Source: an uncultured Acinetobacter sp.
Lineage (GTDB): Bacteria > Pseudomonadota > Gammaproteobacteria > Pseudomonadales > Moraxellaceae
Direction of reading: 5' to 3'
Length of the DNA stretch: 64,000 nt
Assembly (NCBI RefSeq): GCF_947493735.1
Contig: NZ_CANLSL010000005.1
Span: 62,001-126,000 of the forward strand
In this document: piece after piece, positions 1 to 64,000 of the stretch
How positions within the stretch are numbered: position 1 is the stretch's first letter
How the letters are laid out: each line of letters starts with the position of its first letter
The notes under the pieces: model-generated
What the model was told of the DNA's origin: nothing
Database searches by the model: none
The model's input: the letters and a program-made list of their open reading frames with translations, nothing else
Program-made: the position numbers and the translations under genes

Positions 1-1
1 A

Positions 2-313
2 GAACATTCTCTACATTTGGTCAAACAGAATGTCGACTTCATCATACGAGAAACTTTTGAGTCTGCAATGGGCTTTGGCGAAGCGGTCTTAAAAGAGCTT
101 GGCGTAGATGAACGTGAAGTTGCCGAGATTAGCGACAATATCCGTAAACGAGATCAAGAACGCTTTGAAACGGAAATTGCAGCGGATGATGTCTATGCAG
201 GTGTAGGGATGCAATATACCCAAATCAAGCCACGACCAACTGCACCATTGGTTAAACCACAGCAAGATTCACAATTGCTCAATGAATCTGATTTAGATGC
301 GCCAAGAAATTAG
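2..313 (+). CDS. C-terminal end of a KefB/KefC-type monovalent cation:proton antiporter (5' truncated by window)
   Basis: Open frame from the window edge (EHSLHLVKQNVDFIIRETFESAMGFGEAVLKELG...) resembles the region after the TrkA-N domain of KefC-like proteins; stop at 313. Confidence 0.6.
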   Translation, partial: EHSLHLVKQNVDFIIRETFESAMGFGEAVLKELGVDEREVAEISDNIRKRDQERFETEIAADDVYAGVGMQYTQIKPRPTAPLVKPQQDSQLLNESDLDAPRN

Positions 314-346
314 GTTTGAAGATCAACATCGCCTCATTAAAATATC

Positions 347-371
347 AAAGCCACCAATAAGGTGGCTTTGA
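347..371. terminator. bidirectional hairpin terminator between antiporter and leuB
   Basis: caaagccaccaataaggtggctttg inverted repeat between convergent genes. Confidence 0.7.
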
Positions 372-405
372 TCATAATCTGTAAATTTGCGATTTAGTTT
401 AAAGC

Positions 406-1485
406 TTAAGCCAGTGTTGCGACAACCGCTTCGCCCATTTCTTTGGTACCAATTTTTTTCATACCATCTGACATGGTATCTGCGGTACGTAAGCCTTGAT
501 CCAATACTGTACCTACAGCATCTTCGATCGCTTTTGCCGCCGCTTCTTCACGGAAAGTATAGCGTAACATCATCGCCACAGACAGAATCGTTGCCAATGG
601 ATTTGCCACGTTCTGACCTGCGATATCAGGCGCAGAACCATGACACGGCTCATACATCCCTTTGCCATTTTCATCGAGTGAAGCTGACGGCAACATACCG
701 ATTGAACCTGTCAACATCGCCGCTTCATCTGACAAGATATCACCGAACAAGTTGCCTGTGACCATCACATCAAACTGCTTCGGGGCACGCACCAATTGCA
801 TCGCCGCATTATCAACATACATATGTGACAGCTGAATATTTGGATAGTCTGCTTGTTGCATATCCGTCACGGTCTGCTTCCACAGCTCTGTGACTTCAAG
901 TACGTTGGCTTTATCGACTGAGCAGACTTTTCCGCCACGCAGTCCAGCCATTTCAAAGGCAACTTTAGCGATACGTTTAATTTCTGACTCTGCGTAAACA
1001 TCAGTGTTATAGCCTTGCTTTTCGCCATTTTCGAGTTCACGAATACCTCGAGGCTGACCGAAATAGATACCACCAGTCAACTCACGCACGATGAGAATAT
1101 CTAAGCCTGCAACGATTTCAGGTTTTAAACTTGAAGCATCAGCAAGTTGTGGATACAAAATCGCAGGACGTAAATTGGCAAATAAATTCAATTCACTGCG
1201 AATTTTAAGTAAGCCACGTTCAGGGCGAATCGAACGCTCAATACTATCCCACTTGGGACCACCAACAGCACCGAGTAAAATCGCATCGGCTTTTTTTGCT
1301 TGCTCACTGGTCACCGCAGGATACGGCTCGCCATGTGCATCAATCGCAGAACCACCGAGCAAACCATGTTCCCAAGTGAATCCTAAATTGAATTTTTGAT
1401 TGACTGCAGTTAAAACTTGTTCTGCTGACGCAACGATCTCTGGACCGATACCATCACCAGCCAAAATTAAAATATGTTTAGACAT
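406..1485 (-). CDS. leuB: 3-isopropylmalate dehydrogenase
   Basis: [18 protein letters not shown]...; [22 protein letters not shown] motif; near leuCD. Confidence 0.95.
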
Positions 1486-1545
1486 GTTTTCTTCCACAAC
1501 GATAGAGTGTAAAAATAATTAGGAAAAAAATTTTAAAAATATCAA

Positions 1546-2139
1546 TTAAATATCTTGCTCGATAAACTCACCGAGACCAGTCATCACATCATGATCGCGA
1601 CAGAAACGACGTAATGCGATTTGATCTTGAAGCAAGTCCACGCATAGCTTACCAGGCGTTGCCACAGAAAGTAGCGACTGCCCAACCTCATCACGTTGAC
1701 GATACATCTGTAGCTGATAACGATGATTGGCTTGGAAATTGTGAATCAAGTGAAAGCGTTCCGCACGTTCTACCGATACAGGATAGAATCGTACAGCAAT
1801 CTCATGATCGCCAGCAGGTAGTGATACCGCGTAGTCGTGATTGATTGAAAAAACCGAACCCTCCAACCGAACCATGCCCTTATCCATGGCTTCCATGGTT
1901 GGACGTTTTGTCTCCTCATCAATCACTAAGACATCATCAACACGCTCAAAATCACAGCCTTGCTTTGCTTGACATGACAAGTACATCGCATCATTCGAAT
2001 CATCACGGTTTTGCAAGATTTTATAGCTATCCACGTAGGATTCCAAAATTTGCGTCGAGTTCTGACAGGCAACCAAACCCATCATCACCAAACTCAATAT
2101 GGAAATCCGACAAAAAGCTGACATTTTAAATTTATTCAT
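1546..2139 (-). CDS. predicted lipoprotein of unknown function
   Basis: signal peptide with lipobox-like MMGLVACQ; sits between leuD and leuB on the same strand. Confidence 0.7.
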   Translation of the reverse strand: MNKFKMSAFCRISILSLVMMGLVACQNSTQILESYVDSYKILQNRDDSNDAMYLSCQAKQGCDFERVDDVLVIDEETKRPTMEAMDKGMVRLEGSVFSINHDYAVSLPAGDHEIAVRFYPVSVERAERFHLIHNFQANHRYQLQMYRQRDEVGQSLLSVATPGKLCVDLLQDQIALRRFCRDHDVMTGLGEFIEQDI

Positions 2140-2250
2140 TTTGCAGCATGGATAAAGTGATCATAATTGTCATATCTTAACAAGATGTGACGGAGATAGC
2201 TACGCTGTTTCAAGTCAGCTTTGTAAAGCATATTGATTCTTTTAAAAAAG

Positions 2251-2898
2251 TTACAATTCCTTAAAAATCCACGGTCGAATTTGTTTGATCTGATTCTCAA
2301 AAGCATGAATGTCATCTTCAGCCTGCAAGGTCAAACCAATATCATCCAACCCATTGAGCAAACAATGCTTACGGAATGAATCAACTTCAAACTTAAACGC
2401 CTGACCTGACGGTGTACGGACTTCTTGCGCATCCAAATCTACCGTTAACTGGTAGCCTTCATTGGCTTCGCATTCTTTAAACAATTGATCGACTTCTTGC
2501 TCTGTTAAAATCACAGGCAACATGCCATTTTTAAAACTATTGTTAAAGAAAATATCAGCAAAACTCGGTGCAATCACGGTACGGAAACCATATTCACTGA
2601 GTGCCCACGGTGCATGCTCACGACTCGAACCACAACCAAAATTGGTACGTGCCAAAAGAATGGTTGAGCCCTGATAGCGTGGCTGATTCAAGACAAAATC
2701 AGGATTTTTCGGACGCTTACTAATATCTTGACCAAGATAGCCTTCGTCCATATAACGCAATTCATCAAATAAATTGTCACCAAAACCAGTACGTTTGATC
2801 GACTTCAAAAATTGCTTTGGAATAATCAAATCGGTATCGACATTGGCACGATCTAAAGGCGTGACGATACCTTGTTCAACTGTATATTTTTGCATCAT
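2251..2898 (-). CDS. leuD: 3-isopropylmalate dehydratase small subunit
   Basis: [26 protein letters not shown] motifs. Confidence 0.95.
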
Positions 2899-2905
2899 GA
2901 TCTCC

Positions 2906-4324
2906 TTAGAACGTTCTCACATCGACAAAATGACCTGCAATCGCAGCCGCTGCTGCCATCGCTGGACTGACGAGATGCGTACGCCCACCATTACCTTGAC
3001 GACCTTCGAAGTTACGGTTCGACGTTGAGGCGCAGTGTTCACCCGATTGCAATTTGTCGGCATTCATCGCCAAGCACATTGAGCAACCCGGCTCACGCCA
3101 TTCAAAACCTGCTTCAACAAAGATTTTATCCAGACCTTCTGCTTCAGCTTGTTTTTTCACAATCCCTGAACCTGGGACGATCATTGCTTGCTTCAAGGTT
3201 GGCGACACTTTACGCCCTTTAACCACTTCTGCTGCTGCACGAATATCTTCAATTCGAGAGTTGGTGCATGAGCCAATAAAGACACGATCTAACTGAATAT
3301 CCGCAAGCGCCTGACCTTCGTTCAAGCCCATATATTGATAGGCACGTGTCCAGTCTTTGCGCTGTACATCATCTTTGGCTTGTTGCAAAGTCGGCACATT
3401 TTGCGTCACAGGAATCACCATCTCAGGGGACGTACCCCAAGACACTTGTGGTTCGATATCTTCACCTTGCATTACGATCACTGTATCGAATACCGCATCG
3501 TCATCTGAGTGTAAGTTGCCCCAATATTCTACGGCTTGATCCCACTGTTCGCCTTGCGGTGCATATGGACGACCTTTGACATAATCAATGGTTTCTTGAT
3601 CGACAGCGACTAATCCAACACGAGCGCCCGCTTCGATTGCCATATTGCATACCGTCATACGCCCTTCGATCGTCATATCACGGAATACTTGACCGCCAAA
3701 CTCCATCGCATGACCTGTACCACCAGCAGTACCGATCTTGGCAATAATCGCTAAGACCACATCTTTTGGTGTCACGCCTTTGCCCAATTTGCCATCGACA
3801 CGGATCAGCATATTTTTCATTTTCTTTTGCACTAAACATTGTGTCGCTAGCACATGTTCAACTTCTGACGTACCAATACCATGCGCCAAACAACCCAATG
3901 CACCATGCGTTGCCGTATGTGAATCACCACACACCACGGTCATACCAGGTAAGACTAAACCTTGCTCAGGTCCGATCACATGCACAATGCCTTGACGTTC
4001 ATCATTGATTTTAAACTCAACGATATTGAAGGTCGCACAGTTATCATCCAAAGTCTGCACTTGAATCCGTGATGTATCATCTTTGATCCCTGCAATCCCT
4101 TCGGCACGTTCTTTTTGCGAGGTTGGCACATTGTGATCAGGTGTTGCAATATTGGCACTCAATCGCCACGGCTGACGCCCTGCAAGTTGCAAGCCTTCGA
4201 ATGCCTGCGGTGAAGTCACTTCATGCAAAAGATGACGATCGATATAAATCAAACTCGAGCCGTCATCTCGCTGCTTAACCAAGTGGTCATCCCACAATTT
4301 GTCATAAAGGGTTTTGCCTGCCAT
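2906..4324 (-). CDS. leuC: 3-isopropylmalate dehydratase large subunit
   Basis: [16 protein letters not shown]...; [32 protein letters not shown] Fe-S motifs. Confidence 0.95.
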
Positions 4325-4517
4325 TTTGAAGCCTCCAACTGCGCCACGATTTGGACTGGGTGTAAAAATAAGAAAAGAATTGTACATCTATATATGAATT
4401 ATACTGCAAAAATTATATAAAACTAATTTATCATTTTTATAAATTTCATAACTTTTTGGAATTATTTTATCGCAAAAAATTTCTGCTTCAAACGTCTTGA
4501 TTAGAAATCTTTTAAGC

Positions 4518-5162
4518 CTAAGCTTGAGCACTGTTTGAATTGATGTTGCTCTCATCCGTGAAGTTGCAGGTATTCGATGGAAAGGCAAAAGCTTGATGAA
4601 TATACAAGTTAATTAACTTATCTCGTGAACCGATGGAACGCTGATAGTAACTTGAATTTAACAGCAGACACGCACCAAAAGTCAGCGACCAAACATATGA
4701 AGAGTAATCCCGAATCGAGATTTCATAATTCATTTCTTTTAAATATTGCTCGATCATATCTCGAATCGCCATGATGCGTTCTTGGCGAATCTGATACAAC
4801 TCATCAAACGTTGCATTGGAATGAATCACCGTCATGGTGAGTTGCTCTTCGATCTGATGCAAAATAATCGCTTTCTTTGGATCATTCAAATGATAGAGCA
4901 TATAGCGTGGAATATATTCTTGAATATTATTGCTATATTGCTTGGAGATGGCGAGGACATTGCTTTCATTTTCGATGATGAGGTGCATTAGTAATTCATT
5001 CTTACTGGCAAAATGCTTATACAATGTGCCTTTGGCAAGATCGAGCTCTTTGGCAATTTCATCCAATGTGAAGTTTTGGTTTTCCAATAACAAGCTTTCC
5101 GCAACACGTAAAATCTGCTGCTCTCGCTCTTTGTACATGGCTTGACGTTGTAACTTCATCAC
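4518..5162 (-). CDS. TetR/AcrR-family transcriptional regulator
   Basis: N-terminal HTH: FTLDEIAKELDLAKGTLYKHFASKNELL. Confidence 0.85.
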   Translation of the reverse strand: MMKLQRQAMYKEREQQILRVAESLLLENQNFTLDEIAKELDLAKGTLYKHFASKNELLMHLIIENESNVLAISKQYSNNIQEYIPRYMLYHLNDPKKAIILHQIEEQLTMTVIHSNATFDELYQIRQERIMAIRDMIEQYLKEMNYEISIRDYSSYVWSLTFGACLLLNSSYYQRSIGSRDKLINLYIHQAFAFPSNTCNFTDESNINSNSAQA

Positions 5163-5254
5163 AATCCAAAACTTGTCCTATTCCCTACCTAATATACCTT
5201 TTTTTGCTGTACAGTTGTAGCGTTTATCACACCGTTAGTCATGGAACCGACTGT

Positions 5255-6157
5255 TTATCCATCACACTGAATGAGTAGTCTTTTTGGTTTTAAGCGTCCA
5301 ACAGCATTCACTTCTGCAAGCCCTAAACATTGCCCATTGGAAAATACCAATACACCATCTGACTCAGGAAATTCCACGCTACTTTCTTGACCATTATTAA
5401 AATATTTGACTCGCTCTAGTGGAAGTTCAAGCTTGGGCAAACCTTCAACCGCAGCATAACTCGGTAGCAATAATTGCTCACGCGCGACTTCATCGAGGCT
5501 TTCCAAATATTCAATGGTCATATGCTCATCAAGCTGAAAATGCCCTGTTTGAATCCGATGTAGCTTACTCAAGTGTCCAACCGTACCCATCGCTTTGGCA
5601 ATATCTTCACCCAAAACACGAATATAAGTCCCTTTAGAACAGGTCACATCAAGGGAAATGCTCTGCTCGGTAAAGCTGAGTAATTTAATTTGTGAAATTC
5701 TCACTGGACGAGCAGGACGCTCGATCTCAATACCCTGCCGAGCAAGCTCATATAAAGGACGACCATCTTTTTTTAATGCAGAATACATCGGCGGAATTTG
5801 TGTAGTTTCACCTTCAAACTGCTTTAAGATTTTCGAAATCGAATCTTCTGTTAGGAGGGGAACAGCTTGAGATTCAACCACTTCACCTTCCACATCACCT
5901 GTACTGGTCGCCGTTCCGAGCTGAATCGTGGTCTGATAACGCTTATCTGCATCCAATAAATAATGTGAAAATTTCGTCGCTTCACCTAAACAAATCGGAA
6001 GTAACCCCGTCGCCAATGGATCTAATGCACCTGTATGCCCTGCTTTCTGTGCACGGTATAGCCAACGGACTTTTTGCAATGCCGCATTTGAGCTGATATT
6101 TAGCGGTTTATTCAGTAGAAAAACACCATCAATATGGCGACGTACATTTTTAGACAT
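5255..6157 (-). CDS. truB: tRNA pseudouridine(55) synthase
   Basis: [14 protein letters not shown]...[25 protein letters not shown] motif. Confidence 0.95.
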
Positions 6158-6265
6158 ATGAGCTGATCAAGACTTGCTTTTAAAATTATGAATTTTAATA
6201 TTCTAGCAAAAGCAGCTTCATTTCGTCGGATTTTATTTTTAAATGCATGACAGCCAAGTTAGCAT

Positions 6266-7357
6266 ATGTTAGCTTATTTTCGAAAACGCACACTTATGGA
6301 CAAAATGTGTATGCTAAAATTTCGCAAGGATTCGATTTTTATAATTTTGCCAATCATTTTCATTCTTTTAATTGGCGTTGCTTTGCTATGGTTAAAGTCA
6401 GGTGATACCAATATTAGCAACGCAGAACATCAGCAAAACGAATCCTCAAGTACTCCTTCAAACCAATTCGACCCTTCCAATCCCAATTCAACCACTTCTC
6501 CTAATACGCAATTTGGTAGTGCCAGCCAACAAGATATCGAAGTCGATTGTAAGATGAGTTTAGACGCAGGGCAGCGCCTCATCGTCAATGAACAAACCAA
6601 AAACTGTTTTGAATTTTTTATCACGCAATATGGTGAAAAAAATATTGACCAAATCAAAGCTGATTTTGAAAAATATATAAAAGCCAATTATCAAGAACCC
6701 GCACTTTCACAAATTCTAGATTTGTGGTCACGCTATATGGACTATCGTGAGCAATTAGGCAAGCTTCAACCACCGTCGAGCAACCCCAACAGTGCAAATT
6801 ACTATCGTGAAATTTTTGAACAACAGCAAAACTTACGTAAGACACATTTTTCACGAGAAGAGATTAAAGGTTTGTTTGGTGAGGAAAACCTCTACCATGA
6901 ATACACGCTCAAACGCATGGAAGTCATGGAAAATAAATCACTGAGTGAAGCAGAAAAAGCCAAACAGTTGAAATCGTTATTCGATCAACTCCCTGCCGAC
7001 TGGAAAGAAAATCTTGAGCAAATGAATAAACTCGAAGATTTACGCTCACTCACAGCAGACCTCAAAGCACGCAATGCAAGCCCTCAAGAGATTCGCGAAA
7101 TGCGCTTAAATCTCGTCGGTGCAGATGCGACTGGACGACTTGAAGCACTCGATACACAGCGTGGTCAATGGCAACAAAAAGTGACAAGCTACCTCTCAGA
7201 ACGTGACACGATTATGCAAAGTGGTCTGAGTGACAGTGCCAAATCAGCGGCGATTAATGACTTAAAGCAACAGCAATTCAGCTCAGAGCAAGATCGTTTG
7301 CGTCTGAATACTTTTGAAACCATTCATGATCAAGGAGGCAAACTACCATTTAACTAA
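6266..7357 (+). CDS. lipase secretion chaperone (foldase, LifO/LipB family)
   Basis: N-terminal TM segment, helical repeats, RxxxF.REEIKGLFGEE-type region; directly upstream of the lipase. Confidence 0.85.
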   Translation: MLAYFRKRTLMDKMCMLKFRKDSIFIILPIIFILLIGVALLWLKSGDTNISNAEHQQNESSSTPSNQFDPSNPNSTTSPNTQFGSASQQDIEVDCKMSLDAGQRLIVNEQTKNCFEFFITQYGEKNIDQIKADFEKYIKANYQEPALSQILDLWSRYMDYREQLGKLQPPSSNPNSANYYREIFEQQQNLRKTHFSREEIKGLFGEENLYHEYTLKRMEVMENKSLSEAEKAKQLKSLFDQLPADWKENLEQMNKLEDLRSLTADLKARNASPQEIREMRLNLVGADATGRLEALDTQRGQWQQKVTSYLSERDTIMQSGLSDSAKSAAINDLKQQQFSSEQDRLRLNTFETIHDQGGKLPFN

Positions 7358-7555
7358 TTCGCTTAAACACTAAGCTTAACTAGTCAGTTTTATCAAACAT
7401 GCAGAGATGAACTATTTTTGATGAGTTCCATTTTCTAAATCATGTTATAGACCCTGATTAAGCGTTGCGACAGATCGACTAACCGACTACATGATGTAGC
7501 CTAAGATCACGCATAAGGAATACGCATTTCAAGGACACATATTTAAGGAATAAAT

Positions 7556-8533
7556 ATGAAAATGTTAAAAAGTAAAAAGTTAGCTACGATTGCATCTCTT
7601 GCTTTGGGGCTAGCATTCGCAAACATCAGCCATAGTGCGGTGAACACACCAAACGTAAAGGCAACTGGCACTTATGCTAAAACCAAATACCCTATACTTT
7701 TTGTACATGGCATGTTTGGTTTTGACCGTCTAGGTGGCAGTACATTTGGTATGGATTACTTCTATCAAGTATTACCCGACCTCGCACGTAATGGTGCAAC
7801 GACTTATGCTGCTCAAGTATCACCATTAGAGTCCACCGAGATTCGCGGCGAGCAACTATTGAGCCAAGTCGAAGAAGTATTGGCAATCACAGGTCAAAGC
7901 AAATTGAACTTGATTGGACATTCTCATGGTGGACCTACCAGTCGCTATATTGAAATCGTCAAGCCTCAATATGTAGCTTCATTGACAGGTGTGGGTGGTA
8001 CATTCCGTGGTTCGAAAGTTGCTGATCTTGCACTCAGTAACAGCGGTGGGAGTGCTTTTATTTCTGCGGTAAGTGATTATTTACTTGGACCAGTCATCAC
8101 TTGGGCATCAGACAATACTAACCTACCAATCAACATGAATCGCTCGCTACAATCTATCAGTGTTGCAGGCTCTACCGCATTTAACAATGCACATCCAACA
8201 CCTGCACTTGCAAGCTCTTGTAGTCAAAGTGGTGCGAGTTCAAGCAATGGTCGTTACTACTATTCATGGACTGGTACATCACAATTGACCAACGCATTAG
8301 ACCTATTGGATGTTGGTGTGTCTACACTTGCACCTTTGGCATATGGTAGTTTGGATAACGATGGACTTGTACCACGCTGTAGCGCACGCTTTGGTAAAGT
8401 GATTCGTGACAACTACAGCTACACCCATCTTGATGAAGTCAATATGGTGCTTGGCATGCGCAGTTGGTTCTCCCCTGACCCAGTTACACTGTATCGTCAA
8501 CATGCAAACCGCTTAAAGCTTCAAGGTTTGTAA
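7556..8533 (+). CDS. lipA: secreted triacylglycerol lipase
   Basis: signal peptide; YPILFVHGMFGFD and GHSHGG nucleophile elbow; preceded by its foldase. Confidence 0.9.
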   Translation: MKMLKSKKLATIASLALGLAFANISHSAVNTPNVKATGTYAKTKYPILFVHGMFGFDRLGGSTFGMDYFYQVLPDLARNGATTYAAQVSPLESTEIRGEQLLSQVEEVLAITGQSKLNLIGHSHGGPTSRYIEIVKPQYVASLTGVGGTFRGSKVADLALSNSGGSAFISAVSDYLLGPVITWASDNTNLPINMNRSLQSISVAGSTAFNNAHPTPALASSCSQSGASSSNGRYYYSWTGTSQLTNALDLLDVGVSTLAPLAYGSLDNDGLVPRCSARFGKVIRDNYSYTHLDEVNMVLGMRSWFSPDPVTLYRQHANRLKLQGL

Positions 8534-8553
8534 TAAACAAAATTTTTAGGCAT

Positions 8554-8584
8554 AAAAAATGCGCCAATCATGGCGCATTTTTTT
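8554..8584. terminator. bidirectional terminator lipA/rplS
   Basis: aaaaaatgcgccaatcatggcgcattttttt. Confidence 0.85.
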
Positions 8585-8600
8585 CACTCTAAAACAGCGA

Positions 8601-8975
8601 TTATGCTTCTGTTTTACGAGCTGGTAATTTTTCACGAATACGTGCAGCTTTACCAGTAAGACCACGTAGGTAGTAAAGTTTCGCACGACGAACGTCACCA
8701 CGACGTTTCACTTCGATTTTTGCAACAACTGGTGAATGTGTTTGGAAAACACGCTCAACACCAACACCGCTCGAAATCTTACGCACTGTGAAAGATGAGT
8801 TTAAACCACGGTTTTTCTTCGCAATGACGATACCTTCGTATGCCTGAAGACGTTCACGGTTACCCTCTGTAACTTTTACAGATACAACAACTGTATCACC
8901 TGGTGCAAACGCAGGGATATCAGATTTCAATTGAGCATTTTCAACTGCTTGAACTAAAGGATGTTTGCCACTCAT
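8601..8975 (-). CDS. rplS: 50S ribosomal protein L19
   Basis: [15 protein letters not shown]...[20 protein letters not shown]. Confidence 0.95.
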
Positions 8976-9122
8976 TGTGGGAATCTCCAATATGCGAACG
9001 CAATATTTCCATGTCTAAAATAAATATTGTTTCGCTGGGGACAGAGGCTAGACGCATATCAACCCGTTTATCTAAACCTTAAAGTTTGATTTTTTATAAA
9101 GTCAAAACTTTAAAGCACACCT

Positions 9123-9872
9123 TTATGATTCCGAGGAATCGAAGTCTTTTAGCCATTTTTCTTGCTGCTTGCTCAGTTTCGCTTGTTCGACCAATTCTGG
9201 ACGACGCTCAAGTGTACGCTGATAACGCTGCAAAAACCGCCATTTCTCAATATTGCCATGATGACCAGATTTGAGTACTTCTGGCACACCGATGCCTTCG
9301 AAATGATCAGGCTTGGTATATTGTGGGCAATCGAGCAGACCGTCCACAAAAGAATCTTGCAAAGCCGACTGCTCATCCGACATTACATTCGGTAATCGCC
9401 GAATCACGCTGTCGAGTAAGACCATCGCAGGAAGCTCACCACCTGATAAGACATAATCTCCAATCGACCATTCTTGATCGATATAACGCTGGATCAAACG
9501 CTCATCTACCCCTTCATAACGTCCGCAAAGCACAATCAAACCATCATAGTTGACGAATTGCTGTACTGCGATCTCACTCAAGGTCTGCCCTTGCGGTGAC
9601 ATATACACCACGGGGACATTGGTACATCCTGCTTGCTGCGCAAGCTGTTTGGCATGATTAATCGCTTTTGCCAAAGGCTCAGCCATCATCACCATACCAG
9701 GACCACCACCAAATGGACGTTCATCCACTCGTTTATAGTTGCCCTCTGCAAAATCTCGTGGGTTAATACAAGTGACTTGTACTTGCTCACGTTTTGCTGC
9801 ACGCCCACTGATACCAAAGGTTGTGATCGCTTCAAACATCTCGGGAAATAATGTAATCACTGCAAACCACAT
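9123..9872 (-). CDS. trmD: tRNA (guanine-N1)-methyltransferase
   Basis: [51 protein letters not shown]. Confidence 0.95.
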
Positions 9873-9917
9873 CAGAGATTCCTCATTTCCAATTTTAAAG
9901 TTAATACCTTAAAGATA

Positions 9918-10472
9918 TTAATAATCTACGCCCCAATTGACGTAAATTCGACCTGCTTCAATATCAACACGTTGAACCACATCTTTGTGCCACGGAATCA
10001 TCCGTTCTTCAGCGTCAATGCTATCAGGTGTTGCGTGAACCACCATGACATCATTTGCGCCAGTTTCAAACAGCTCATGAATCTTACCCAGATTGACTTC
10101 ATTTTCAGAATCATCTAAGCCAAGCACTGTCAGACCTTTCAGATCATTCCAGTAGTATTCATCCATACCTGCTTGAGGCAATTGTGATTTGGAAACCCAA
10201 ATCTCGGCACCGATTATCTGCTCCGCTGCTGTGCGATCACTCACACCTTTGAGCGCAACGACCAAACCTTTGCCCTGTGTTTTCCAACGTTTTACATCTA
10301 CTGTCTGCCAACCTGTCTTGGTTTGGATATACCAAGGAAGATAGTCAAACATATTGCTTATTGGATCTGTCTTGGAAAAGACCCAAAGCCAACCATTTAA
10401 TCCATACGGAGAACGCAACTGTCCGATCTGGATACGATCTTCAGGTACATCCTGCACGGTGGTTTGACCCAT
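9918..10472 (-). CDS. rimM: ribosome maturation factor
   Basis: IGQLRSPYGLNGWLWVFS; DEYYWNDLKGLTV; between rpsP and trmD. Confidence 0.95.
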   Translation of the reverse strand: MGQTTVQDVPEDRIQIGQLRSPYGLNGWLWVFSKTDPISNMFDYLPWYIQTKTGWQTVDVKRWKTQGKGLVVALKGVSDRTAAEQIIGAEIWVSKSQLPQAGMDEYYWNDLKGLTVLGLDDSENEVNLGKIHELFETGANDVMVVHATPDSIDAEERMIPWHKDVVQRVDIEAGRIYVNWGVDY

Positions 10473-10477
10473 ATCTA

Positions 10478-10723
10478 TTAAGCAGTCGCTGCTTGTTTTG
10501 CAATCGCAGCAACACGCTCAGAAGGTTGTGCACCTTGAGCTACCCAGTGTGCATAACGGTCTGCATCCAAACGGATTTTTTCTGCTTGACCTTGTGCAGT
10601 TGGGTTAAAGAAGCCAATACGCTCGATAAAACGACCATCACGTGCATTGCGACTATCAGTCACAATTACTTGATAGAACGGACGTTTTTTAGCGCCACCA
10701 CGGGCTAAACGAATAACAACCAT
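10478..10723 (-). CDS. rpsP: 30S ribosomal protein S16
   Basis: [41 protein letters not shown]. Confidence 0.95.
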
Positions 10724-10882
10724 GAGAACAACCTTATAATTTTTACGGATTATCCCTGTGCCGACCATCGACAACATTTCAAACCCCTTTCATAGAGGGC
10801 GGTATTTTACGTTATTTTTGTTTTGATGGAAAGTCTATTTTTAATTTATCCGCAGTTTTGAATTTATAAGACCTAAAACTAA

Positions 10883-10908
10883 AAAGAGCATCGGATGATG
10901 CTCTTAGG
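10883..10908 (-). terminator. terminator downstream of the minor-pilin cluster
   Basis: aagagcatcggatgatgctctt inverted repeat. Confidence 0.6.
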
Positions 10909-10926
10909 GTTTAATCAAAAGTAAAA

Positions 10927-11352
10927 TTAGTGGCTATCCCAACTTGAAGAAGTAGAAGGGCTACAACTCGTTCCTTTTTCCCAACATTTTTGCCCTTGGC
11001 TATTCATAACCACTGCGCCATTCCCATTTTGAACTGTTCCCGATTTAGGTGCAGCCGTGAGTGTCCACGTTTGTGCTACTGGTACAAGTGTGATGGTGTA
11101 TACGCTTCCTGAAGCTGGATAATCTTTACTCAAACTATTATTATCCAGCTTTGCGTTTGTATAATTGTGGTTCATTACATAATAGCTTTGTAAGCGCTGT
11201 GCAATATTCATCATTTCACTTTGTACATCAGCACGGTTAGTACGAATTTTATATTGAGTATAAGAAGGGTAAGCAATCGCCGCCAAAACAGCAATTATTG
11301 CCACAACAATCATTAATTCAATTAAAGTAAATCCTAAAGAGTATTTTTTCAT
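10927..11352 (-). CDS. pilE: type IV pilin-like protein (PilE-like minor pilin)
   Basis: [31 protein letters not shown] prepilin motif; end of the fimU-pilVWXY1 cluster. Confidence 0.85.
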   Translation of the reverse strand: MKKYSLGFTLIELMIVVAIIAVLAAIAYPSYTQYKIRTNRADVQSEMMNIAQRLQSYYVMNHNYTNAKLDNNSLSKDYPASGSVYTITLVPVAQTWTLTAAPKSGTVQNGNGAVVMNSQGQKCWEKGTSCSPSTSSSWDSH

Positions 11353-11945
11353 TACCATGACTCGCTATAACTGCCGCAATTTGCATAACCTGTCACTACA
11401 TCTTTGACTTTTGTCATACAACGTATACCTGTACTGCTTAAAAGCAGATCGTAATTACGTGGCTGTTTTGGCTCACCATCACTATCCTTAGCACGCTCTA
11501 GCGACATTACCCAGCTCAAACCGTTCACACTCGCTGAATCTGCTGTTTCTTGACCATCAGCTCCTTTAACAATCGTTAAGGGCTTATGTCCTGTTCCTCC
11601 ATTCGCCAATGTCAACGTATATTTCGCAGTGGAACTCGTTGAGCCTAGTGGCAACAGCAATTGACCCGTCGTTTTATTATAATAACTGGCAGTTGTAGGA
11701 TTTCCACCAGCATCTGTGCTTTCGTATGTATATAAATAACTTGCATCAAAACCTTTGTAACTAAAGTTTTTTGCTTTAAATCTTTCTAATTCCGCAGCTA
11801 TACGTAATGCTTCTTGCCGAGCAATTGCTAAGTCCTTTCGTTCTATATATTGTTGATACGAAGGTACGGCAATGGCAGCAATAATTGCTACCACCACCAC
11901 TGTAATCATTAGCTCAATTAATGTGAAGCCATGTGTTTTTTTCAT
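11352..11945 (-). CDS. type IV pilin-like minor pilin
   Basis: [33 protein letters not shown] prepilin motif. Confidence 0.85.
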   Translation of the reverse strand: MKKTHGFTLIELMITVVVVAIIAAIAVPSYQQYIERKDLAIARQEALRIAAELERFKAKNFSYKGFDASYLYTYESTDAGGNPTTASYYNKTTGQLLLPLGSTSSTAKYTLTLANGGTGHKPLTIVKGADGQETADSASVNGLSWVMSLERAKDSDGEPKQPRNYDLLLSSTGIRCMTKVKDVVTGYANCGSYSESW

Positions 11946-11955
11946 GATTTACCCC

Positions 11956-14900
11956 TTAGCGAGTTTCATACCAACGTAACTGTCTAAGTTTCGCTGTGGT
12001 GGTAAACTCCTGACATTCAGGTAAATTTGGGGTAGTGGTACAATCGAGCGTGTTAGGGCGGTTTACAATCAACCCAGTATTATTGGCACTACTACGTCCT
12101 TGACCTAAACCAGCACCCAAAATACCCGCACCAAGTTTTACGCTATTCGGTGCTGTCTGACCACTCGCATAAAAGTTTTCAGGACATTCACCTGTTGGCA
12201 AACAGAATTGATAAACATAGCTGTCCCCTTTTACACCAGCGCCACACGTCCCACCGATCCCAGTACCATCGCGATGAAACACATTGACATACAACATGCC
12301 ATCTAAGGCATACAGCTCATTCATGCCTTTATAGACACCAGCTATATTCGAATAAATATATTTCCAACCATTATTACCAGTAACTGGAACGCCTGTACTA
12401 ATATTTGTATTTAAAGAACTAAAGCTAATATTTTGTGTCGTTAATGTTGGAGAAGCATAAAGATCTGTTTTAGCAACGTCTTTATCATAAACGACAAATA
12501 CACCGTCCGCTGCACTAACCGTGGATCCTGCCTGATTGTTTCTACCTGATGCTGCGACTGCTCCAACTAATGGAGAACTACGATTCCCTGAGCTAAATGC
12601 AACGGCTGCAACATAACCATCATCGCTGTCATGTATAGACACACTTGGCATTTCATAGAAGCGAGGGCTTGCCCCACCTGTTGCATGTTCATCAAATAAG
12701 CGTACAACACGTTTAGCAAAATTGGCTTTTTTAGCACTTGCATCCGCACCAGTCGCCGCATTATTTAAGTCAACACGGAACGCCTGTCCACCTAAATCCC
12801 CAAAATATAAGTTATCTACCAAACCATCACTATCACGATCAATCGCATTGATTTGACTGACAACACTGTATTTCATGTTAATTGTAGATGCACTGGCATT
12901 TGTATATGCTTCTGCACCTTTAGCTGCTGTAGCATTAGCACTTGTCCACCAAAGCAAGTCGCCATTATTGGCATCAAACATATAGACACCAGCGCCTTTA
13001 CCATTACTTTGATTATATTTGGCACATTCATAACCAATATTTTTAGCCGCAGTTTCTCCCGTAGCATTACATGCAGTAGTCTCACCTGTAGCATCATAAC
13101 CACCGCCCACAAACATGACCAGTTTCTTGACTCCACCAAAATTCACATAAGCAATGGTCGGTTTAGACCAACTTTGTCCCATATAGCTTAGAGCGGTTAC
13201 ACCTGTAGTTGTGGAACTTGATTTATAAATTTTTGAGTAGTCTGGGTCGATGTGAAATTTGAGCTCTGGATTATCTAGGTCAGATAAATTCAAGGCGTAA
13301 TAACTTTTGCCTCCCATACGTAAACCACCATAGACCCACTGCAAACCTTTTAATTCAAGATTTGTATTACTTGAATTATAAGTACTACCATCAGTATTTC
13401 TTTCTGAACCTTTTACTGTCAAGGTGCCATTGGATTTAGAAACATATTGGGTAAAAGCAGTCCACGGTGCATCTATACCGTAGAACAGGTTATCTTTGCC
13501 CAAGGTACTACTGGTTTCAGATAGAAAAGCATTCTTTTGATTTCGCATCATTTCATGTGGAGCAAATGCAAATTTTTCAATACCTGTATCAGCATCAACC
13601 ACGTGTAGTAAACCCTGTGTACTACCAAAGAGTAAATAGTCATCACGATCAGTGGTATCAAGCACACCGCCTGAACCCACAGTAATTTTTCCGCTTTGTG
13701 TCAATAAAATTGGAGTGGAGTGCATAACCGAACCGACCTGACGTAGTTCAGGTTTGGTTATAAGGTCGGCCAAAGTCACCGTTCCTGTTGCAGCAACATT
13801 GTAACCAAGCAAATTCAACCAGTAATTTTTATCTGGGTCGTTCACAAACAATGCCGTGCTACCTGTACCAAATAACGTCGCCACATTGACTTTTTTCAGT
13901 GAACCGATTTCACTTGCTGCATACGGAGCCGCAGTACCTGTAATTTCACGATTGGTATAAATAGTACGGTTTGCAACTTGCTCATTCGCAGCATTAGTGC
14001 CTATGCCTAAGGGCAACTGCCCTTTCATACCATTAATCCAAAGACCTTCAGCGGTTGAGTCAAGAGAACCATCTGCCTTAATTAAACGAATAGTTTTGCT
14101 ATTGTTATAAAGCTCCCCATTATAAATATGATATTTATTCATATTTCCGACCCAAAGCTGGGTAGTTTCTTGTGGTTTCGGCACAAATGAAGCGTAATAA
14201 CCATACGGCTGAATGCGTAATGGATTTAAAGCATCTTGTGGTAAAGTCGGAGCACCTGTGGCAATAGGATCAAATGTTGGTTTGACATTATCGACAAAGT
14301 TTAGAATACTTTCTGCAAGCTCCCTTGGTTGAGATGCAGAATACCAACCACCACGACCATAAATGCCCCATAATGCGGTATTGGCGATATCCGCACGGCT
14401 AGACCCACCTATTGTACTTCCCCAAGCATTAGTAATACTATTGTAATTCGAGAGTATATTTGCGATATCTATATTTGAACTGGTTAATATTCCAACCTTG
14501 TCTCGCTCATGCCCTGTATACGGTACCAACCCTTCATAGAAGCTTCCAAAACCAACCGATGCAGTTTTAATTTTAGGGCGATTAGTACCGCCATTTAGTA
14601 AAGTTTGGTTAAATTTTGCAATACATTGCCATATTGATTGATTATTAGTAGAACCAGTCATCGGCTTAAATTCATATGTTGAATTCACACTTGTAATATT
14701 AGAGTTCCATGATGTAGGGCAGGTAAAACCACTAATCGCTGCACTCATCGCATCCTGCGTATTGGCTACATCACTCTGTCCGCTTGGTCCACCATCGGAA
14801 AGGAAATAAATACCATTACCATTGCATTCAGACGTATCTGAGCCAATCGTGGTAAGTAATGACTGAGCAGCCACACCATAGGCTGGACCTGTTGGTGTCC

Positions 14901-15486
14901 GATCTGTGCCTCTTAATGCGGCCACCTTACGCACCAAACAAGCACGTTGAGTCATCGCTGTACAGCCTGAGGTGGCATTCGCACTAGCATCTAAGCGACG
15001 TGTAGGCACAAGCACTAATCCTGACCCACTTGTACCAGTATTGCCTGAAAACCGAGTGAGTCCTACCTCAATATCATCAGTCAGACGTGTAATACCATTG
15101 CGCCCCGCAAGTACATCCAACATCCCATCTATAAGTTTTGTAATACGATCGTTAACATCTCTTGTTCTACTTCCCTCTCGAATAATGCAGTAGTAACGAG
15201 TATATGAAGGAATACTCACTCCATTTACATTGCTTGCGCTAACAGGATCGATGATACCTCGACTAACAATAGTAGCGCCAGATGGCGCATCACATGCCAT
15301 ACCATCCCAAGTAGATGTCATACTCAACGATGTATCTAATACGAACATAATCCGTGTTTTACCACCTGTTGCGTTACTATAAATATCAATATCGCTGGCT
15401 TGTACAGATACACTTTGACAAACAACCAAGGTCATCAGCATAGATACCGTAGCTGAAAGTCCTTTTTTATGATCTAACTTTTTCAT
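11956..15486 (-). CDS. pilY1: PilC/PilY1-type pilus tip adhesin/assembly factor
   Basis: N-terminal VWA-like MIDAS (IMFVLDTSLSM); C-terminal beta-propeller with DRDSDGLVDNLYFGD Ca-binding-like loop; cluster context. Confidence 0.9.
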   Translation of the reverse strand: MKKLDHKKGLSATVSMLMTLVVCQSVSVQASDIDIYSNATGGKTRIMFVLDTSLSMTSTWDGMACDAPSGATIVSRGIIDPVSASNVNGVSIPSYTRYYCIIREGSRTRDVNDRITKLIDGMLDVLAGRNGITRLTDDIEVGLTRFSGNTGTSGSGLVLVPTRRLDASANATSGCTAMTQRACLVRKVAALRGTDRTPTGPAYGVAAQSLLTTIGSDTSECNGNGIYFLSDGGPSGQSDVANTQDAMSAAISGFTCPTSWNSNITSVNSTYEFKPMTGSTNNQSIWQCIAKFNQTLLNGGTNRPKIKTASVGFGSFYEGLVPYTGHERDKVGILTSSNIDIANILSNYNSITNAWGSTIGGSSRADIANTALWGIYGRGGWYSASQPRELAESILNFVDNVKPTFDPIATGAPTLPQDALNPLRIQPYGYYASFVPKPQETTQLWVGNMNKYHIYNGELYNNSKTIRLIKADGSLDSTAEGLWINGMKGQLPLGIGTNAANEQVANRTIYTNREITGTAAPYAASEIGSLKKVNVATLFGTGSTALFVNDPDKNYWLNLLGYNVAATGTVTLADLITKPELRQVGSVMHSTPILLTQSGKITVGSGGVLDTTDRDDYLLFGSTQGLLHVVDADTGIEKFAFAPHEMMRNQKNAFLSETSSTLGKDNLFYGIDAPWTAFTQYVSKSNGTLTVKGSERNTDGSTYNSSNTNLELKGLQWVYGGLRMGGKSYYALNLSDLDNPELKFHIDPDYSKIYKSSSTTTGVTALSYMGQSWSKPTIAYVNFGGVKKLVMFVGGGYDATGETTACNATGETAAKNIGYECAKYNQSNGKGAGVYMFDANNGDLLWWTSANATAAKGAEAYTNASASTINMKYSVVSQINAIDRDSDGLVDNLYFGDLGGQAFRVDLNNAATGADASAKKANFAKRVVRLFDEHATGGASPRFYEMPSVSIHDSDDGYVAAVAFSSGNRSSPLVGAVAASGRNNQAGSTVSAADGVFVVYDKDVAKTDLYASPTLTTQNISFSSLNTNISTGVPVTGNNGWKYIYSNIAGVYKGMNELYALDGMLYVNVFHRDGTGIGGTCGAGVKGDSYVYQFCLPTGECPENFYASGQTAPNSVKLGAGILGAGLGQGRSSANNTGLIVNRPNTLDCTTTPNLPECQEFTTTAKLRQLRWYETR

Positions 15487-15503
15487 TTTTAAACCCTCTT
15501 TCT

Positions 15504-16190
15504 TTACGATACCAACTTCGGCTGACCACCAACCACATAGTCCGAATGCTGCATGTTATAGGGAATACCTAACCCATCAAAACATGCCCCCACGGCCGAA
15601 GCACGTTGCTTAAAACAGGCTTCTATCGCAGTTGAAGAAGCACCTGCAAAACTTGGCAATACCGAAATCACAGTTGCCCCGATATTATTACTAATAGCAG
15701 GCACATTACTTTCACCAAGACTGGTTCCTTTGGGTACACTGCTAAACGGAGCAGATGTTGTGGAGCTCTTGGTTAAATACACTTGCGACAACACAGCGGA
15801 ACGCCCTGTTGCAAATTGATTGGCTTTACAAAAACCATCTACACCTATTTTGGTCGTCGAATTATCTGACCCAATTGCACTCGCTTTTGAAAATTTGAAA
15901 AAAGAATCTTGCGCGGCGCGGTAACAAAAAACCAACTCATCCTCTGCATTTGAGGAAGAGTTAAAATACGCAAACATACCATCCAAAGCCAACTGCCGTT
16001 CAATATCCGCAGGGTTTTCAATATTAAATAAGGCCGAATCAGAGTTCTCTAACAACAACGCATTGACTTGACTATTGGTTGCAATTTTTAAACCCACAAT
16101 CCCCATTTTTACCGCAATTGTGCCTAGTAAAGTGACCACAACCAAAATGACCAATACTGTAATGAGTGTTGCACCTTTTTGTTTTTTCAT
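15504..16190 (-). CDS. pilX: PilX-type minor pilus assembly protein
   Basis: MKKQKGATLITVLVILVVVTLLG prepilin-like N-terminus; position between pilW and pilY1. Confidence 0.8.
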   Translation of the reverse strand: MKKQKGATLITVLVILVVVTLLGTIAVKMGIVGLKIATNSQVNALLLENSDSALFNIENPADIERQLALDGMFAYFNSSSNAEDELVFCYRAAQDSFFKFSKASAIGSDNSTTKIGVDGFCKANQFATGRSAVLSQVYLTKSSTTSAPFSSVPKGTSLGESNVPAISNNIGATVISVLPSFAGASSTAIEACFKQRASAVGACFDGLGIPYNMQHSDYVVGGQPKLVS

Positions 16191-17137
16191 TCCGATGCTC
16201 CCAAAGTATTACGAATAGCAACCACTTGATTTACCGCCTGACGCAAATATCGCTTATTTACAGCTGCATCTCCTGAAAGCGTCACTGGAGTTCCAGCAAC
16301 ATTAAAGCTGGTTTGAGTATTTAAATTTGCATCTGCACCAATTGTTCCTGTAGACCGCGAAAGAATGCCCACATCCATAGAAACAACATTCAAATAGGTT
16401 TTTGAACAAGTATCCTCAACAATCGGGGTCGCACAAGCACCACGAATAGTATTCATCGCTGCAATATATTCATTAATCGTCATATAACGTAATTGCCCTG
16501 CTGGATTTTTCACGCCTAAACGCACCTTAAAGGCATCGACACGCTGCATAATTTGTTGCGCGCCAGTCCCCAAACCCGTCATTACCGCACCCTCATAAGA
16601 AGCTGCATCACAATACAAAGAGTATGAAGTCGGTTCACCAGTTACCTGTTGCGGACTTTCTGCTACGTAATAACGCTGCACAATGGTTTTAGAGGAAGCA
16701 CTGGTTACTCCAGCCCCTTCACAATTAAAAATACTATCGTTTGCTGGGGTATATTGTATGGTTAAACGATCACTTCTGCCTGTCGTGTTATCCGTATCTT
16801 TACTTTGCAAGGTAACCAATTCAGCCTCTAAATTACTGATCGTTTGCAAGGCGGTGGGTAAATTCTCTTTTTTAAAAATAATGCCTGAACCATTGGTAAA
16901 ATTATTTACTCGGTGTGAGGAAGTGGTATTTAAATTGGTGTGGCGTAAATCATGCGTGACCAGTGATAAGCCAAAGTTGGCATTTTGCTGTAACTCGCTC
17001 ATACCAGACTGTAAACTCAAAGAACGCTGACTACTCAAAAATACCGCCAAACCTGCGGCAACAATTAACAACCCCAATGCCAAAGCAATCATCAATTCCA
17101 GAAGGGTAAATCCGAGGGCATAACGCTTATGAGCCAT
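16187..17137 (-). CDS. pilW: PilW-type minor pilus assembly protein
   Basis: MAHKRYALGFTLLELMIALALGLLIVAAGLAVFLSSQ prepilin motif; the longer upstream reading starts at an alternative codon inside pilV. Confidence 0.85.
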   Translation of the reverse strand: MAHKRYALGFTLLELMIALALGLLIVAAGLAVFLSSQRSLSLQSGMSELQQNANFGLSLVTHDLRHTNLNTTSSHRVNNFTNGSGIIFKKENLPTALQTISNLEAELVTLQSKDTDNTTGRSDRLTIQYTPANDSIFNCEGAGVTSASSKTIVQRYYVAESPQQVTGEPTSYSLYCDAASYEGAVMTGLGTGAQQIMQRVDAFKVRLGVKNPAGQLRYMTINEYIAAMNTIRGACATPIVEDTCSKTYLNVVSMDVGILSRSTGTIGADANLNTQTSFNVAGTPVTLSGDAAVNKRYLRQAVNQVVAIRNTLGASE

Positions 17138-17612
17138 AGTTATATACCTCCATGATGATGCATTTCGCATTTGGCACATAGGCTGCACCATTGGTGCAAT
17201 CAGAACTACCTGTACCATTGGTCGCTGTTGTTTCTTCCCACGCCACATAAACACATTTACGCACTAAGGTAGACCCTTGACAATTAAGCACATTCATCCT
17301 CATACCCAAGCCAGTTGCACGGCTGCTTACTAGTCTAAAATCGTATTTAGCCATATCTTCAGGGGAGCAAAATGCAGTTGCGCAATTCGTGGTATCGGTA
17401 TTCGCAACATATCCCACCAACCCATCCCGATTCATACGCATCCGCTCCGCCAAATCTCGGGCAATATTGGTCGCCTGAACATTCATCGTCGCTTCGTTGC
17501 TAGCCGTGATTGCACGTATTTGCAATGCCACAAAACCAAGTACAGCAATACTGAGAAGCACCAAAGCCACAAGCACCTCCACCAACCCAACTCCCGTTTG
17601 ACGTTTCATCAT
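17127..17612 (-). CDS. pilV: type IV pilus modification protein PilV
   Basis: MMKRQTGVGLVEVLVALVLLSIAVLGFVALQ. Confidence 0.85.
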   Translation of the reverse strand: MMKRQTGVGLVEVLVALVLLSIAVLGFVALQIRAITASNEATMNVQATNIARDLAERMRMNRDGLVGYVANTDTTNCATAFCSPEDMAKYDFRLVSSRATGLGMRMNVLNCQGSTLVRKCVYVAWEETTATNGTGSSDCTNGAAYVPNAKCIIMEVYNYGS

Positions 17613-17630
17613 TTTTATTATTCCTTCCCC

Positions 17631-18059
17631 TCAAGTCGGACAACTTGTTGCCGCTTTGTTGTAAACAACCGTTCCACCCTTTTGTACATACACATATGCT
17701 TTTAACGCAGTATCACTACTGTGTTCAAAAATAAAGCACTGTCCGTTTGTGGAAACGCTGGTCTGCCCCAAACGATTAAAAGTCACACTGCTATCCCCAC
17801 TCGTTTTTGTGACATGCGTTGGCACCCAAGTTTTAAAAGGTGTTGCCACACTACTATCTAACGCTACGACCCGATCACTCTGTTTCAAAATCGCTTCTGA
17901 TCTCGTTTCGCTCAATAAATCCACAAAATTACGAGTATCGCTTCGCAATTGATTACTCCGAACCATTTGGATAAAAGACGGCGCAGCCATGGTTGCAATA
18001 ATTGCCAACACAGCAATCGTCACCATCAACTCTACTAATGTGAAACCTTTACTTGGCAT
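17631..18059 (-). CDS. fimU: FimU/GspH-type minor pilin
   Basis: MPSKGFTLVELMVTIAVLAIIATMAAPSF, cluster position. Confidence 0.85.
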   Translation of the reverse strand: MPSKGFTLVELMVTIAVLAIIATMAAPSFIQMVRSNQLRSDTRNFVDLLSETRSEAILKQSDRVVALDSSVATPFKTWVPTHVTKTSGDSSVTFNRLGQTSVSTNGQCFIFEHSSDTALKAYVYVQKGGTVVYNKAATSCPT

Positions 18060-18160
18060 GGTATGCCTCTTGAATCCTATTACCCCAATACAAAGATAAT
18101 ACAATAAGCTCGTCAAGAAATACATTTCTTGATTAATGGCTGATTTTGAAGATAAAAGGC

Positions 18161-18186
18161 AAAAAGCCAACTGATATCAGTTGGCT
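18161..18186 (-). terminator. ispH terminator
   Basis: agccaactgatatcagttggct perfect palindrome followed by a T-run on the minus strand. Confidence 0.7.
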
Positions 18187-18252
18187 TGAAAATTAATACT
18201 TAGAAATAGCTAAAATGATTGTGATATCAAAGTGATCACCAAGCATCCAAAT

Positions 18253-19203
18253 TTATGCTTCAATCACTTTGATTCGAAGTTCTTTAGGTAAACTAAAAGT
18301 AATATGTTCTTCTTGTCCCGCAAGCTCTTCAGGGGAGGTTGCTCCCCACTCCTGCAAGCGATCAAGCACTTGTTTAATTAAGATTTCTGGTGCTGACGCA
18401 CCTGCGGTGACACCTATTTTACTTTCTTTAGTAAACCACGCTTGGTGCATTTCATCTGCATTATCAATCAGAAATGCTTTTTTCCCCATACGCTCAGCAA
18501 GCTCACGCAAACGGTTTGAGTTTGATGAGTTTGGTGAACCGACAACCAAAACCACATCGCACTGCTCTGCAAGATCACGTATTGCATCTTGACGGTTTTG
18601 CGTGGCATAGCAAATATCGTCTTTTCGAGGCCCTTGAATCAGCGGATATTTTGCTCGCAATGCCTCAATGACTTTCGATGTGTCATCAATAGATAAAGTC
18701 GTTTGGGTGACAAATGCCAATTTCTCAGGATCATTCACTTGAAGCCTTGCAACATCCTGCTCATCTTCCACCAAATAGATCTGCCCACCGTATTTACTAT
18801 CAAACTGCCCCATTGTCCCCTCAACTTCAGGATGACCATGATGACCAATGAGTACAGCTTCCATACCTTCTCTAGAATATTTCAATACTTCTAAATGGAC
18901 TTTAGTCACGAGTGGACAAGTTGCGTCAAATACTTTGAGTTGACGATGTTCTGCTTCTTGTTGAACTGCTTTGGATACGCCATGCGCACTGAAGATCACA
19001 ATCGCATCATCAGGCACTTGGTCAAGCTCATCAACAAAGATCGCACCTCTTTGCTTTAGATCATCTACAACGAATTTATTATGAACCACTTCATGGCGCA
19101 CATAGATCGGCGCACCAAAGCATTCTAGTGCGCGATTGACGATCGCAATCGCACGATCCACACCTGCACAAAAGCCTCGAGGATTCGCCAACAGTATTTG
19201 CAT
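18253..19203 (-). CDS. ispH: 4-hydroxy-3-methylbut-2-enyl diphosphate reductase
   Basis: [46 protein letters not shown]. Confidence 0.95.
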
Positions 19204-19357
19204 GATTCACCTAGTCACTAGAAGTATTGCTGATTTCATCAATATTATGATGATTGTAATGTCAATTTTATTACGCCAATTTATTACAATGTGGGTTTAG
19301 TTTCGAAAGACATTCTACTACAATCTCCACTATAAATATGATACAGGAAAATTTCGC

Positions 19358-19981
19358 ATGTCGGGTTTACTTTTTGTGGTTGCCGCTGCATCTGGCACAG
19401 GCAAAACTTCACTGGTAAAAGCATTACTCGATCGCACGAGCAATCTACATGTGTCTGTATCACACACCACTCGCCCGAAACGCAATGGTGAGTTAGATGG
19501 CATTCATTATCATTTTATTGAAAAAGATAGCTTTACTGCGCAAATCGAGCAAGGTGGTTTTATCGAATATGCCGAAGTATTTGGTAATTTTTACGGCACA
19601 TCACAGCGCACCGTCGAAGAACAACTCCAACAAGGTCATGATGTATTACTCGAAATTGACTGGCAAGGTGCAGCGCAAGTTCGTAAATTATTTCCAGATT
19701 CTATTCAAATTTTTATTCTTCCACCAAGTCAGTACGATCTACGCCAACGCCTTTCCAATCGTGGCACAGATAATGTCGAAGTGATCGAACATCGTCTTGA
19801 CTGCGCAGTCTCTGACATGCAGCAGTATGTCAATTTTGATTATATCATTATCAATGATTCTTTTGATCGCGCTTTGCATGAGCTAGAAGCGGTAATTACC
19901 GCAAATCGCATGACCCTCGCCCAACAAGCCAATCGCCATAGTGATTTAATTCAAAATCTACTTACTGCTCAAGTTAAATAA
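19358..19981 (+). CDS. gmk: guanylate kinase
   Basis: [37 protein letters not shown]. Confidence 0.95.
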
Positions 19982-20092
19982 AGTACTTCAATTGCCTGCC
20001 AAAAACTTAAGTTCAAACATTCAGCTTGAGTCACCGCATCAATTTGGCTATAATTTGCGACTATTTTAAATTTGAATATTACAGGGCAGATC

Positions 20093-20371
20093 ATGGCACG
20101 CGTAACTGTTGAAGATTGCTTAGAAAATGTTGACAACCGTTTTGAATTGGTTTTGGTTGCAAGCAAACGTGCCCGTCAAATCGCACGTCAAGGCGTAGAG
20201 CCGACTGTAGAATGGGACAATGACAAACCTTCTGTAGTTGCACTTCGTGAAATCGCTGAAGGTCATATCAACAAAGATATCTTAAAGCAACGTGATCAAG
20301 ACCTTGAACACAACCAGTTTGATATGGCGCTTTCAACCGATACAATCAACTTAGACAACTTTAGTTTTTAA
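20093..20371 (+). CDS. rpoZ: RNA polymerase omega subunit
   Basis: [31 protein letters not shown]. Confidence 0.95.
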
Positions 20372-20440
20372 CTCTAGCTTCTAAGTTTTAGCTTTTCAGC
20401 TTTGACTCCTAAAGTCGCAAATGTTTATCCGTTTTTTTAA

Positions 20441-20472
20441 AGCCAATGCCTAAGTTGCATTGGTTTTTTATT
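20441..20472 (+). terminator. rpoZ terminator
   Basis: ccaatgcctaagttgcattggtttttt. Confidence 0.7.
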
Positions 20473-20707
20473 TTATGATTTGAAATTCATATTTTTTTAC
20501 TTATACCGTTTTTGATGAACAGATTTTCGTTTCAAACTGGATTCCTCTCAGCAATTTCACAACATTGTTCAAATCGAAACACAGCCTTAAATTAAAGCCG
20601 ACATAATAGACAATTTAGCAAAAAATATTTGACAATTCAGACGTTTTGCTTTTCATTATAGGGTGAGTAATTTTTTGCAAAAAATCAGCTTTTAGGATCC
20701 ATCTTTT

Positions 20708-22810
20708 ATGCCAGGTGATGCCGTCAGCCATGCCAAGCAACAGCTCCAATCCATCATTACACCGTACTTATCCGCCGATAAAGTAAACGCAGTGATGGAG
20801 GCAAGTGATTTCGCAGATGAAGCACATGCAGGAGTCACGCGAAAAAGTGGTGAGCCATATATTCTCCATCCGATTGCGGTGGCGTGTTTACTTGCCCATA
20901 TGCGCATGGATGTAGATACACTCATGGCGGCTCTCTTACATGATGTCATCGAAGATACTGAAGTCAAAAAAGAACATATTACCGAACGTTTTAATGCCAC
21001 TGTGGCACATTTGGTTGATGGTGTAACCAAGCTGACTAGTTCGAGTGATAAGCAATATAACAAAGCCGCTTCGTTCCGCAAATTTTTGCAAGCGACCTTA
21101 CACGATCCACGTGTCATTATTATTAAACTGTCTGATCGTTATCATAATATGACGACATTAGATGCTTTGCGTCCTGATAAACGTGAGCGCATCGCACGTG
21201 AAACTTTTGATATTTATGTGCCAATGGCTCGCCTTGTCGGCATGAACGAAATGGGGGACTGGCTTGAAGACCTCTGTTATCAAAATCTTGATATCGACAT
21301 GTACGCCAGCATTCAGCAAGCCCTCGCAGACACCAAACTCAAACGACAAGAATATCAAAACTTTTGGGAAGAAAAGCTCAATCAAATCCTTAGCGACAAC
21401 AACATTCAAGGTCGCATCAAAAAGAAAAATAATAATACCAAGCTCTTGCGCCACTTTATTAAAAACAAACTTGACCTGAATCAACTCACGCACAGTCATG
21501 CTTTTGACATCATTTTGCAACGTGTGCAAGATTGCGATGATTTAGTCAAATTATTGACTGCGCAATTTACCACACTCAGCTATATCGACCATATTCGTCG
21601 CCCTATACCTGGCGGTAATCAAGCATTATTACTAGAACTGCAAGGCGAAAAGACCTTTTTAAGCTTAAATATTCAAACCGAGTTAATGCGAAAAACTGCA
21701 CGCTTTGGCATGGTACTTGGTGAGGCCGCACCGCAAGCATGTCGCTCAGCCATTCAAGCATCGCTACAAAGCCTCAATGATTTGATTGATGAAAATTGTG
21801 CAAAAACAACATTCAACGACCTGCTCGATTATTTACATCAAGAAAAAATCATCGCTTATACCCCACACGGCCATATTCACGAACTTCCTCGTGGTGCAAC
21901 GGCTGTTGATTTTGCTTATGCCGCCAGTTTGTTCTTAGGCAACCATGCGGTCGGTTGTAAAATCAATGGTACGCAAAAACCACTTTCTACACCGATTCTT
22001 AATGGTCAAGTCGTCGAAATTATTACTGATGTACTTGCCTCGCCAAATCCTGATTGGCTCAGCTTTATCAATACACAAAAAGCACGTCGTGCCATTCAAA
22101 ACATTTTGCGTGATCAAGATTTTGATGAACAGATTTTGATTGGTCAACAAGCTTTAAATCGTGCACTACGCATGTTTAACGATTCGATTGATCAACTTTC
22201 CGATAAAGACTGGCAATGTTTATTGGAATGGCGTCACCTTGAAACCAAAGAAGCTTTGTACGAGCAAATCGCCGTTGGTGACTTGCTACCGCAATTGGTT
22301 GCCAATCGTCTACACCACCAGCAATCGAGCAAAGATGATAATGCACTGATCTTAATTCAAGGCACTGAAGGCGTTGAGGTGAAATACGGGCATTGTTGCA
22401 ATCCTGTCTTTGGTGATCAAATCATGGGGCATCTTACTCGTCGTGGTTTGATCGTACATCGCACCAAATGCAACAATCTACTGCAAGAGCAACATAAACA
22501 CCCTGAAAATATCATGCCGCTAACGTGGTATGATCAAAATCCTGAAGGCGCACGATTCAACGCTTATCTTGCGATTGATGAATCATTGAATGATGAACAA
22601 ACCTCAGAGGCAATCTATCGTGCACGTAAAGCCAACGCAGGGGTTGAGTCTGTTCTACACGAAAACAATGCGACTTATTTTAATATCGTGGTGAATGATC
22701 GTCGCCATCTTGCAAGCATCATTCGTGAACTTCGCATGACGCTGAATTTCCCGAAAATTACTCGATTACTCATGCCTTTTGCCAATCATCAAACCGCAAA
22801 AGTCAGTTAA
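20708..22810 (+). CDS. spoT: bifunctional (p)ppGpp synthetase/hydrolase
   Basis: intact HD motif ([11 protein letters not shown]), TGS region ([22 protein letters not shown]), C-terminal ACT-like domain. Confidence 0.92.
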
Positions 22811-22857
22811 ATACTTTCACATTACACTTTATATTTAATATTAGGAGACACGCTCCC

Positions 22858-23241
22858 ATGTCACGTCAAGTTATCCATACCGAACATGCACCCGCTGCGA
22901 TTGGCACCTATTCTCAAGCGATCTTGGTAGACAATACACTGTATCTCTCAGGGCAGATCGGACTTGACCCATATAGCATGGAACTTGTAGATGGCATCGA
23001 AGCGCAAATCCGCCGTGTATTTGACAATATTAAAGCAGTTTGCACTGCCGCCGATGCAAGCTTGGCGGATATTGCGAAGTTAAACATTTTCCTCACTGAT
23101 CTTTCTCACTTCCAACTGGTCAATCAGATCATGGGGGAGTATTTTGCACAGCCCTACCCTGCACGTGCTGCACTTGGTGTTGCAAGCCTTCCAAAAGGGG
23201 CATTGGTTGAAATGGATGGTATTGTTTGCATTGAGAAATAA
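22858..23241 (+). CDS. ridA: RidA family enamine/imine deaminase
   Basis: [28 protein letters not shown]...[22 protein letters not shown]. Confidence 0.92.
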
Positions 23242-23291
23242 GTCATTTTCAGCATTAATTTGCTGTTAATTACTACTGTTAATTACTACTT

Positions 23292-23338
23292 AAGATCATA
23301 ATTTTTCGATTAAGTTCCAACTTATGATCTTTTTTTTC
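23292..23338 (+). terminator. ridA terminator
   Basis: aagatcataa...ttatgatctttttttt. Confidence 0.7.
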
Positions 23339-23378
23339 GATTAAATTTAACATGAAAAACAATGGTACTTATTGACAA

Positions 23379-23400
23379 ACAATAACAATTATCAATAATA
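23379..23400. promoter_or_regulatory. candidate Fur box upstream of bfd
   Basis: AT-rich near-palindromic aataacaattatcaataata; complement tattgataattgttatt resembles GATAAT-based Fur hexamers. Confidence 0.45.
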
Positions 23401-23433
23401 TCACTTATCCGATTTACACATCAGGTATGTTCG

Positions 23434-23628
23434 ATGTACGTTTGTTTATGCCGTGGTATTACCGACCAAGATATCAAAGATGCGATGCAAAATGGCGCAG
23501 AAAGTATTCGTGACGTCCGTGAAATGCTTGATCTCGGCACATGCTGTGGACGTTGTGTGCCTGAAGCAAAAACAATTATTTCTGAAGAACTTGCGGAAAT
23601 CGCAGCGCGAATCTCTGTTGCGGCTTAA
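23434..23628 (+). CDS. bfd: bacterioferritin-associated ferredoxin
   Basis: MYVCLCRGITDQDI...DLGTCCGRCVPEAK, [2Fe-2S] Cys pattern. Confidence 0.92.
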   Translation: MYVCLCRGITDQDIKDAMQNGAESIRDVREMLDLGTCCGRCVPEAKTIISEELAEIAARISVAA

Positions 23629-23794
23629 TAAGATGTAGAAGCAACCATCACAAACAAATAAAATAAATAATCAAACTCACAAACTACTCCTCCCCCGCCA
23701 CGACTCATGGCGGGTTTATTTTTTTAATGTAGGTTTATTTCTTATCAGGTATTTATAATTTGTCCAAAGCTATTCAAAAATAAAGACGATCGAT

Positions 23795-24343
23795 TTAAAA
23801 ATCAATCCCATCATAAACATCTGCAACCGAAAGCTTCAAGCCAACCGATTGCACAATCAATTCATCGCCCATTTCATAATATTGCGGTTGCCAATCGTCC
23901 AAGCGACTACGCAACTCAACCCACTGACGCTCTTGATCGACCATCAAGTACTCCTGCAAGGTTGGAATGAGTTGATACTGCTGTAGTTTGAAAGTTTTAT
24001 CATAGCTCTTGGTTGATGCAGAGAGTACCTCTACGATCAAAATCGGCGTTTCTACAAAGTACGCACTCATTGATGACTGGGAGCAATCAACCAGCACATC
24101 AGGATAATAAAAATTCTCGGCGATGCGCACCTTCATATCATTCATATACGGACGGCATGGCTTACCTTTAAGATGAGCCTTTAAAGTAGCAAAGATATTT
24201 CCTGAAATAATATTATGAGCAACACTTGCACCCACCATGGCAAAAACTTCGCCATCAATTAATTCATGTTTGATGGTGCTGTTTAGCTCACCTTGAATAT
24301 ATTCTTGCTCATCTATACGATGTTTATTTACAATGGTCATCAT
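23795..24343 (-). CDS. Uma2/DUF820 family putative endonuclease
   Basis: KHELIDGEVFAMVGAS...YPDVLVDCS...PILIVEVLSASTKSYDKTFKLQQYQLIPTLQEYLMVDQ, a PD-(D/E)XK-like pattern. Confidence 0.85.
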   Translation of the reverse strand: MMTIVNKHRIDEQEYIQGELNSTIKHELIDGEVFAMVGASVAHNIISGNIFATLKAHLKGKPCRPYMNDMKVRIAENFYYPDVLVDCSQSSMSAYFVETPILIVEVLSASTKSYDKTFKLQQYQLIPTLQEYLMVDQERQWVELRSRLDDWQPQYYEMGDELIVQSVGLKLSVADVYDGIDF

Positions 24344-24550
24344 CCACCTGTGTGGTATTGTTCAGTTCTAAATCAATATAGCACAGTCACTTGAAATGGC
24401 ATATTTCAGATGTATGATAAAATTTTGTTCACAGCCATATTCATTTTTATTCTCATTTGCTGTTCTAAAAAGTCCTCGCACCACGTCTTTGAAACGCTTA
24501 GACTATTTATAAATTAAGATTTTGAAGTTTTTATATTTTGGAGTGGTGAT

Positions 24551-25024
24551 ATGCAAGGTAGTAAGCAAGTCATTCAACAGTTGAACCAAGTGCTTTTTCA
24601 TGAGTTGACTGCGATCAATCAATATTTTTTGCACTCTCGCATGTTTAACGACTGGGGTATCGAAGGTCTCGGTGAGGCGGAATATAAAGAATCAATCCGT
24701 CAGATGAAGCATGCGGATAAAATCATCGAGCGCATTCTGTTCTTAGAAGGTCTGCCAAACCTCCAACATCTCGGCAAGCTTTACATTGGGCAACATACCG
24801 AAGAAGTATTAAAGTGTGATGTACGCAAGGTCAAAGAAAATATCGAGGCGTTACTATCTGCGGTCAAAATGGCTGAGCAAGAGATGGATTATGTGACTCG
24901 TGACTTGCTTCGTAGCATCTTAGAGAAAGATGAAGACTATCTCGACTGGGCTGATACACAGCTTGATTTGATTGGTAAAGTTGGTATTGAAAACTTTATT
25001 CAGAAGAATATGGAAGAGGAATAA
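24551..25024 (+). CDS. bfr: bacterioferritin
   Basis: MQGSKQVIQQLNQVLFHELTAINQYFLHSRMFNDWG...; ferroxidase residues. Confidence 0.95.
   Translation: MQGSKQVIQQLNQVLFHELTAINQYFLHSRMFNDWGIEGLGEAEYKESIRQMKHADKIIERILFLEGLPNLQHLGKLYIGQHTEEVLKCDVRKVKENIEALLSAVKMAEQEMDYVTRDLLRSILEKDEDYLDWADTQLDLIGKVGIENFIQKNMEEE
24913..25024 (+). repeat. bfr 3'-end repeat, copy 1 (inside intact bfr)
   Basis: tagcatcttagagaaagatgaagactatctcgactgggc...aagaatatggaagaggaataa, same module as copies at 26022 and 26884. Confidence 0.9.
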
Positions 25025-25188
25025 TTTATTATTTTTTCTAAAATTCCTTGATAATTCAATTGGTTTCTACATTAATCTTGAATTATTGTTTTTGCAGTAG
25101 TCAGTCTAAGTTAAAACAATCCAGCTATTTTATATAAGTGATACTCAATATCCTTCAATAATAAAACTTTGAAGTCCTTCAGTATCAA

Positions 25189-25563
25189 CTAAGTCGGATT
25201 GTTTTTAATATATGCTTGCAAACGTTCTTTGTAGTTTTGAATAAAATTAGCCAACTCCTCGACATCAATGATATTTAATTGCCCAATATGTTTTCCACTT
25301 TTTAATATGTCCAAAAAATCAAAGCGCATTGTGCTACGAATATCGATGTAAGATGGTTTTTTCAAGCCTGCCTGCCTCCAATTGCGAATCGGATAATATT
25401 GCAACTTTATATAATCCGATTTGTCTTGGTACTGACTGGTAATCGAATCTAACAATACAATGGTTAAATTCTCTTTACCAATCTCAACCGTATAGCGAAC
25501 CTTCCCATTGACTGGATCTGAAGCAAATTTCACAAAAATTTGATAAATATCTCCAACCGCCAT
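25189..25563 (-). CDS. putative toxin of a type II TA module (PemK/MazF-like by context; weak fold call)
   Basis: small basic protein directly downstream of a Phd/YefM-like antitoxin (5 nt gap between the ORFs). Confidence 0.55.
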   Translation of the reverse strand: MAVGDIYQIFVKFASDPVNGKVRYTVEIGKENLTIVLLDSITSQYQDKSDYIKLQYYPIRNWRQAGLKKPSYIDIRSTMRFDFLDILKSGKHIGQLNIIDVEELANFIQNYKERLQAYIKNNPT

Positions 25564-25568
25564 GCTTA

Positions 25569-25880
25569 TTAACCTTCTTCTTCCTCAAACACTTCCTTTT
25601 CATTCAAAACCATCTGTTTGATTGGTTGACTCGTTAACTGAGCGATGTCTAAAAGATCACACACCATTTGTTGTCCCAACTGTTCTCGACGAGCAGTTTC
25701 AACAATTTGCTGCATGTGTTGAAATTCTTCAAAACTGAGCACAACCGCTTCTGGCGTATTGTTTGTGCAGACATAAATTGGTTGATGATGATCTTTGATA
25801 CTTTGAACAATTTTGCTCCAAGATTTGCGAACATCCGTTGCAGAAACAGTCGCACCATGAATAAAAGTTAATCTTCCCAT
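25569..25880 (-). CDS. Phd/YefM-family antitoxin
   Basis: MGRLTFIHGATVSATDVRKSWSKIVQSIKDHHQPIYVCTNNTPEAVVLSFEEFQHMQQ, typical Phd/YefM architecture. Confidence 0.75.
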   Translation of the reverse strand: MGRLTFIHGATVSATDVRKSWSKIVQSIKDHHQPIYVCTNNTPEAVVLSFEEFQHMQQIVETARREQLGQQMVCDLLDIAQLTSQPIKQMVLNEKEVFEEEEG

Positions 25881-25990
25881 ATCCAAGACCTCACATTTAA
25901 TGATCAACATTGTACCATATTTGACACAAAGTATTACTACAATTTAAGATTAGCATTTTGTAGAAAGTAACGATTTCACTTCATCTTGAG

Positions 25991-26130
25991 ACGACAATGT
26001 CGTATTTGCAAGCCGATAGGTTAGCATCTTAGAGAAAGATGAAGATTATCTCGACTGGGCGGATACACAGCTTGATCTGATTGAGAAAGTCGGTATTGAG
26101 AACTTTATTCAAAAGAATATGGAAGAGTAA
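25991..26130 (+). repeat. palindrome + bfr 3'-end repeat, copy 2
   Basis: acgacaatgtcgtatttgcaagccgataggttagcatcttagagaaagatgaag...ggaagagtaa; encodes LEKDEDYLDWADTQLDLIEKVGIENFIQKNMEE* without a start. Confidence 0.95.
26022..26130 (+). pseudogene. bfr C-terminal fragment (about 35 codons, own stop)
   Basis: in-frame match to the end of intact Bfr, no start codon. Confidence 0.9.
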
Positions 26131-26149
26131 TAAGTTTTACTTCTTTCTA

Positions 26150-26178
26150 AAATCCCTTGAGAAATCAAGGGATTTTTT
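26150..26178 (+). terminator. terminator following bfr fragment 2
   Basis: aaatcccttgagaaatcaagggatttttt. Confidence 0.8.
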
Positions 26179-26197
26179 ACTAATGTCAAATAATTAC

Positions 26198-26512
26198 TCA
26201 AACAATTAAAGTTTTTATTGCTTGAGGATTTTGAATACATAGCTTAATTAAGGTTTTCGCAGCTCCAGACGGATTGCGTTTACCTTGCTCCCATGCTTCG
26301 AGTGTACGTTTGGAAATATCCAACATTTTAGCAAATTCGACTTGTGTTAAGCCTATTTTTTTTCGAGCTAAAGCAACATCGGTTTCACTGACAACAGTCC
26401 GTTTCGCAACATTACCTGCAAGCATATCGTCTATGCCTTGCAAAATTTCAGCTTCAATATCTCGATTCGCTTCAAATGCTTCAAGCTCTTTGTCAGTCAT
26501 TAAACGAGGCAT
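26198..26512 (-). CDS. HigA/NadS-like HTH antitoxin
   Basis: KKIGLTQVEFAKMLDISKRTLEAWEQGKRNPSGAAKTLI HTH; overlaps upstream toxin gene. Confidence 0.85.
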   Translation of the reverse strand: MPRLMTDKELEAFEANRDIEAEILQGIDDMLAGNVAKRTVVSETDVALARKKIGLTQVEFAKMLDISKRTLEAWEQGKRNPSGAAKTLIKLCIQNPQAIKTLIV

Positions 26513-26816
26513 TTAATTTCTCCACTAATAGATTAAGCGTTTTCTTGCTCAATTGAGTCACTTCTTTTTTGCTATAAAGTGTGAGCAACCATATTTCACC
26601 ATTTGCCAAACGGTTAAAGTAAATCACTCGAACACCGCCACGTTTGCCCTTGCCTCCACTGACCCATCTAATTTTTCGTATACCGCCTGATTTTGGTTCA
26701 ACATCACCTGCTTCAGGATTTACAGCCAAATAAGTTTTAAAGTCTTCGTATTCTTCTTCCGTCCAATAGATGGTAGCGTATTTAGAAAATAAAGGGGTTT
26801 CGCAAATTGTATACAT
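26493..26816 (-). CDS. RelE/HigB-family toxin
   Basis: MYTICETPLFSKYATIYWTEEEYEDFKTYL...GGIRKIRWVSGGKGKRGGVRVIYF...LLTLYSKKE, RelE-like. Confidence 0.85.
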   Translation of the reverse strand: MYTICETPLFSKYATIYWTEEEYEDFKTYLAVNPEAGDVEPKSGGIRKIRWVSGGKGKRGGVRVIYFNRLANGEIWLLTLYSKKEVTQLSKKTLNLLVEKLNASFND

Positions 26817-26845
26817 ACAGACCATGAATACGATGAGATAGAATT

Positions 26846-26874
26846 ATTTTAATACGACAATGTCGTATTTGCAA
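26846..26874 (-). promoter_or_regulatory. predicted higBA promoter with palindromic operator in the spacer
   Basis: minus strand TTGCAA-17 nt-TAAAAT; spacer covered by AATACGACA-T-TGTCGTATT, a perfect 19-nt interrupted palindrome. Confidence 0.6.
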
Positions 26875-26996
26875 GCCGATAGGTTAGCAACTTGGAGAAA
26901 GATGAAGACTATCTCGACTGGGCGGATACACAGCTTGATCTGATTGAGAAAGTAGGTATTGAGAACTTTATTCAGAAGAATATGGAAGAAGAATAA
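26851..26996 (+). repeat. palindrome + bfr 3'-end repeat, copy 3
   Basis: acgacaatgtcgtatttgcaagccgataggttagcaacttggagaaagatgaagac...ggaagaagaataa. Confidence 0.95.
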
Positions 26997-27010
26997 CTTT
27001 TCTTTTGCTC

Positions 27011-27039
27011 AAAAAATCCCGCTATATGCGGGATTTTTT
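27011..27039 (+). terminator. terminator following bfr fragment 3
   Basis: aaaaaatcccgctatatgcgggatttttta. Confidence 0.85.
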
Positions 27040-27065
27040 ATGTGCTAGAACAGCTAATTTCAATG

Positions 27066-27800
27066 TTATTTCCACGGTCGTAAGTCAACGATTTTAACCA
27101 CTTCACCTTTTTCTTTATTGATGAGTACAGTCATATCTACAGCAATGGCTTTTAAAGGTACAAAAGCTGTGGCTTGAGGGTATTTTGCTAAAATTTTCTC
27201 AACTAGATTTGGGTCATTAAAGTTTTTTAATAATTCCAAATCCTGAGAACGCTGCTGAATCAACGATTTGACTTGTTTTAAATCGACATAGCGTTCAGGT
27301 CGTTGTGCAAGCGATATACCACCCATGACTTCAGCGAATAGATCATCATTGCGTTGGTTGACGTTATCTGAAACTTTTACAGCAACATATTGAGGCTGTA
27401 ACCATGATGGCTTTTGAAACTGTGGCAGTGCTTGATCTACATGATCATTGATCAAATCATTATTGCGAACTAACTCAAAACGATCAACTACATAACCGAT
27501 CCATACAGGACGACCTTGTGCAATACTGTATACACCAAAACTCAGCGCAGAGAGTTGTAATAGAATAACTACTGCCAAATCAAACTTTAAAGACTTCTTA
27601 CCTTCTTTATAGACAATAAAACCCAAAACTGGACCGACAACCACATCTATCGCAATCAACATCAAAAAGATGTGCGTCACGCCTACGGCTGTGGCAAGTG
27701 GCGATGGATACCATACAAAAAACACAACTCCAACTACAAGTAAAGCAATCAAAAATGAAATGGATAAATGACCAAGAAAAAACTTAAAGCGACTAGACAT
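27066..27800 (-). CDS. TfpX/TfpZ family type IV pilin accessory protein
   Basis: MSSRFKFFLGHLSISFLIALLVVGVVFFVWYPSPL..., multi-TM N-terminus, downstream of pilA. Confidence 0.75.
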   Translation of the reverse strand: MSSRFKFFLGHLSISFLIALLVVGVVFFVWYPSPLATAVGVTHIFLMLIAIDVVVGPVLGFIVYKEGKKSLKFDLAVVILLQLSALSFGVYSIAQGRPVWIGYVVDRFELVRNNDLINDHVDQALPQFQKPSWLQPQYVAVKVSDNVNQRNDDLFAEVMGGISLAQRPERYVDLKQVKSLIQQRSQDLELLKNFNDPNLVEKILAKYPQATAFVPLKAIAVDMTVLINKEKGEVVKIVDLRPWK

Positions 27801-27805
27801 TTTTC

Positions 27806-28098
27806 CTACAGACTCTCACTACTTTTGTCTATATTACTCAATTGTTTTTCCAATATTTCTATTTCTAAATCAATTTTAGATAATTCTTCACACACTTCAC
27901 GACAAATTTTCTGTAATACTTCATTTGCTTGCTGTGCGGTAAAACCTTTTTGCACTAATTGCTTGCCTTGTTCTAATATAGCTTCAATCCCTTTGTTTCA
28001 AAAATTATTTGCTTTCGAAATTTATAATCCTTAATTTGAGATTCTAATTCATTTTTCTCTGCTAACAATTGTTCTAAATTTGGATGTGTATGACTCAT
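27806..28098 (-). pseudogene. small charged coiled-coil-like protein, single-nt frameshift
   Basis: MSHTHPNLEQLLAEKNELESQIKDYKFRKQIIFETKG | IEAILEQGKQLVQKGFTAQQANEVLQKICREVCEELSKIDLEIEILEKQLSNIDKSSESL*; the frames join if one A is added near 27992-27994. Confidence 0.6.
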
Positions 28099-28129
28099 AA
28101 GCATATCCTTTTCATTTAAATTCACAATA

Positions 28130-28157
28130 AAAAACGCATCTTACGATGCGTTCTTTG
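28130..28157 (-). terminator. pilA terminator
   Basis: aacgcatcttacgatgcgtt with a T-run on the minus strand. Confidence 0.75.
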
Positions 28158-28169
28158 TATAAATACTAA

Positions 28170-28595
28170 TTAGTTTTTAACATAACCATTAGTTAAACAA
28201 TCACCACTATAATCCCATTTCAAACGGTCACCAGCAGTAGTCTCTGGTGTTGGTGTTAAGATACAAGTTTCACTAGCCTCGATACCTTTGTAATCGTTAG
28301 GGGTTGCAGTGATCACAGCATCTTCGGCAATAGTAATGCTTGCCAAGGCTTTGCTTGTGGCTGTTGGTAATGTTTCACCAATCTCTGCTTCTGAATCACA
28401 TTTTGCTAAGTCTTTTTCAATACCATAGCAAGCATCAACAGCGGTACGAATTGATGACATCGCTAATGGAATTTCAGAATACGCCGCTTTTTTGATGTAG
28501 TTTTGATACGATGGAATCGCAATCGCTGCCAAGATACCGATGATCGCGATTACGATCATCAATTCGATAAGTGTAAAACCCTTTTGAGCGTTCAT
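28170..28595 (-). CDS. pilA: type IV pilus major pilin
   Basis: [42 protein letters not shown]-terminal Cys pair. Confidence 0.9.
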
Positions 28596-28660
28596 ATTTT
28601 TCTCCCTAGAGAATAGTTAGTTTTGTCGCTTATTAGCGTTGTTTCGCTATGTTTGTAATA

Positions 28661-28678
28661 CTGCATAAGTTGTGCCAA
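28661..28678 (-). promoter_or_regulatory. sigma-54 promoter for pilA
   Basis: minus strand TTGGCACaacttATGCAG: GG and GC dinucleotides with the canonical 10-nt separation, about 65 nt upstream of the pilA start. Confidence 0.75.
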
Positions 28679-28881
28679 CTTTATGCTAATTCAGATTTAT
28701 ATTATAAAACAACATGTTAAACAACATATTTTTAAAATTATTTGTAGCTCCGTGATTTTTATCACATTTTACTCGCAATAGATTGACAATATTTGTCACT
28801 ATTTGGCTTTTTATATCATTCTGCTTCTGAGCCCAACTCAAGTCCACGGTACATTCAAAAAAGTGATCAACTATTTTTAAG

Positions 28882-29589
28882 TTATTTTATCGATTGATAG
28901 AGTTCATCTACTACTGTATTTAATAAGTGCTGTGCATAATCCAATGAAATATCGAGCTCTTGCGTTGCGATCTCACTATACTTTTGCGGTTGTTGTTTGA
29001 TTTGTCGATACGCTTTCTCCAAACCATGCCATATGGCTTTTTGACCATAGTGTTCTTCAGCCTGATGCCAAGCTTGTTGTGGAATCTCTCCCCATTGATC
29101 AAACATCGCAAGCAGATCAAATATATCCTTATAGGGTGGTGTATTGTAGCGATCAGCATTTGCAAGTAGCTTACTGAGATAACACGATGTTCGATCTATC
29201 GCAGGCACAGGAAAAATGTTCCGAGTGTCTGCATTGAACTGTTCATCTAAAAAAAGGACGAATTCAAGCTTAATCACAATATCTTGATCAGAAATAAAGC
29301 ATCGGACTGCATCTCGATCGGCACGTATGTCTCGTGGATAATTAAAATCCTGCCTGACCAAATCTCCCAAAGTGGTTTCTGTCACCACCGAGCGCACCGC
29401 TCGAAAAGCATTTTTTCCAACACAGAAAAAATCAATGTCTACCGATTGGCGATATTCATCCAACTCTAAGGCGATCCGTGTACCACCACCAAATAAAATG
29501 CAATGATCGTTTAGATAACTCGAATTGAACTGCTGTAAAACTTGATGTAATCGCTGATGATATGTTCTTTTATATTGAGTTTTCATCAT
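28882..29589 (-). CDS. nucleotidyltransferase AbiEii/AbiGii toxin family protein
   Basis: FGGGTRIALELDEYRQSVDIDFF NTase motif; KLLANADRY...YKDIFDLLAM DUF1814 motif. Confidence 0.85.
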   Translation of the reverse strand: MMKTQYKRTYHQRLHQVLQQFNSSYLNDHCILFGGGTRIALELDEYRQSVDIDFFCVGKNAFRAVRSVVTETTLGDLVRQDFNYPRDIRADRDAVRCFISDQDIVIKLEFVLFLDEQFNADTRNIFPVPAIDRTSCYLSKLLANADRYNTPPYKDIFDLLAMFDQWGEIPQQAWHQAEEHYGQKAIWHGLEKAYRQIKQQPQKYSEIATQELDISLDYAQHLLNTVVDELYQSIK

Positions 29590-29611
29590 CAAAACCTTGC
29601 TGATCAATATT

Positions 29612-29622
29612 AGGGTCTGTTG
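29612..29622 (+). repeat. solo partial copy of the MITE terminal repeat
   Basis: TA-GGGTCTGTTGA identical to the first 11 nt of the TIR at 29870. Confidence 0.6.
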
Positions 29623-29623
29623 A

Positions 29624-29830
29624 TTAAGCTGTCAAAAACAATCCTTTTCCAATCGTATCAATCAGCTCTAGAATGAGTACTTTTTCTTGTGCTGTCAATT
29701 GATCGGGATCAATATATTTCCAACGCTTTTCATAAAGTTGAAAAGCAACTTCGGGCTGGATAATTTCAGCTTTAACATCCCACAAAATGCTATCTAAAGC
29801 AGGATATTCATTGCGATGAATCTGTCGCAT
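29624..29830 (-). CDS. small protein paired with the AbiEii-like NTase, putative antitoxin
   Basis: 68 aa ORF directly upstream and co-directional with the NTase; no HTH typical of AbiEi evident. Confidence 0.55.
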   Translation of the reverse strand: MRQIHRNEYPALDSILWDVKAEIIQPEVAFQLYEKRWKYIDPDQLTAQEKVLILELIDTIGKGLFLTA

Positions 29831-29869
29831 TTCTTAGCTCTCTTTAGAAATCAATTGAATGTGATTTTA

Positions 29870-30135
29870 GGGTCTGTTGACATTTCACAGATGCTTGCGA
29901 CAACGGATGTTTTTTAGGCGATACTAGGAATGAATGAAGAAATTTAGCCATTCTAAATGATTCATTCATAACAACGTAGCGTCAAAAAACATCCTTGTCC
30001 CGAAGGGTTATGGCTAAAATTGCCATAAACTTCGTTATGAAACTTGACAAGGGAGTGACCATTCTCTGCGTTTCATGCCTCGTTTATGTGATTTTAGCCT
30101 ATAACGCAATGCATGGTTGAAATGTCAACAGACCC
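29870..30135. mobile_element. 266-bp MITE-like non-autonomous element
   Basis: perfect 18-nt terminal inverted repeats GGGTCTGTTGACATTTCA / TGAAATGTCAACAGACCC flanked by TA on both sides; no ORF; internal inverted repeats. Confidence 0.85.
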
Positions 30136-30186
30136 TAATATAGCACAGAAAAATGATACAACTTGCTAGCAATGAACAATTAAAAT

Positions 30187-30810
30187 TTATAAAAGCTTCG
30201 GCATATCCGAAAGTTCATTACCTTGCGGGTCAACTTTCTGCTCTGAATCTTTAGTTTCATGTTGAATATAAAATTGATGCAAGGTTTCACCCAGTTGCTC
30301 GACCGCATGACAGATGCCATCGGCGAATTGATCTTTTCTAAAAAATGCTAGCATCGACTGACAGACTGTTTGCCAATATTCATCAGTGACCGCTTGGTGA
30401 ATCCCTCGATCTGCAATGATCTCAACATCATGTTCGCAAAGGTTGAGATAGATGAGGACGCCACTATTGTATTCGGTATCCCATACTCGATGTTCAGCAA
30501 AGAGTTGCTCGGCACGTTGTTGACAATTGTACTGAAATGCCACGTCACTCGGCAAGCTTCCCTCAACGATCACTTGGATTTCACCACGATGACCATGCTC
30601 TGCATCTCGAATGCTATCTGCGATTTGCTGTGCTTGACCGGGATTAATCACGCTTTTACTGGATTTAAAATAAAACACATGCTTCAACCACCGTTTTAAA
30701 CTTGGCTGAGCTTGGCTTTGACTGTGTCGTGTGGTGAAGATCGTTTCATCATCCACGTGTTTGATCGTGCTGTCCACAATCGTGTTGTTTTGTGTTGTTT
30801 GTTTTACCAT
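30187..30810 (-). CDS. TPM domain-containing protein
   Basis: IADSIRDAEHGHRGEIQVIVEGSLP...AEQLFAEHRVWDTEYNSGVLIYLNLCEHDVEIIADRGIH. Confidence 0.85.
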   Translation of the reverse strand: MVKQTTQNNTIVDSTIKHVDDETIFTTRHSQSQAQPSLKRWLKHVFYFKSSKSVINPGQAQQIADSIRDAEHGHRGEIQVIVEGSLPSDVAFQYNCQQRAEQLFAEHRVWDTEYNSGVLIYLNLCEHDVEIIADRGIHQAVTDEYWQTVCQSMLAFFRKDQFADGICHAVEQLGETLHQFYIQHETKDSEQKVDPQGNELSDMPKLL

Positions 30811-31973
30811 GAGCCTGATGCTCCTCCACCGCCAAAGCTACCCCCACCCCCACTGTAGCCTCCGCCACCAAATCCACCGCCACTGCTTCCGCCCCCTCCA
30901 CGACCTCCACCGCTTAAGAATGCTTGGAAAAGGACTTGTGCAAGCGAGCTAATCACGAGGAAAAACATGCCAAAACCAAGTGCCAAGCTCATGGTCAAAC
31001 CAATACCATTCACCATACCCAATGCTGTGCCTGCGACACCTGCACCGAGTGCTGAGATTTTCCGACCAAACCATGCCGATGCGATCACCGCACCAGCAAG
31101 GATAAACAGTGAAAATCCAAAAGTATTTTGCTGTGCTTGTTGTTGCTGATGGGCTTCGGCTTGACGTTGTTTCAGCTCTTCAGCCGCTTGTTGTGCCACT
31201 TTAGGGTCTTGACTGAGGATACGGTCTATTTCACCCAAAGCGTCAATTAAGCCTTGGGCATATTGCTGTTGTTGGAATCGAGGCTTGATCTGCTTTTGGA
31301 TAATACGATGGGTAATAATGTCTGGGAGCACGCCTTCCAAGCCGTAGCCTGTCAAGATCTGAATGCGTCGATCATTCAGCGCTACGACAATGAGCAAACC
31401 ATTATCACGCTCGGCTGAGCCTAACTTCCACTCATCAGCGACACGCATTCCGTATTGAAAAATATCTTCTTGCCCTGTACTTGGGACGATGACAATACCG
31501 ATCTGCGCCTTACCTTGTTGGTAAATCGTTTGAATCTTTTGCGTCAGCTGTGCATTTTCAGCCGAACTTAACACATTGGCTTGATCAATGATCGGTGCAT
31601 TGAGCTGTGCAGGTAGTTCACGCTGAATGATACTTTCATCAGGTGATGCTGTATCGTTTGCAGTTGCAGTCGTTGATGCGCTGTTTTGTTGATTGTTGCT
31701 TTGCTGACTGTTGCTTTGAGGGTTTTGACGATTTGCTTGCTGATTTGCTTGTTGATGATTAATTTGTGGAATTGCTTGATGATCTTTTAAGACTTTCCCT
31801 GCGACGATAAGTTCTTCAACGTCGCTATCGACGGCAACGGCTTCTTCCGCGTAGCTGTTCTGCGATGATAACGCTGTAAATAAAACGCTAAAGCACAGTA
31901 CAAAACATGCAAGTGTAAACTTCCATGCCGTATAAACCTGTTTGGGGAATAATCGATTAGTCATCTTGATCAA
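30804..31973 (-). CDS. TPM domain-containing (YgcG-like) membrane protein with Gly-rich C-terminus
   Basis: PIIDQANVLSSAENAQLTQKIQ...GYGLEGVLPDI; GGGRGGGGSSGGGFGGGGYSGGGG tail. Confidence 0.88.
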   Translation of the reverse strand: MIKMTNRLFPKQVYTAWKFTLACFVLCFSVLFTALSSQNSYAEEAVAVDSDVEELIVAGKVLKDHQAIPQINHQQANQQANRQNPQSNSQQSNNQQNSASTTATANDTASPDESIIQRELPAQLNAPIIDQANVLSSAENAQLTQKIQTIYQQGKAQIGIVIVPSTGQEDIFQYGMRVADEWKLGSAERDNGLLIVVALNDRRIQILTGYGLEGVLPDIITHRIIQKQIKPRFQQQQYAQGLIDALGEIDRILSQDPKVAQQAAEELKQRQAEAHQQQQAQQNTFGFSLFILAGAVIASAWFGRKISALGAGVAGTALGMVNGIGLTMSLALGFGMFFLVISSLAQVLFQAFLSGGGRGGGGSSGGGFGGGGYSGGGGSFGGGGASGSW

Positions 31974-32002
31974 ATTTCAAAGTGAAATGAATCAATCACA
32001 AA

Positions 32003-32608
32003 TTATTCAAAACTCACCGTTGGCGCAGTCGAAGCACTTGCATCTGCCTTAAAGTTCGGCTTGGTATCCATGCCAATCACTTTTGCGGTCATCACTTGCG
32101 GGAACTGACGTGCATAACTATTAAAGTCCTGCACACTGCTGATATAGCGATTACGTGCCACAGCGATACGGTTTTCTGTGCCTTCGAGTTGGACTTGTAA
32201 GGCTTGGAATTGCTCATTGGCTTTGAGGTCAGGATAGTTTTCTGATACGGCGATCAAACGAGATAATGCACCTGTCAACTGTGCTTGAGCTTGTTGGTAT
32301 TTTTCGAAGAGTACAGGATCGTTTAGCACTTCCGCATCGACTTTTAGCCCTGCAACATTCGAGCGAGCTTGCGTCACTTCAGTCAACACTTGCTCTTCAT
32401 GTGCTGCATAGCCTTTCACCACATTCACCAAGTTTGGTACCAAATCCGCACGGCGTTGATATTGGTTTTCCACCTCTGACCATGAGGCTGTGACCGCTTC
32501 GTCTTTGACTTGTAAGGTGTTGTAGCCACAACCTGTTAAGCTTAGACTCGCCACCAAAGCAGTTGCCGTCATTGTTTTTTTTAATGCATTCATAAGACTA
32601 CCCGACAT
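32003..32608 (-). CDS. LemA family protein
   Basis: GYNTLQVKDEAVTASWSEVENQYQRRADLVPNLVNVVKGYAAHE. Confidence 0.92.
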   Translation of the reverse strand: MSGSLMNALKKTMTATALVASLSLTGCGYNTLQVKDEAVTASWSEVENQYQRRADLVPNLVNVVKGYAAHEEQVLTEVTQARSNVAGLKVDAEVLNDPVLFEKYQQAQAQLTGALSRLIAVSENYPDLKANEQFQALQVQLEGTENRIAVARNRYISSVQDFNSYARQFPQVMTAKVIGMDTKPNFKADASASTAPTVSFE

Positions 32609-32708
32609 GTTGTTAAACTGTGATTTAATTTTCTTACTTTATCTCATTGTATCAATTCAAAATGATCTTTCTATTTCAATTTGTATTTTTTTCAAAATAT
32701 CACATGCA

Positions 32709-32738
32709 AAAAAAAGCCCACAATTTGTGAGCTTTCTT
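32709..32738 (-). terminator. gltD terminator
   Basis: aaaaaaagcccacaatttgtgagctttctt. Confidence 0.55.
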
Positions 32739-32763
32739 AGAACGATTATTTAAAAATGAACGA

Positions 32764-34212
<1,449 letters not shown>

Positions 34213-34261
34213 TCACAACTATTTGCTTGTGTGACCTTGCATCTGCCTATTCAATGCAGTG

Positions 34262-37200
34262 TTATTGTGGGTCAGCTTGTGTAGTTTTCAGCAAGGTTAG
34301 CAAGTTTGCCGCTTTCGGTTTAACGAGCCAGAATTTACGGCTGTAATAGTCAAACTCATTGCGAATCTTGTATGCCCACGCACTACCTGTTTCTTGGATA
34401 TGCTCATCAAGAATCTTCATCAAGAACTGTTGATGTTCTTCCATCGATTCAGTTGAGATACGGGTTAAGTCGATCAACTCATGATTGTAGTAATCAACAA
34501 AATCGTTATCCAAGTCAAGCACATACGCAAAACCACCTGTCATCCCTGCACCAAAGTTGTGGCCAACTTTACCCAGTACAGTGACGATACCGCCTGTCAT
34601 ATATTCACAGCAATGGTCGCCTGCACCTTCGATGACCGCAAACGCACCTGAGTTACGCACACCAAAACGCTCGCCTGCTGTACCCGCAGCAAATAATTTA
34701 CCGCCAGTCGCACCATATAAACAGGTATTACCAATGATCGCCGTTTCTTGCGTTTGGAATGGCGAACCTTTTGGTGGGAAGATCGACACTCGACCTCCTG
34801 CCATACCTTTGCCGACGTAGTCATTAGCATCACCTTCAAGCTTGATATGCAGACCGCCTGCATTCCAAACACCCAAAGACTGTCCTGCTGTACCTTGCAG
34901 TTTTAATGTGACAGGCGCATTACTCATGCCCAAATTGCCATGACGTTTTGCAATTTCACCTGACAAACGTGCACCGATCGAACGGTTGCAGTTACCTACA
35001 GTGTAGTAGAACTCACCACCTTGACAGTTTTCAATCGAAGGCAACATGTCCTTGACCATTTCTTCTGCAAGCAAGCCTTTATCATGTGGTGCATTGCCCT
35101 GCACTTCACAGTATTGCGCCTTGCCATCTGCATCAGGATGCGACTCAAGCAATGGCTTTAAGTTCAAATGCTGTTGTCGCTCGGTTTCACCCGGTAAGAT
35201 TTCCAACAAATCCACACGCCCGATCAAATCTTTTAACGATCGCACACCGAGCGCTGCAAGCAATTCCCGTGTTTCTTCTGCAATGAAGCGGAAGAAATTA
35301 ATCAGCATTTCAGGTTCACCGATATAGTGCTCCTGACGCAAGTGATCTTGTTGAGTTGCGACACCTGTTGCACAGTTATTCAAATGGCAAATACGTAGAT
35401 ATTTACAACCAAGTGCGATCATTGGTGTCGAACCAAAGCCAAAACTTTCCGCACCAAGAATTGCCGCTTTAATCACGTCTAAGCCAGTTTTCAAGCCACC
35501 ATCAGTTTGCACACGTACTTTGCCACGCAAATCATTGACACGTAATGCTTGATGCGCTTCACTCAAACCAAGTTCCCACGGCGAACCCGCATGGTGGATT
35601 GATGAAATCGGTGATGCTGCTGTACCGCCGTCATACCCTGAAATAGTAATGAAATCCGCATAGGCTTTTGCTACACCTGCCGCAATCGTACCAACACCCG
35701 GCTCAGATACCAATTTCACAGACACCATCGCACTTGGATTGACTTGTTTTAAGTCAAAAATCAACTGTGACAAGTCTTCAATCGAGTAAATGTCATGATG
35801 CGGTGGTGGTGAAATCAAGGTCACACCCGGTACTGAATAACGCAAACGTGCAATTAAGCCATTCACTTTACCACCTGGTAACTGACCACCCTCACCCGGT
35901 TTTGCACCCTGTGCTACTTTGATCTGCAACACTTCCGCAGATGACAAATACGCAGGCGTCACACCAAAACGACCAGAAGCAATCTGTTTGATTTTCGAGT
36001 TACGGATCGTGCCATAACGTGCAGGATCTTCACCGCCCTCACCTGAGTTCGAACGACCACCGATGGTATTCATCGCAATCGCAATCGCTTCATGCGCTTC
36101 AGGCGATAACGCACCTAAAGACATGCCCGCAGAGTCAAAACGTGGCAAGATGTCTTCCACTGCCTCAACTTCGTCTACAGAAATTGAATTGTCAGTTTTT
36201 AACTTGAATAAATCTCGAATCGTCGCCACTGGGCGAGAGTTGACGAGATTTGCATATTCTTTAAAGTCTTCGTATTTGCCTGAACGCACTGACTTATGCA
36301 AAGCATTGATCACATCAGGGTTAAAGGCATGATATTCCTTACCGAAGACGAATTTCAACATACCACCTTGATCAATTGGCTTACGTGCTTTCCACGCCAA
36401 ATCAGCCAGTTTCTTCTGATCATTTTCAAGATCGGCAAAGGTTGCGCCTTCAATACGACTTGGCACACCAATAAAGCAGGTATCTACCACTTCTTTAGAT
36501 AGACCCACTGCTTCAAACAACTGACCGCCACGGTATGAGGCCACAGTTGAAATACCCATTTTTGATAAGACTTTGAGTAAGCCTTTATCAATACCTTTAC
36601 GGAAGTTCGCTTGCGCTTGAATTGGGTCGCCCAATAGCTCGCCTTTTGCAACCAAATCATTGATCACATCATGTGCAAGATATGGATAAATCGCTGTTGC
36701 ACCAAAGCCAAGCAATACCGCAAATTGGTGTGGACCACGTGCCACGCCAGTTTCGACAATAATGTTAGCATCGGTACGTAAACCTTGCTGAATCAAGTAG
36801 TGGTGTACAGCACCAGTTACCAATACTGAATTGGCAGGCAGGTAACCTTCACGGATATTTTTATCGGAAAGAATCAAAATAGATTTGCCATCACGAATCG
36901 CTTGAGCTGACTCTTCACAGATACGTTTTACGGCAACGCCAAGTCCTTCAGACTCAGGGTAGTTCAAATCAATTTCAGCTTGACCATAACCTTCACGCAC
37001 CAGTGTACGAAGCAAATGCATTTTTGAATTTGACAATACTGGGCTAGAGATAATCAAACGATCTGCATGATCAGGGCTCTGTTCAAAGACATTTTGTTCA
37101 CGGCCAAGACAAGTTTCAAGTGACATCACGATTGATTCACGAAGTGGATCAATTGGCGGATTGGTCACCTGTGCAAATTGCTGACGGAAATAGTCTGACA

Positions 37201-38770
37201 CATGGCGCACTTGGCGAGATAATACTGCCATTGGCGTATCATCACCCATTGAACCAACAGCTTCTTGACCACTTTCAGCGATTGGACGAAGCAACTGATC
37301 ACGCTCTTCGAACGTCACCATAAACATTTTTTGTGCTGCTTTAAGTGCGTCGCCTGTTAAGCCTTTTTCAATCAGGCTTTCTTCAAGCTGAGCATCACCT
37401 TGTAACTTCAACGAACGATCACGCAACCATTGACGATATGGACGCATTTTTTTCAGGTGGTTGTTCACTTCTTTGGTATCTAGCACATTGCCAGTCACTG
37501 TATCGATCGCCAAGATTTGACCTGGACCGACACGACCTTTAGAAATCACATCTTCAGGTGCATAATCCCAGACACCGATTTCAGATGCCAAAGTGATATA
37601 ACCATTTTTAGTGATTACCCAACGTGCAGGACGCAAACCATTACGATCAAGCATACAGATCGCATGACGACCATCTTGGATCACTAGACCCGCAGGACCA
37701 TCCCAAGCTTCCATATGTTTTGAGTTAAACTCATAAAACGCACGTAAATCTGCATCCAAAGTTTCAACATTTTGCCATGCAGGTGGTACCAGCATACGAA
37801 GCGCACGGAACAAGTCCATGCCACCACCGACGAGGATTTCAAGCATATTATCCAAGCTCGAAGAGTCAGAACCAGTACGATTGACAATCGGTTTGAGATC
37901 TAACAAACCTGGAAGTAATGGGTTTTCAAATTTTGGCGTACGTGCCAATGCCCAATTACGGTTCGCCGTAATAGTATTAATTTCACCATTGTGCGCCAAG
38001 TAACGGAAAGGCTGTGCCAACGGCCAACGTGGCAAGGTATTTGTAGAGAAGCGTTGATGGAACACCACAATATGCGACTCTAAACGACGATCTGCCAAAT
38101 CAGTATAAAAATCAGCAATCGCTTCAGGCATCATCAAGCCCTTATAGCTGATGACTGTCGATGCAAGTGTCGTAATATAAAAAGATGTATCGCTTTCTAA
38201 GCGCTGTTCAGCACGACGACGTGCCAAAAACAACTTACGGTTAAATTCTTCTTCCGCCAAAGCCTGTGGATTGTTCACCAAAATTTGCGAAAATGCTGGC
38301 ATTGAACGAAGTGCAATTTCACCCAAAATATCTGGATTGGTCGGTACGACACGCCAAGTCGCAACGGTTAAACCCGCTGTTTCAATCTCTTCATTGAGGA
38401 TTTTTTTCGCATGCTCTGCCAATGCAGGATCAAGATTTAAAAATACGGTACCAACCGCAAAGATCTCGCTAAGCTCTACACCCAACTTTTGAGCTTCTTC
38501 ACGGAAAAACTGTTTTGGCATCGCCAAGAGTAAACCACAGCCGTCACCCGTCTTGCCATCCGCTGCAATCCCGCCACGGTGGGTCATACAGCTCAAACTA
38601 TGAATGGCTGTTTCCACCAAATGATGGCTCTGTTTGCCTTGCATATGTGCAATCAAACCAAAACCACAATTGTCTTTAAACTCATGCGGCTGATACAACC
38701 CTTTCGGTTGATCAGTGGGAGCTACAGTATTGAGCGATGGCATGTGCATAGCGTACCCTTCTAACTTCAA
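34262..38770 (-). CDS. gltB: glutamate synthase large subunit
   Basis: [14 protein letters not shown]-terminal Cys amidotransferase; [22 protein letters not shown]-binding domain; GXGXG C-terminus (start may be MHMPSL at 38749). Confidence 0.95.
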
Positions 38771-39231
38771 GATGACTCAATTGCTAAGTCAATAAACCAA
38801 AATTTCAAAAACCAAATCATTGTATATACTTAAGAAGCAGTACAAATGTTTGATCACAACCCCAAGCCACTAAAGCCATAAACAACCAAACTGAAATGAC
38901 CGAGTCAAAACACTGTGATAACCACACGGTCAAATGTCTAGCGACGCATTTTCTCATTGAACAGGCAAGTATTGCAAACCTTCATTTGCAAGTTGATGTT
39001 TTTAGTGAGTAGGAGTATTTGTGCAGATTAAACCAATTCTGCAACGATCAATTTTATGACGATTCACACAATTAATAAAGCAAAAAATATGCCGTATAAC
39101 ACACATAAATACTATTTGATAAACATAGACTTACAAAACTTAAAATTATTTCTCGCACCAAAATAAAGCAATATATCGCACCAAATAAGAGCTGCAGTAG
39201 ATTGTCCAAAATAATGCGCCATTTTATTACA

Positions 39232-40110
39232 CTAAAATGGATCTATAATCTCAACTGGCATTTGTCGTTCAGCACCATTTGAATTCTGATTTGAAGTTGG
39301 TGCACTTGTCGGATTTTGACCAGGCTTCACTTGCGAATGTTCAGTATCAGAGCTTTGTACTTCAACAGATTCATCTGTACGCTGAATCGTGGTCGTCGTT
39401 CCGCCTAATGACTGTGTAGCAAATGTTGACTCAGCGGTTGCTTGAGGCGCAACTTCTCTAACTTTTGGTACCGCTGCACGAGTTAACAAAATCGATTGGA
39501 GCTTGATCGTCGAATTATTCTCATCACTCCCAAGATCATTCACCATATCTGCATACGCATTAAATTTCTGAGGCAACACTTTGACACTTTTTGGTAAACC
39601 AAAACTTACTTTTTGCGCCTCTTCAATTGCAGCTTGTGTATTCTTGAACACACCATAAGTCAAAACATACTGCACATTATTATGCTTTTGATCATCTAAA
39701 CGGAAATAATGAAATTGACTTCGATCTTCACGACCGTCCAAATAAGAGCGAATGACATCCTCTTCAGCGACTTTTAATAACTGCAATGTCCAAACATTTT
39801 TATTTTCAGCAATAAATGCCGACCCACGAAACTCGGGCTCGTGATCACCTGCGAGTGCATTTCGTTTTAACAAATCAATCGGTGGAACTTCTTCTTGAAA
39901 AGTACCAATTTTTTTATCTAAAAGTACTGATTGCTGCTGAGTAACACTTTGTTCTTGCTCATTTTTTACTTCAATAGGCGTTAGCTCTTTGGTCTGCCTC
40001 TCTTTAGATTGCATGATCCAAAAGATAAAAATCAACACTAAACACGCAACACCCAAACTCAACCAAATTGCCTGTTTTACATCTTGCCAAATTTTCGCCC
40101 TATTGATCAT
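39232..40110 (-). CDS. SPOR-like/DamX-like membrane protein
   Basis: single TM N-terminus, SPOR-type region (NVWTLQLLKVAEEDVIRSYLDGRED...YVLTYGVFKNTQAAIEEAQKV), adjacent to aroB. Confidence 0.65.
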   Translation of the reverse strand: MINRAKIWQDVKQAIWLSLGVACLVLIFIFWIMQSKERQTKELTPIEVKNEQEQSVTQQQSVLLDKKIGTFQEEVPPIDLLKRNALAGDHEPEFRGSAFIAENKNVWTLQLLKVAEEDVIRSYLDGREDRSQFHYFRLDDQKHNNVQYVLTYGVFKNTQAAIEEAQKVSFGLPKSVKVLPQKFNAYADMVNDLGSDENNSTIKLQSILLTRAAVPKVREVAPQATAESTFATQSLGGTTTTIQRTDESVEVQSSDTEHSQVKPGQNPTSAPTSNQNSNGAERQMPVEIIDPF

Positions 40111-40121
40111 CTTTTCACCTG

Positions 40122-41204
40122 TTATGCAACCAAGTTATCTTGAATTGACTGAATCAATTGCGATTGCTCAAAATCTTTAGTAATCACCGCCTCACCCAAG
40201 CACTTCAATAAAACCAGACGAAGCTGACCATTTAATACTTTTTTATCATGCGCCATATACCCCAAAAACTCATCAATAGGAATCTTCGGACTTGCAATTG
40301 GCAGATTAGCTTGAATCAATACATCTTTTACACGAGCGACATCTTCTGCTGAAATCCACCCTAGTTGCTCAGATAACGATGCCGCCATCACCATACCTGT
40401 CGCCACAGCCTCTCCATGCAGCCAATTCCCATAGCCCATATAGGATTCTATTGCATGCCCATAGGTATGACCTAAATTCAGTAGCGCTCGTTCACCTTTT
40501 TCGGTTTCATCATTCGCTACAATTCGCGCCTTATGCGCACAACACCGATAAACTGCTTCAGCAAGAACTTCACGATCTCGATCTAGCAATTTCGACATAT
40601 TTTGCTCAAGCCAAATTAAAAACTCAACATCACCCAATAGCGCATATTTAATAACTTCAGCCAGACCTGCAGATAACTCACGATCAGGCAACGTATCAAG
40701 TACAGCCATATCCGCAATCACAGCTTCTGGCTGCTTAAATGCACCGATCATGTTCTTTCCAAGTGGGTGGTTTATACCAGTTTTTCCCCCAACACTTGAG
40801 TCTACCTGCGAAAGCAAGGTGGTTGGAATCTGAATAAAATTGACACCACGTTGAAAAGACGCCGCAGCATAACCCGCCATATCACCGATCACGCCACCAC
40901 CCAAAGCAACTACCGTACAATCACGATTGAAGCCAGCTTCTAACAGTGCATCAAAGATCAGGTGTAGATTTTGAAAGTCTTTATACTTTTCGCCATCGGG
41001 CAGAATACATGTTGCAACCGTTCTACCCATCATCTGAAACTGCTTTAGATAATGTGCTAAATAAAGTTCGGCGACCGTCGTATTGGTCACGATCATCACT
41101 TGCTGTGACTTAAGGTATTGATGTAATAATTTTGAACCATCTAACTGATGACCAATAAAAATCGGATAGCGACGTTCGCCCAACTCAACAAATAAGGTTT
41201 GCAT
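40122..41204 (-). CDS. aroB: 3-dehydroquinate synthase
   Basis: [56 protein letters not shown]. Confidence 0.95.
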
Positions 41205-41240
41205 GGATGACTTTCATTTCTAACAATTTATAACTAAACG

Positions 41241-41792
41241 CTATGGTAACGGATTTTCAAGAATTAGTTGTAAAATCTTTTGCGCTAAATCACGCGCAGT
41301 GCCTTGGTGCGTTTCAACAACAAAATGCGCCACTTCTCGATATAGTGGATCACGCTCCGCCAAGAGATTTTGAAGTTTTTGTTCTGGATTGTCTACCTGT
41401 AACAATGGCCGATTGCGATCACGGTAGGTACGAAGCAATTGAATATCGACTGAAGTCTTCAAATAAATAGTAATGCCACGATGATGTAGATGCTGACGAT
41501 TTTCAGGTTGAGTGACTGCACCACCACCTGTAGCAAGGACTAAATTTTTTTTATTGGTTAAGTCAGCAATGACATTTTTTTCACGCAATCGGAAACCAAG
41601 CTCACCTTCCTTTTCAAAAATCCAAGGAATGTTGGCACCTGTACGCGCTTCGATCTCATGATCACTATCCATAAAGTCGCGACCCAGCAGTTCTGCTAAG
41701 TGGCGACCTATGGTGGTTTTTCCTGCGCCCATCGGACCGACCAAATAAATATTTGGTAAATCCAGCGCATCTTTATGACTACTACTCAACAA
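41241..41792 (-). CDS. aroK: shikimate kinase
   Basis: IYLVGPMGAGKTTIGRHLAELLGRDFMDSDHEIE. Confidence 0.95.
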   Translation of the reverse strand: MLSSSHKDALDLPNIYLVGPMGAGKTTIGRHLAELLGRDFMDSDHEIEARTGANIPWIFEKEGELGFRLREKNVIADLTNKKNLVLATGGGAVTQPENRQHLHHRGITIYLKTSVDIQLLRTYRDRNRPLLQVDNPEQKLQNLLAERDPLYREVAHFVVETHQGTARDLAQKILQLILENPLP

Positions 41793-41830
41793 ACACCTTC
41801 AGTGTTTTAAAATCGCTATTAAAAGATAGT

Positions 41831-44020
41831 TTAACGATTTACCGTGCTATTGTCAGTGACAATTCGTGGTGTGACAAAAATTAATAACTCATCGCGGTTA
41901 TCAACCTTCGATGTAGTTTTAAATAAATTACCCACAATAGGCAGATCACCAAAGAACGGAACTTTAGTCACATTATTACCATTTACCGTTTCAAATACAC
42001 CACCAAGCACAACGGTTTCACCATTACTCACCAAAACATTGGTTTCAATCTGGTTTTTATCAATTGTCAATTCACCATTTGGTGCTGGTGCGCCTGGTGC
42101 ATCTTTGGCAATACTAAGCTGCATACTGACTTTACCATCAGGAGTAATACTCGGTGTAACATCTAAGGTCAAAGTTGCATCAATAAATTCTATTTTAGGT
42201 ACAGCATTTGCCCCCGCACCTGAAGACGATTGGTATGGAATTTGTGTACCCGATTTAATCGATGCTTTTTGCTTATCTGCTGTCAGGACTTTTGGCGTAG
42301 AGACAATTTCAGTCAAACCATCTGCTTCAGATGCAGAAAGCTCTAAATCCAACATAAAGTCAGACAAACTAATTAAACCAAACGCAATACGACCAGCTGG
42401 ATTTGCCACACCCAAATCTACATTAAGATTTTGAGGACGTTCAATTTCATAAGTATACTGACCCGTTTTATTATCAAGCGTAGGCTTACGCAAGTTCCAC
42501 AATGTAGTATCACTACCACCTACCAACAAATCATTATTATTCGTAATACCTTGAGACAATACACCCCACTTCACACCGAATGCCTTACTAAAGTCATTGG
42601 ATGCACGCACGATACGGGCTTCGATCATCACTTGCTTCACAGGGACATCGATGAGTTCGATCATCTTGCGAATTTCATCGATCTTTTGTGCGGTATCATT
42701 GACGATCAAGGTATTGGTACGAATGTCACTCGATACCGATCCACGAGGACTGAGTAGATTCCCTGCCAGCTCATCGTTATTAACTGTATTCTGATTACTG
42801 CTACCAGAAGTCGAACCATTTTTACGCTCGGTAATCAGCTTCTCAACATCCGCCACTTTGGCATAATTTAACTGAATATAATCAGTCTGAATCGGTGCCA
42901 ATTTCACGCTTTGCGCAATGGCTTTTGCTTCGTCTTCTTCTGCCTTGATTAGCTCTGCAACTGGGGCAATCCAAATCACGTTGCCGTTACGACGCTTGTC
43001 GAGGTTTTTGCTTTTGAGAATAATATCAAGTGCTTGATCCCAAGGCACATCTTTTAAGCGAATGGTGATTTGACCTTGTACAGAATCCGCAGCCACCATG
43101 TTGACATTGGTAAAGTCGGCAAGTAACTGTAACACACGACGCACTTCAATATCTTGGAAGTCTAATGAGATTTTTTTGCCGTTATAGGTTTGTGGTGCAC
43201 GGATCATCGAGGCAGTTGAATTATCCACAGGACGTTTCACGCTAATGGTCAGCTTATCTTCAGCTTGGTAAGCCATATATTCATAGCTACCACTTGGCTG
43301 AATCACAATCACACCATTACTGCCTTCATTGTACGCATCAATGGTATTCACAGGCGTTGCGAAATCACCCACATTTAGACGACGAGCCAAATGCGCAGGA
43401 ACTTTTGTTCCAAGCATACGCACCACAACTTTACTACCTTGCTGCTGTACATCGACAGGTGCATGTGCACTACCCAACTCGATATTTACCAAACCCTCAC
43501 CTTGAGCGCCACGCTCAAAGCCAATATTGGTCAAACCCATATTCTGTTGTTGTGTCGCCTGCGCAACATTTGTTGGCAATGCGACATTTTCACGAATTTC
43601 AGGTGCGACTTTGAGAATAAATGTATTGCCTTCAGTACGTGTGGTAAAGGCACCATGATCTTTAAGATTAATCGTTAGACGAGAACGCTCAGTATCTTCA
43701 AGCACTTCTACACTGCCAATTTCTGTGGTATTGACAGAAACATTATTGCCAACAGAGTTGGTCGCACCCTCGAAATCAAGAATTAAACGAGACGGCGACT
43801 CCAATTGATATGCTTTCGGTTGCACCGGCAAGCCATTAAACATCACACGTAATTCTGTACCTTGATCCGCCGTTGACATTGGCACAACTTGAGTAATCGC
43901 AACTTGCGCACTCACGACTTGAACCACCCCACATGCCACAGCCGACATTACAAATCTTTTCATGGTGAGTTGCATATTCATTACAGTCCCCATTTCACCC
44001 ACTAATTTCATTATATTCAT
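41831..44020 (-). CDS. pilQ: type IV pilus secretin PilQ
   Basis: AMIN domains, secretin/TonB short N-terminal domain, VPFFGDLPIVGNLFKTTSKVDNRDELLIFVTPRIV (start may be downstream at MKRFVMSAVA). Confidence 0.93.
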   Translation of the reverse strand: MNIMKLVGEMGTVMNMQLTMKRFVMSAVACGVVQVVSAQVAITQVVPMSTADQGTELRVMFNGLPVQPKAYQLESPSRLILDFEGATNSVGNNVSVNTTEIGSVEVLEDTERSRLTINLKDHGAFTTRTEGNTFILKVAPEIRENVALPTNVAQATQQQNMGLTNIGFERGAQGEGLVNIELGSAHAPVDVQQQGSKVVVRMLGTKVPAHLARRLNVGDFATPVNTIDAYNEGSNGVIVIQPSGSYEYMAYQAEDKLTISVKRPVDNSTASMIRAPQTYNGKKISLDFQDIEVRRVLQLLADFTNVNMVAADSVQGQITIRLKDVPWDQALDIILKSKNLDKRRNGNVIWIAPVAELIKAEEDEAKAIAQSVKLAPIQTDYIQLNYAKVADVEKLITERKNGSTSGSSNQNTVNNDELAGNLLSPRGSVSSDIRTNTLIVNDTAQKIDEIRKMIELIDVPVKQVMIEARIVRASNDFSKAFGVKWGVLSQGITNNNDLLVGGSDTTLWNLRKPTLDNKTGQYTYEIERPQNLNVDLGVANPAGRIAFGLISLSDFMLDLELSASEADGLTEIVSTPKVLTADKQKASIKSGTQIPYQSSSGAGANAVPKIEFIDATLTLDVTPSITPDGKVSMQLSIAKDAPGAPAPNGELTIDKNQIETNVLVSNGETVVLGGVFETVNGNNVTKVPFFGDLPIVGNLFKTTSKVDNRDELLIFVTPRIVTDNSTVNR

Positions 44021-44037
44021 TTCTTAATCTTCCCTTA

Positions 44038-44574
44038 TCAAGTTTCACCATGCAAAATCAAAGTACGCGGACGTTCGATATAGCCGTCCTGCCCGTCTGG
44101 CACTATTTCTAATAGTGAAATTTGATTCGGATTAATCGCCACAATGCGTCCATGGTTTTTACCCATATAACTACCAATTTGTACTCGTTCAATTTCTCCA
44201 GCAGGAGATTGAATTAAGGCAACAATGCGCCCTGAAGCACTGGTCATCGTTCCCTTCATCAACAACTCTTCGAGTGTGTACTCTTCAAGCGGTTGAGTTG
44301 GGCGCCCTAAGTTTGGATAAACTCGTTTCCCTGCCATGACCCGAAGCTCACGTGCAATACTGGTCGGTACGAATGGGCTTTTTGCACCAAAACTTGAATA
44401 AGCATAGCTTGGCACAGGGGTAAATACTGGCGGCGGCTCAATCGGCAACGGTATTGCATTGCGAATTTCGTCCATTTTAGTGTGTACTTCATCGACACGT
44501 GACTCACAACCAGCCAAGGCGAGTATCGATGCAACAACTAATGTTGATTTAATCAGAGCGCTTTGATTTCTCAT
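44038..44574 (-). CDS. pilP: type IV pilus lipoprotein PilP
   Basis: lipobox LALAGCES; LEEYTLEELLMKGTM; cluster position. Confidence 0.92.
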   Translation of the reverse strand: MRNQSALIKSTLVVASILALAGCESRVDEVHTKMDEIRNAIPLPIEPPPVFTPVPSYAYSSFGAKSPFVPTSIARELRVMAGKRVYPNLGRPTQPLEEYTLEELLMKGTMTSASGRIVALIQSPAGEIERVQIGSYMGKNHGRIVAINPNQISLLEIVPDGQDGYIERPRTLILHGET

Positions 44575-45272
44575 TGTTTCAGCTCCTCATTTTTTTCATC
44601 CGCAATTTCAAGCTCAGACATGTAGCGATAGGTTTTCGCCTTAGCTTCCATCTTTAATTGAGGCACTTCACTACCTGCACCTTTTTCAGTGCTTACCGTG
44701 AAGTCATGCAAAGTCACAATACGAGGCAATGCCGCAACAGAACTTACAAAAGCGCCCATGCTGTGGTAATTACCATGAACTTGCATATCGATTGGTAATT
44801 CAATAAAGACCTCTTGTTTCACTTCAGGTTGTAGCTTAATGTTTTTAAACTCAAGACCTGAAGACACACCCGCCATATTGATATCTTCAACCAAGCCTGG
44901 AATTTCAGTCTCTTTCGGAAGTTGCTCAAGCTGTTGATTGAATTGCACTTCCATTAATTCCACTTGCTGTTTGTATTGCAACAAGTTACGCAGTTTCGAA
45001 TCTTTATCACGAAACTCATTGAGCAGATTCGCTTCTTGCGCTTCAGCATTGGCAATATCTTCACGAACGCCCTTAATCGCTAGAAAGTATGCTGCAATTA
45101 ATATCAACAGCAGAATAAACACATATACCGTCACTTTAACCGATGTTGGCCAAGCGCCGATATTATCCATATCCATTTGTTGTAGCTGTTGAACATAACG
45201 TTCAAAAGAAAAGCCTTTTTTCTTGGTTGGCTCAAACTCATCCATTTGATTTACATTATTATCCAAACTCAT
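44571..45272 (-). CDS. pilO: type IV pilus inner-membrane protein PilO
   Basis: single TM, coiled coil, cluster position. Confidence 0.92.
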   Translation of the reverse strand: MSLDNNVNQMDEFEPTKKKGFSFERYVQQLQQMDMDNIGAWPTSVKVTVYVFILLLILIAAYFLAIKGVREDIANAEAQEANLLNEFRDKDSKLRNLLQYKQQVELMEVQFNQQLEQLPKETEIPGLVEDINMAGVSSGLEFKNIKLQPEVKQEVFIELPIDMQVHGNYHSMGAFVSSVAALPRIVTLHDFTVSTEKGAGSEVPQLKMEAKAKTYRYMSELEIADEKNEELKQ

Positions 45273-45892
45273 GGCGCCACCTTCATTTCTTCAGGCATGG
45301 TATCTGTCGATACTGTGCTGTATTCATCCAAGTCCACAGTCACATCAAACACGCCATAAGCATCTTCTTCACGTGGGAGCACTGCACCTTGTTGTACTGG
45401 CTTCACTTCCACAGCTTCAAAAGAGTTCATAAATGCATTTCTAAACCATGGAGATGCATCTAAGTTCCGCAAAAAGTCTGAGACCACATTTGGATCTTGC
45501 GCCTTACCTTTTAATGTAAATTTATTTTCTTTACGAGAAAACTCCGTCACATACATATTTGATGGCGTAAGTTTTGCCAACTCATCAAAAACATGCACAA
45601 TGACTGGACGCACACCTTGCAAGTCTTGAATCAGCTTCATACGCTCAACAATCTGCTCTTTACGCTCTTGCAAGCCATCCAGTTCTTTTAACTGACGATC
45701 TAATTGTTGATTGGCAGCCACTACGGCCTGATTGGCATCATTTTGATCTTGCAGTTGATTGTTAAAAAACAACCAAATCAATCCCGACAAGACCACCCCA
45801 AGCAATGCAACTGCACCGCTAATTGCAAAAAATTCTTTTTTTCGCCGCTCTCGAAGCGCTTCACGCCATGGCAGCAGGTTTATTTTAGCCAT
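45269..45892 (-). CDS. pilN: type IV pilus protein PilN
   Basis: MAKINLLPWREALRERRKKEFF motif. Confidence 0.93.
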   Translation of the reverse strand: MAKINLLPWREALRERRKKEFFAISGAVALLGVVLSGLIWLFFNNQLQDQNDANQAVVAANQQLDRQLKELDGLQERKEQIVERMKLIQDLQGVRPVIVHVFDELAKLTPSNMYVTEFSRKENKFTLKGKAQDPNVVSDFLRNLDASPWFRNAFMNSFEAVEVKPVQQGAVLPREEDAYGVFDVTVDLDEYSTVSTDTMPEEMKVAP

Positions 45893-46953
45893 TAATCAAA
45901 ACTCCTTAACGCCAAGCCACATGCCACCAATAATGATGACGCATTACGTTCTATTTTTTTTGCGTCGACTTGGGGCGCATACCCCATTCTTAAAAATGGA
46001 TTTGCCAAAGTCACACGATAACCCAAGTTATCTTGTAAAAGTTTCGACAACCCAGGAATTTGCGCACCACCACCTGCAAGTAAGAGGTGATCGATTTCAG
46101 AATATTGTGACGATGAAAAGAAGAATTGTAATGAACGCGCTGCTTGTTGTGCTAACCCAACCATAAACGGATAAAGCACTTCAGTTTCATAATCATCAGG
46201 CAAATTGCGCTCTTCTTTGGCATAGGTCGCTTCTTCCAGACCTAGCCCGTAGCGCTGTTGAATTTCATGGGTCAGTTGTTTACCACCAAAGCTTTGCTCA
46301 CGACTATAAATAACTTCACCTTGATGCAAAACTGTAAGCGTAGTTTGCGAATGACCTATATCTAATACACCAACCAACTTCGTTCCAATTGGCAAACTAT
46401 CTGAAATTAAAGCATATGCTCGTTCCAATGCATAAGAGTCGACATCCATGATTTTCGGCTTTAATCCAGCCAACTCAATCACTTCAGATCGATTTTCAAC
46501 ATTTTCACTACGAGTTGCAACTAATAGGACATCAACATGATTAGGATTTTTTTCATTAATTCTTATAATTTCAAAATCTAGACTAACTTCATCTAATGGG
46601 TACGGAATGTATTGTTCTGCATCCATACGGATCTGAACCTCACGTTCATCATCCCCCATGTCTGCATCCATTTCGATGACTTTGGTGATAACCGTAACTG
46701 TAGGTACAGCAGCAGCAACTTCCTTGGTACTTGGATTCGCAAGATTATAGACACGCTCTAAAATTTCACCCACACTTTCCGCTTGCATGATGTTTTTATC
46801 CAACACATCATTCTCAGCCAATGGCAGTGTCCCAAACGCTTCGACCTGATACTTTCCATCTTTACGACCAAGCTGAATAAGCTTTACAGAAGTAGAACCA
46901 ATGTCTACACCTATAACACCCCTTGATGATTTAGAATTTAACTTGAACACCAT
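45892..46953 (-). CDS. pilM: type IV pilus protein PilM
   Basis: GVIGVDIGSTSVKLIQLGR actin-like ATPase; cluster position. Confidence 0.93.
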   Translation of the reverse strand: MVFKLNSKSSRGVIGVDIGSTSVKLIQLGRKDGKYQVEAFGTLPLAENDVLDKNIMQAESVGEILERVYNLANPSTKEVAAAVPTVTVITKVIEMDADMGDDEREVQIRMDAEQYIPYPLDEVSLDFEIIRINEKNPNHVDVLLVATRSENVENRSEVIELAGLKPKIMDVDSYALERAYALISDSLPIGTKLVGVLDIGHSQTTLTVLHQGEVIYSREQSFGGKQLTHEIQQRYGLGLEEATYAKEERNLPDDYETEVLYPFMVGLAQQAARSLQFFFSSSQYSEIDHLLLAGGGAQIPGLSKLLQDNLGYRVTLANPFLRMGYAPQVDAKKIERNASSLLVACGLALRSFD

Positions 46954-47102
46954 TCTATTCCCTATTGTTTTTTATCCCCATGTTCGATTATGCACTATTT
47001 TTTTTACAGTGAGTAGCATTTTGTTACTAACAATATTAAGAGTTAACAGTTATACTTACTATTTTCCAACACACCCCAATTACCCATTAAAACCTACTTA
47101 TT

Positions 47103-49763
47103 ATGAAAATGCTATCCTCTCAGGGAAAGATTCATCCTTTTTTTGCAATCTTGATTTTAATCCTGCTTGTTATCCCGATGGCATTCTATGGCATGTATCT
47201 TTATATTGCGCCATCGCTTCCAAATATGAGTAGCTTGCAAAAAGCCCCACTGGAAAAACCACTGCAAATTTATACCAAAGATGACGTACTCATTGCAGAA
47301 TTTGGCGATAGACTTTCAATTCCTGTGAAGTATGAAGATATTCCCCAAGATGTGATTTATGCATTTCTTGCTGCAGAAGATTCTGCATTTTTTGAACACA
47401 GTGGCGTGAGTTTAAAAGGACTTGGGCGTGCTGTCAGCGAAACCATCAGTGGTTCATCACAAACTGGTGGCTCAACCATTACCATGCAGGTGGCTAAAAA
47501 TTATTATTTATCTCCTGAACGCACACTGCGCCGTAAATTGACTGAGATTTTTTTAGCACGAAAAATTGAACAAAATCTACCTAAAGAAGAAATCTTCACT
47601 TTATATGTCAATAAAATTTTCTTAGGAAAAAACGCTTACGGCATTCAAGCCGCCGCACGAATTTATTACAATAAAAGCTTAGAACAACTGACTTTGGCTG
47701 AAAAAGCCATGATTGCTGGCTTACCCAAAGCACCCTCAAAATACAATCCCGTTGCCAATCCTGAACGTGCTCTTGAACGACGCAATTGGATTTTAGGACG
47801 CATGTTGCAACTCGGTTATATCAACCAGAAGCAATACGAGATTGCAATTGCCGAGCCGATTCGACTCAAGCTCCTAGATCGAAAAGTTCAAACCAAATAT
47901 CCTTATCTTGCAGAACTGACTCGCCGTGAATTGGTAGATCGCTTTGGCAAACATGTCATTAACTCAGGATTTAAAGTTTACACCACTGTCACGAGCTACC
48001 GCCAAGAAACAGCAGAAGAAGCTGTCCGAGATGGACTAGAAGCTTATGATCGCCGTCATGGCTGGCGTGGTGCGGAAGCACACGACAAACCATTAAAAGA
48101 CTTTTTTATCGTCGGCGACATGCACCCTGCCCAAGTTATTAAAGTGAATAATAGTAGCTTTGAAGCAATGCTCAAAGATGGCAAAACGGTCACGATCCCT
48201 TGGTCTGGTATGAATTGGGTGCGCCTATATCGTAATGCCAACAATCCAGGACCTGCCGCAGGAAATGCTTCGCAAATCGTCAAAGTCAATGATATTGTTC
48301 GACTTCGCCCCAATGCGGATAAAAGTGCTTGGCGCTTAACACAAATTCCAAAAGTACAAGGGCAGTTGGTGGCGATCAACCCAAACAATGGCGCACTCGA
48401 AGCCGTCGTTGGTGGCTATAATTTTTATTATTCAAAATTCAACCGCGCAACCCAAGGCTGGCGTCAACCAGGATCTACCATTAAGCCTTTCGTATATGCG
48501 CTTGCACTTGAACGCGGCATGACACCATACACGATGGTAGACGACAACCCAATTCGCATTGGAAAATGGTCTCCTCGCAACTCAGATGGTCGTTACCTCG
48601 GACGTATTACTTTGCGCCGTGCTTTATACCTCTCTCGAAATACGGTTTCTGTCAGATTGCTACAAAATGTAGGCATTGAGCGCACACGCCAATTTTTGAT
48701 GGATATTGGTCTACATGATGATCAAATTCCACGCAACTATACTATCGCGCTTGGTACACCACAGGTCTTACCGCTTCAAATGGCAACAGGCTATGCAACG
48801 TTTGCTAATGGTGGCTATCGAGTACAGCCCTATTTTATTGACCGTATTGAAGACGGTTTTGGTGAAACAATATTTAAGGCAGATCCTGCATACGCATGTA
48901 TCAGCTGTGTTTCTGATTCATCGGGCACAAAAGCGCAAGTAGAGGTCGACGAGAATAATCTCGTTGCAGAAGAAGTTACTGAGATCACCAATGATTCATC
49001 TGGTAAAATTACCAATAATCAAACGACTGCACCAACCACCACACAAAGTAATCAATTTGCAGGTCAATATCGCCAAGCCGATCGTATTTTAAAATCAAGC
49101 TCAGCATTTGATATGGCTAACATTTTACGTGATGTCATCCAACATGGTACTGGACGTGCAGCACTACGTATTGGTCGAAGTGATTTAGGCGGAAAAACTG
49201 GTACCACCAATGATGCAAAAGATGCTTGGTTTGCAGGATTTAATGGCAATTTAGTTGCTGTCGCATGGGTTGGCTTTGATGCTCCAAGCACACTAGGACG
49301 TCGTGAATACGGTGGCGTTGCCGCACTACCGATTTGGATCAACTTTATGGCAGGTGCATTAAAGAATGAACCACACGCATGGGTGAAATTAGATAAAAAC
49401 GCAGATGATACAGTGAGCGAATTATTCGATCAAACTGGAAATCTTGCAGAAGCACGTCGTCAGCAACGTGAAACACCACCACTTGCTCGACCACTTTATC
49501 GTCCTGCACCGCAAACCACGCTAGATTCATTAATTGCACGCTTTCAACAAGACTTCCAAGACGATGTGACAGATCAACCACTGACTACAGAAAGTGACGC
49601 ACCTCCTGCGCTAAATTTACCGAATACACCAACTCAAGCACCGTCAACGCAAGCAACACTGCCGAATAACTCAGGCAATGCTTCGCCACCACCAACTAGC
49701 ACGCCTACTCCACAACAAAATAATGGCAATAACGCGCAAGCAAATCCAAACAGTATCTTCTAA
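47103..49763 (+). CDS. ponA: penicillin-binding protein 1A
   Basis: transglycosylase EDSAFFEHSGV...GGSTITMQVAKN; transpeptidase motifs WRQPGSTIKPF (STIK), SRN, GGKTGTTNDAKDAWF (KTGT). Confidence 0.95.
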   Translation: MKMLSSQGKIHPFFAILILILLVIPMAFYGMYLYIAPSLPNMSSLQKAPLEKPLQIYTKDDVLIAEFGDRLSIPVKYEDIPQDVIYAFLAAEDSAFFEHSGVSLKGLGRAVSETISGSSQTGGSTITMQVAKNYYLSPERTLRRKLTEIFLARKIEQNLPKEEIFTLYVNKIFLGKNAYGIQAAARIYYNKSLEQLTLAEKAMIAGLPKAPSKYNPVANPERALERRNWILGRMLQLGYINQKQYEIAIAEPIRLKLLDRKVQTKYPYLAELTRRELVDRFGKHVINSGFKVYTTVTSYRQETAEEAVRDGLEAYDRRHGWRGAEAHDKPLKDFFIVGDMHPAQVIKVNNSSFEAMLKDGKTVTIPWSGMNWVRLYRNANNPGPAAGNASQIVKVNDIVRLRPNADKSAWRLTQIPKVQGQLVAINPNNGALEAVVGGYNFYYSKFNRATQGWRQPGSTIKPFVYALALERGMTPYTMVDDNPIRIGKWSPRNSDGRYLGRITLRRALYLSRNTVSVRLLQNVGIERTRQFLMDIGLHDDQIPRNYTIALGTPQVLPLQMATGYATFANGGYRVQPYFIDRIEDGFGETIFKADPAYACISCVSDSSGTKAQVEVDENNLVAEEVTEITNDSSGKITNNQTTAPTTTQSNQFAGQYRQADRILKSSSAFDMANILRDVIQHGTGRAALRIGRSDLGGKTGTTNDAKDAWFAGFNGNLVAVAWVGFDAPSTLGRREYGGVAALPIWINFMAGALKNEPHAWVKLDKNADDTVSELFDQTGNLAEARRQQRETPPLARPLYRPAPQTTLDSLIARFQQDFQDDVTDQPLTTESDAPPALNLPNTPTQAPSTQATLPNNSGNASPPPTSTPTPQQNNGNNAQANPNSIF

Positions 49764-49790
49764 TCAGGATTTACATTTACCCTCAACAGT

Positions 49791-49822
49791 AAAAAGCCCA
49801 TTCATATGAATGGGCTTTTTAA
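49791..49822. terminator. bidirectional terminator ponA/mlaC
   Basis: aaaaagcccattcatatgaatgggcttttt. Confidence 0.9.
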
Positions 49823-49848
49823 TATCAATCGCTTATTTGACGCTTAGC

Positions 49849-50526
49849 TTATTTACTACCTGCTTCTGCATTTGGTTTAAAGCTCGCAATCGCTTTATCA
49901 ATATTGCCACCGCTTTGCTGTACGTTCGCTTTAAACTGGTCACGGAAAGTCAACGCCATATCAATACCACTTACATTGATGTTGCGGATTTTCCATTGAT
50001 TATTTTTGTCGATCAACTGAAAGCTTACTGGAATCTTATTGCCATTATTGGCTTTAAAATCCATTGTGACTATAGGATATTTTGCACCAGTATTTCGATA
50101 TGGACGCAATGTATAACCTTCATTATTATATTGCGCCAAACCTTTGGCATAGGTCTTAATTACGCTATCACGGAAGTTTTTGGTAAAACGACCACGTTGC
50201 TCTGCCGTACTGTATTGATTTGAATAGTATTGCCCCATCACTAGACGCGAAAAACCTTGCACATCAACATGTGGTTCAATATTTTGCGCCACGATTTTGT
50301 TGATCAAAGTATTATTATTAAGGTTTGCTTTGTTTTGCTTCAGCTCAACAATTAGCTTATCAGAAATACGTTTTACGAAGTCTGATGGTGCTTCTGATGG
50401 TGCAGCAAAAGCCATTGAACTCGCCAACATACCTGCGAGTGACAAACTTAATGTCGCTGTTTTTATTGTCACTGCTTTTGCTGTAACTGCTTCTTTGACA
50501 ACTGCTTTCATGAAAGTCATGTTCAT
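49849..50526 (-). CDS. mlaC: phospholipid-binding protein MlaC
   Basis: MlaC/Ttg2D fold features (FSRLVMGQYYSNQYSTAEQRGRFTKNFRDSVIKTYAKGLAQYNN); operon with mlaFED. Confidence 0.9.
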   Translation of the reverse strand: MNMTFMKAVVKEAVTAKAVTIKTATLSLSLAGMLASSMAFAAPSEAPSDFVKRISDKLIVELKQNKANLNNNTLINKIVAQNIEPHVDVQGFSRLVMGQYYSNQYSTAEQRGRFTKNFRDSVIKTYAKGLAQYNNEGYTLRPYRNTGAKYPIVTMDFKANNGNKIPVSFQLIDKNNQWKIRNINVSGIDMALTFRDQFKANVQQSGGNIDKAIASFKPNAEAGSK

Positions 50527-50543
50527 TCACTCCTAACTATTCA

Positions 50544-51290
50544 TCACTCATCGATAAACGATGGTTCATCTTGACTCGTTGTCGGCTCAGTAGCCGTTTG
50601 ATTGCTTGATTGACTCGCAGTTGCTTCAACTGCTGTATCCTCACTTACCACATCTTCACTTGAACTCTCTGTGCTAGTAGACTTCGACTGTGAAGAACCT
50701 GTAATAAACTTATTCACCAAGTCTTCTATTTCAACAGTACCTTGAGTTTGTGTTTCAGGGAAACTGCCACCTTGTGGGATATAGGTAAATGCACCACCTG
50801 GCTCAATCTTGAGATACTTCTCACCGATAATGCCGTTGGTAGCGACCTTTATATAAGCATCTTGATCGATAGTCGTGATGTTCTTCATGTTATCAATAAG
50901 TTGCTTTTCCATTACCTTTTGTTGCTCAGGTGATGCTTCTGTATAGTCATAGCTATATTTCAGATCTTCCATCGCATTGGCTTCAACTTGCTTAAATTGT
51001 TCAGCATTAAAGGTGGTGAGTGATTTATCCATCGCAATGGTCACGACCGCACGATGTGATAATGGATCAAGTTCAATCTTGCTGACTTGCCCAACTTTTA
51101 CACCACTAATAGTCACCTTGGCACGTTCTTTCAAGCCACTAATATTGTCGATCTTGGCACTCAGGTTGTAGCTTTCACCCATGGTACTACCTGCCAAACC
51201 ACTGACACGCATCGCCAATAAAAATAATGCTGCTGCAAATAAAATTACAAATATTCCAACGGCCAGTTCAACTGTACGTGTTTTCATCAT
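50544..51290 (-). CDS. mlaD: MCE-domain lipid transport protein MlaD
   Basis: RTVELAVGIFVILFAAALFLLAMRVSG, MCE domain (VTISGVKVGQVSKIELDP). Confidence 0.93.
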   Translation of the reverse strand: MMKTRTVELAVGIFVILFAAALFLLAMRVSGLAGSTMGESYNLSAKIDNISGLKERAKVTISGVKVGQVSKIELDPLSHRAVVTIAMDKSLTTFNAEQFKQVEANAMEDLKYSYDYTEASPEQQKVMEKQLIDNMKNITTIDQDAYIKVATNGIIGEKYLKIEPGGAFTYIPQGGSFPETQTQGTVEIEDLVNKFITGSSQSKSTSTESSSEDVVSEDTAVEATASQSSNQTATEPTTSQDEPSFIDE

Positions 51291-52066
51291 AAACCTCCGA
51301 ACATGACCGCAGTCAACACAAAATCAAATCCTAAAACACAGAGCGACGAGTACACTACGGTACGTGTCATCGCTGTTGCAATTCCTTCAGGTGTCGGCTC
51401 GCAGGCATAACCTTGATAGACTGCAATCCACGTACAAATTACTGCAAACACAATGCTCTTGATAATGGTGCCATTAAAGACATCTTTCCAAAACACCACA
51501 GAAGACTGCATGCTATTCCAAAATGAGCCTTCATCCGAGCCCAAGAAATCTACGCCGACAAATTTTCCACCCAGAATACCAACGGCAGCAAAAATCACGG
51601 TCAACATCGGCAAGCTAAAAATACCCGCCCAAAGACGTGGTGAAACGATTTGCTTTAATGGATCAACACCAATCATTTCCATACTAGCAAGCTGTTCAGT
51701 TTGCTTCATTGAGCCAATTTCTGCAGTCAATGCCGAACCTGCACGACCTGCAAATAATAATGCAGCAACTACAGGTGCAAGCTCACGAAGCAAAGTCAAC
51801 GCCACCGCTGTACCAAGCATGGCTTCGCTACCAAAGGTGACTAAGATACTGTACATCTGCAAACCAAGCACTGCACCGATGAATAAACCAGAAACCGTAA
51901 TGATCAATAATGACAACACGCCGACACGGTACATCTGATAAATAAATAGCTTTACGCCTTTCCAAGTTGGCAAAGACATCAGCACTTGGATCAACATCAT
52001 CGCTGCATAGCCGATACCTTGTACCCGACCAATCAAACGACGGCCTAAAGTCGCAACTGCGTTCAT
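51287..52066 (-). CDS. mlaE: lipid asymmetry ABC transporter permease MlaE
   Basis: LTVSGLFIGAVLGLQ-type permease, GSMKQTEQLASMEMIGVDPLKQIVSPR. Confidence 0.93.
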   Translation of the reverse strand: MNAVATLGRRLIGRVQGIGYAAMMLIQVLMSLPTWKGVKLFIYQMYRVGVLSLLIITVSGLFIGAVLGLQMYSILVTFGSEAMLGTAVALTLLRELAPVVAALLFAGRAGSALTAEIGSMKQTEQLASMEMIGVDPLKQIVSPRLWAGIFSLPMLTVIFAAVGILGGKFVGVDFLGSDEGSFWNSMQSSVVFWKDVFNGTIIKSIVFAVICTWIAVYQGYACEPTPEGIATAMTRTVVYSSLCVLGFDFVLTAVMFGGL

Positions 52067-52884
52067 TGCGCACCTCCAAGTTTGATGGCATCAGGCATAC
52101 GACTAAACTGATAATCCACAGGACCTTCAACTGAACCCGTCAAAAATTGCTGTACAAATGGTGATGAATGTTGACGCAATTGCTCAGGCGTACCCTCACC
52201 CTGCACTTTTCCTTCAGCAACCACGTAAATATAATCTGCAATTGATAAGGTTTCTTCGACATCATGCGACACGATGATCGTAGTCAAATCCAACGCTTCA
52301 CTTAAAGAGCGGATAAGTCGAGTCAATACGCCCATCACGATCGGATCTTGTCCTGCGAATGGTTCATCGTACATAATCAGCTCAGGATCAAGCGCAATCG
52401 CTCTTGCCAATGCCACACGACGATTCATACCACCTGAAAGCTCTGACGGCATCAAATATTCTGCACCACGCAGTCCAACCGACTCGAGCTTTTGCGATAC
52501 TCGATCTTGGATCGCTGATTCAGACATTTGACGGTGTGCACGAATAGGGAAAGCGACATTTTCAAACACGGTCATGTCTGTAAATAATGCACCACTTTGA
52601 AAAAGCATGCCCATACGAGCACGTGCATCAAACAATTCCTTGCGTGACATTTTGGCAATATCCTGCCCATCAAGCAAAATTTGCCCTTGATCAGGTTTAA
52701 GCTGTCCGCCAATCAATCTTAATAAAGTGGTTTTACCTGTACCTGATGGCCCCATAATCGCAGTAATTTTGCCACGAGCGATCTGCATATCGATACCATC
52801 ATAGATCACTCGATCGCCACGTTGAAAGCTCAGTTTTTTTACTTCGATCAATGCCGCATCATTCGCTGGCATAGATGATTCCAT
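52063..52884 (-). CDS. mlaF: lipid asymmetry ABC transporter ATP-binding protein MlaF
   Basis: IMGPSGTGKTTLLRLIGG Walker A; LSGGMNRRVALARAIALDPELIMYDEPFAGQDPI. Confidence 0.93.
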   Translation of the reverse strand: MESSMPANDAALIEVKKLSFQRGDRVIYDGIDMQIARGKITAIMGPSGTGKTTLLRLIGGQLKPDQGQILLDGQDIAKMSRKELFDARARMGMLFQSGALFTDMTVFENVAFPIRAHRQMSESAIQDRVSQKLESVGLRGAEYLMPSELSGGMNRRVALARAIALDPELIMYDEPFAGQDPIVMGVLTRLIRSLSEALDLTTIIVSHDVEETLSIADYIYVVAEGKVQGEGTPEQLRQHSSPFVQQFLTGSVEGPVDYQFSRMPDAIKLGGAQ

Positions 52885-52958
52885 ATACTTTTTATCCTTG
52901 AGGAAAGTGGTGATTCTACAGAAATATAGCCAAATTAGCGTTATAGTTTTGCTAAAAA

Positions 52959-53117
52959 TTAGTCTTTAAACTCAGTATCAGTTTCTTTTTCGATATCTAT
53001 GGTTAGGGCGTGGATGGACGAAGTCGGTTTATGCGACTGTTTGTAGACTTGTGCACCTAAAAAGAGTGCATTAATCATCACTAAAAACACAAATAAATAT
53101 GGCACAAGCCAACCCAC
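52959..53117 (-). CDS. possible small single-TM protein (about 52 aa)
   Basis: GTG/TTG-start frame reading VGWLVPYLFVFLVMINALFLGAQVYKQSHKPTSSIHALTIDIEKETDTEFKD*; below ORF-track cut-off. Confidence 0.4.
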   Translation of the reverse strand: MGWLVPYLFVFLVMINALFLGAQVYKQSHKPTSSIHALTIDIEKETDTEFKD

Positions 53118-53194
53118 TACCAATAAAAGCCAATCAAATCACGTTTTAATACTATTGCGTGATAATTTTACACCCATTTATTACATTTGAGCAA

Positions 53195-53228
53195 TAAAAA
53201 AAGCACATCTTTCGATATGCTTTTTTTA
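53195..53228 (-). terminator. terminator of the DEAD-box helicase gene
   Basis: aaaaaaagcacatctttcgatatgctttttttatt. Confidence 0.75.
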
Positions 53229-53257
53229 TTTAAAAATCAATCATATATTTGAGTTGA

Positions 53258-55330
53258 TTATTGCTTTGTCCATTTACGGATACTATCCGAGCCAAAACTC
53301 GATCCGTTACCTTTATAACGATGCTCACGACCTTCTTGTGAAAAACGCTTTTCAGTATTGTCATGTTGACCAAAGCGACGACCTTCCGAACGCTCACCAT
53401 CTTGGCGGCGTGGGCGATCATTTGAGAATTCACGACGTTCACCACGATTATCATCACGACCAAAATCACGTTTTGGACGGTCATTATAGCTTGGACGCTC
53501 ACCACCAAAGTCACGCTTTGGACGATCACCACTAAAATCACGTTTCGGGCGGTCGCTAAAATTACGTTCACCACGATCAGAACGATCGCCAAACTTACGC
53601 TCACCATCAAAACGACGACCTTCTGAACGCTCTGGACGATCTCCAAAATCACGCTTTTGACGGTCATTATAACTTGGGCGGTCGCCACCAAAGTCACGCT
53701 TTGGACGATCACCGCCAAAATCACGACCACCACGCTCTGAACGATCACCGAACTTACGCTCGCCATCAAAACGACGACCCTCGCCACGGTTGTCGCCACC
53801 ACGTCCACCACGATCAGAGAAACGCTTTTCTGAACGAGGTTGGTAATCTTTGCGGTTACCACGGTTATCATCTTCATGCGACTTGAATTCTGAACGAGGA
53901 CGCTCAGAACGTGGCTTGCCAGCAAAGTCAGCATTCGCTACGACATCATTGATATAGTCATTGTGTGACTTACGTGGACCTGAACGCTCTTCACGTTTGA
54001 AATGACCTTCGCCTTCGATACGACGCTTGCCACCGCCAAAACCACGATCACGATCTCCGCCAAAGCTACGACCACCACGATCGCCACCAAAACCACGATC
54101 ACCACGTCCGCCGCCACGACGTCCGTCAGATTTTCCGCCTTTACGGCTTGGACGTGCTGGTGGTGGAGATGGCTCTAAGCCTTCGATTTCAGACACATTC
54201 AAACGAGTTTCTAAATATTCTTCGAGGGCACGGATTTTACCACGCTCACGATAAGTCGCCAAAGTCACCGCTTGACCAGTACGACCTGCACGACCAGTAC
54301 GACCTACACGGTGTACATAGTCTTCATTTTTCATTGGTAAACCGAAGTTAATCACGTGGGAAATGGTTGGGACGTCCAAACCACGTGCTGCAACATCAGT
54401 TGCCACCAAGATACGTGCTTTACCTTCACGAATGCTACGCAAACGGCGGTTACGTACAGATTGTGGCATTGCACCGTGTAGCGCAACCACAGAAAGACCA
54501 GACTCTGCCAACTCTTCAGCCAACATATCGGTATCTTCTTGAGTTGAAGCAAACACGACCGCTTGATCTAAAGTTTCATCATTTAACCAATGCGTAAGTA
54601 ATTTTTTCTTGTGCTCAAAACCATCTGTCCAATGCAATGTTTGTGTCACATCAGTATTGGTTGTATGACCAGTTTCGATCGCAATACGCTCAGGCGAATT
54701 CATCATGCGTTCTGCAAGTGAAATAATACGATCTGCAAAAGTCGCAGAGAACATCAAAGTTTGTTCACGGTTGCCTGCAAGATCGCTAATCGCTTCTAGA
54801 TCTTCAGAGAAGCCAAGATCCAACATACGGTCTGCCTCATCAACGATCAACGCGTTCACTTTATCAAGTTTGATTTGACGACGATTCACCAAGTCCAAAA
54901 GACGACCTGGGGTCGCAACAACCACTTGTGCACCTTTCAGTTGTTGAATTTGTTTTGCAAATGGCATACCACCCATGATTGCAGCAACACGAACACCTTT
55001 CATCTTACGAACGAATGCAATCGCATCTTGGCAAACTTGTTGTGCCAACTCACGTGTTGGACAAAGTACCAAAATCGCAGGTGTAGTCACAGCACGCATA
55101 CGCTCTTTGAATGGCACCAATGTATCTTGTTCAGATAACGCATTGAGCGTTGGTAATAAGAATGCTGCAGTTTTGCCCGAACCTGTTTGGCTCGATACCA
55201 ATAAATCTTTACCTTCTAGTGCCGCTGGAATCGACTGTTCTTGTACAGGCGTCGGCGTCGTAAAACCTAAGTCTTGTAGTGCAAGTTGTAATGACTCTGC
55301 GAGAGGAAAATCAGCAAAAGTTTTGCTCAT
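53258..55330 (-). CDS. DEAD/DEAH-box RNA helicase with long RGG/RD-rich repetitive C-terminus
   Basis: MSKTFADFPLAESLQLALQDLGFTTPTPVQEQSIPAAL; SQTGSGKTAAF, VDEADRMLDLGF (DEAD), SATF, HRVGRTGRAGRTG. Confidence 0.93.
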   Translation of the reverse strand: MSKTFADFPLAESLQLALQDLGFTTPTPVQEQSIPAALEGKDLLVSSQTGSGKTAAFLLPTLNALSEQDTLVPFKERMRAVTTPAILVLCPTRELAQQVCQDAIAFVRKMKGVRVAAIMGGMPFAKQIQQLKGAQVVVATPGRLLDLVNRRQIKLDKVNALIVDEADRMLDLGFSEDLEAISDLAGNREQTLMFSATFADRIISLAERMMNSPERIAIETGHTTNTDVTQTLHWTDGFEHKKKLLTHWLNDETLDQAVVFASTQEDTDMLAEELAESGLSVVALHGAMPQSVRNRRLRSIREGKARILVATDVAARGLDVPTISHVINFGLPMKNEDYVHRVGRTGRAGRTGQAVTLATYRERGKIRALEEYLETRLNVSEIEGLEPSPPPARPSRKGGKSDGRRGGGRGDRGFGGDRGGRSFGGDRDRGFGGGKRRIEGEGHFKREERSGPRKSHNDYINDVVANADFAGKPRSERPRSEFKSHEDDNRGNRKDYQPRSEKRFSDRGGRGGDNRGEGRRFDGERKFGDRSERGGRDFGGDRPKRDFGGDRPSYNDRQKRDFGDRPERSEGRRFDGERKFGDRSDRGERNFSDRPKRDFSGDRPKRDFGGERPSYNDRPKRDFGRDDNRGERREFSNDRPRRQDGERSEGRRFGQHDNTEKRFSQEGREHRYKGNGSSFGSDSIRKWTKQ

Positions 55331-55708
55331 AGAGATTTCACCGAGTATTCGGCGCTCCAATTCTAAAATATTTAATTCAATACATCGGCATAAAGGCGAC
55401 AAAACAGCATCTACAACAAAGCAATTAACTCTGCTTAATTGGCTGTGACAAGTTCCGATTTGAGACGATGTGGTCTATAAACGCACACATGTTTACGAGC
55501 GCAACCTGAATAATCGCAGTATGCGATTCGGCGCGAAGGGACGTCCTCTCTTTGGACAAAACGCGCAGACTAGGTAAATATAGATAAATGTTCAGGTAAT
55601 GAACGGAAGATTCGTGCGTGGGGCGCATTCTATCAGCATTTATTTTAAAAAGATAGATTTATTTCACATATTGATTTTTTGGGAGATACTCTTTGCTCGA
55701 CAACGCCA

Positions 55709-56815
55709 TTAAACACCTTGCTGCAACAAATTCTGATACAACACCGCAATCATATCAGAACGACTAATAATCCCTAGAATTTTGCGATCCTCACCGACCA
55801 CAGGTAAATAATTAAAAGATTTCTCCACGAAATATGGAATCAGGTCAGCAATGTTTTGTTCAGGTTTGACCATCACCACTTGACGGTGCATGATGTGCTT
55901 AACCTGATCTTGCCACGGACTGCGAACCTCAGAAGTATTGCGAAACCATTCCACCACGTCAGATAATGCCAAAGTTCCAACCAAATGCTGTGCTTCATCT
56001 AAGACAGGCAGGCTCATAATATTCATTTGTTTAAAGCGATCTAAAGCATGCAGGATTTCATCATCTGCATTAATATAAATCACATCTTTACTCATGATAT
56101 CTGCACAACGCCCTTCCAATGATAAACGATGATTGGCATGTTGCTGTGCTTCTAAAATCAGGCTTTGGAGATCATATTGGCTTATGTCGAGCAACTCGGT
56201 ATGTTGCTCCAAAGCATATTCAATATCTTCAGGTTGAATGGTGACTTTTTGCGTCGGTGTCGGGTCACTAGAGCGTTGATTAACCTGCGCAGGTTGTGGA
56301 TATTGCCGTCCAATTATGTGATTAAAAAACAATGCGAATGCAATCAATAAAGCTGAATTGAGCAATACAGGATACAGCACAAAATAATAGCCCAACTGAT
56401 GCACCGCATCACCACCAAGCACCGCCGTAATCGCCACTGCCCCACTTGGCGGATGAAGCGAATCTGTGGTCATCATCAAAAATATCGACAAACCCACAGC
56501 GATACTAAAGGCAAAAGTCAGATCAGTAATCCATAGACCGCAACTTACCCCAACCATCGCCGCAATCACATTCCCAATGATCATATTCCACGGCTGTGCC
56601 AGCGGACTACTCGATACTGCAAAAAGTAAAACCGACGATGCACCCATCGGTGCGATATACCACGCGTTGATGCCGTCTAGCGCATACCAACTGATCAGTG
56701 ATGAAATCGCTAAACCAATCAGCGCACCAATACCGCTCAAGCCTCTTTCTTTAAAGGAAAGCACTTTAAAATTGGGTTTAAGAATTTCAATCCATGAGTG
56801 TGATGAAGCGGACAC
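55709..56815 (-). CDS. HPP family membrane protein with tandem CBS domains
   Basis: PMGASSVLLFAVSSSPLAQPWNMIIGNVIAAMVGV (HPP); MSKDVIYINADDEILHALDRFKQ... CBS pair. Confidence 0.85.
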   Translation of the reverse strand: MSASSHSWIEILKPNFKVLSFKERGLSGIGALIGLAISSLISWYALDGINAWYIAPMGASSVLLFAVSSSPLAQPWNMIIGNVIAAMVGVSCGLWITDLTFAFSIAVGLSIFLMMTTDSLHPPSGAVAITAVLGGDAVHQLGYYFVLYPVLLNSALLIAFALFFNHIIGRQYPQPAQVNQRSSDPTPTQKVTIQPEDIEYALEQHTELLDISQYDLQSLILEAQQHANHRLSLEGRCADIMSKDVIYINADDEILHALDRFKQMNIMSLPVLDEAQHLVGTLALSDVVEWFRNTSEVRSPWQDQVKHIMHRQVVMVKPEQNIADLIPYFVEKSFNYLPVVGEDRKILGIISRSDMIAVLYQNLLQQGV

Positions 56816-56937
56816 GATGCAACCTTAACGAACAAAATGCTCGCTAAGTATAGTCAAATTCTGCTTAGAGATGTATTTGACTTACAGCTTATCTTTATCA
56901 GCGTTTTTGATCGTAATGAATAACTATATAGACGCAT

Positions 56938-57810
56938 TTATAAAGATTTCTCATTCAGATAACGCCAATAGCGTTTTGGTACGCATTGCACATGGAGTTT
57001 GATATTTTGTCGTTCTTTGATGTTAATGCTCTGGAAATAATCCTTCCACAATTGATCATACAGCTCCTCTTGATCATCTAGATCAATCATAAACTGTTGG
57101 GTTCCACCCACTTCAATTTGCGCATCAACCGCTTTTGCGGATAAATCCACTTCCTGAATCTGCTGTAAATCGTAATAGATGCCATACTTTCTTTTTTCAT
57201 CATAAATCAACCAACGCTGATCTTGATAACGTCGGCAAAAGTGGCGCTGTATTAACGGCAATACATTAAAATCAGGCGCAATCAAACTCAAAAACAAGCC
57301 ATCACTGGTTTTCTTAAAACGGACAAAGGCTTCCATGCGATGCTTTTCTCGTCCGACTTTTTTCGCCCACTGCGCAATCGCAAGTACACTGGGATGGGTA
57401 TAATTTTTATCAAGTGAATGAATCGGTTGGCTCTGTGCATGTCGAAAAATATAAATGCAGTAATTAAAAATATGCTGATACGCATCGGTGCTTTCTGACA
57501 AAAACACATAATACAATTGTCGAAGCGCATTGTTTGAGAGCTTTTGTTTTAATGCCGTCCACACACGCTGAGCATGTCCTTCATCACTTACCACATCGAT
57601 CGATACATTAAATAAATTATCCTGTAAAGACTGAAAAGAGTGGAGGGATGCGCTATTTTGCTTCGACGTGTAAGAATGAATCTCAACCTCATATTCTCGA
57701 AATTGAAATGCACGAAATACACAGCATAGCAATCCTGTCAATGTGCCATCAAAGCAATAAATCGGTCGCTCATTCACCACATGGCGAGACTTCTCTCTCA
57801 TTCGGCGCAC
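56938..57810 (-). CDS. putative DNA metabolism protein of the TIGR03915 type, partner of the radical-SAM protein
   Basis: IYCFDGTLTGLLCCVFRAFQ...RRYQDQRWLIYDEKRKYGIYYD; directly follows the radical-SAM gene. Confidence 0.8.
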   Translation of the reverse strand: MRRMREKSRHVVNERPIYCFDGTLTGLLCCVFRAFQFREYEVEIHSYTSKQNSASLHSFQSLQDNLFNVSIDVVSDEGHAQRVWTALKQKLSNNALRQLYYVFLSESTDAYQHIFNYCIYIFRHAQSQPIHSLDKNYTHPSVLAIAQWAKKVGREKHRMEAFVRFKKTSDGLFLSLIAPDFNVLPLIQRHFCRRYQDQRWLIYDEKRKYGIYYDLQQIQEVDLSAKAVDAQIEVGGTQQFMIDLDDQEELYDQLWKDYFQSINIKERQNIKLHVQCVPKRYWRYLNEKSL

Positions 57811-59073
57811 CTAGAATCCCAAGCTCAACTGCGGTGACAATTGTTTGACGTATTTCGAGTTACCTTTTTCCACGATCTGCTGACGAATCTGTTGTGGTTG
57901 CAATTCTTTTTGGAAGCTCGGACTATCTTCACAGCGAACGAAATACTGCGCTCGGCTGTATGCCACGCCAAGTTTTTTCAGCAAATCATTATGGATTTTG
58001 CCAAAGCGACGTGCTTGTACGATTTTCTTGGCAGATTTCACACCAATCCCTGGAACACGTAAAATCATCCGATATTCAGCACGATTCAAGTCCACTGGAA
58101 AAGACTCAGGATGACGTAGCGCCCAACTGAGCTTTGGATCAATATCCAAATCCAAATGCGGATGCTTTTCATCGACGATTTCATTGGCGTCAAAACCATA
58201 AAAGCGCATCAACCAATCACTTTGATAGAGTCGATTTTCACGCAATAGTGGCGGTGCTGAACCAACGGCAGGCAAGGTATTATTTTCCTGATTAATCGGG
58301 ATATAACCTGAATAATAAACCCGTTTGAGCTGAAAGGTTTTGTAGTGATGATCCGCCATCAGTAACACATCTTGATCGGTTTCTTGATGTGCGCCAACCA
58401 CCATCTGAGTAGTCTGTCCCGCAGGCACATACTTCGGCACATGCTTGATGATTTGTCGTTCGTCTTTAAGTTGAATCAGGCGATCTCGCACTAAACCTAA
58501 ATCTTTTTGTACTTCTTGGTGTGATTTCTCAGGTGCGAATTGTTTCAAGCCAATTTCTGTCGGCATTTCTAGGTTAATGCTCATACGATCGGCATACAAT
58601 CCTGCTTCATGAATCAGCTCTGGTGAAGCACCGGGAATGGTTTTTAGATGGATATAACCGTTGAAATTTTCTTCCAAGCGCAACTTTTTCACCACTTGCA
58701 TCATGCGTTCCATAGTGTAGTCCGCCGATTTAAAAATCCCTGAACTCAGAAACAGTCCTTCGATATAATTACGACGATAAAAATTAATGGTTAGATCAAC
58801 CACTTCTTGCACAGTAAAGGCGGCTCGTTTGACATCGTTCGAACGCCGTGACACACAATAGGCACAGTCATAAATACAAACATTGCTAAATAGAATTTTC
58901 AGCAAAGAAACACAACGCCCATCTTCAGTAAAAGTATGACAAATGCCTGATTGACTGGCATCACCTAAGCCTTTATTTTGATTTTTTCGCTGACTGCCAC
59001 TCGATGAACACGACACGTCATACTTTGCCGCATCAGCGAGGATTATTAGTTTTTCACGGATTCGTTCTGACAT
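57811..59073 (-). CDS. putative DNA modification/repair radical SAM protein (TIGR03916 type)
   Basis: LFSNVCIYDCAYCVSRRSN CxxxxxCxxC variant; C-terminal HhH (LRVPGIGVKSAKKIVQARR). Confidence 0.85.
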   Translation of the reverse strand: MSERIREKLIILADAAKYDVSCSSSGSQRKNQNKGLGDASQSGICHTFTEDGRCVSLLKILFSNVCIYDCAYCVSRRSNDVKRAAFTVQEVVDLTINFYRRNYIEGLFLSSGIFKSADYTMERMMQVVKKLRLEENFNGYIHLKTIPGASPELIHEAGLYADRMSINLEMPTEIGLKQFAPEKSHQEVQKDLGLVRDRLIQLKDERQIIKHVPKYVPAGQTTQMVVGAHQETDQDVLLMADHHYKTFQLKRVYYSGYIPINQENNTLPAVGSAPPLLRENRLYQSDWLMRFYGFDANEIVDEKHPHLDLDIDPKLSWALRHPESFPVDLNRAEYRMILRVPGIGVKSAKKIVQARRFGKIHNDLLKKLGVAYSRAQYFVRCEDSPSFQKELQPQQIRQQIVEKGNSKYVKQLSPQLSLGF

Positions 59074-59305
59074 GTCATGCGCCTCTCATTTCAATAACTT
59101 TCAATAATAAAGTCAGCCTTTCGAGCAATCGATATAGAGTTCAATGTAGCACATGGCGGAGTATGCTTTAATATAACCAAGGTAACAGTGCGACACGAGT
59201 TGTCGCGAAAAAGTTAAACACTCAAACTCGATAATTCTTTGCCACGTCCCTTGAAAATCCTTATACTTAAGCACAATTTTTCCCTATATTTTTAATGGAT
59301 GCCAC

Positions 59306-60280
59306 ATGAGTCGCGCCATCTCGCATATTGATACCTTTCAAGGGCTGATCTTAGCTCTACAAAACTTTTGGGCAGAACAAGGCTGTGTCGTCCTGCAACC
59401 CTACGATTTAGAAATGGGCGCTGGCACATTCCACACTGCAACCTTCTTGCGTGCACTCGGTCCTGAAACATGGAATGCAGCCTACGTACAGCCTTCACGC
59501 CGTCCGAAAGATGGCCGTTATGGCGAAAATCCAAACCGTTTACAGCACTATTATCAGTTCCAAGTAGTACTCAAGCCAAACCCGAGCAATATCCAACAAC
59601 TGTATTTGGACTCACTCAAAGCCATCGGTATCGACACTTTGACCCATGATGTACGTTTTGTTGAAGACAACTGGGAATCTCCAACACTCGGCGCATGGGG
59701 CTTAGGTTGGGAAGTGTGGCTAAACGGCATGGAAGTGACGCAGTTCACCTACTTCCAACAAGTCGGTGGTGTCGAATGCTACCCTGTGACTGGCGAAATC
59801 ACTTATGGTCTTGAGCGTCTTGCGATGTATTTGCAAGGGGTTGATTCGGTTTATGATTTGGTCTGGACCAAAGGTCAATTCGGTACAGTGACCTATGGCG
59901 ATGTGTTCCATCAAAATGAAGTCGAACAATCAACCTATAACTTTGAACAAGCGCCAGTGGATAAATTATTTGAACTGTTTGATTTTCATGAATCTGAATC
60001 AAACCGTTTGATGCAGGCTGAGTTACCACTACCTGCCTATGAGCAAGTGGTCAAAGCATCACATACCTTTAACTTGCTCGATGCACGTGGCGCAATCTCT
60101 GTCACTGAACGTCAGCGTTATATTCTCCGTGTTCGTACTTTGGCACGTGCCATTGCACAAAGCTATGTACAATCACGTGCAAAACTCGGCTTCCCAATGG
60201 CTGAACCACATTTACGTGATGAAGTCTTGGCGCAGTTAAAAGCACAAGCTGAAGCTGAAAAAGCGAAGGAGAAGAACTAA
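59306..60280 (+). CDS. glyQ: glycyl-tRNA synthetase alpha subunit
   Basis: [44 protein letters not shown]. Confidence 0.95.
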
Positions 60281-62349
60281 TGCAAAAGCACACTGTATTA
60301 TTTGAATTAGGCTGTGAAGAACTGCCACCAAAGAGCTTAAAAACGCTACGTGATGCCTTGAAGAGTGAAGTCGAAAAAGGCTTAAAAGATGCAGGACTTG
60401 GTTTTAACAGCATTGATGCCTATGCTGCGCCACGTCGTTTGGCATTGAAAATCAACCAAATCGAAGCACAGCAAGCCGATAGCCAAAAACGCTTTGATGG
60501 CCCTGCAGTACAAGCAGCGTATGATGCCGAAGGCAAACCAACCAAAGCGCTTGAAGGCTTCTTGCGTGGGCAAGGCATCACTGCCGATCAAGTATCGACC
60601 TTCAATGCAGGAAAAGTTGAAAAAGTTTGCTATTTCAAAGACATCAAAGGTCAAAGCCTTGATGCGCTTTTGCCAAATATTTTGCAAACAGCACTCGATA
60701 ATCTACCGATTGCCAAGCGCATGCGCTCAGCGGCAAGTCGTACCGAATTTGTCCGTCCTGTGCAGTGGGTGGTTTTGCTCAAAGATGCGAAAATTATTGA
60801 AGCAACTATTCAAGACATTCAGACCAATAATCAAACTTTTGGGCATCGTTTCCATGCGCCACAGGCGATTACACTTGCTCATGCCAATGATTATCTCGAT
60901 GCGCTGCGTAGTGCCAAAGTGATTGCGGACTTTGAAGAACGTCAAGCAATGATTGACAGCCAAGTCAAAGCCCTTGCCGATGAAGTAAATGCGATTGCCA
61001 TCGTTCCTGCGGATTTACGTGATGAAGTGACGGCATTGGTTGAACTTCCTGTTGCACTTCGTGCCAGTTTTGAAGAGCGTTATTTGGCTGTCCCACAAGA
61101 AGCGCTGATCACCACCATGCAGGACAATCAAAAGTATTTCTGCTTGGTCGATAGTCATAACAAACTACAACCGTATTTCATTACCGTATCGAATATTGAA
61201 TCGAAAGATCCAACCCAGATCATTGAAGGTAATGAAAAAGTGGTGCGCCCACGTTTATCTGATGCGGAATTTTTCTTCCTACAAGATCAAAAGCAACCAC
61301 TTGCGAGTCGTAAAGACAAGCTGAAAAATATGGTGTTCCAAGCTCAGCTCGGCACACTGTGGGAAAAAACTGAACGTGTCGCTAAGCTCTGTGTGGCACT
61401 CTGTCAATTCACAGGTGCATCGCCACTCGATGCGGAAAAAGCCGCATTTCTTTCAAAATGCGATTTAACTTCTGAGCTCGTCGGTGAATTCCCAGAACTG
61501 CAAGGCATTGCAGGAACCTATTATGCTCGCCTTGAAGGTGAAAATGATGAAGTTGCGGATGCACTGGGTGAGCAATATTTACCGAAGTTTGCAGGGGATG
61601 AATTACCGCAATCTAAAACAGGTACTACCCTTGCCCTTGCCGATCGCATGGTGACTTTGGTGGGTATTTTTGGTATCGGTCAAGCGCCAACGGGTTCAAA
61701 AGATCCATTTGCACTGCGTCGTTCTGCGATTGGCATTCTGCGCTTAATCATTGAAAATGAACTGGATATTAGCCTAGAAAACTTGGTTAATCTTACGCTT
61801 GCTGGCTATGGCGATGTGATCAAAGATCATGACAAAACCCGTGCTGATGCAGTGGCTTTCTTGGAAGGTCGCTACCGTGCCAAATACGAAGATCAAGGCG
61901 TCGATGTAGATGTGATCCAAGCGGTACAAGCCCTTTCGCCGAAGTCACCACTTGATTTTGACCAACGTATCAAAGCCGTAAACCATTTCCGTACTTTAAA
62001 TGAAGCCAGCGCATTGGCTGCAGCCAATAAGCGTGTGGCAAATATCTTGTCAAAAGAAACGGTTACTGAAAATAGAGTGAATGAAGCCACGTTAGTTGAG
62101 TCTGCAGAAAAAGACCTTTATCAAACGCTGAAAACTTTGACTGCTGAAGTTCAACCATTACTCAATAATCGTAACTACACTGAAGCCTTGTCAAAGCTTG
62201 CTGCACTTCGCACACCGATCGACGCATTCTTTGACAATGTCATGGTGATGGCAGATGATCCAGTGCAGAAAGCCAATCGTTTGGCGCTATTAGCACAGCT
62301 TCGTGGATTATTCTTGAGTGTGGCAGATATTTCGGTATTGCAAAATTAA
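60280..62349 (+). CDS. glyS: glycyl-tRNA synthetase beta subunit
   Basis: [15 protein letters not shown]...; ATG overlaps glyQ stop. Confidence 0.95.
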
Positions 62350-62375
62350 TCATTCATTTTATTGAAATAATAAAT

Positions 62376-62408
62376 AAACCCTGCTATTAAATGAGTGGGG
62401 TTTTTTAT
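62376..62408. terminator. terminator between glyS and convergent helicase gene
   Basis: aaaccctgctattaaatgagtggggttttttatt. Confidence 0.55.
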
Positions 62409-63502
62409 TATTCATAAACCACAAATTTATCAGCATATTGCTCTAAACTTTTATCATCAACAATAATCCCTAAACTGAGTTTTGGTCGTGTCAGCCCTAC
62501 ATAGAATTTAGATCGTGTTGCATCGGCTAATTTATGTTTAGAGTCAATTAACCACTTCAACATATCTTTAGTTGGATACAACAATACACGATCTATTGTT
62601 AATCCTTTAGCTACCCCCATATTCATACAAGGAAAATTTGGATTTATTTTAGTAGCTGTAGTTAGGCGCAATTGAGTAGGTCGATAATCACTCAAATACT
62701 TATCTATTTTTCTTCTAGGAACAATGAATAAGCCTAAATGTCTATCATCTTCAATGCAACAAACACACGGTTCTGTTGCGGTAAATGACTGATAAAGTAG
62801 GGAAGATAGTTCACAAATAATTTTTTCGTTCCTATGTGAATACTGTAAAGTTGTTTCATCTAGATCACATAGTTTTTGCCAATATTTAGAATAAAATTCT
62901 TTAACGCCACCTTTATTATAAGGCTTATATTTTGATAAATTATTAGTAGAATAAGTACATTGTCTAGGATCGCCAACTAAAAGAACATTTTCAACTGACT
63001 TTAAAATATTAGTAACAATATCAAAATCATACCCTGACAGATCTTGAACTTCATCAATATAAATATGTTTATAAACCCTAGATAACCTATCAAAAATTAA
63101 CTCAGGGCTATTCTCATGTGTTTTTGCAATAATTTTAGAAATTTTATCGGAGAAAATTTTCCAATCCTTTGTAAAATAGTGCGCAAAACTACTTTCTTTA
63201 GTTCTCAGTGCGGATTGTCCACCATCTATATACATAAATCCAATTTTTAATTTGTGTAAACTCTTTGCTAGCACACACTGATAAGGTCTAAAGCAATCAT
63301 TAAGTAGAAAATTAAACCAAGTCTTGATTTCTATATTTGATGGCAAAAACCCATACTTTTTAATAATTTTTCTCTTTATTTCTTCAGTATTTTCAATAGT
63401 AAACGTCGTAATTAGCACTTTTTCATCATTAGCATTATGTGCCTGACCTATCAAGTAAGTAGTTTTACCTGCCCCTGCTGCTGCAATCATTAACTTTTTC
63501 AT
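62408..63502 (-). CDS. UvrD/Rep-like (GajB-like) superfamily 1 helicase, short form
   Basis: motif I AAAGAGKTTYL; motif II IYIDEVQDL; motif III LLVGDPRQCTYSTN; FYVGLTRPKLSLGI. Confidence 0.8.
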   Translation of the reverse strand: MKKLMIAAAGAGKTTYLIGQAHNANDEKVLITTFTIENTEEIKRKIIKKYGFLPSNIEIKTWFNFLLNDCFRPYQCVLAKSLHKLKIGFMYIDGGQSALRTKESSFAHYFTKDWKIFSDKISKIIAKTHENSPELIFDRLSRVYKHIYIDEVQDLSGYDFDIVTNILKSVENVLLVGDPRQCTYSTNNLSKYKPYNKGGVKEFYSKYWQKLCDLDETTLQYSHRNEKIICELSSLLYQSFTATEPCVCCIEDDRHLGLFIVPRRKIDKYLSDYRPTQLRLTTATKINPNFPCMNMGVAKGLTIDRVLLYPTKDMLKWLIDSKHKLADATRSKFYVGLTRPKLSLGIIVDDKSLEQYADKFVVYE

Positions 63503-63999
63503 GATTTACACCATTCAACGATGTCTTTAATATACTTTGGATACTCTAAAACCTCATCAGATTCAAATAGTTTCAATGCCCAATCTGTTTTTTGATTTAT
63601 CATATACTTGATGATTTGTTCTGCTGTTGTATAAGTCGATGGATAGTCAATTACTTTTTTAAATTTTAATAAATCTTCTTTATTAACATCAAAAAATTGT
63701 GGCTCTAAAGTGTGTAGTTCATTCCTATTATCAGCGCTGATACAAATATGCTCTTTTTTTAAGTAATCTTCATATTTTTTAAATATATTATTCGTGTAAT
63801 CTCCATCATTATCTGTAATCACTGCAACATTTTTATTTAAAAGATTAGCGATATCTAAAAACCGCTTAAATGCCAAACTTTGCACACTGATAACGTCAAT
63901 ACCATCCTCTATAGGTAATTTATTCTCATTTTCTTGCATGTAAAGTTTTTGAAAGACCAGCTCGTCTGATGGACCTTCAACTAGTACGGCTTTTTTAGC
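63499..63999 (-). CDS. OLD-family/GajA-like protein, C-terminal TOPRIM domain (N-terminus outside window)
   Basis: frame continues to the window edge: AKKAVLVEGPSDELVFQKLYMQENEN...VAVITDNDGDYTNNIFKKYEDYLKK (TOPRIM E and DxD motifs); ATGA overlap with the helicase gene. Confidence 0.75.
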   Translation of the reverse strand, partial: AKKAVLVEGPSDELVFQKLYMQENENKLPIEDGIDVISVQSLAFKRFLDIANLLNKNVAVITDNDGDYTNNIFKKYEDYLKKEHICISADNRNELHTLEPQFFDVNKEDLLKFKKVIDYPSTYTTAEQIIKYMINQKTDWALKLFESDEVLEYPKYIKDIVEWCKS

Positions 64000-64000
64000 T

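Follow-up and report, generated by a model that had tools for sequence, protein, structure and literature searches.

Two bacterial Gabija systems, those of Bacillus cereus and Pseudomonas aeruginosa PA14, provide the background against which the locus described here is best read. The helicase-like subunit of the former, BcGajB, is built from four subdomains, 1A (residues 1 to 72 and 156 to 222), 1B (73 to 155), 2A (223 to 313 and 417 to 494), and 2B (314 to 416), and no unwinding by it was seen (PMC10681800). In the Bacillus complex, 1A and 1B of GajB bind GajA, while the C-terminal region from residue 224 to 416 does not bind and is disordered (PMC10822852; PMC10781630). Rotation of the 2B subdomain gates the helicases UvrD and Rep (PMC10781630). 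As for what sets the systems off, nucleotide depletion has been reported as the trigger of B. cereus Gabija (PMC8136825; summarized in PMC12407980) and linear DNA ends free of RecBCD as that of PA14 Gabija, which depends on proteins that block RecBCD (PMC12407980).

The window, the whole stretch of 64,000 nucleotides that was analyzed, comprises bases 62001 to 126000 of contig C5 (128,545 bases) of the 2.6-Mb genome G000, and the sequence beyond it was also read. A first-pass annotation of the window had described a compact helicase of 364 aa with SF1 motifs, lying just past a convergent glyS and overlapping by ATGA an upstream gene that carried the TOPRIM signatures VLVEGPSDELV and ITDNDGDY and was cut by the window edge, and had proposed that the pair was Gabija-like. 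The open reading frame coordinates (see the table) confirm this layout, with the ATGA shared by the gajA stop and the gajB start and a gap of 58 nt between gajB and glyS; both signatures are present in the upstream gene, and all SF1A motifs were found in the gajB product. The contig extends 2.5 kb beyond the window, and there gajA is complete, beginning with a GTG start behind a GGAG ribosome-binding-like sequence. The annotation had made its proposal depend on an ATPase domain lying upstream of the TOPRIM region, and reading the gene past the window edge revealed one.

Table. Features of the gajA-gajB pair and its glyS border (window positions unless a contig is named)
Feature	Position	Strand	Remarks
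glyS	60280-62349	+	Conserved left border of the hotspot; open reading frame
Terminator-like inverted repeat	62366-62412		Common to glyS and gajB, which are convergent; forms the cassette's left edge
gajB	62408-63502	-	364 aa; UvrD-type SF1A helicase without 2B subdomain; PADLOC, Pfam, AlphaFold model
GajB motif VI (YVGLTR)	62486-62503	-	Y334, V335, T338, R339 invariant
GajB motif V (GVAKG)	62603-62617	-	G296, K299, G300 invariant; 75 residues after motif IV
GajB motif II, DEVQD box	63041-63055	-	D150, E151, Q153, D154 invariant in 55 sequences
GajB motif I, Walker A (AAAGAGKT)	63461-63484	-	K13, T14 invariant in 55 sequences
gajA, visible C-terminal part (TOPRIM)	63499-64000	-	PADLOC GajA and Pfam
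GajA lysine K514, near C terminus	63589-63591	-	Invariant in 55 sequences
GajA TOPRIM DxD, D440 and D442 (TDNDGD)	63805-63813	-	Invariant in 55 sequences
GajA TOPRIM glutamate E385 (VLVEGPSDE)	63976-63978	-	Invariant in 55 GajA sequences
gajA, full gene	C5:125499-127130 (upper end, window position 65130)	-	543 aa

Both proteins match Gabija profiles essentially over their full lengths, GajA with PADLOC PDLC00102 (E = 4.8e-207) and GajB with PDLC00148 (profile length 369; E = 1.5e-115), and these whole-protein matches exclude chance; together with the adjacent, overlapping SF1A helicase gene, they bear out the proposed assignment. In Pfam, GajA gave AAA_15, AAA_21, and OLD-like_TOPRIM above the cutoff (the last with E = 1.5e-14), and GajB gave UvrD-helicase (E = 2e-14). 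The ATPase domain of GajA is N terminal and of the ABC/SMC type, with GDNEAGKST as Walker A, LILIEEPENH as Walker B, and STHSS as the H-loop, and the OLD-type TOPRIM domain (VEGPSDE, TDNDGD) lies C terminal to it in the same 543-aa protein. Active-site conservation was assessed in 55 aligned GajA-GajB pairs from many phyla. The full set of ABC/SMC-type features (Walker A and B, signature, and H-loop) is present in GajA, and these motifs are invariant across the 55 homologues wherever sequence is present, as are G386 and E476. The feature set of a class 2 OLD TOPRIM domain (E, G, and DxD) is likewise present; by motif, E385 matches E379 of B. cereus GajA (PMC10781630), and K514 is a candidate catalytic lysine.

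The AlphaFold model of GajA (pLDDT 83.3, with low confidence at residues 180 to 290 or so) was used for a fold search of the PDB, and its top four matches were B. cereus Gabija GajA chains (8u7i, 8sm3, and 8x5i), with E values from 3.5e-20 to 4.8e-18, 16 to 18% identity, and moderate TM-scores of 0.5 to 0.56. Weaker matches were to Thermus OLD, retron Eco8, SMC, and PtuA. Neither a profile of the 55 GajA sequences, at E ≤ 0.001, nor phmmer reached B. cereus GajA in the PDB. This branch is thus distant from the solved GajA, and the anti-phage function that we infer for it is transferred from the fold, the partner, and the motifs.

The GajB model was of higher confidence (pLDDT 91.7) and matched the folds of UvrD, PcrA, Rep, viral SF1 helicases, and GajB (8tk1 and 8sm3). 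The DExQD box, motifs III to VI, and the Walker lysines are invariant in the 55 pairs where sequence is present. The four-subdomain layout of the characterized GajB was not matched, as the model contains no inserted 2B domain. Motifs IV and V are separated by 75 residues in this protein and by 72 to 80 in all 55 sequences, and only 16 to 21 residues lie between a conserved QLR and motif V in all 55. Judged from these spacings and the predicted structure, the whole 2B subdomain is absent from this GajB and from its 54 relatives, which explains why GajB is short. The 1A and 1B parts that bind GajA in Bacillus remain, so that the portions needed for assembly appear to be kept. We treat the loss of 2B as a trait of the subtype rather than as a failed defining feature of Gabija, since PADLOC accepts the short GajB and since what defines the family is the pairing of an OLD nuclease with a UvrD-like helicase. 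No description of the short subtype or of its missing 2B subdomain was found in the literature searched.

To see how widely the short form occurs, six short GajB sequences were aligned and the alignment was searched against 85,462 species genomes. This yielded 271 relatives, and the 80 best of them were analyzed. A GajB frame was found in 79 of these best 80, and 77 of the 79 loci had GajA on the strand of GajB, almost always immediately upstream of it and mostly overlapping it or a few bases away; median lengths were 544 aa for GajA and 382 aa for GajB. Hosts among the best 80 of the 271 included proteobacteria, Bacteroidota, Firmicutes, Desulfobacterota, and, from the archaea, Methanococcoides. 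Plasmids carry the short GajB type as well (66 of them, 28 predicted to be conjugative), and it has low-identity matches in two Listeria phage records. Close copies of the pair are sporadic (4 of 176 genomes in the genus and 4 of 369 in the class). Since the GajB model of PADLOC has no more than 369 positions, the short subtype has already been modeled there, and the pair belongs to this known and widespread short-GajB subtype of Gabija. The suspicion in the first-pass annotation that the compact helicase might mark a divergent subtype therefore holds as to the short form, with 2B absent in 55 sequences, but the form is one that PADLOC models and many phyla share and not a local oddity. A divergent short Gabija was also seen away from glyS in G040 (L019:8931-11700), with a GajA 29 to 30% identical and an in-frame stop after 233 codons of gajB.

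The surroundings of the pair were compared in a genus sample of 176 genomes, one per species. GlyS, or the 3' end of its gene, was found in 175 of the 176, the glyS 3' flank was taken in 125, and four recurrent downstream gene families that served as anchors were found in 118. The interval from glyS to the first anchor was occupied, that is, held at least one open reading frame of at least 150 aa, in 92 of these 118 genomes, with cargo of 61 families, while nine nearby conserved control intervals had 0 to 40 occupied sites and 0 to 7 families. A transporter/LysR pair that looks lineage specific formed part of the cargo of 21 genomes, and without this pair 85 of the 118 were still occupied. Among genome pairs with anchors and with an identity of 88% or more across the 3' end of glyS, 567 differed in cargo and 15 agreed, the pairs not being independent of one another. 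Conserved flanks thus enclose a cargo that varies far more than neighboring intervals do, and the glyS 3' interval is a cassette-exchange defense hotspot of Acinetobacter.

The borders of the exchanged segment are sharp, as comparison of glyS 3' flanks in relatives, a check that the first-pass annotation had suggested, made clear. In pairs with different cargo, homology mostly ended 0 to 6 nt or about 45 to 75 nt past the end of the glyS coding sequence and mostly resumed 40 to 110 nt before the anchor open reading frame. Between G000 and its sister species G086, DNA identity is 95% up to the glyS terminator, ending at about position 62406, and is restored, at 90%, starting some 110 nt ahead of the next gene; in the segment that separates the two points, G000 carries the 2.84-kb Gabija cassette and G086 a gene for a 327-aa protein of unknown family. 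In G102, another near relative, the cargo is a gene resembling a Pycsar cyclase. No tRNA was found in the stretch L002, no integrase-like open reading frame between glyS and the next gene, and no flanking direct repeats. Accordingly, of the earlier suggestion of an integration site for defense genes after glyS, the part concerning defense genes stands, given the known defense cargo and the occupancy of 92 of 118 genomes, but "exchange site" fits better than "integration site." With no such elements seen, homologous recombination within the flanks, which are conserved, is the likely means of entry, possibly following natural transformation. GajA and GajB are 78% and 70% alike between G093 and G109, in which GlyS is 91% alike, and 81% and 77% alike between G000 and G093. 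These identities do not fit a simple vertical codivergence of the pair with glyS; a neighboring gene also diverges fast, and the comparison is not decisive. At the end of the contig (L002:8000-8546), about 100 nt behind the gene for a 181-aa secreted protein, the sequence resembles an rRNA operon, with a 5S gene and part of a 23S gene, so that, from the look of the sequence, the hotspot in the G000 lineage adjoins a putative rrn operon.

Several recognized defense systems occupy the glyS site in different genomes. Gabija was found there in three genomes, and a fourth, that of A. tianfuensis, is divided between two contig ends, on one of which it lies next to glyS and on the other next to the anchor. 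A type I-A retron with PtuA and an HNH protein occurs at L100 and three more sites, Avs4 at L074 (L074:6866-11638; 1,590 aa, full length, alone at the site, PADLOC E = 0, 2,200 bits) and L073, Pycsar PycC with PycTM at L110 and L111, an OLD/AriA-like ATPase at L058 and two more, the DRT UG17 reverse transcriptase at L081 and L159, and PDC-S11 at L167. PADLOC matches at E ≤ 1e-10 were obtained for 12 of the 61 families in the cargo, compared with no more than 3 of 55 in the control intervals, an enrichment of modest significance (one-sided Fisher P = 0.02). Other cargo recurs and gave no PADLOC match where scanned: c38 (L052:10398-11330) in seven genomes, c39 (L022:466-1449) in six, and, in five genomes each, c43 (L075:10898-11830), with a weak HEPN match, c44 (L062:642-1478), with an OST-HTH/LOTUS domain, and c46 with c40 (L122:567-1558), a DUF6036 nucleotidyltransferase and a small partner that look like a toxin-antitoxin pair. 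These families are candidates for unknown defense genes. In G017 (L146), the glyS site is filled by two successive copies of a four-gene cluster resembling a chaperone-usher fimbria. No mention of glyS as a defense site was found in the literature searched, outside of which lay the Acinetobacter hotspot survey of Yi et al. (2025); the site may already figure in the list of that survey, which is cited in PMC12421847.

We considered whether the pair could be something other than a working Gabija system. A different OLD-helicase system with a trigger of its own, for example, one that senses without a GajA-GajB complex, would make the Gabija label an artifact of the profile library; in its favor are the failure of sequence profiles to match GajA with the B. 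cereus protein, the lack of 2B in GajB, and the pooling in PADLOC of many divergent models as GajA or GajB. We regard this as unlikely, however, because the best fold match in the PDB is a Gabija GajA, because the gene order, the overlap, the pair of domains, and the active-site residues are those of Gabija, and because, in Bacillus, the region that includes the missing 2B takes no part in binding GajA.

Rad50, RecF, and SMC proteins share the domains seen here, as would be expected if the pair served housekeeping DNA repair, a RecF/RecN-like ATPase-nuclease acting with a helicase, rather than defense. The scarcity of close copies in the genus and the class, the alternation of the pair with recognized defense systems at a single site, and the presence of this GajB type on plasmids make that reading very improbable. 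It is also very improbable that the operon is a decayed, nonfunctional Gabija relic, even though it is shorter than the characterized systems and its divergent relative in G040 has the interrupted gajB: neither frame is interrupted, no catalytic residue has been lost, and the short length is common to 55 pairs across phyla, which marks it as a trait of the subtype and not as decay.

In all likelihood, then, the locus is a complete Gabija operon of the compact subtype, in which GajB is docked on GajA and couples NTP-dependent sensing to a nuclease, and which constitutes one of many interchangeable cassettes of the glyS site. By homology, GajA would be a class 2 OLD protein whose ABC/SMC-type ATPase tetramerizes and so assembles the complex and whose TOPRIM domain makes nicks or cuts in DNA by means of two metals. 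GajB, in which only the 1A, 1B, and 2A parts of an SF1A ATPase are left, would most likely dock on the ATPase domain of GajA through 1A and 1B, as in Bacillus Gabija, and would link an NTP-dependent detection of DNA ends or single strands with the GajA nuclease. The target would be invading phage or plasmid DNA, with cleavage set off when an infection shows itself in DNA ends, single strands, or nucleotide levels. With 2B absent, gating by its rotation would be impossible in the short GajB. In Rep that lacks 2B, self-inhibition is relieved. The short GajB is thus probably either an ungated, constitutively competent ATPase or translocase or a purely ATP-driven sensor, and the lack of observed unwinding even for BcGajB favors the role of sensor. 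A broader reading, to which we give about even chances, is that short-form Gabija makes up a branch with a function of its own, a 2B-less SF1A core there controlling an OLD nuclease, and that the glyS interval is a general one-cassette exchange site of Acinetobacter with about 50 unannotated cargo families, several undiscovered defense systems among them.

GajB may not be a helicase at all, no unwinding by BcGajB having been seen (PMC10681800), and a widespread subtype that naturally lacks 2B shows which of its parts are essential; the short GajB also offers a smaller protein for work on structure and mechanism. The glyS site is a simple, well-bounded place in which to mine new defense genes in a genus among whose members are important pathogens considered as targets of phage therapy, and it allows the exchange of defense modules without a dedicated mobile element to be studied.

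The glyS site resembles the defense hotspots of E. coli (PMC10121019) and those of Acinetobacter (Yi et al. 2025, doi 10.1038/s42003-025-07459-4, as cited in PMC12421847) in having exchangeable cargo at a fixed chromosomal position; it differs from these published hotspots in that its borders lie at the glyS stop codon or terminator and in that no integrase or repeats were seen. Class 1 OLD (Thermus scotoductus OLD, 6p74), retron Eco8, PARIS AriA, and Septu PtuA share a related ABC-ATPase core, in some cases with TOPRIM, but these systems have no UvrD helicase partner or have other effector domains, and they are weaker matches. P. aeruginosa PA14 Gabija (PMC12407980) is, by its description, of the same two-protein class, and its trigger of RecBCD-free linear ends is plausible here, but it rides on the conjugative island PAPI-1, whereas the pair described here is a bare chromosomal cassette (PMC12407980). 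Gabija of B. cereus VD045 (GajA, 578 aa; GajB, 494 aa; PDB 8sm3, 8u7i, 8x5i, and 8tk1) has the same two-gene operon, domains, and active-site motifs; compared with it, the present GajA is 16 to 17% identical, and the present GajB is 130 aa shorter, lacks 2B (103 aa in BcGajB), and has a somewhat smaller 1A/1B half. The PADLOC models PDLC00102 for GajA (532 positions) and PDLC00148 and PDLC00140 for GajB (365 to 369 positions) are matched over nearly their full lengths and represent the same subtype, from which this pair shows no notable difference.
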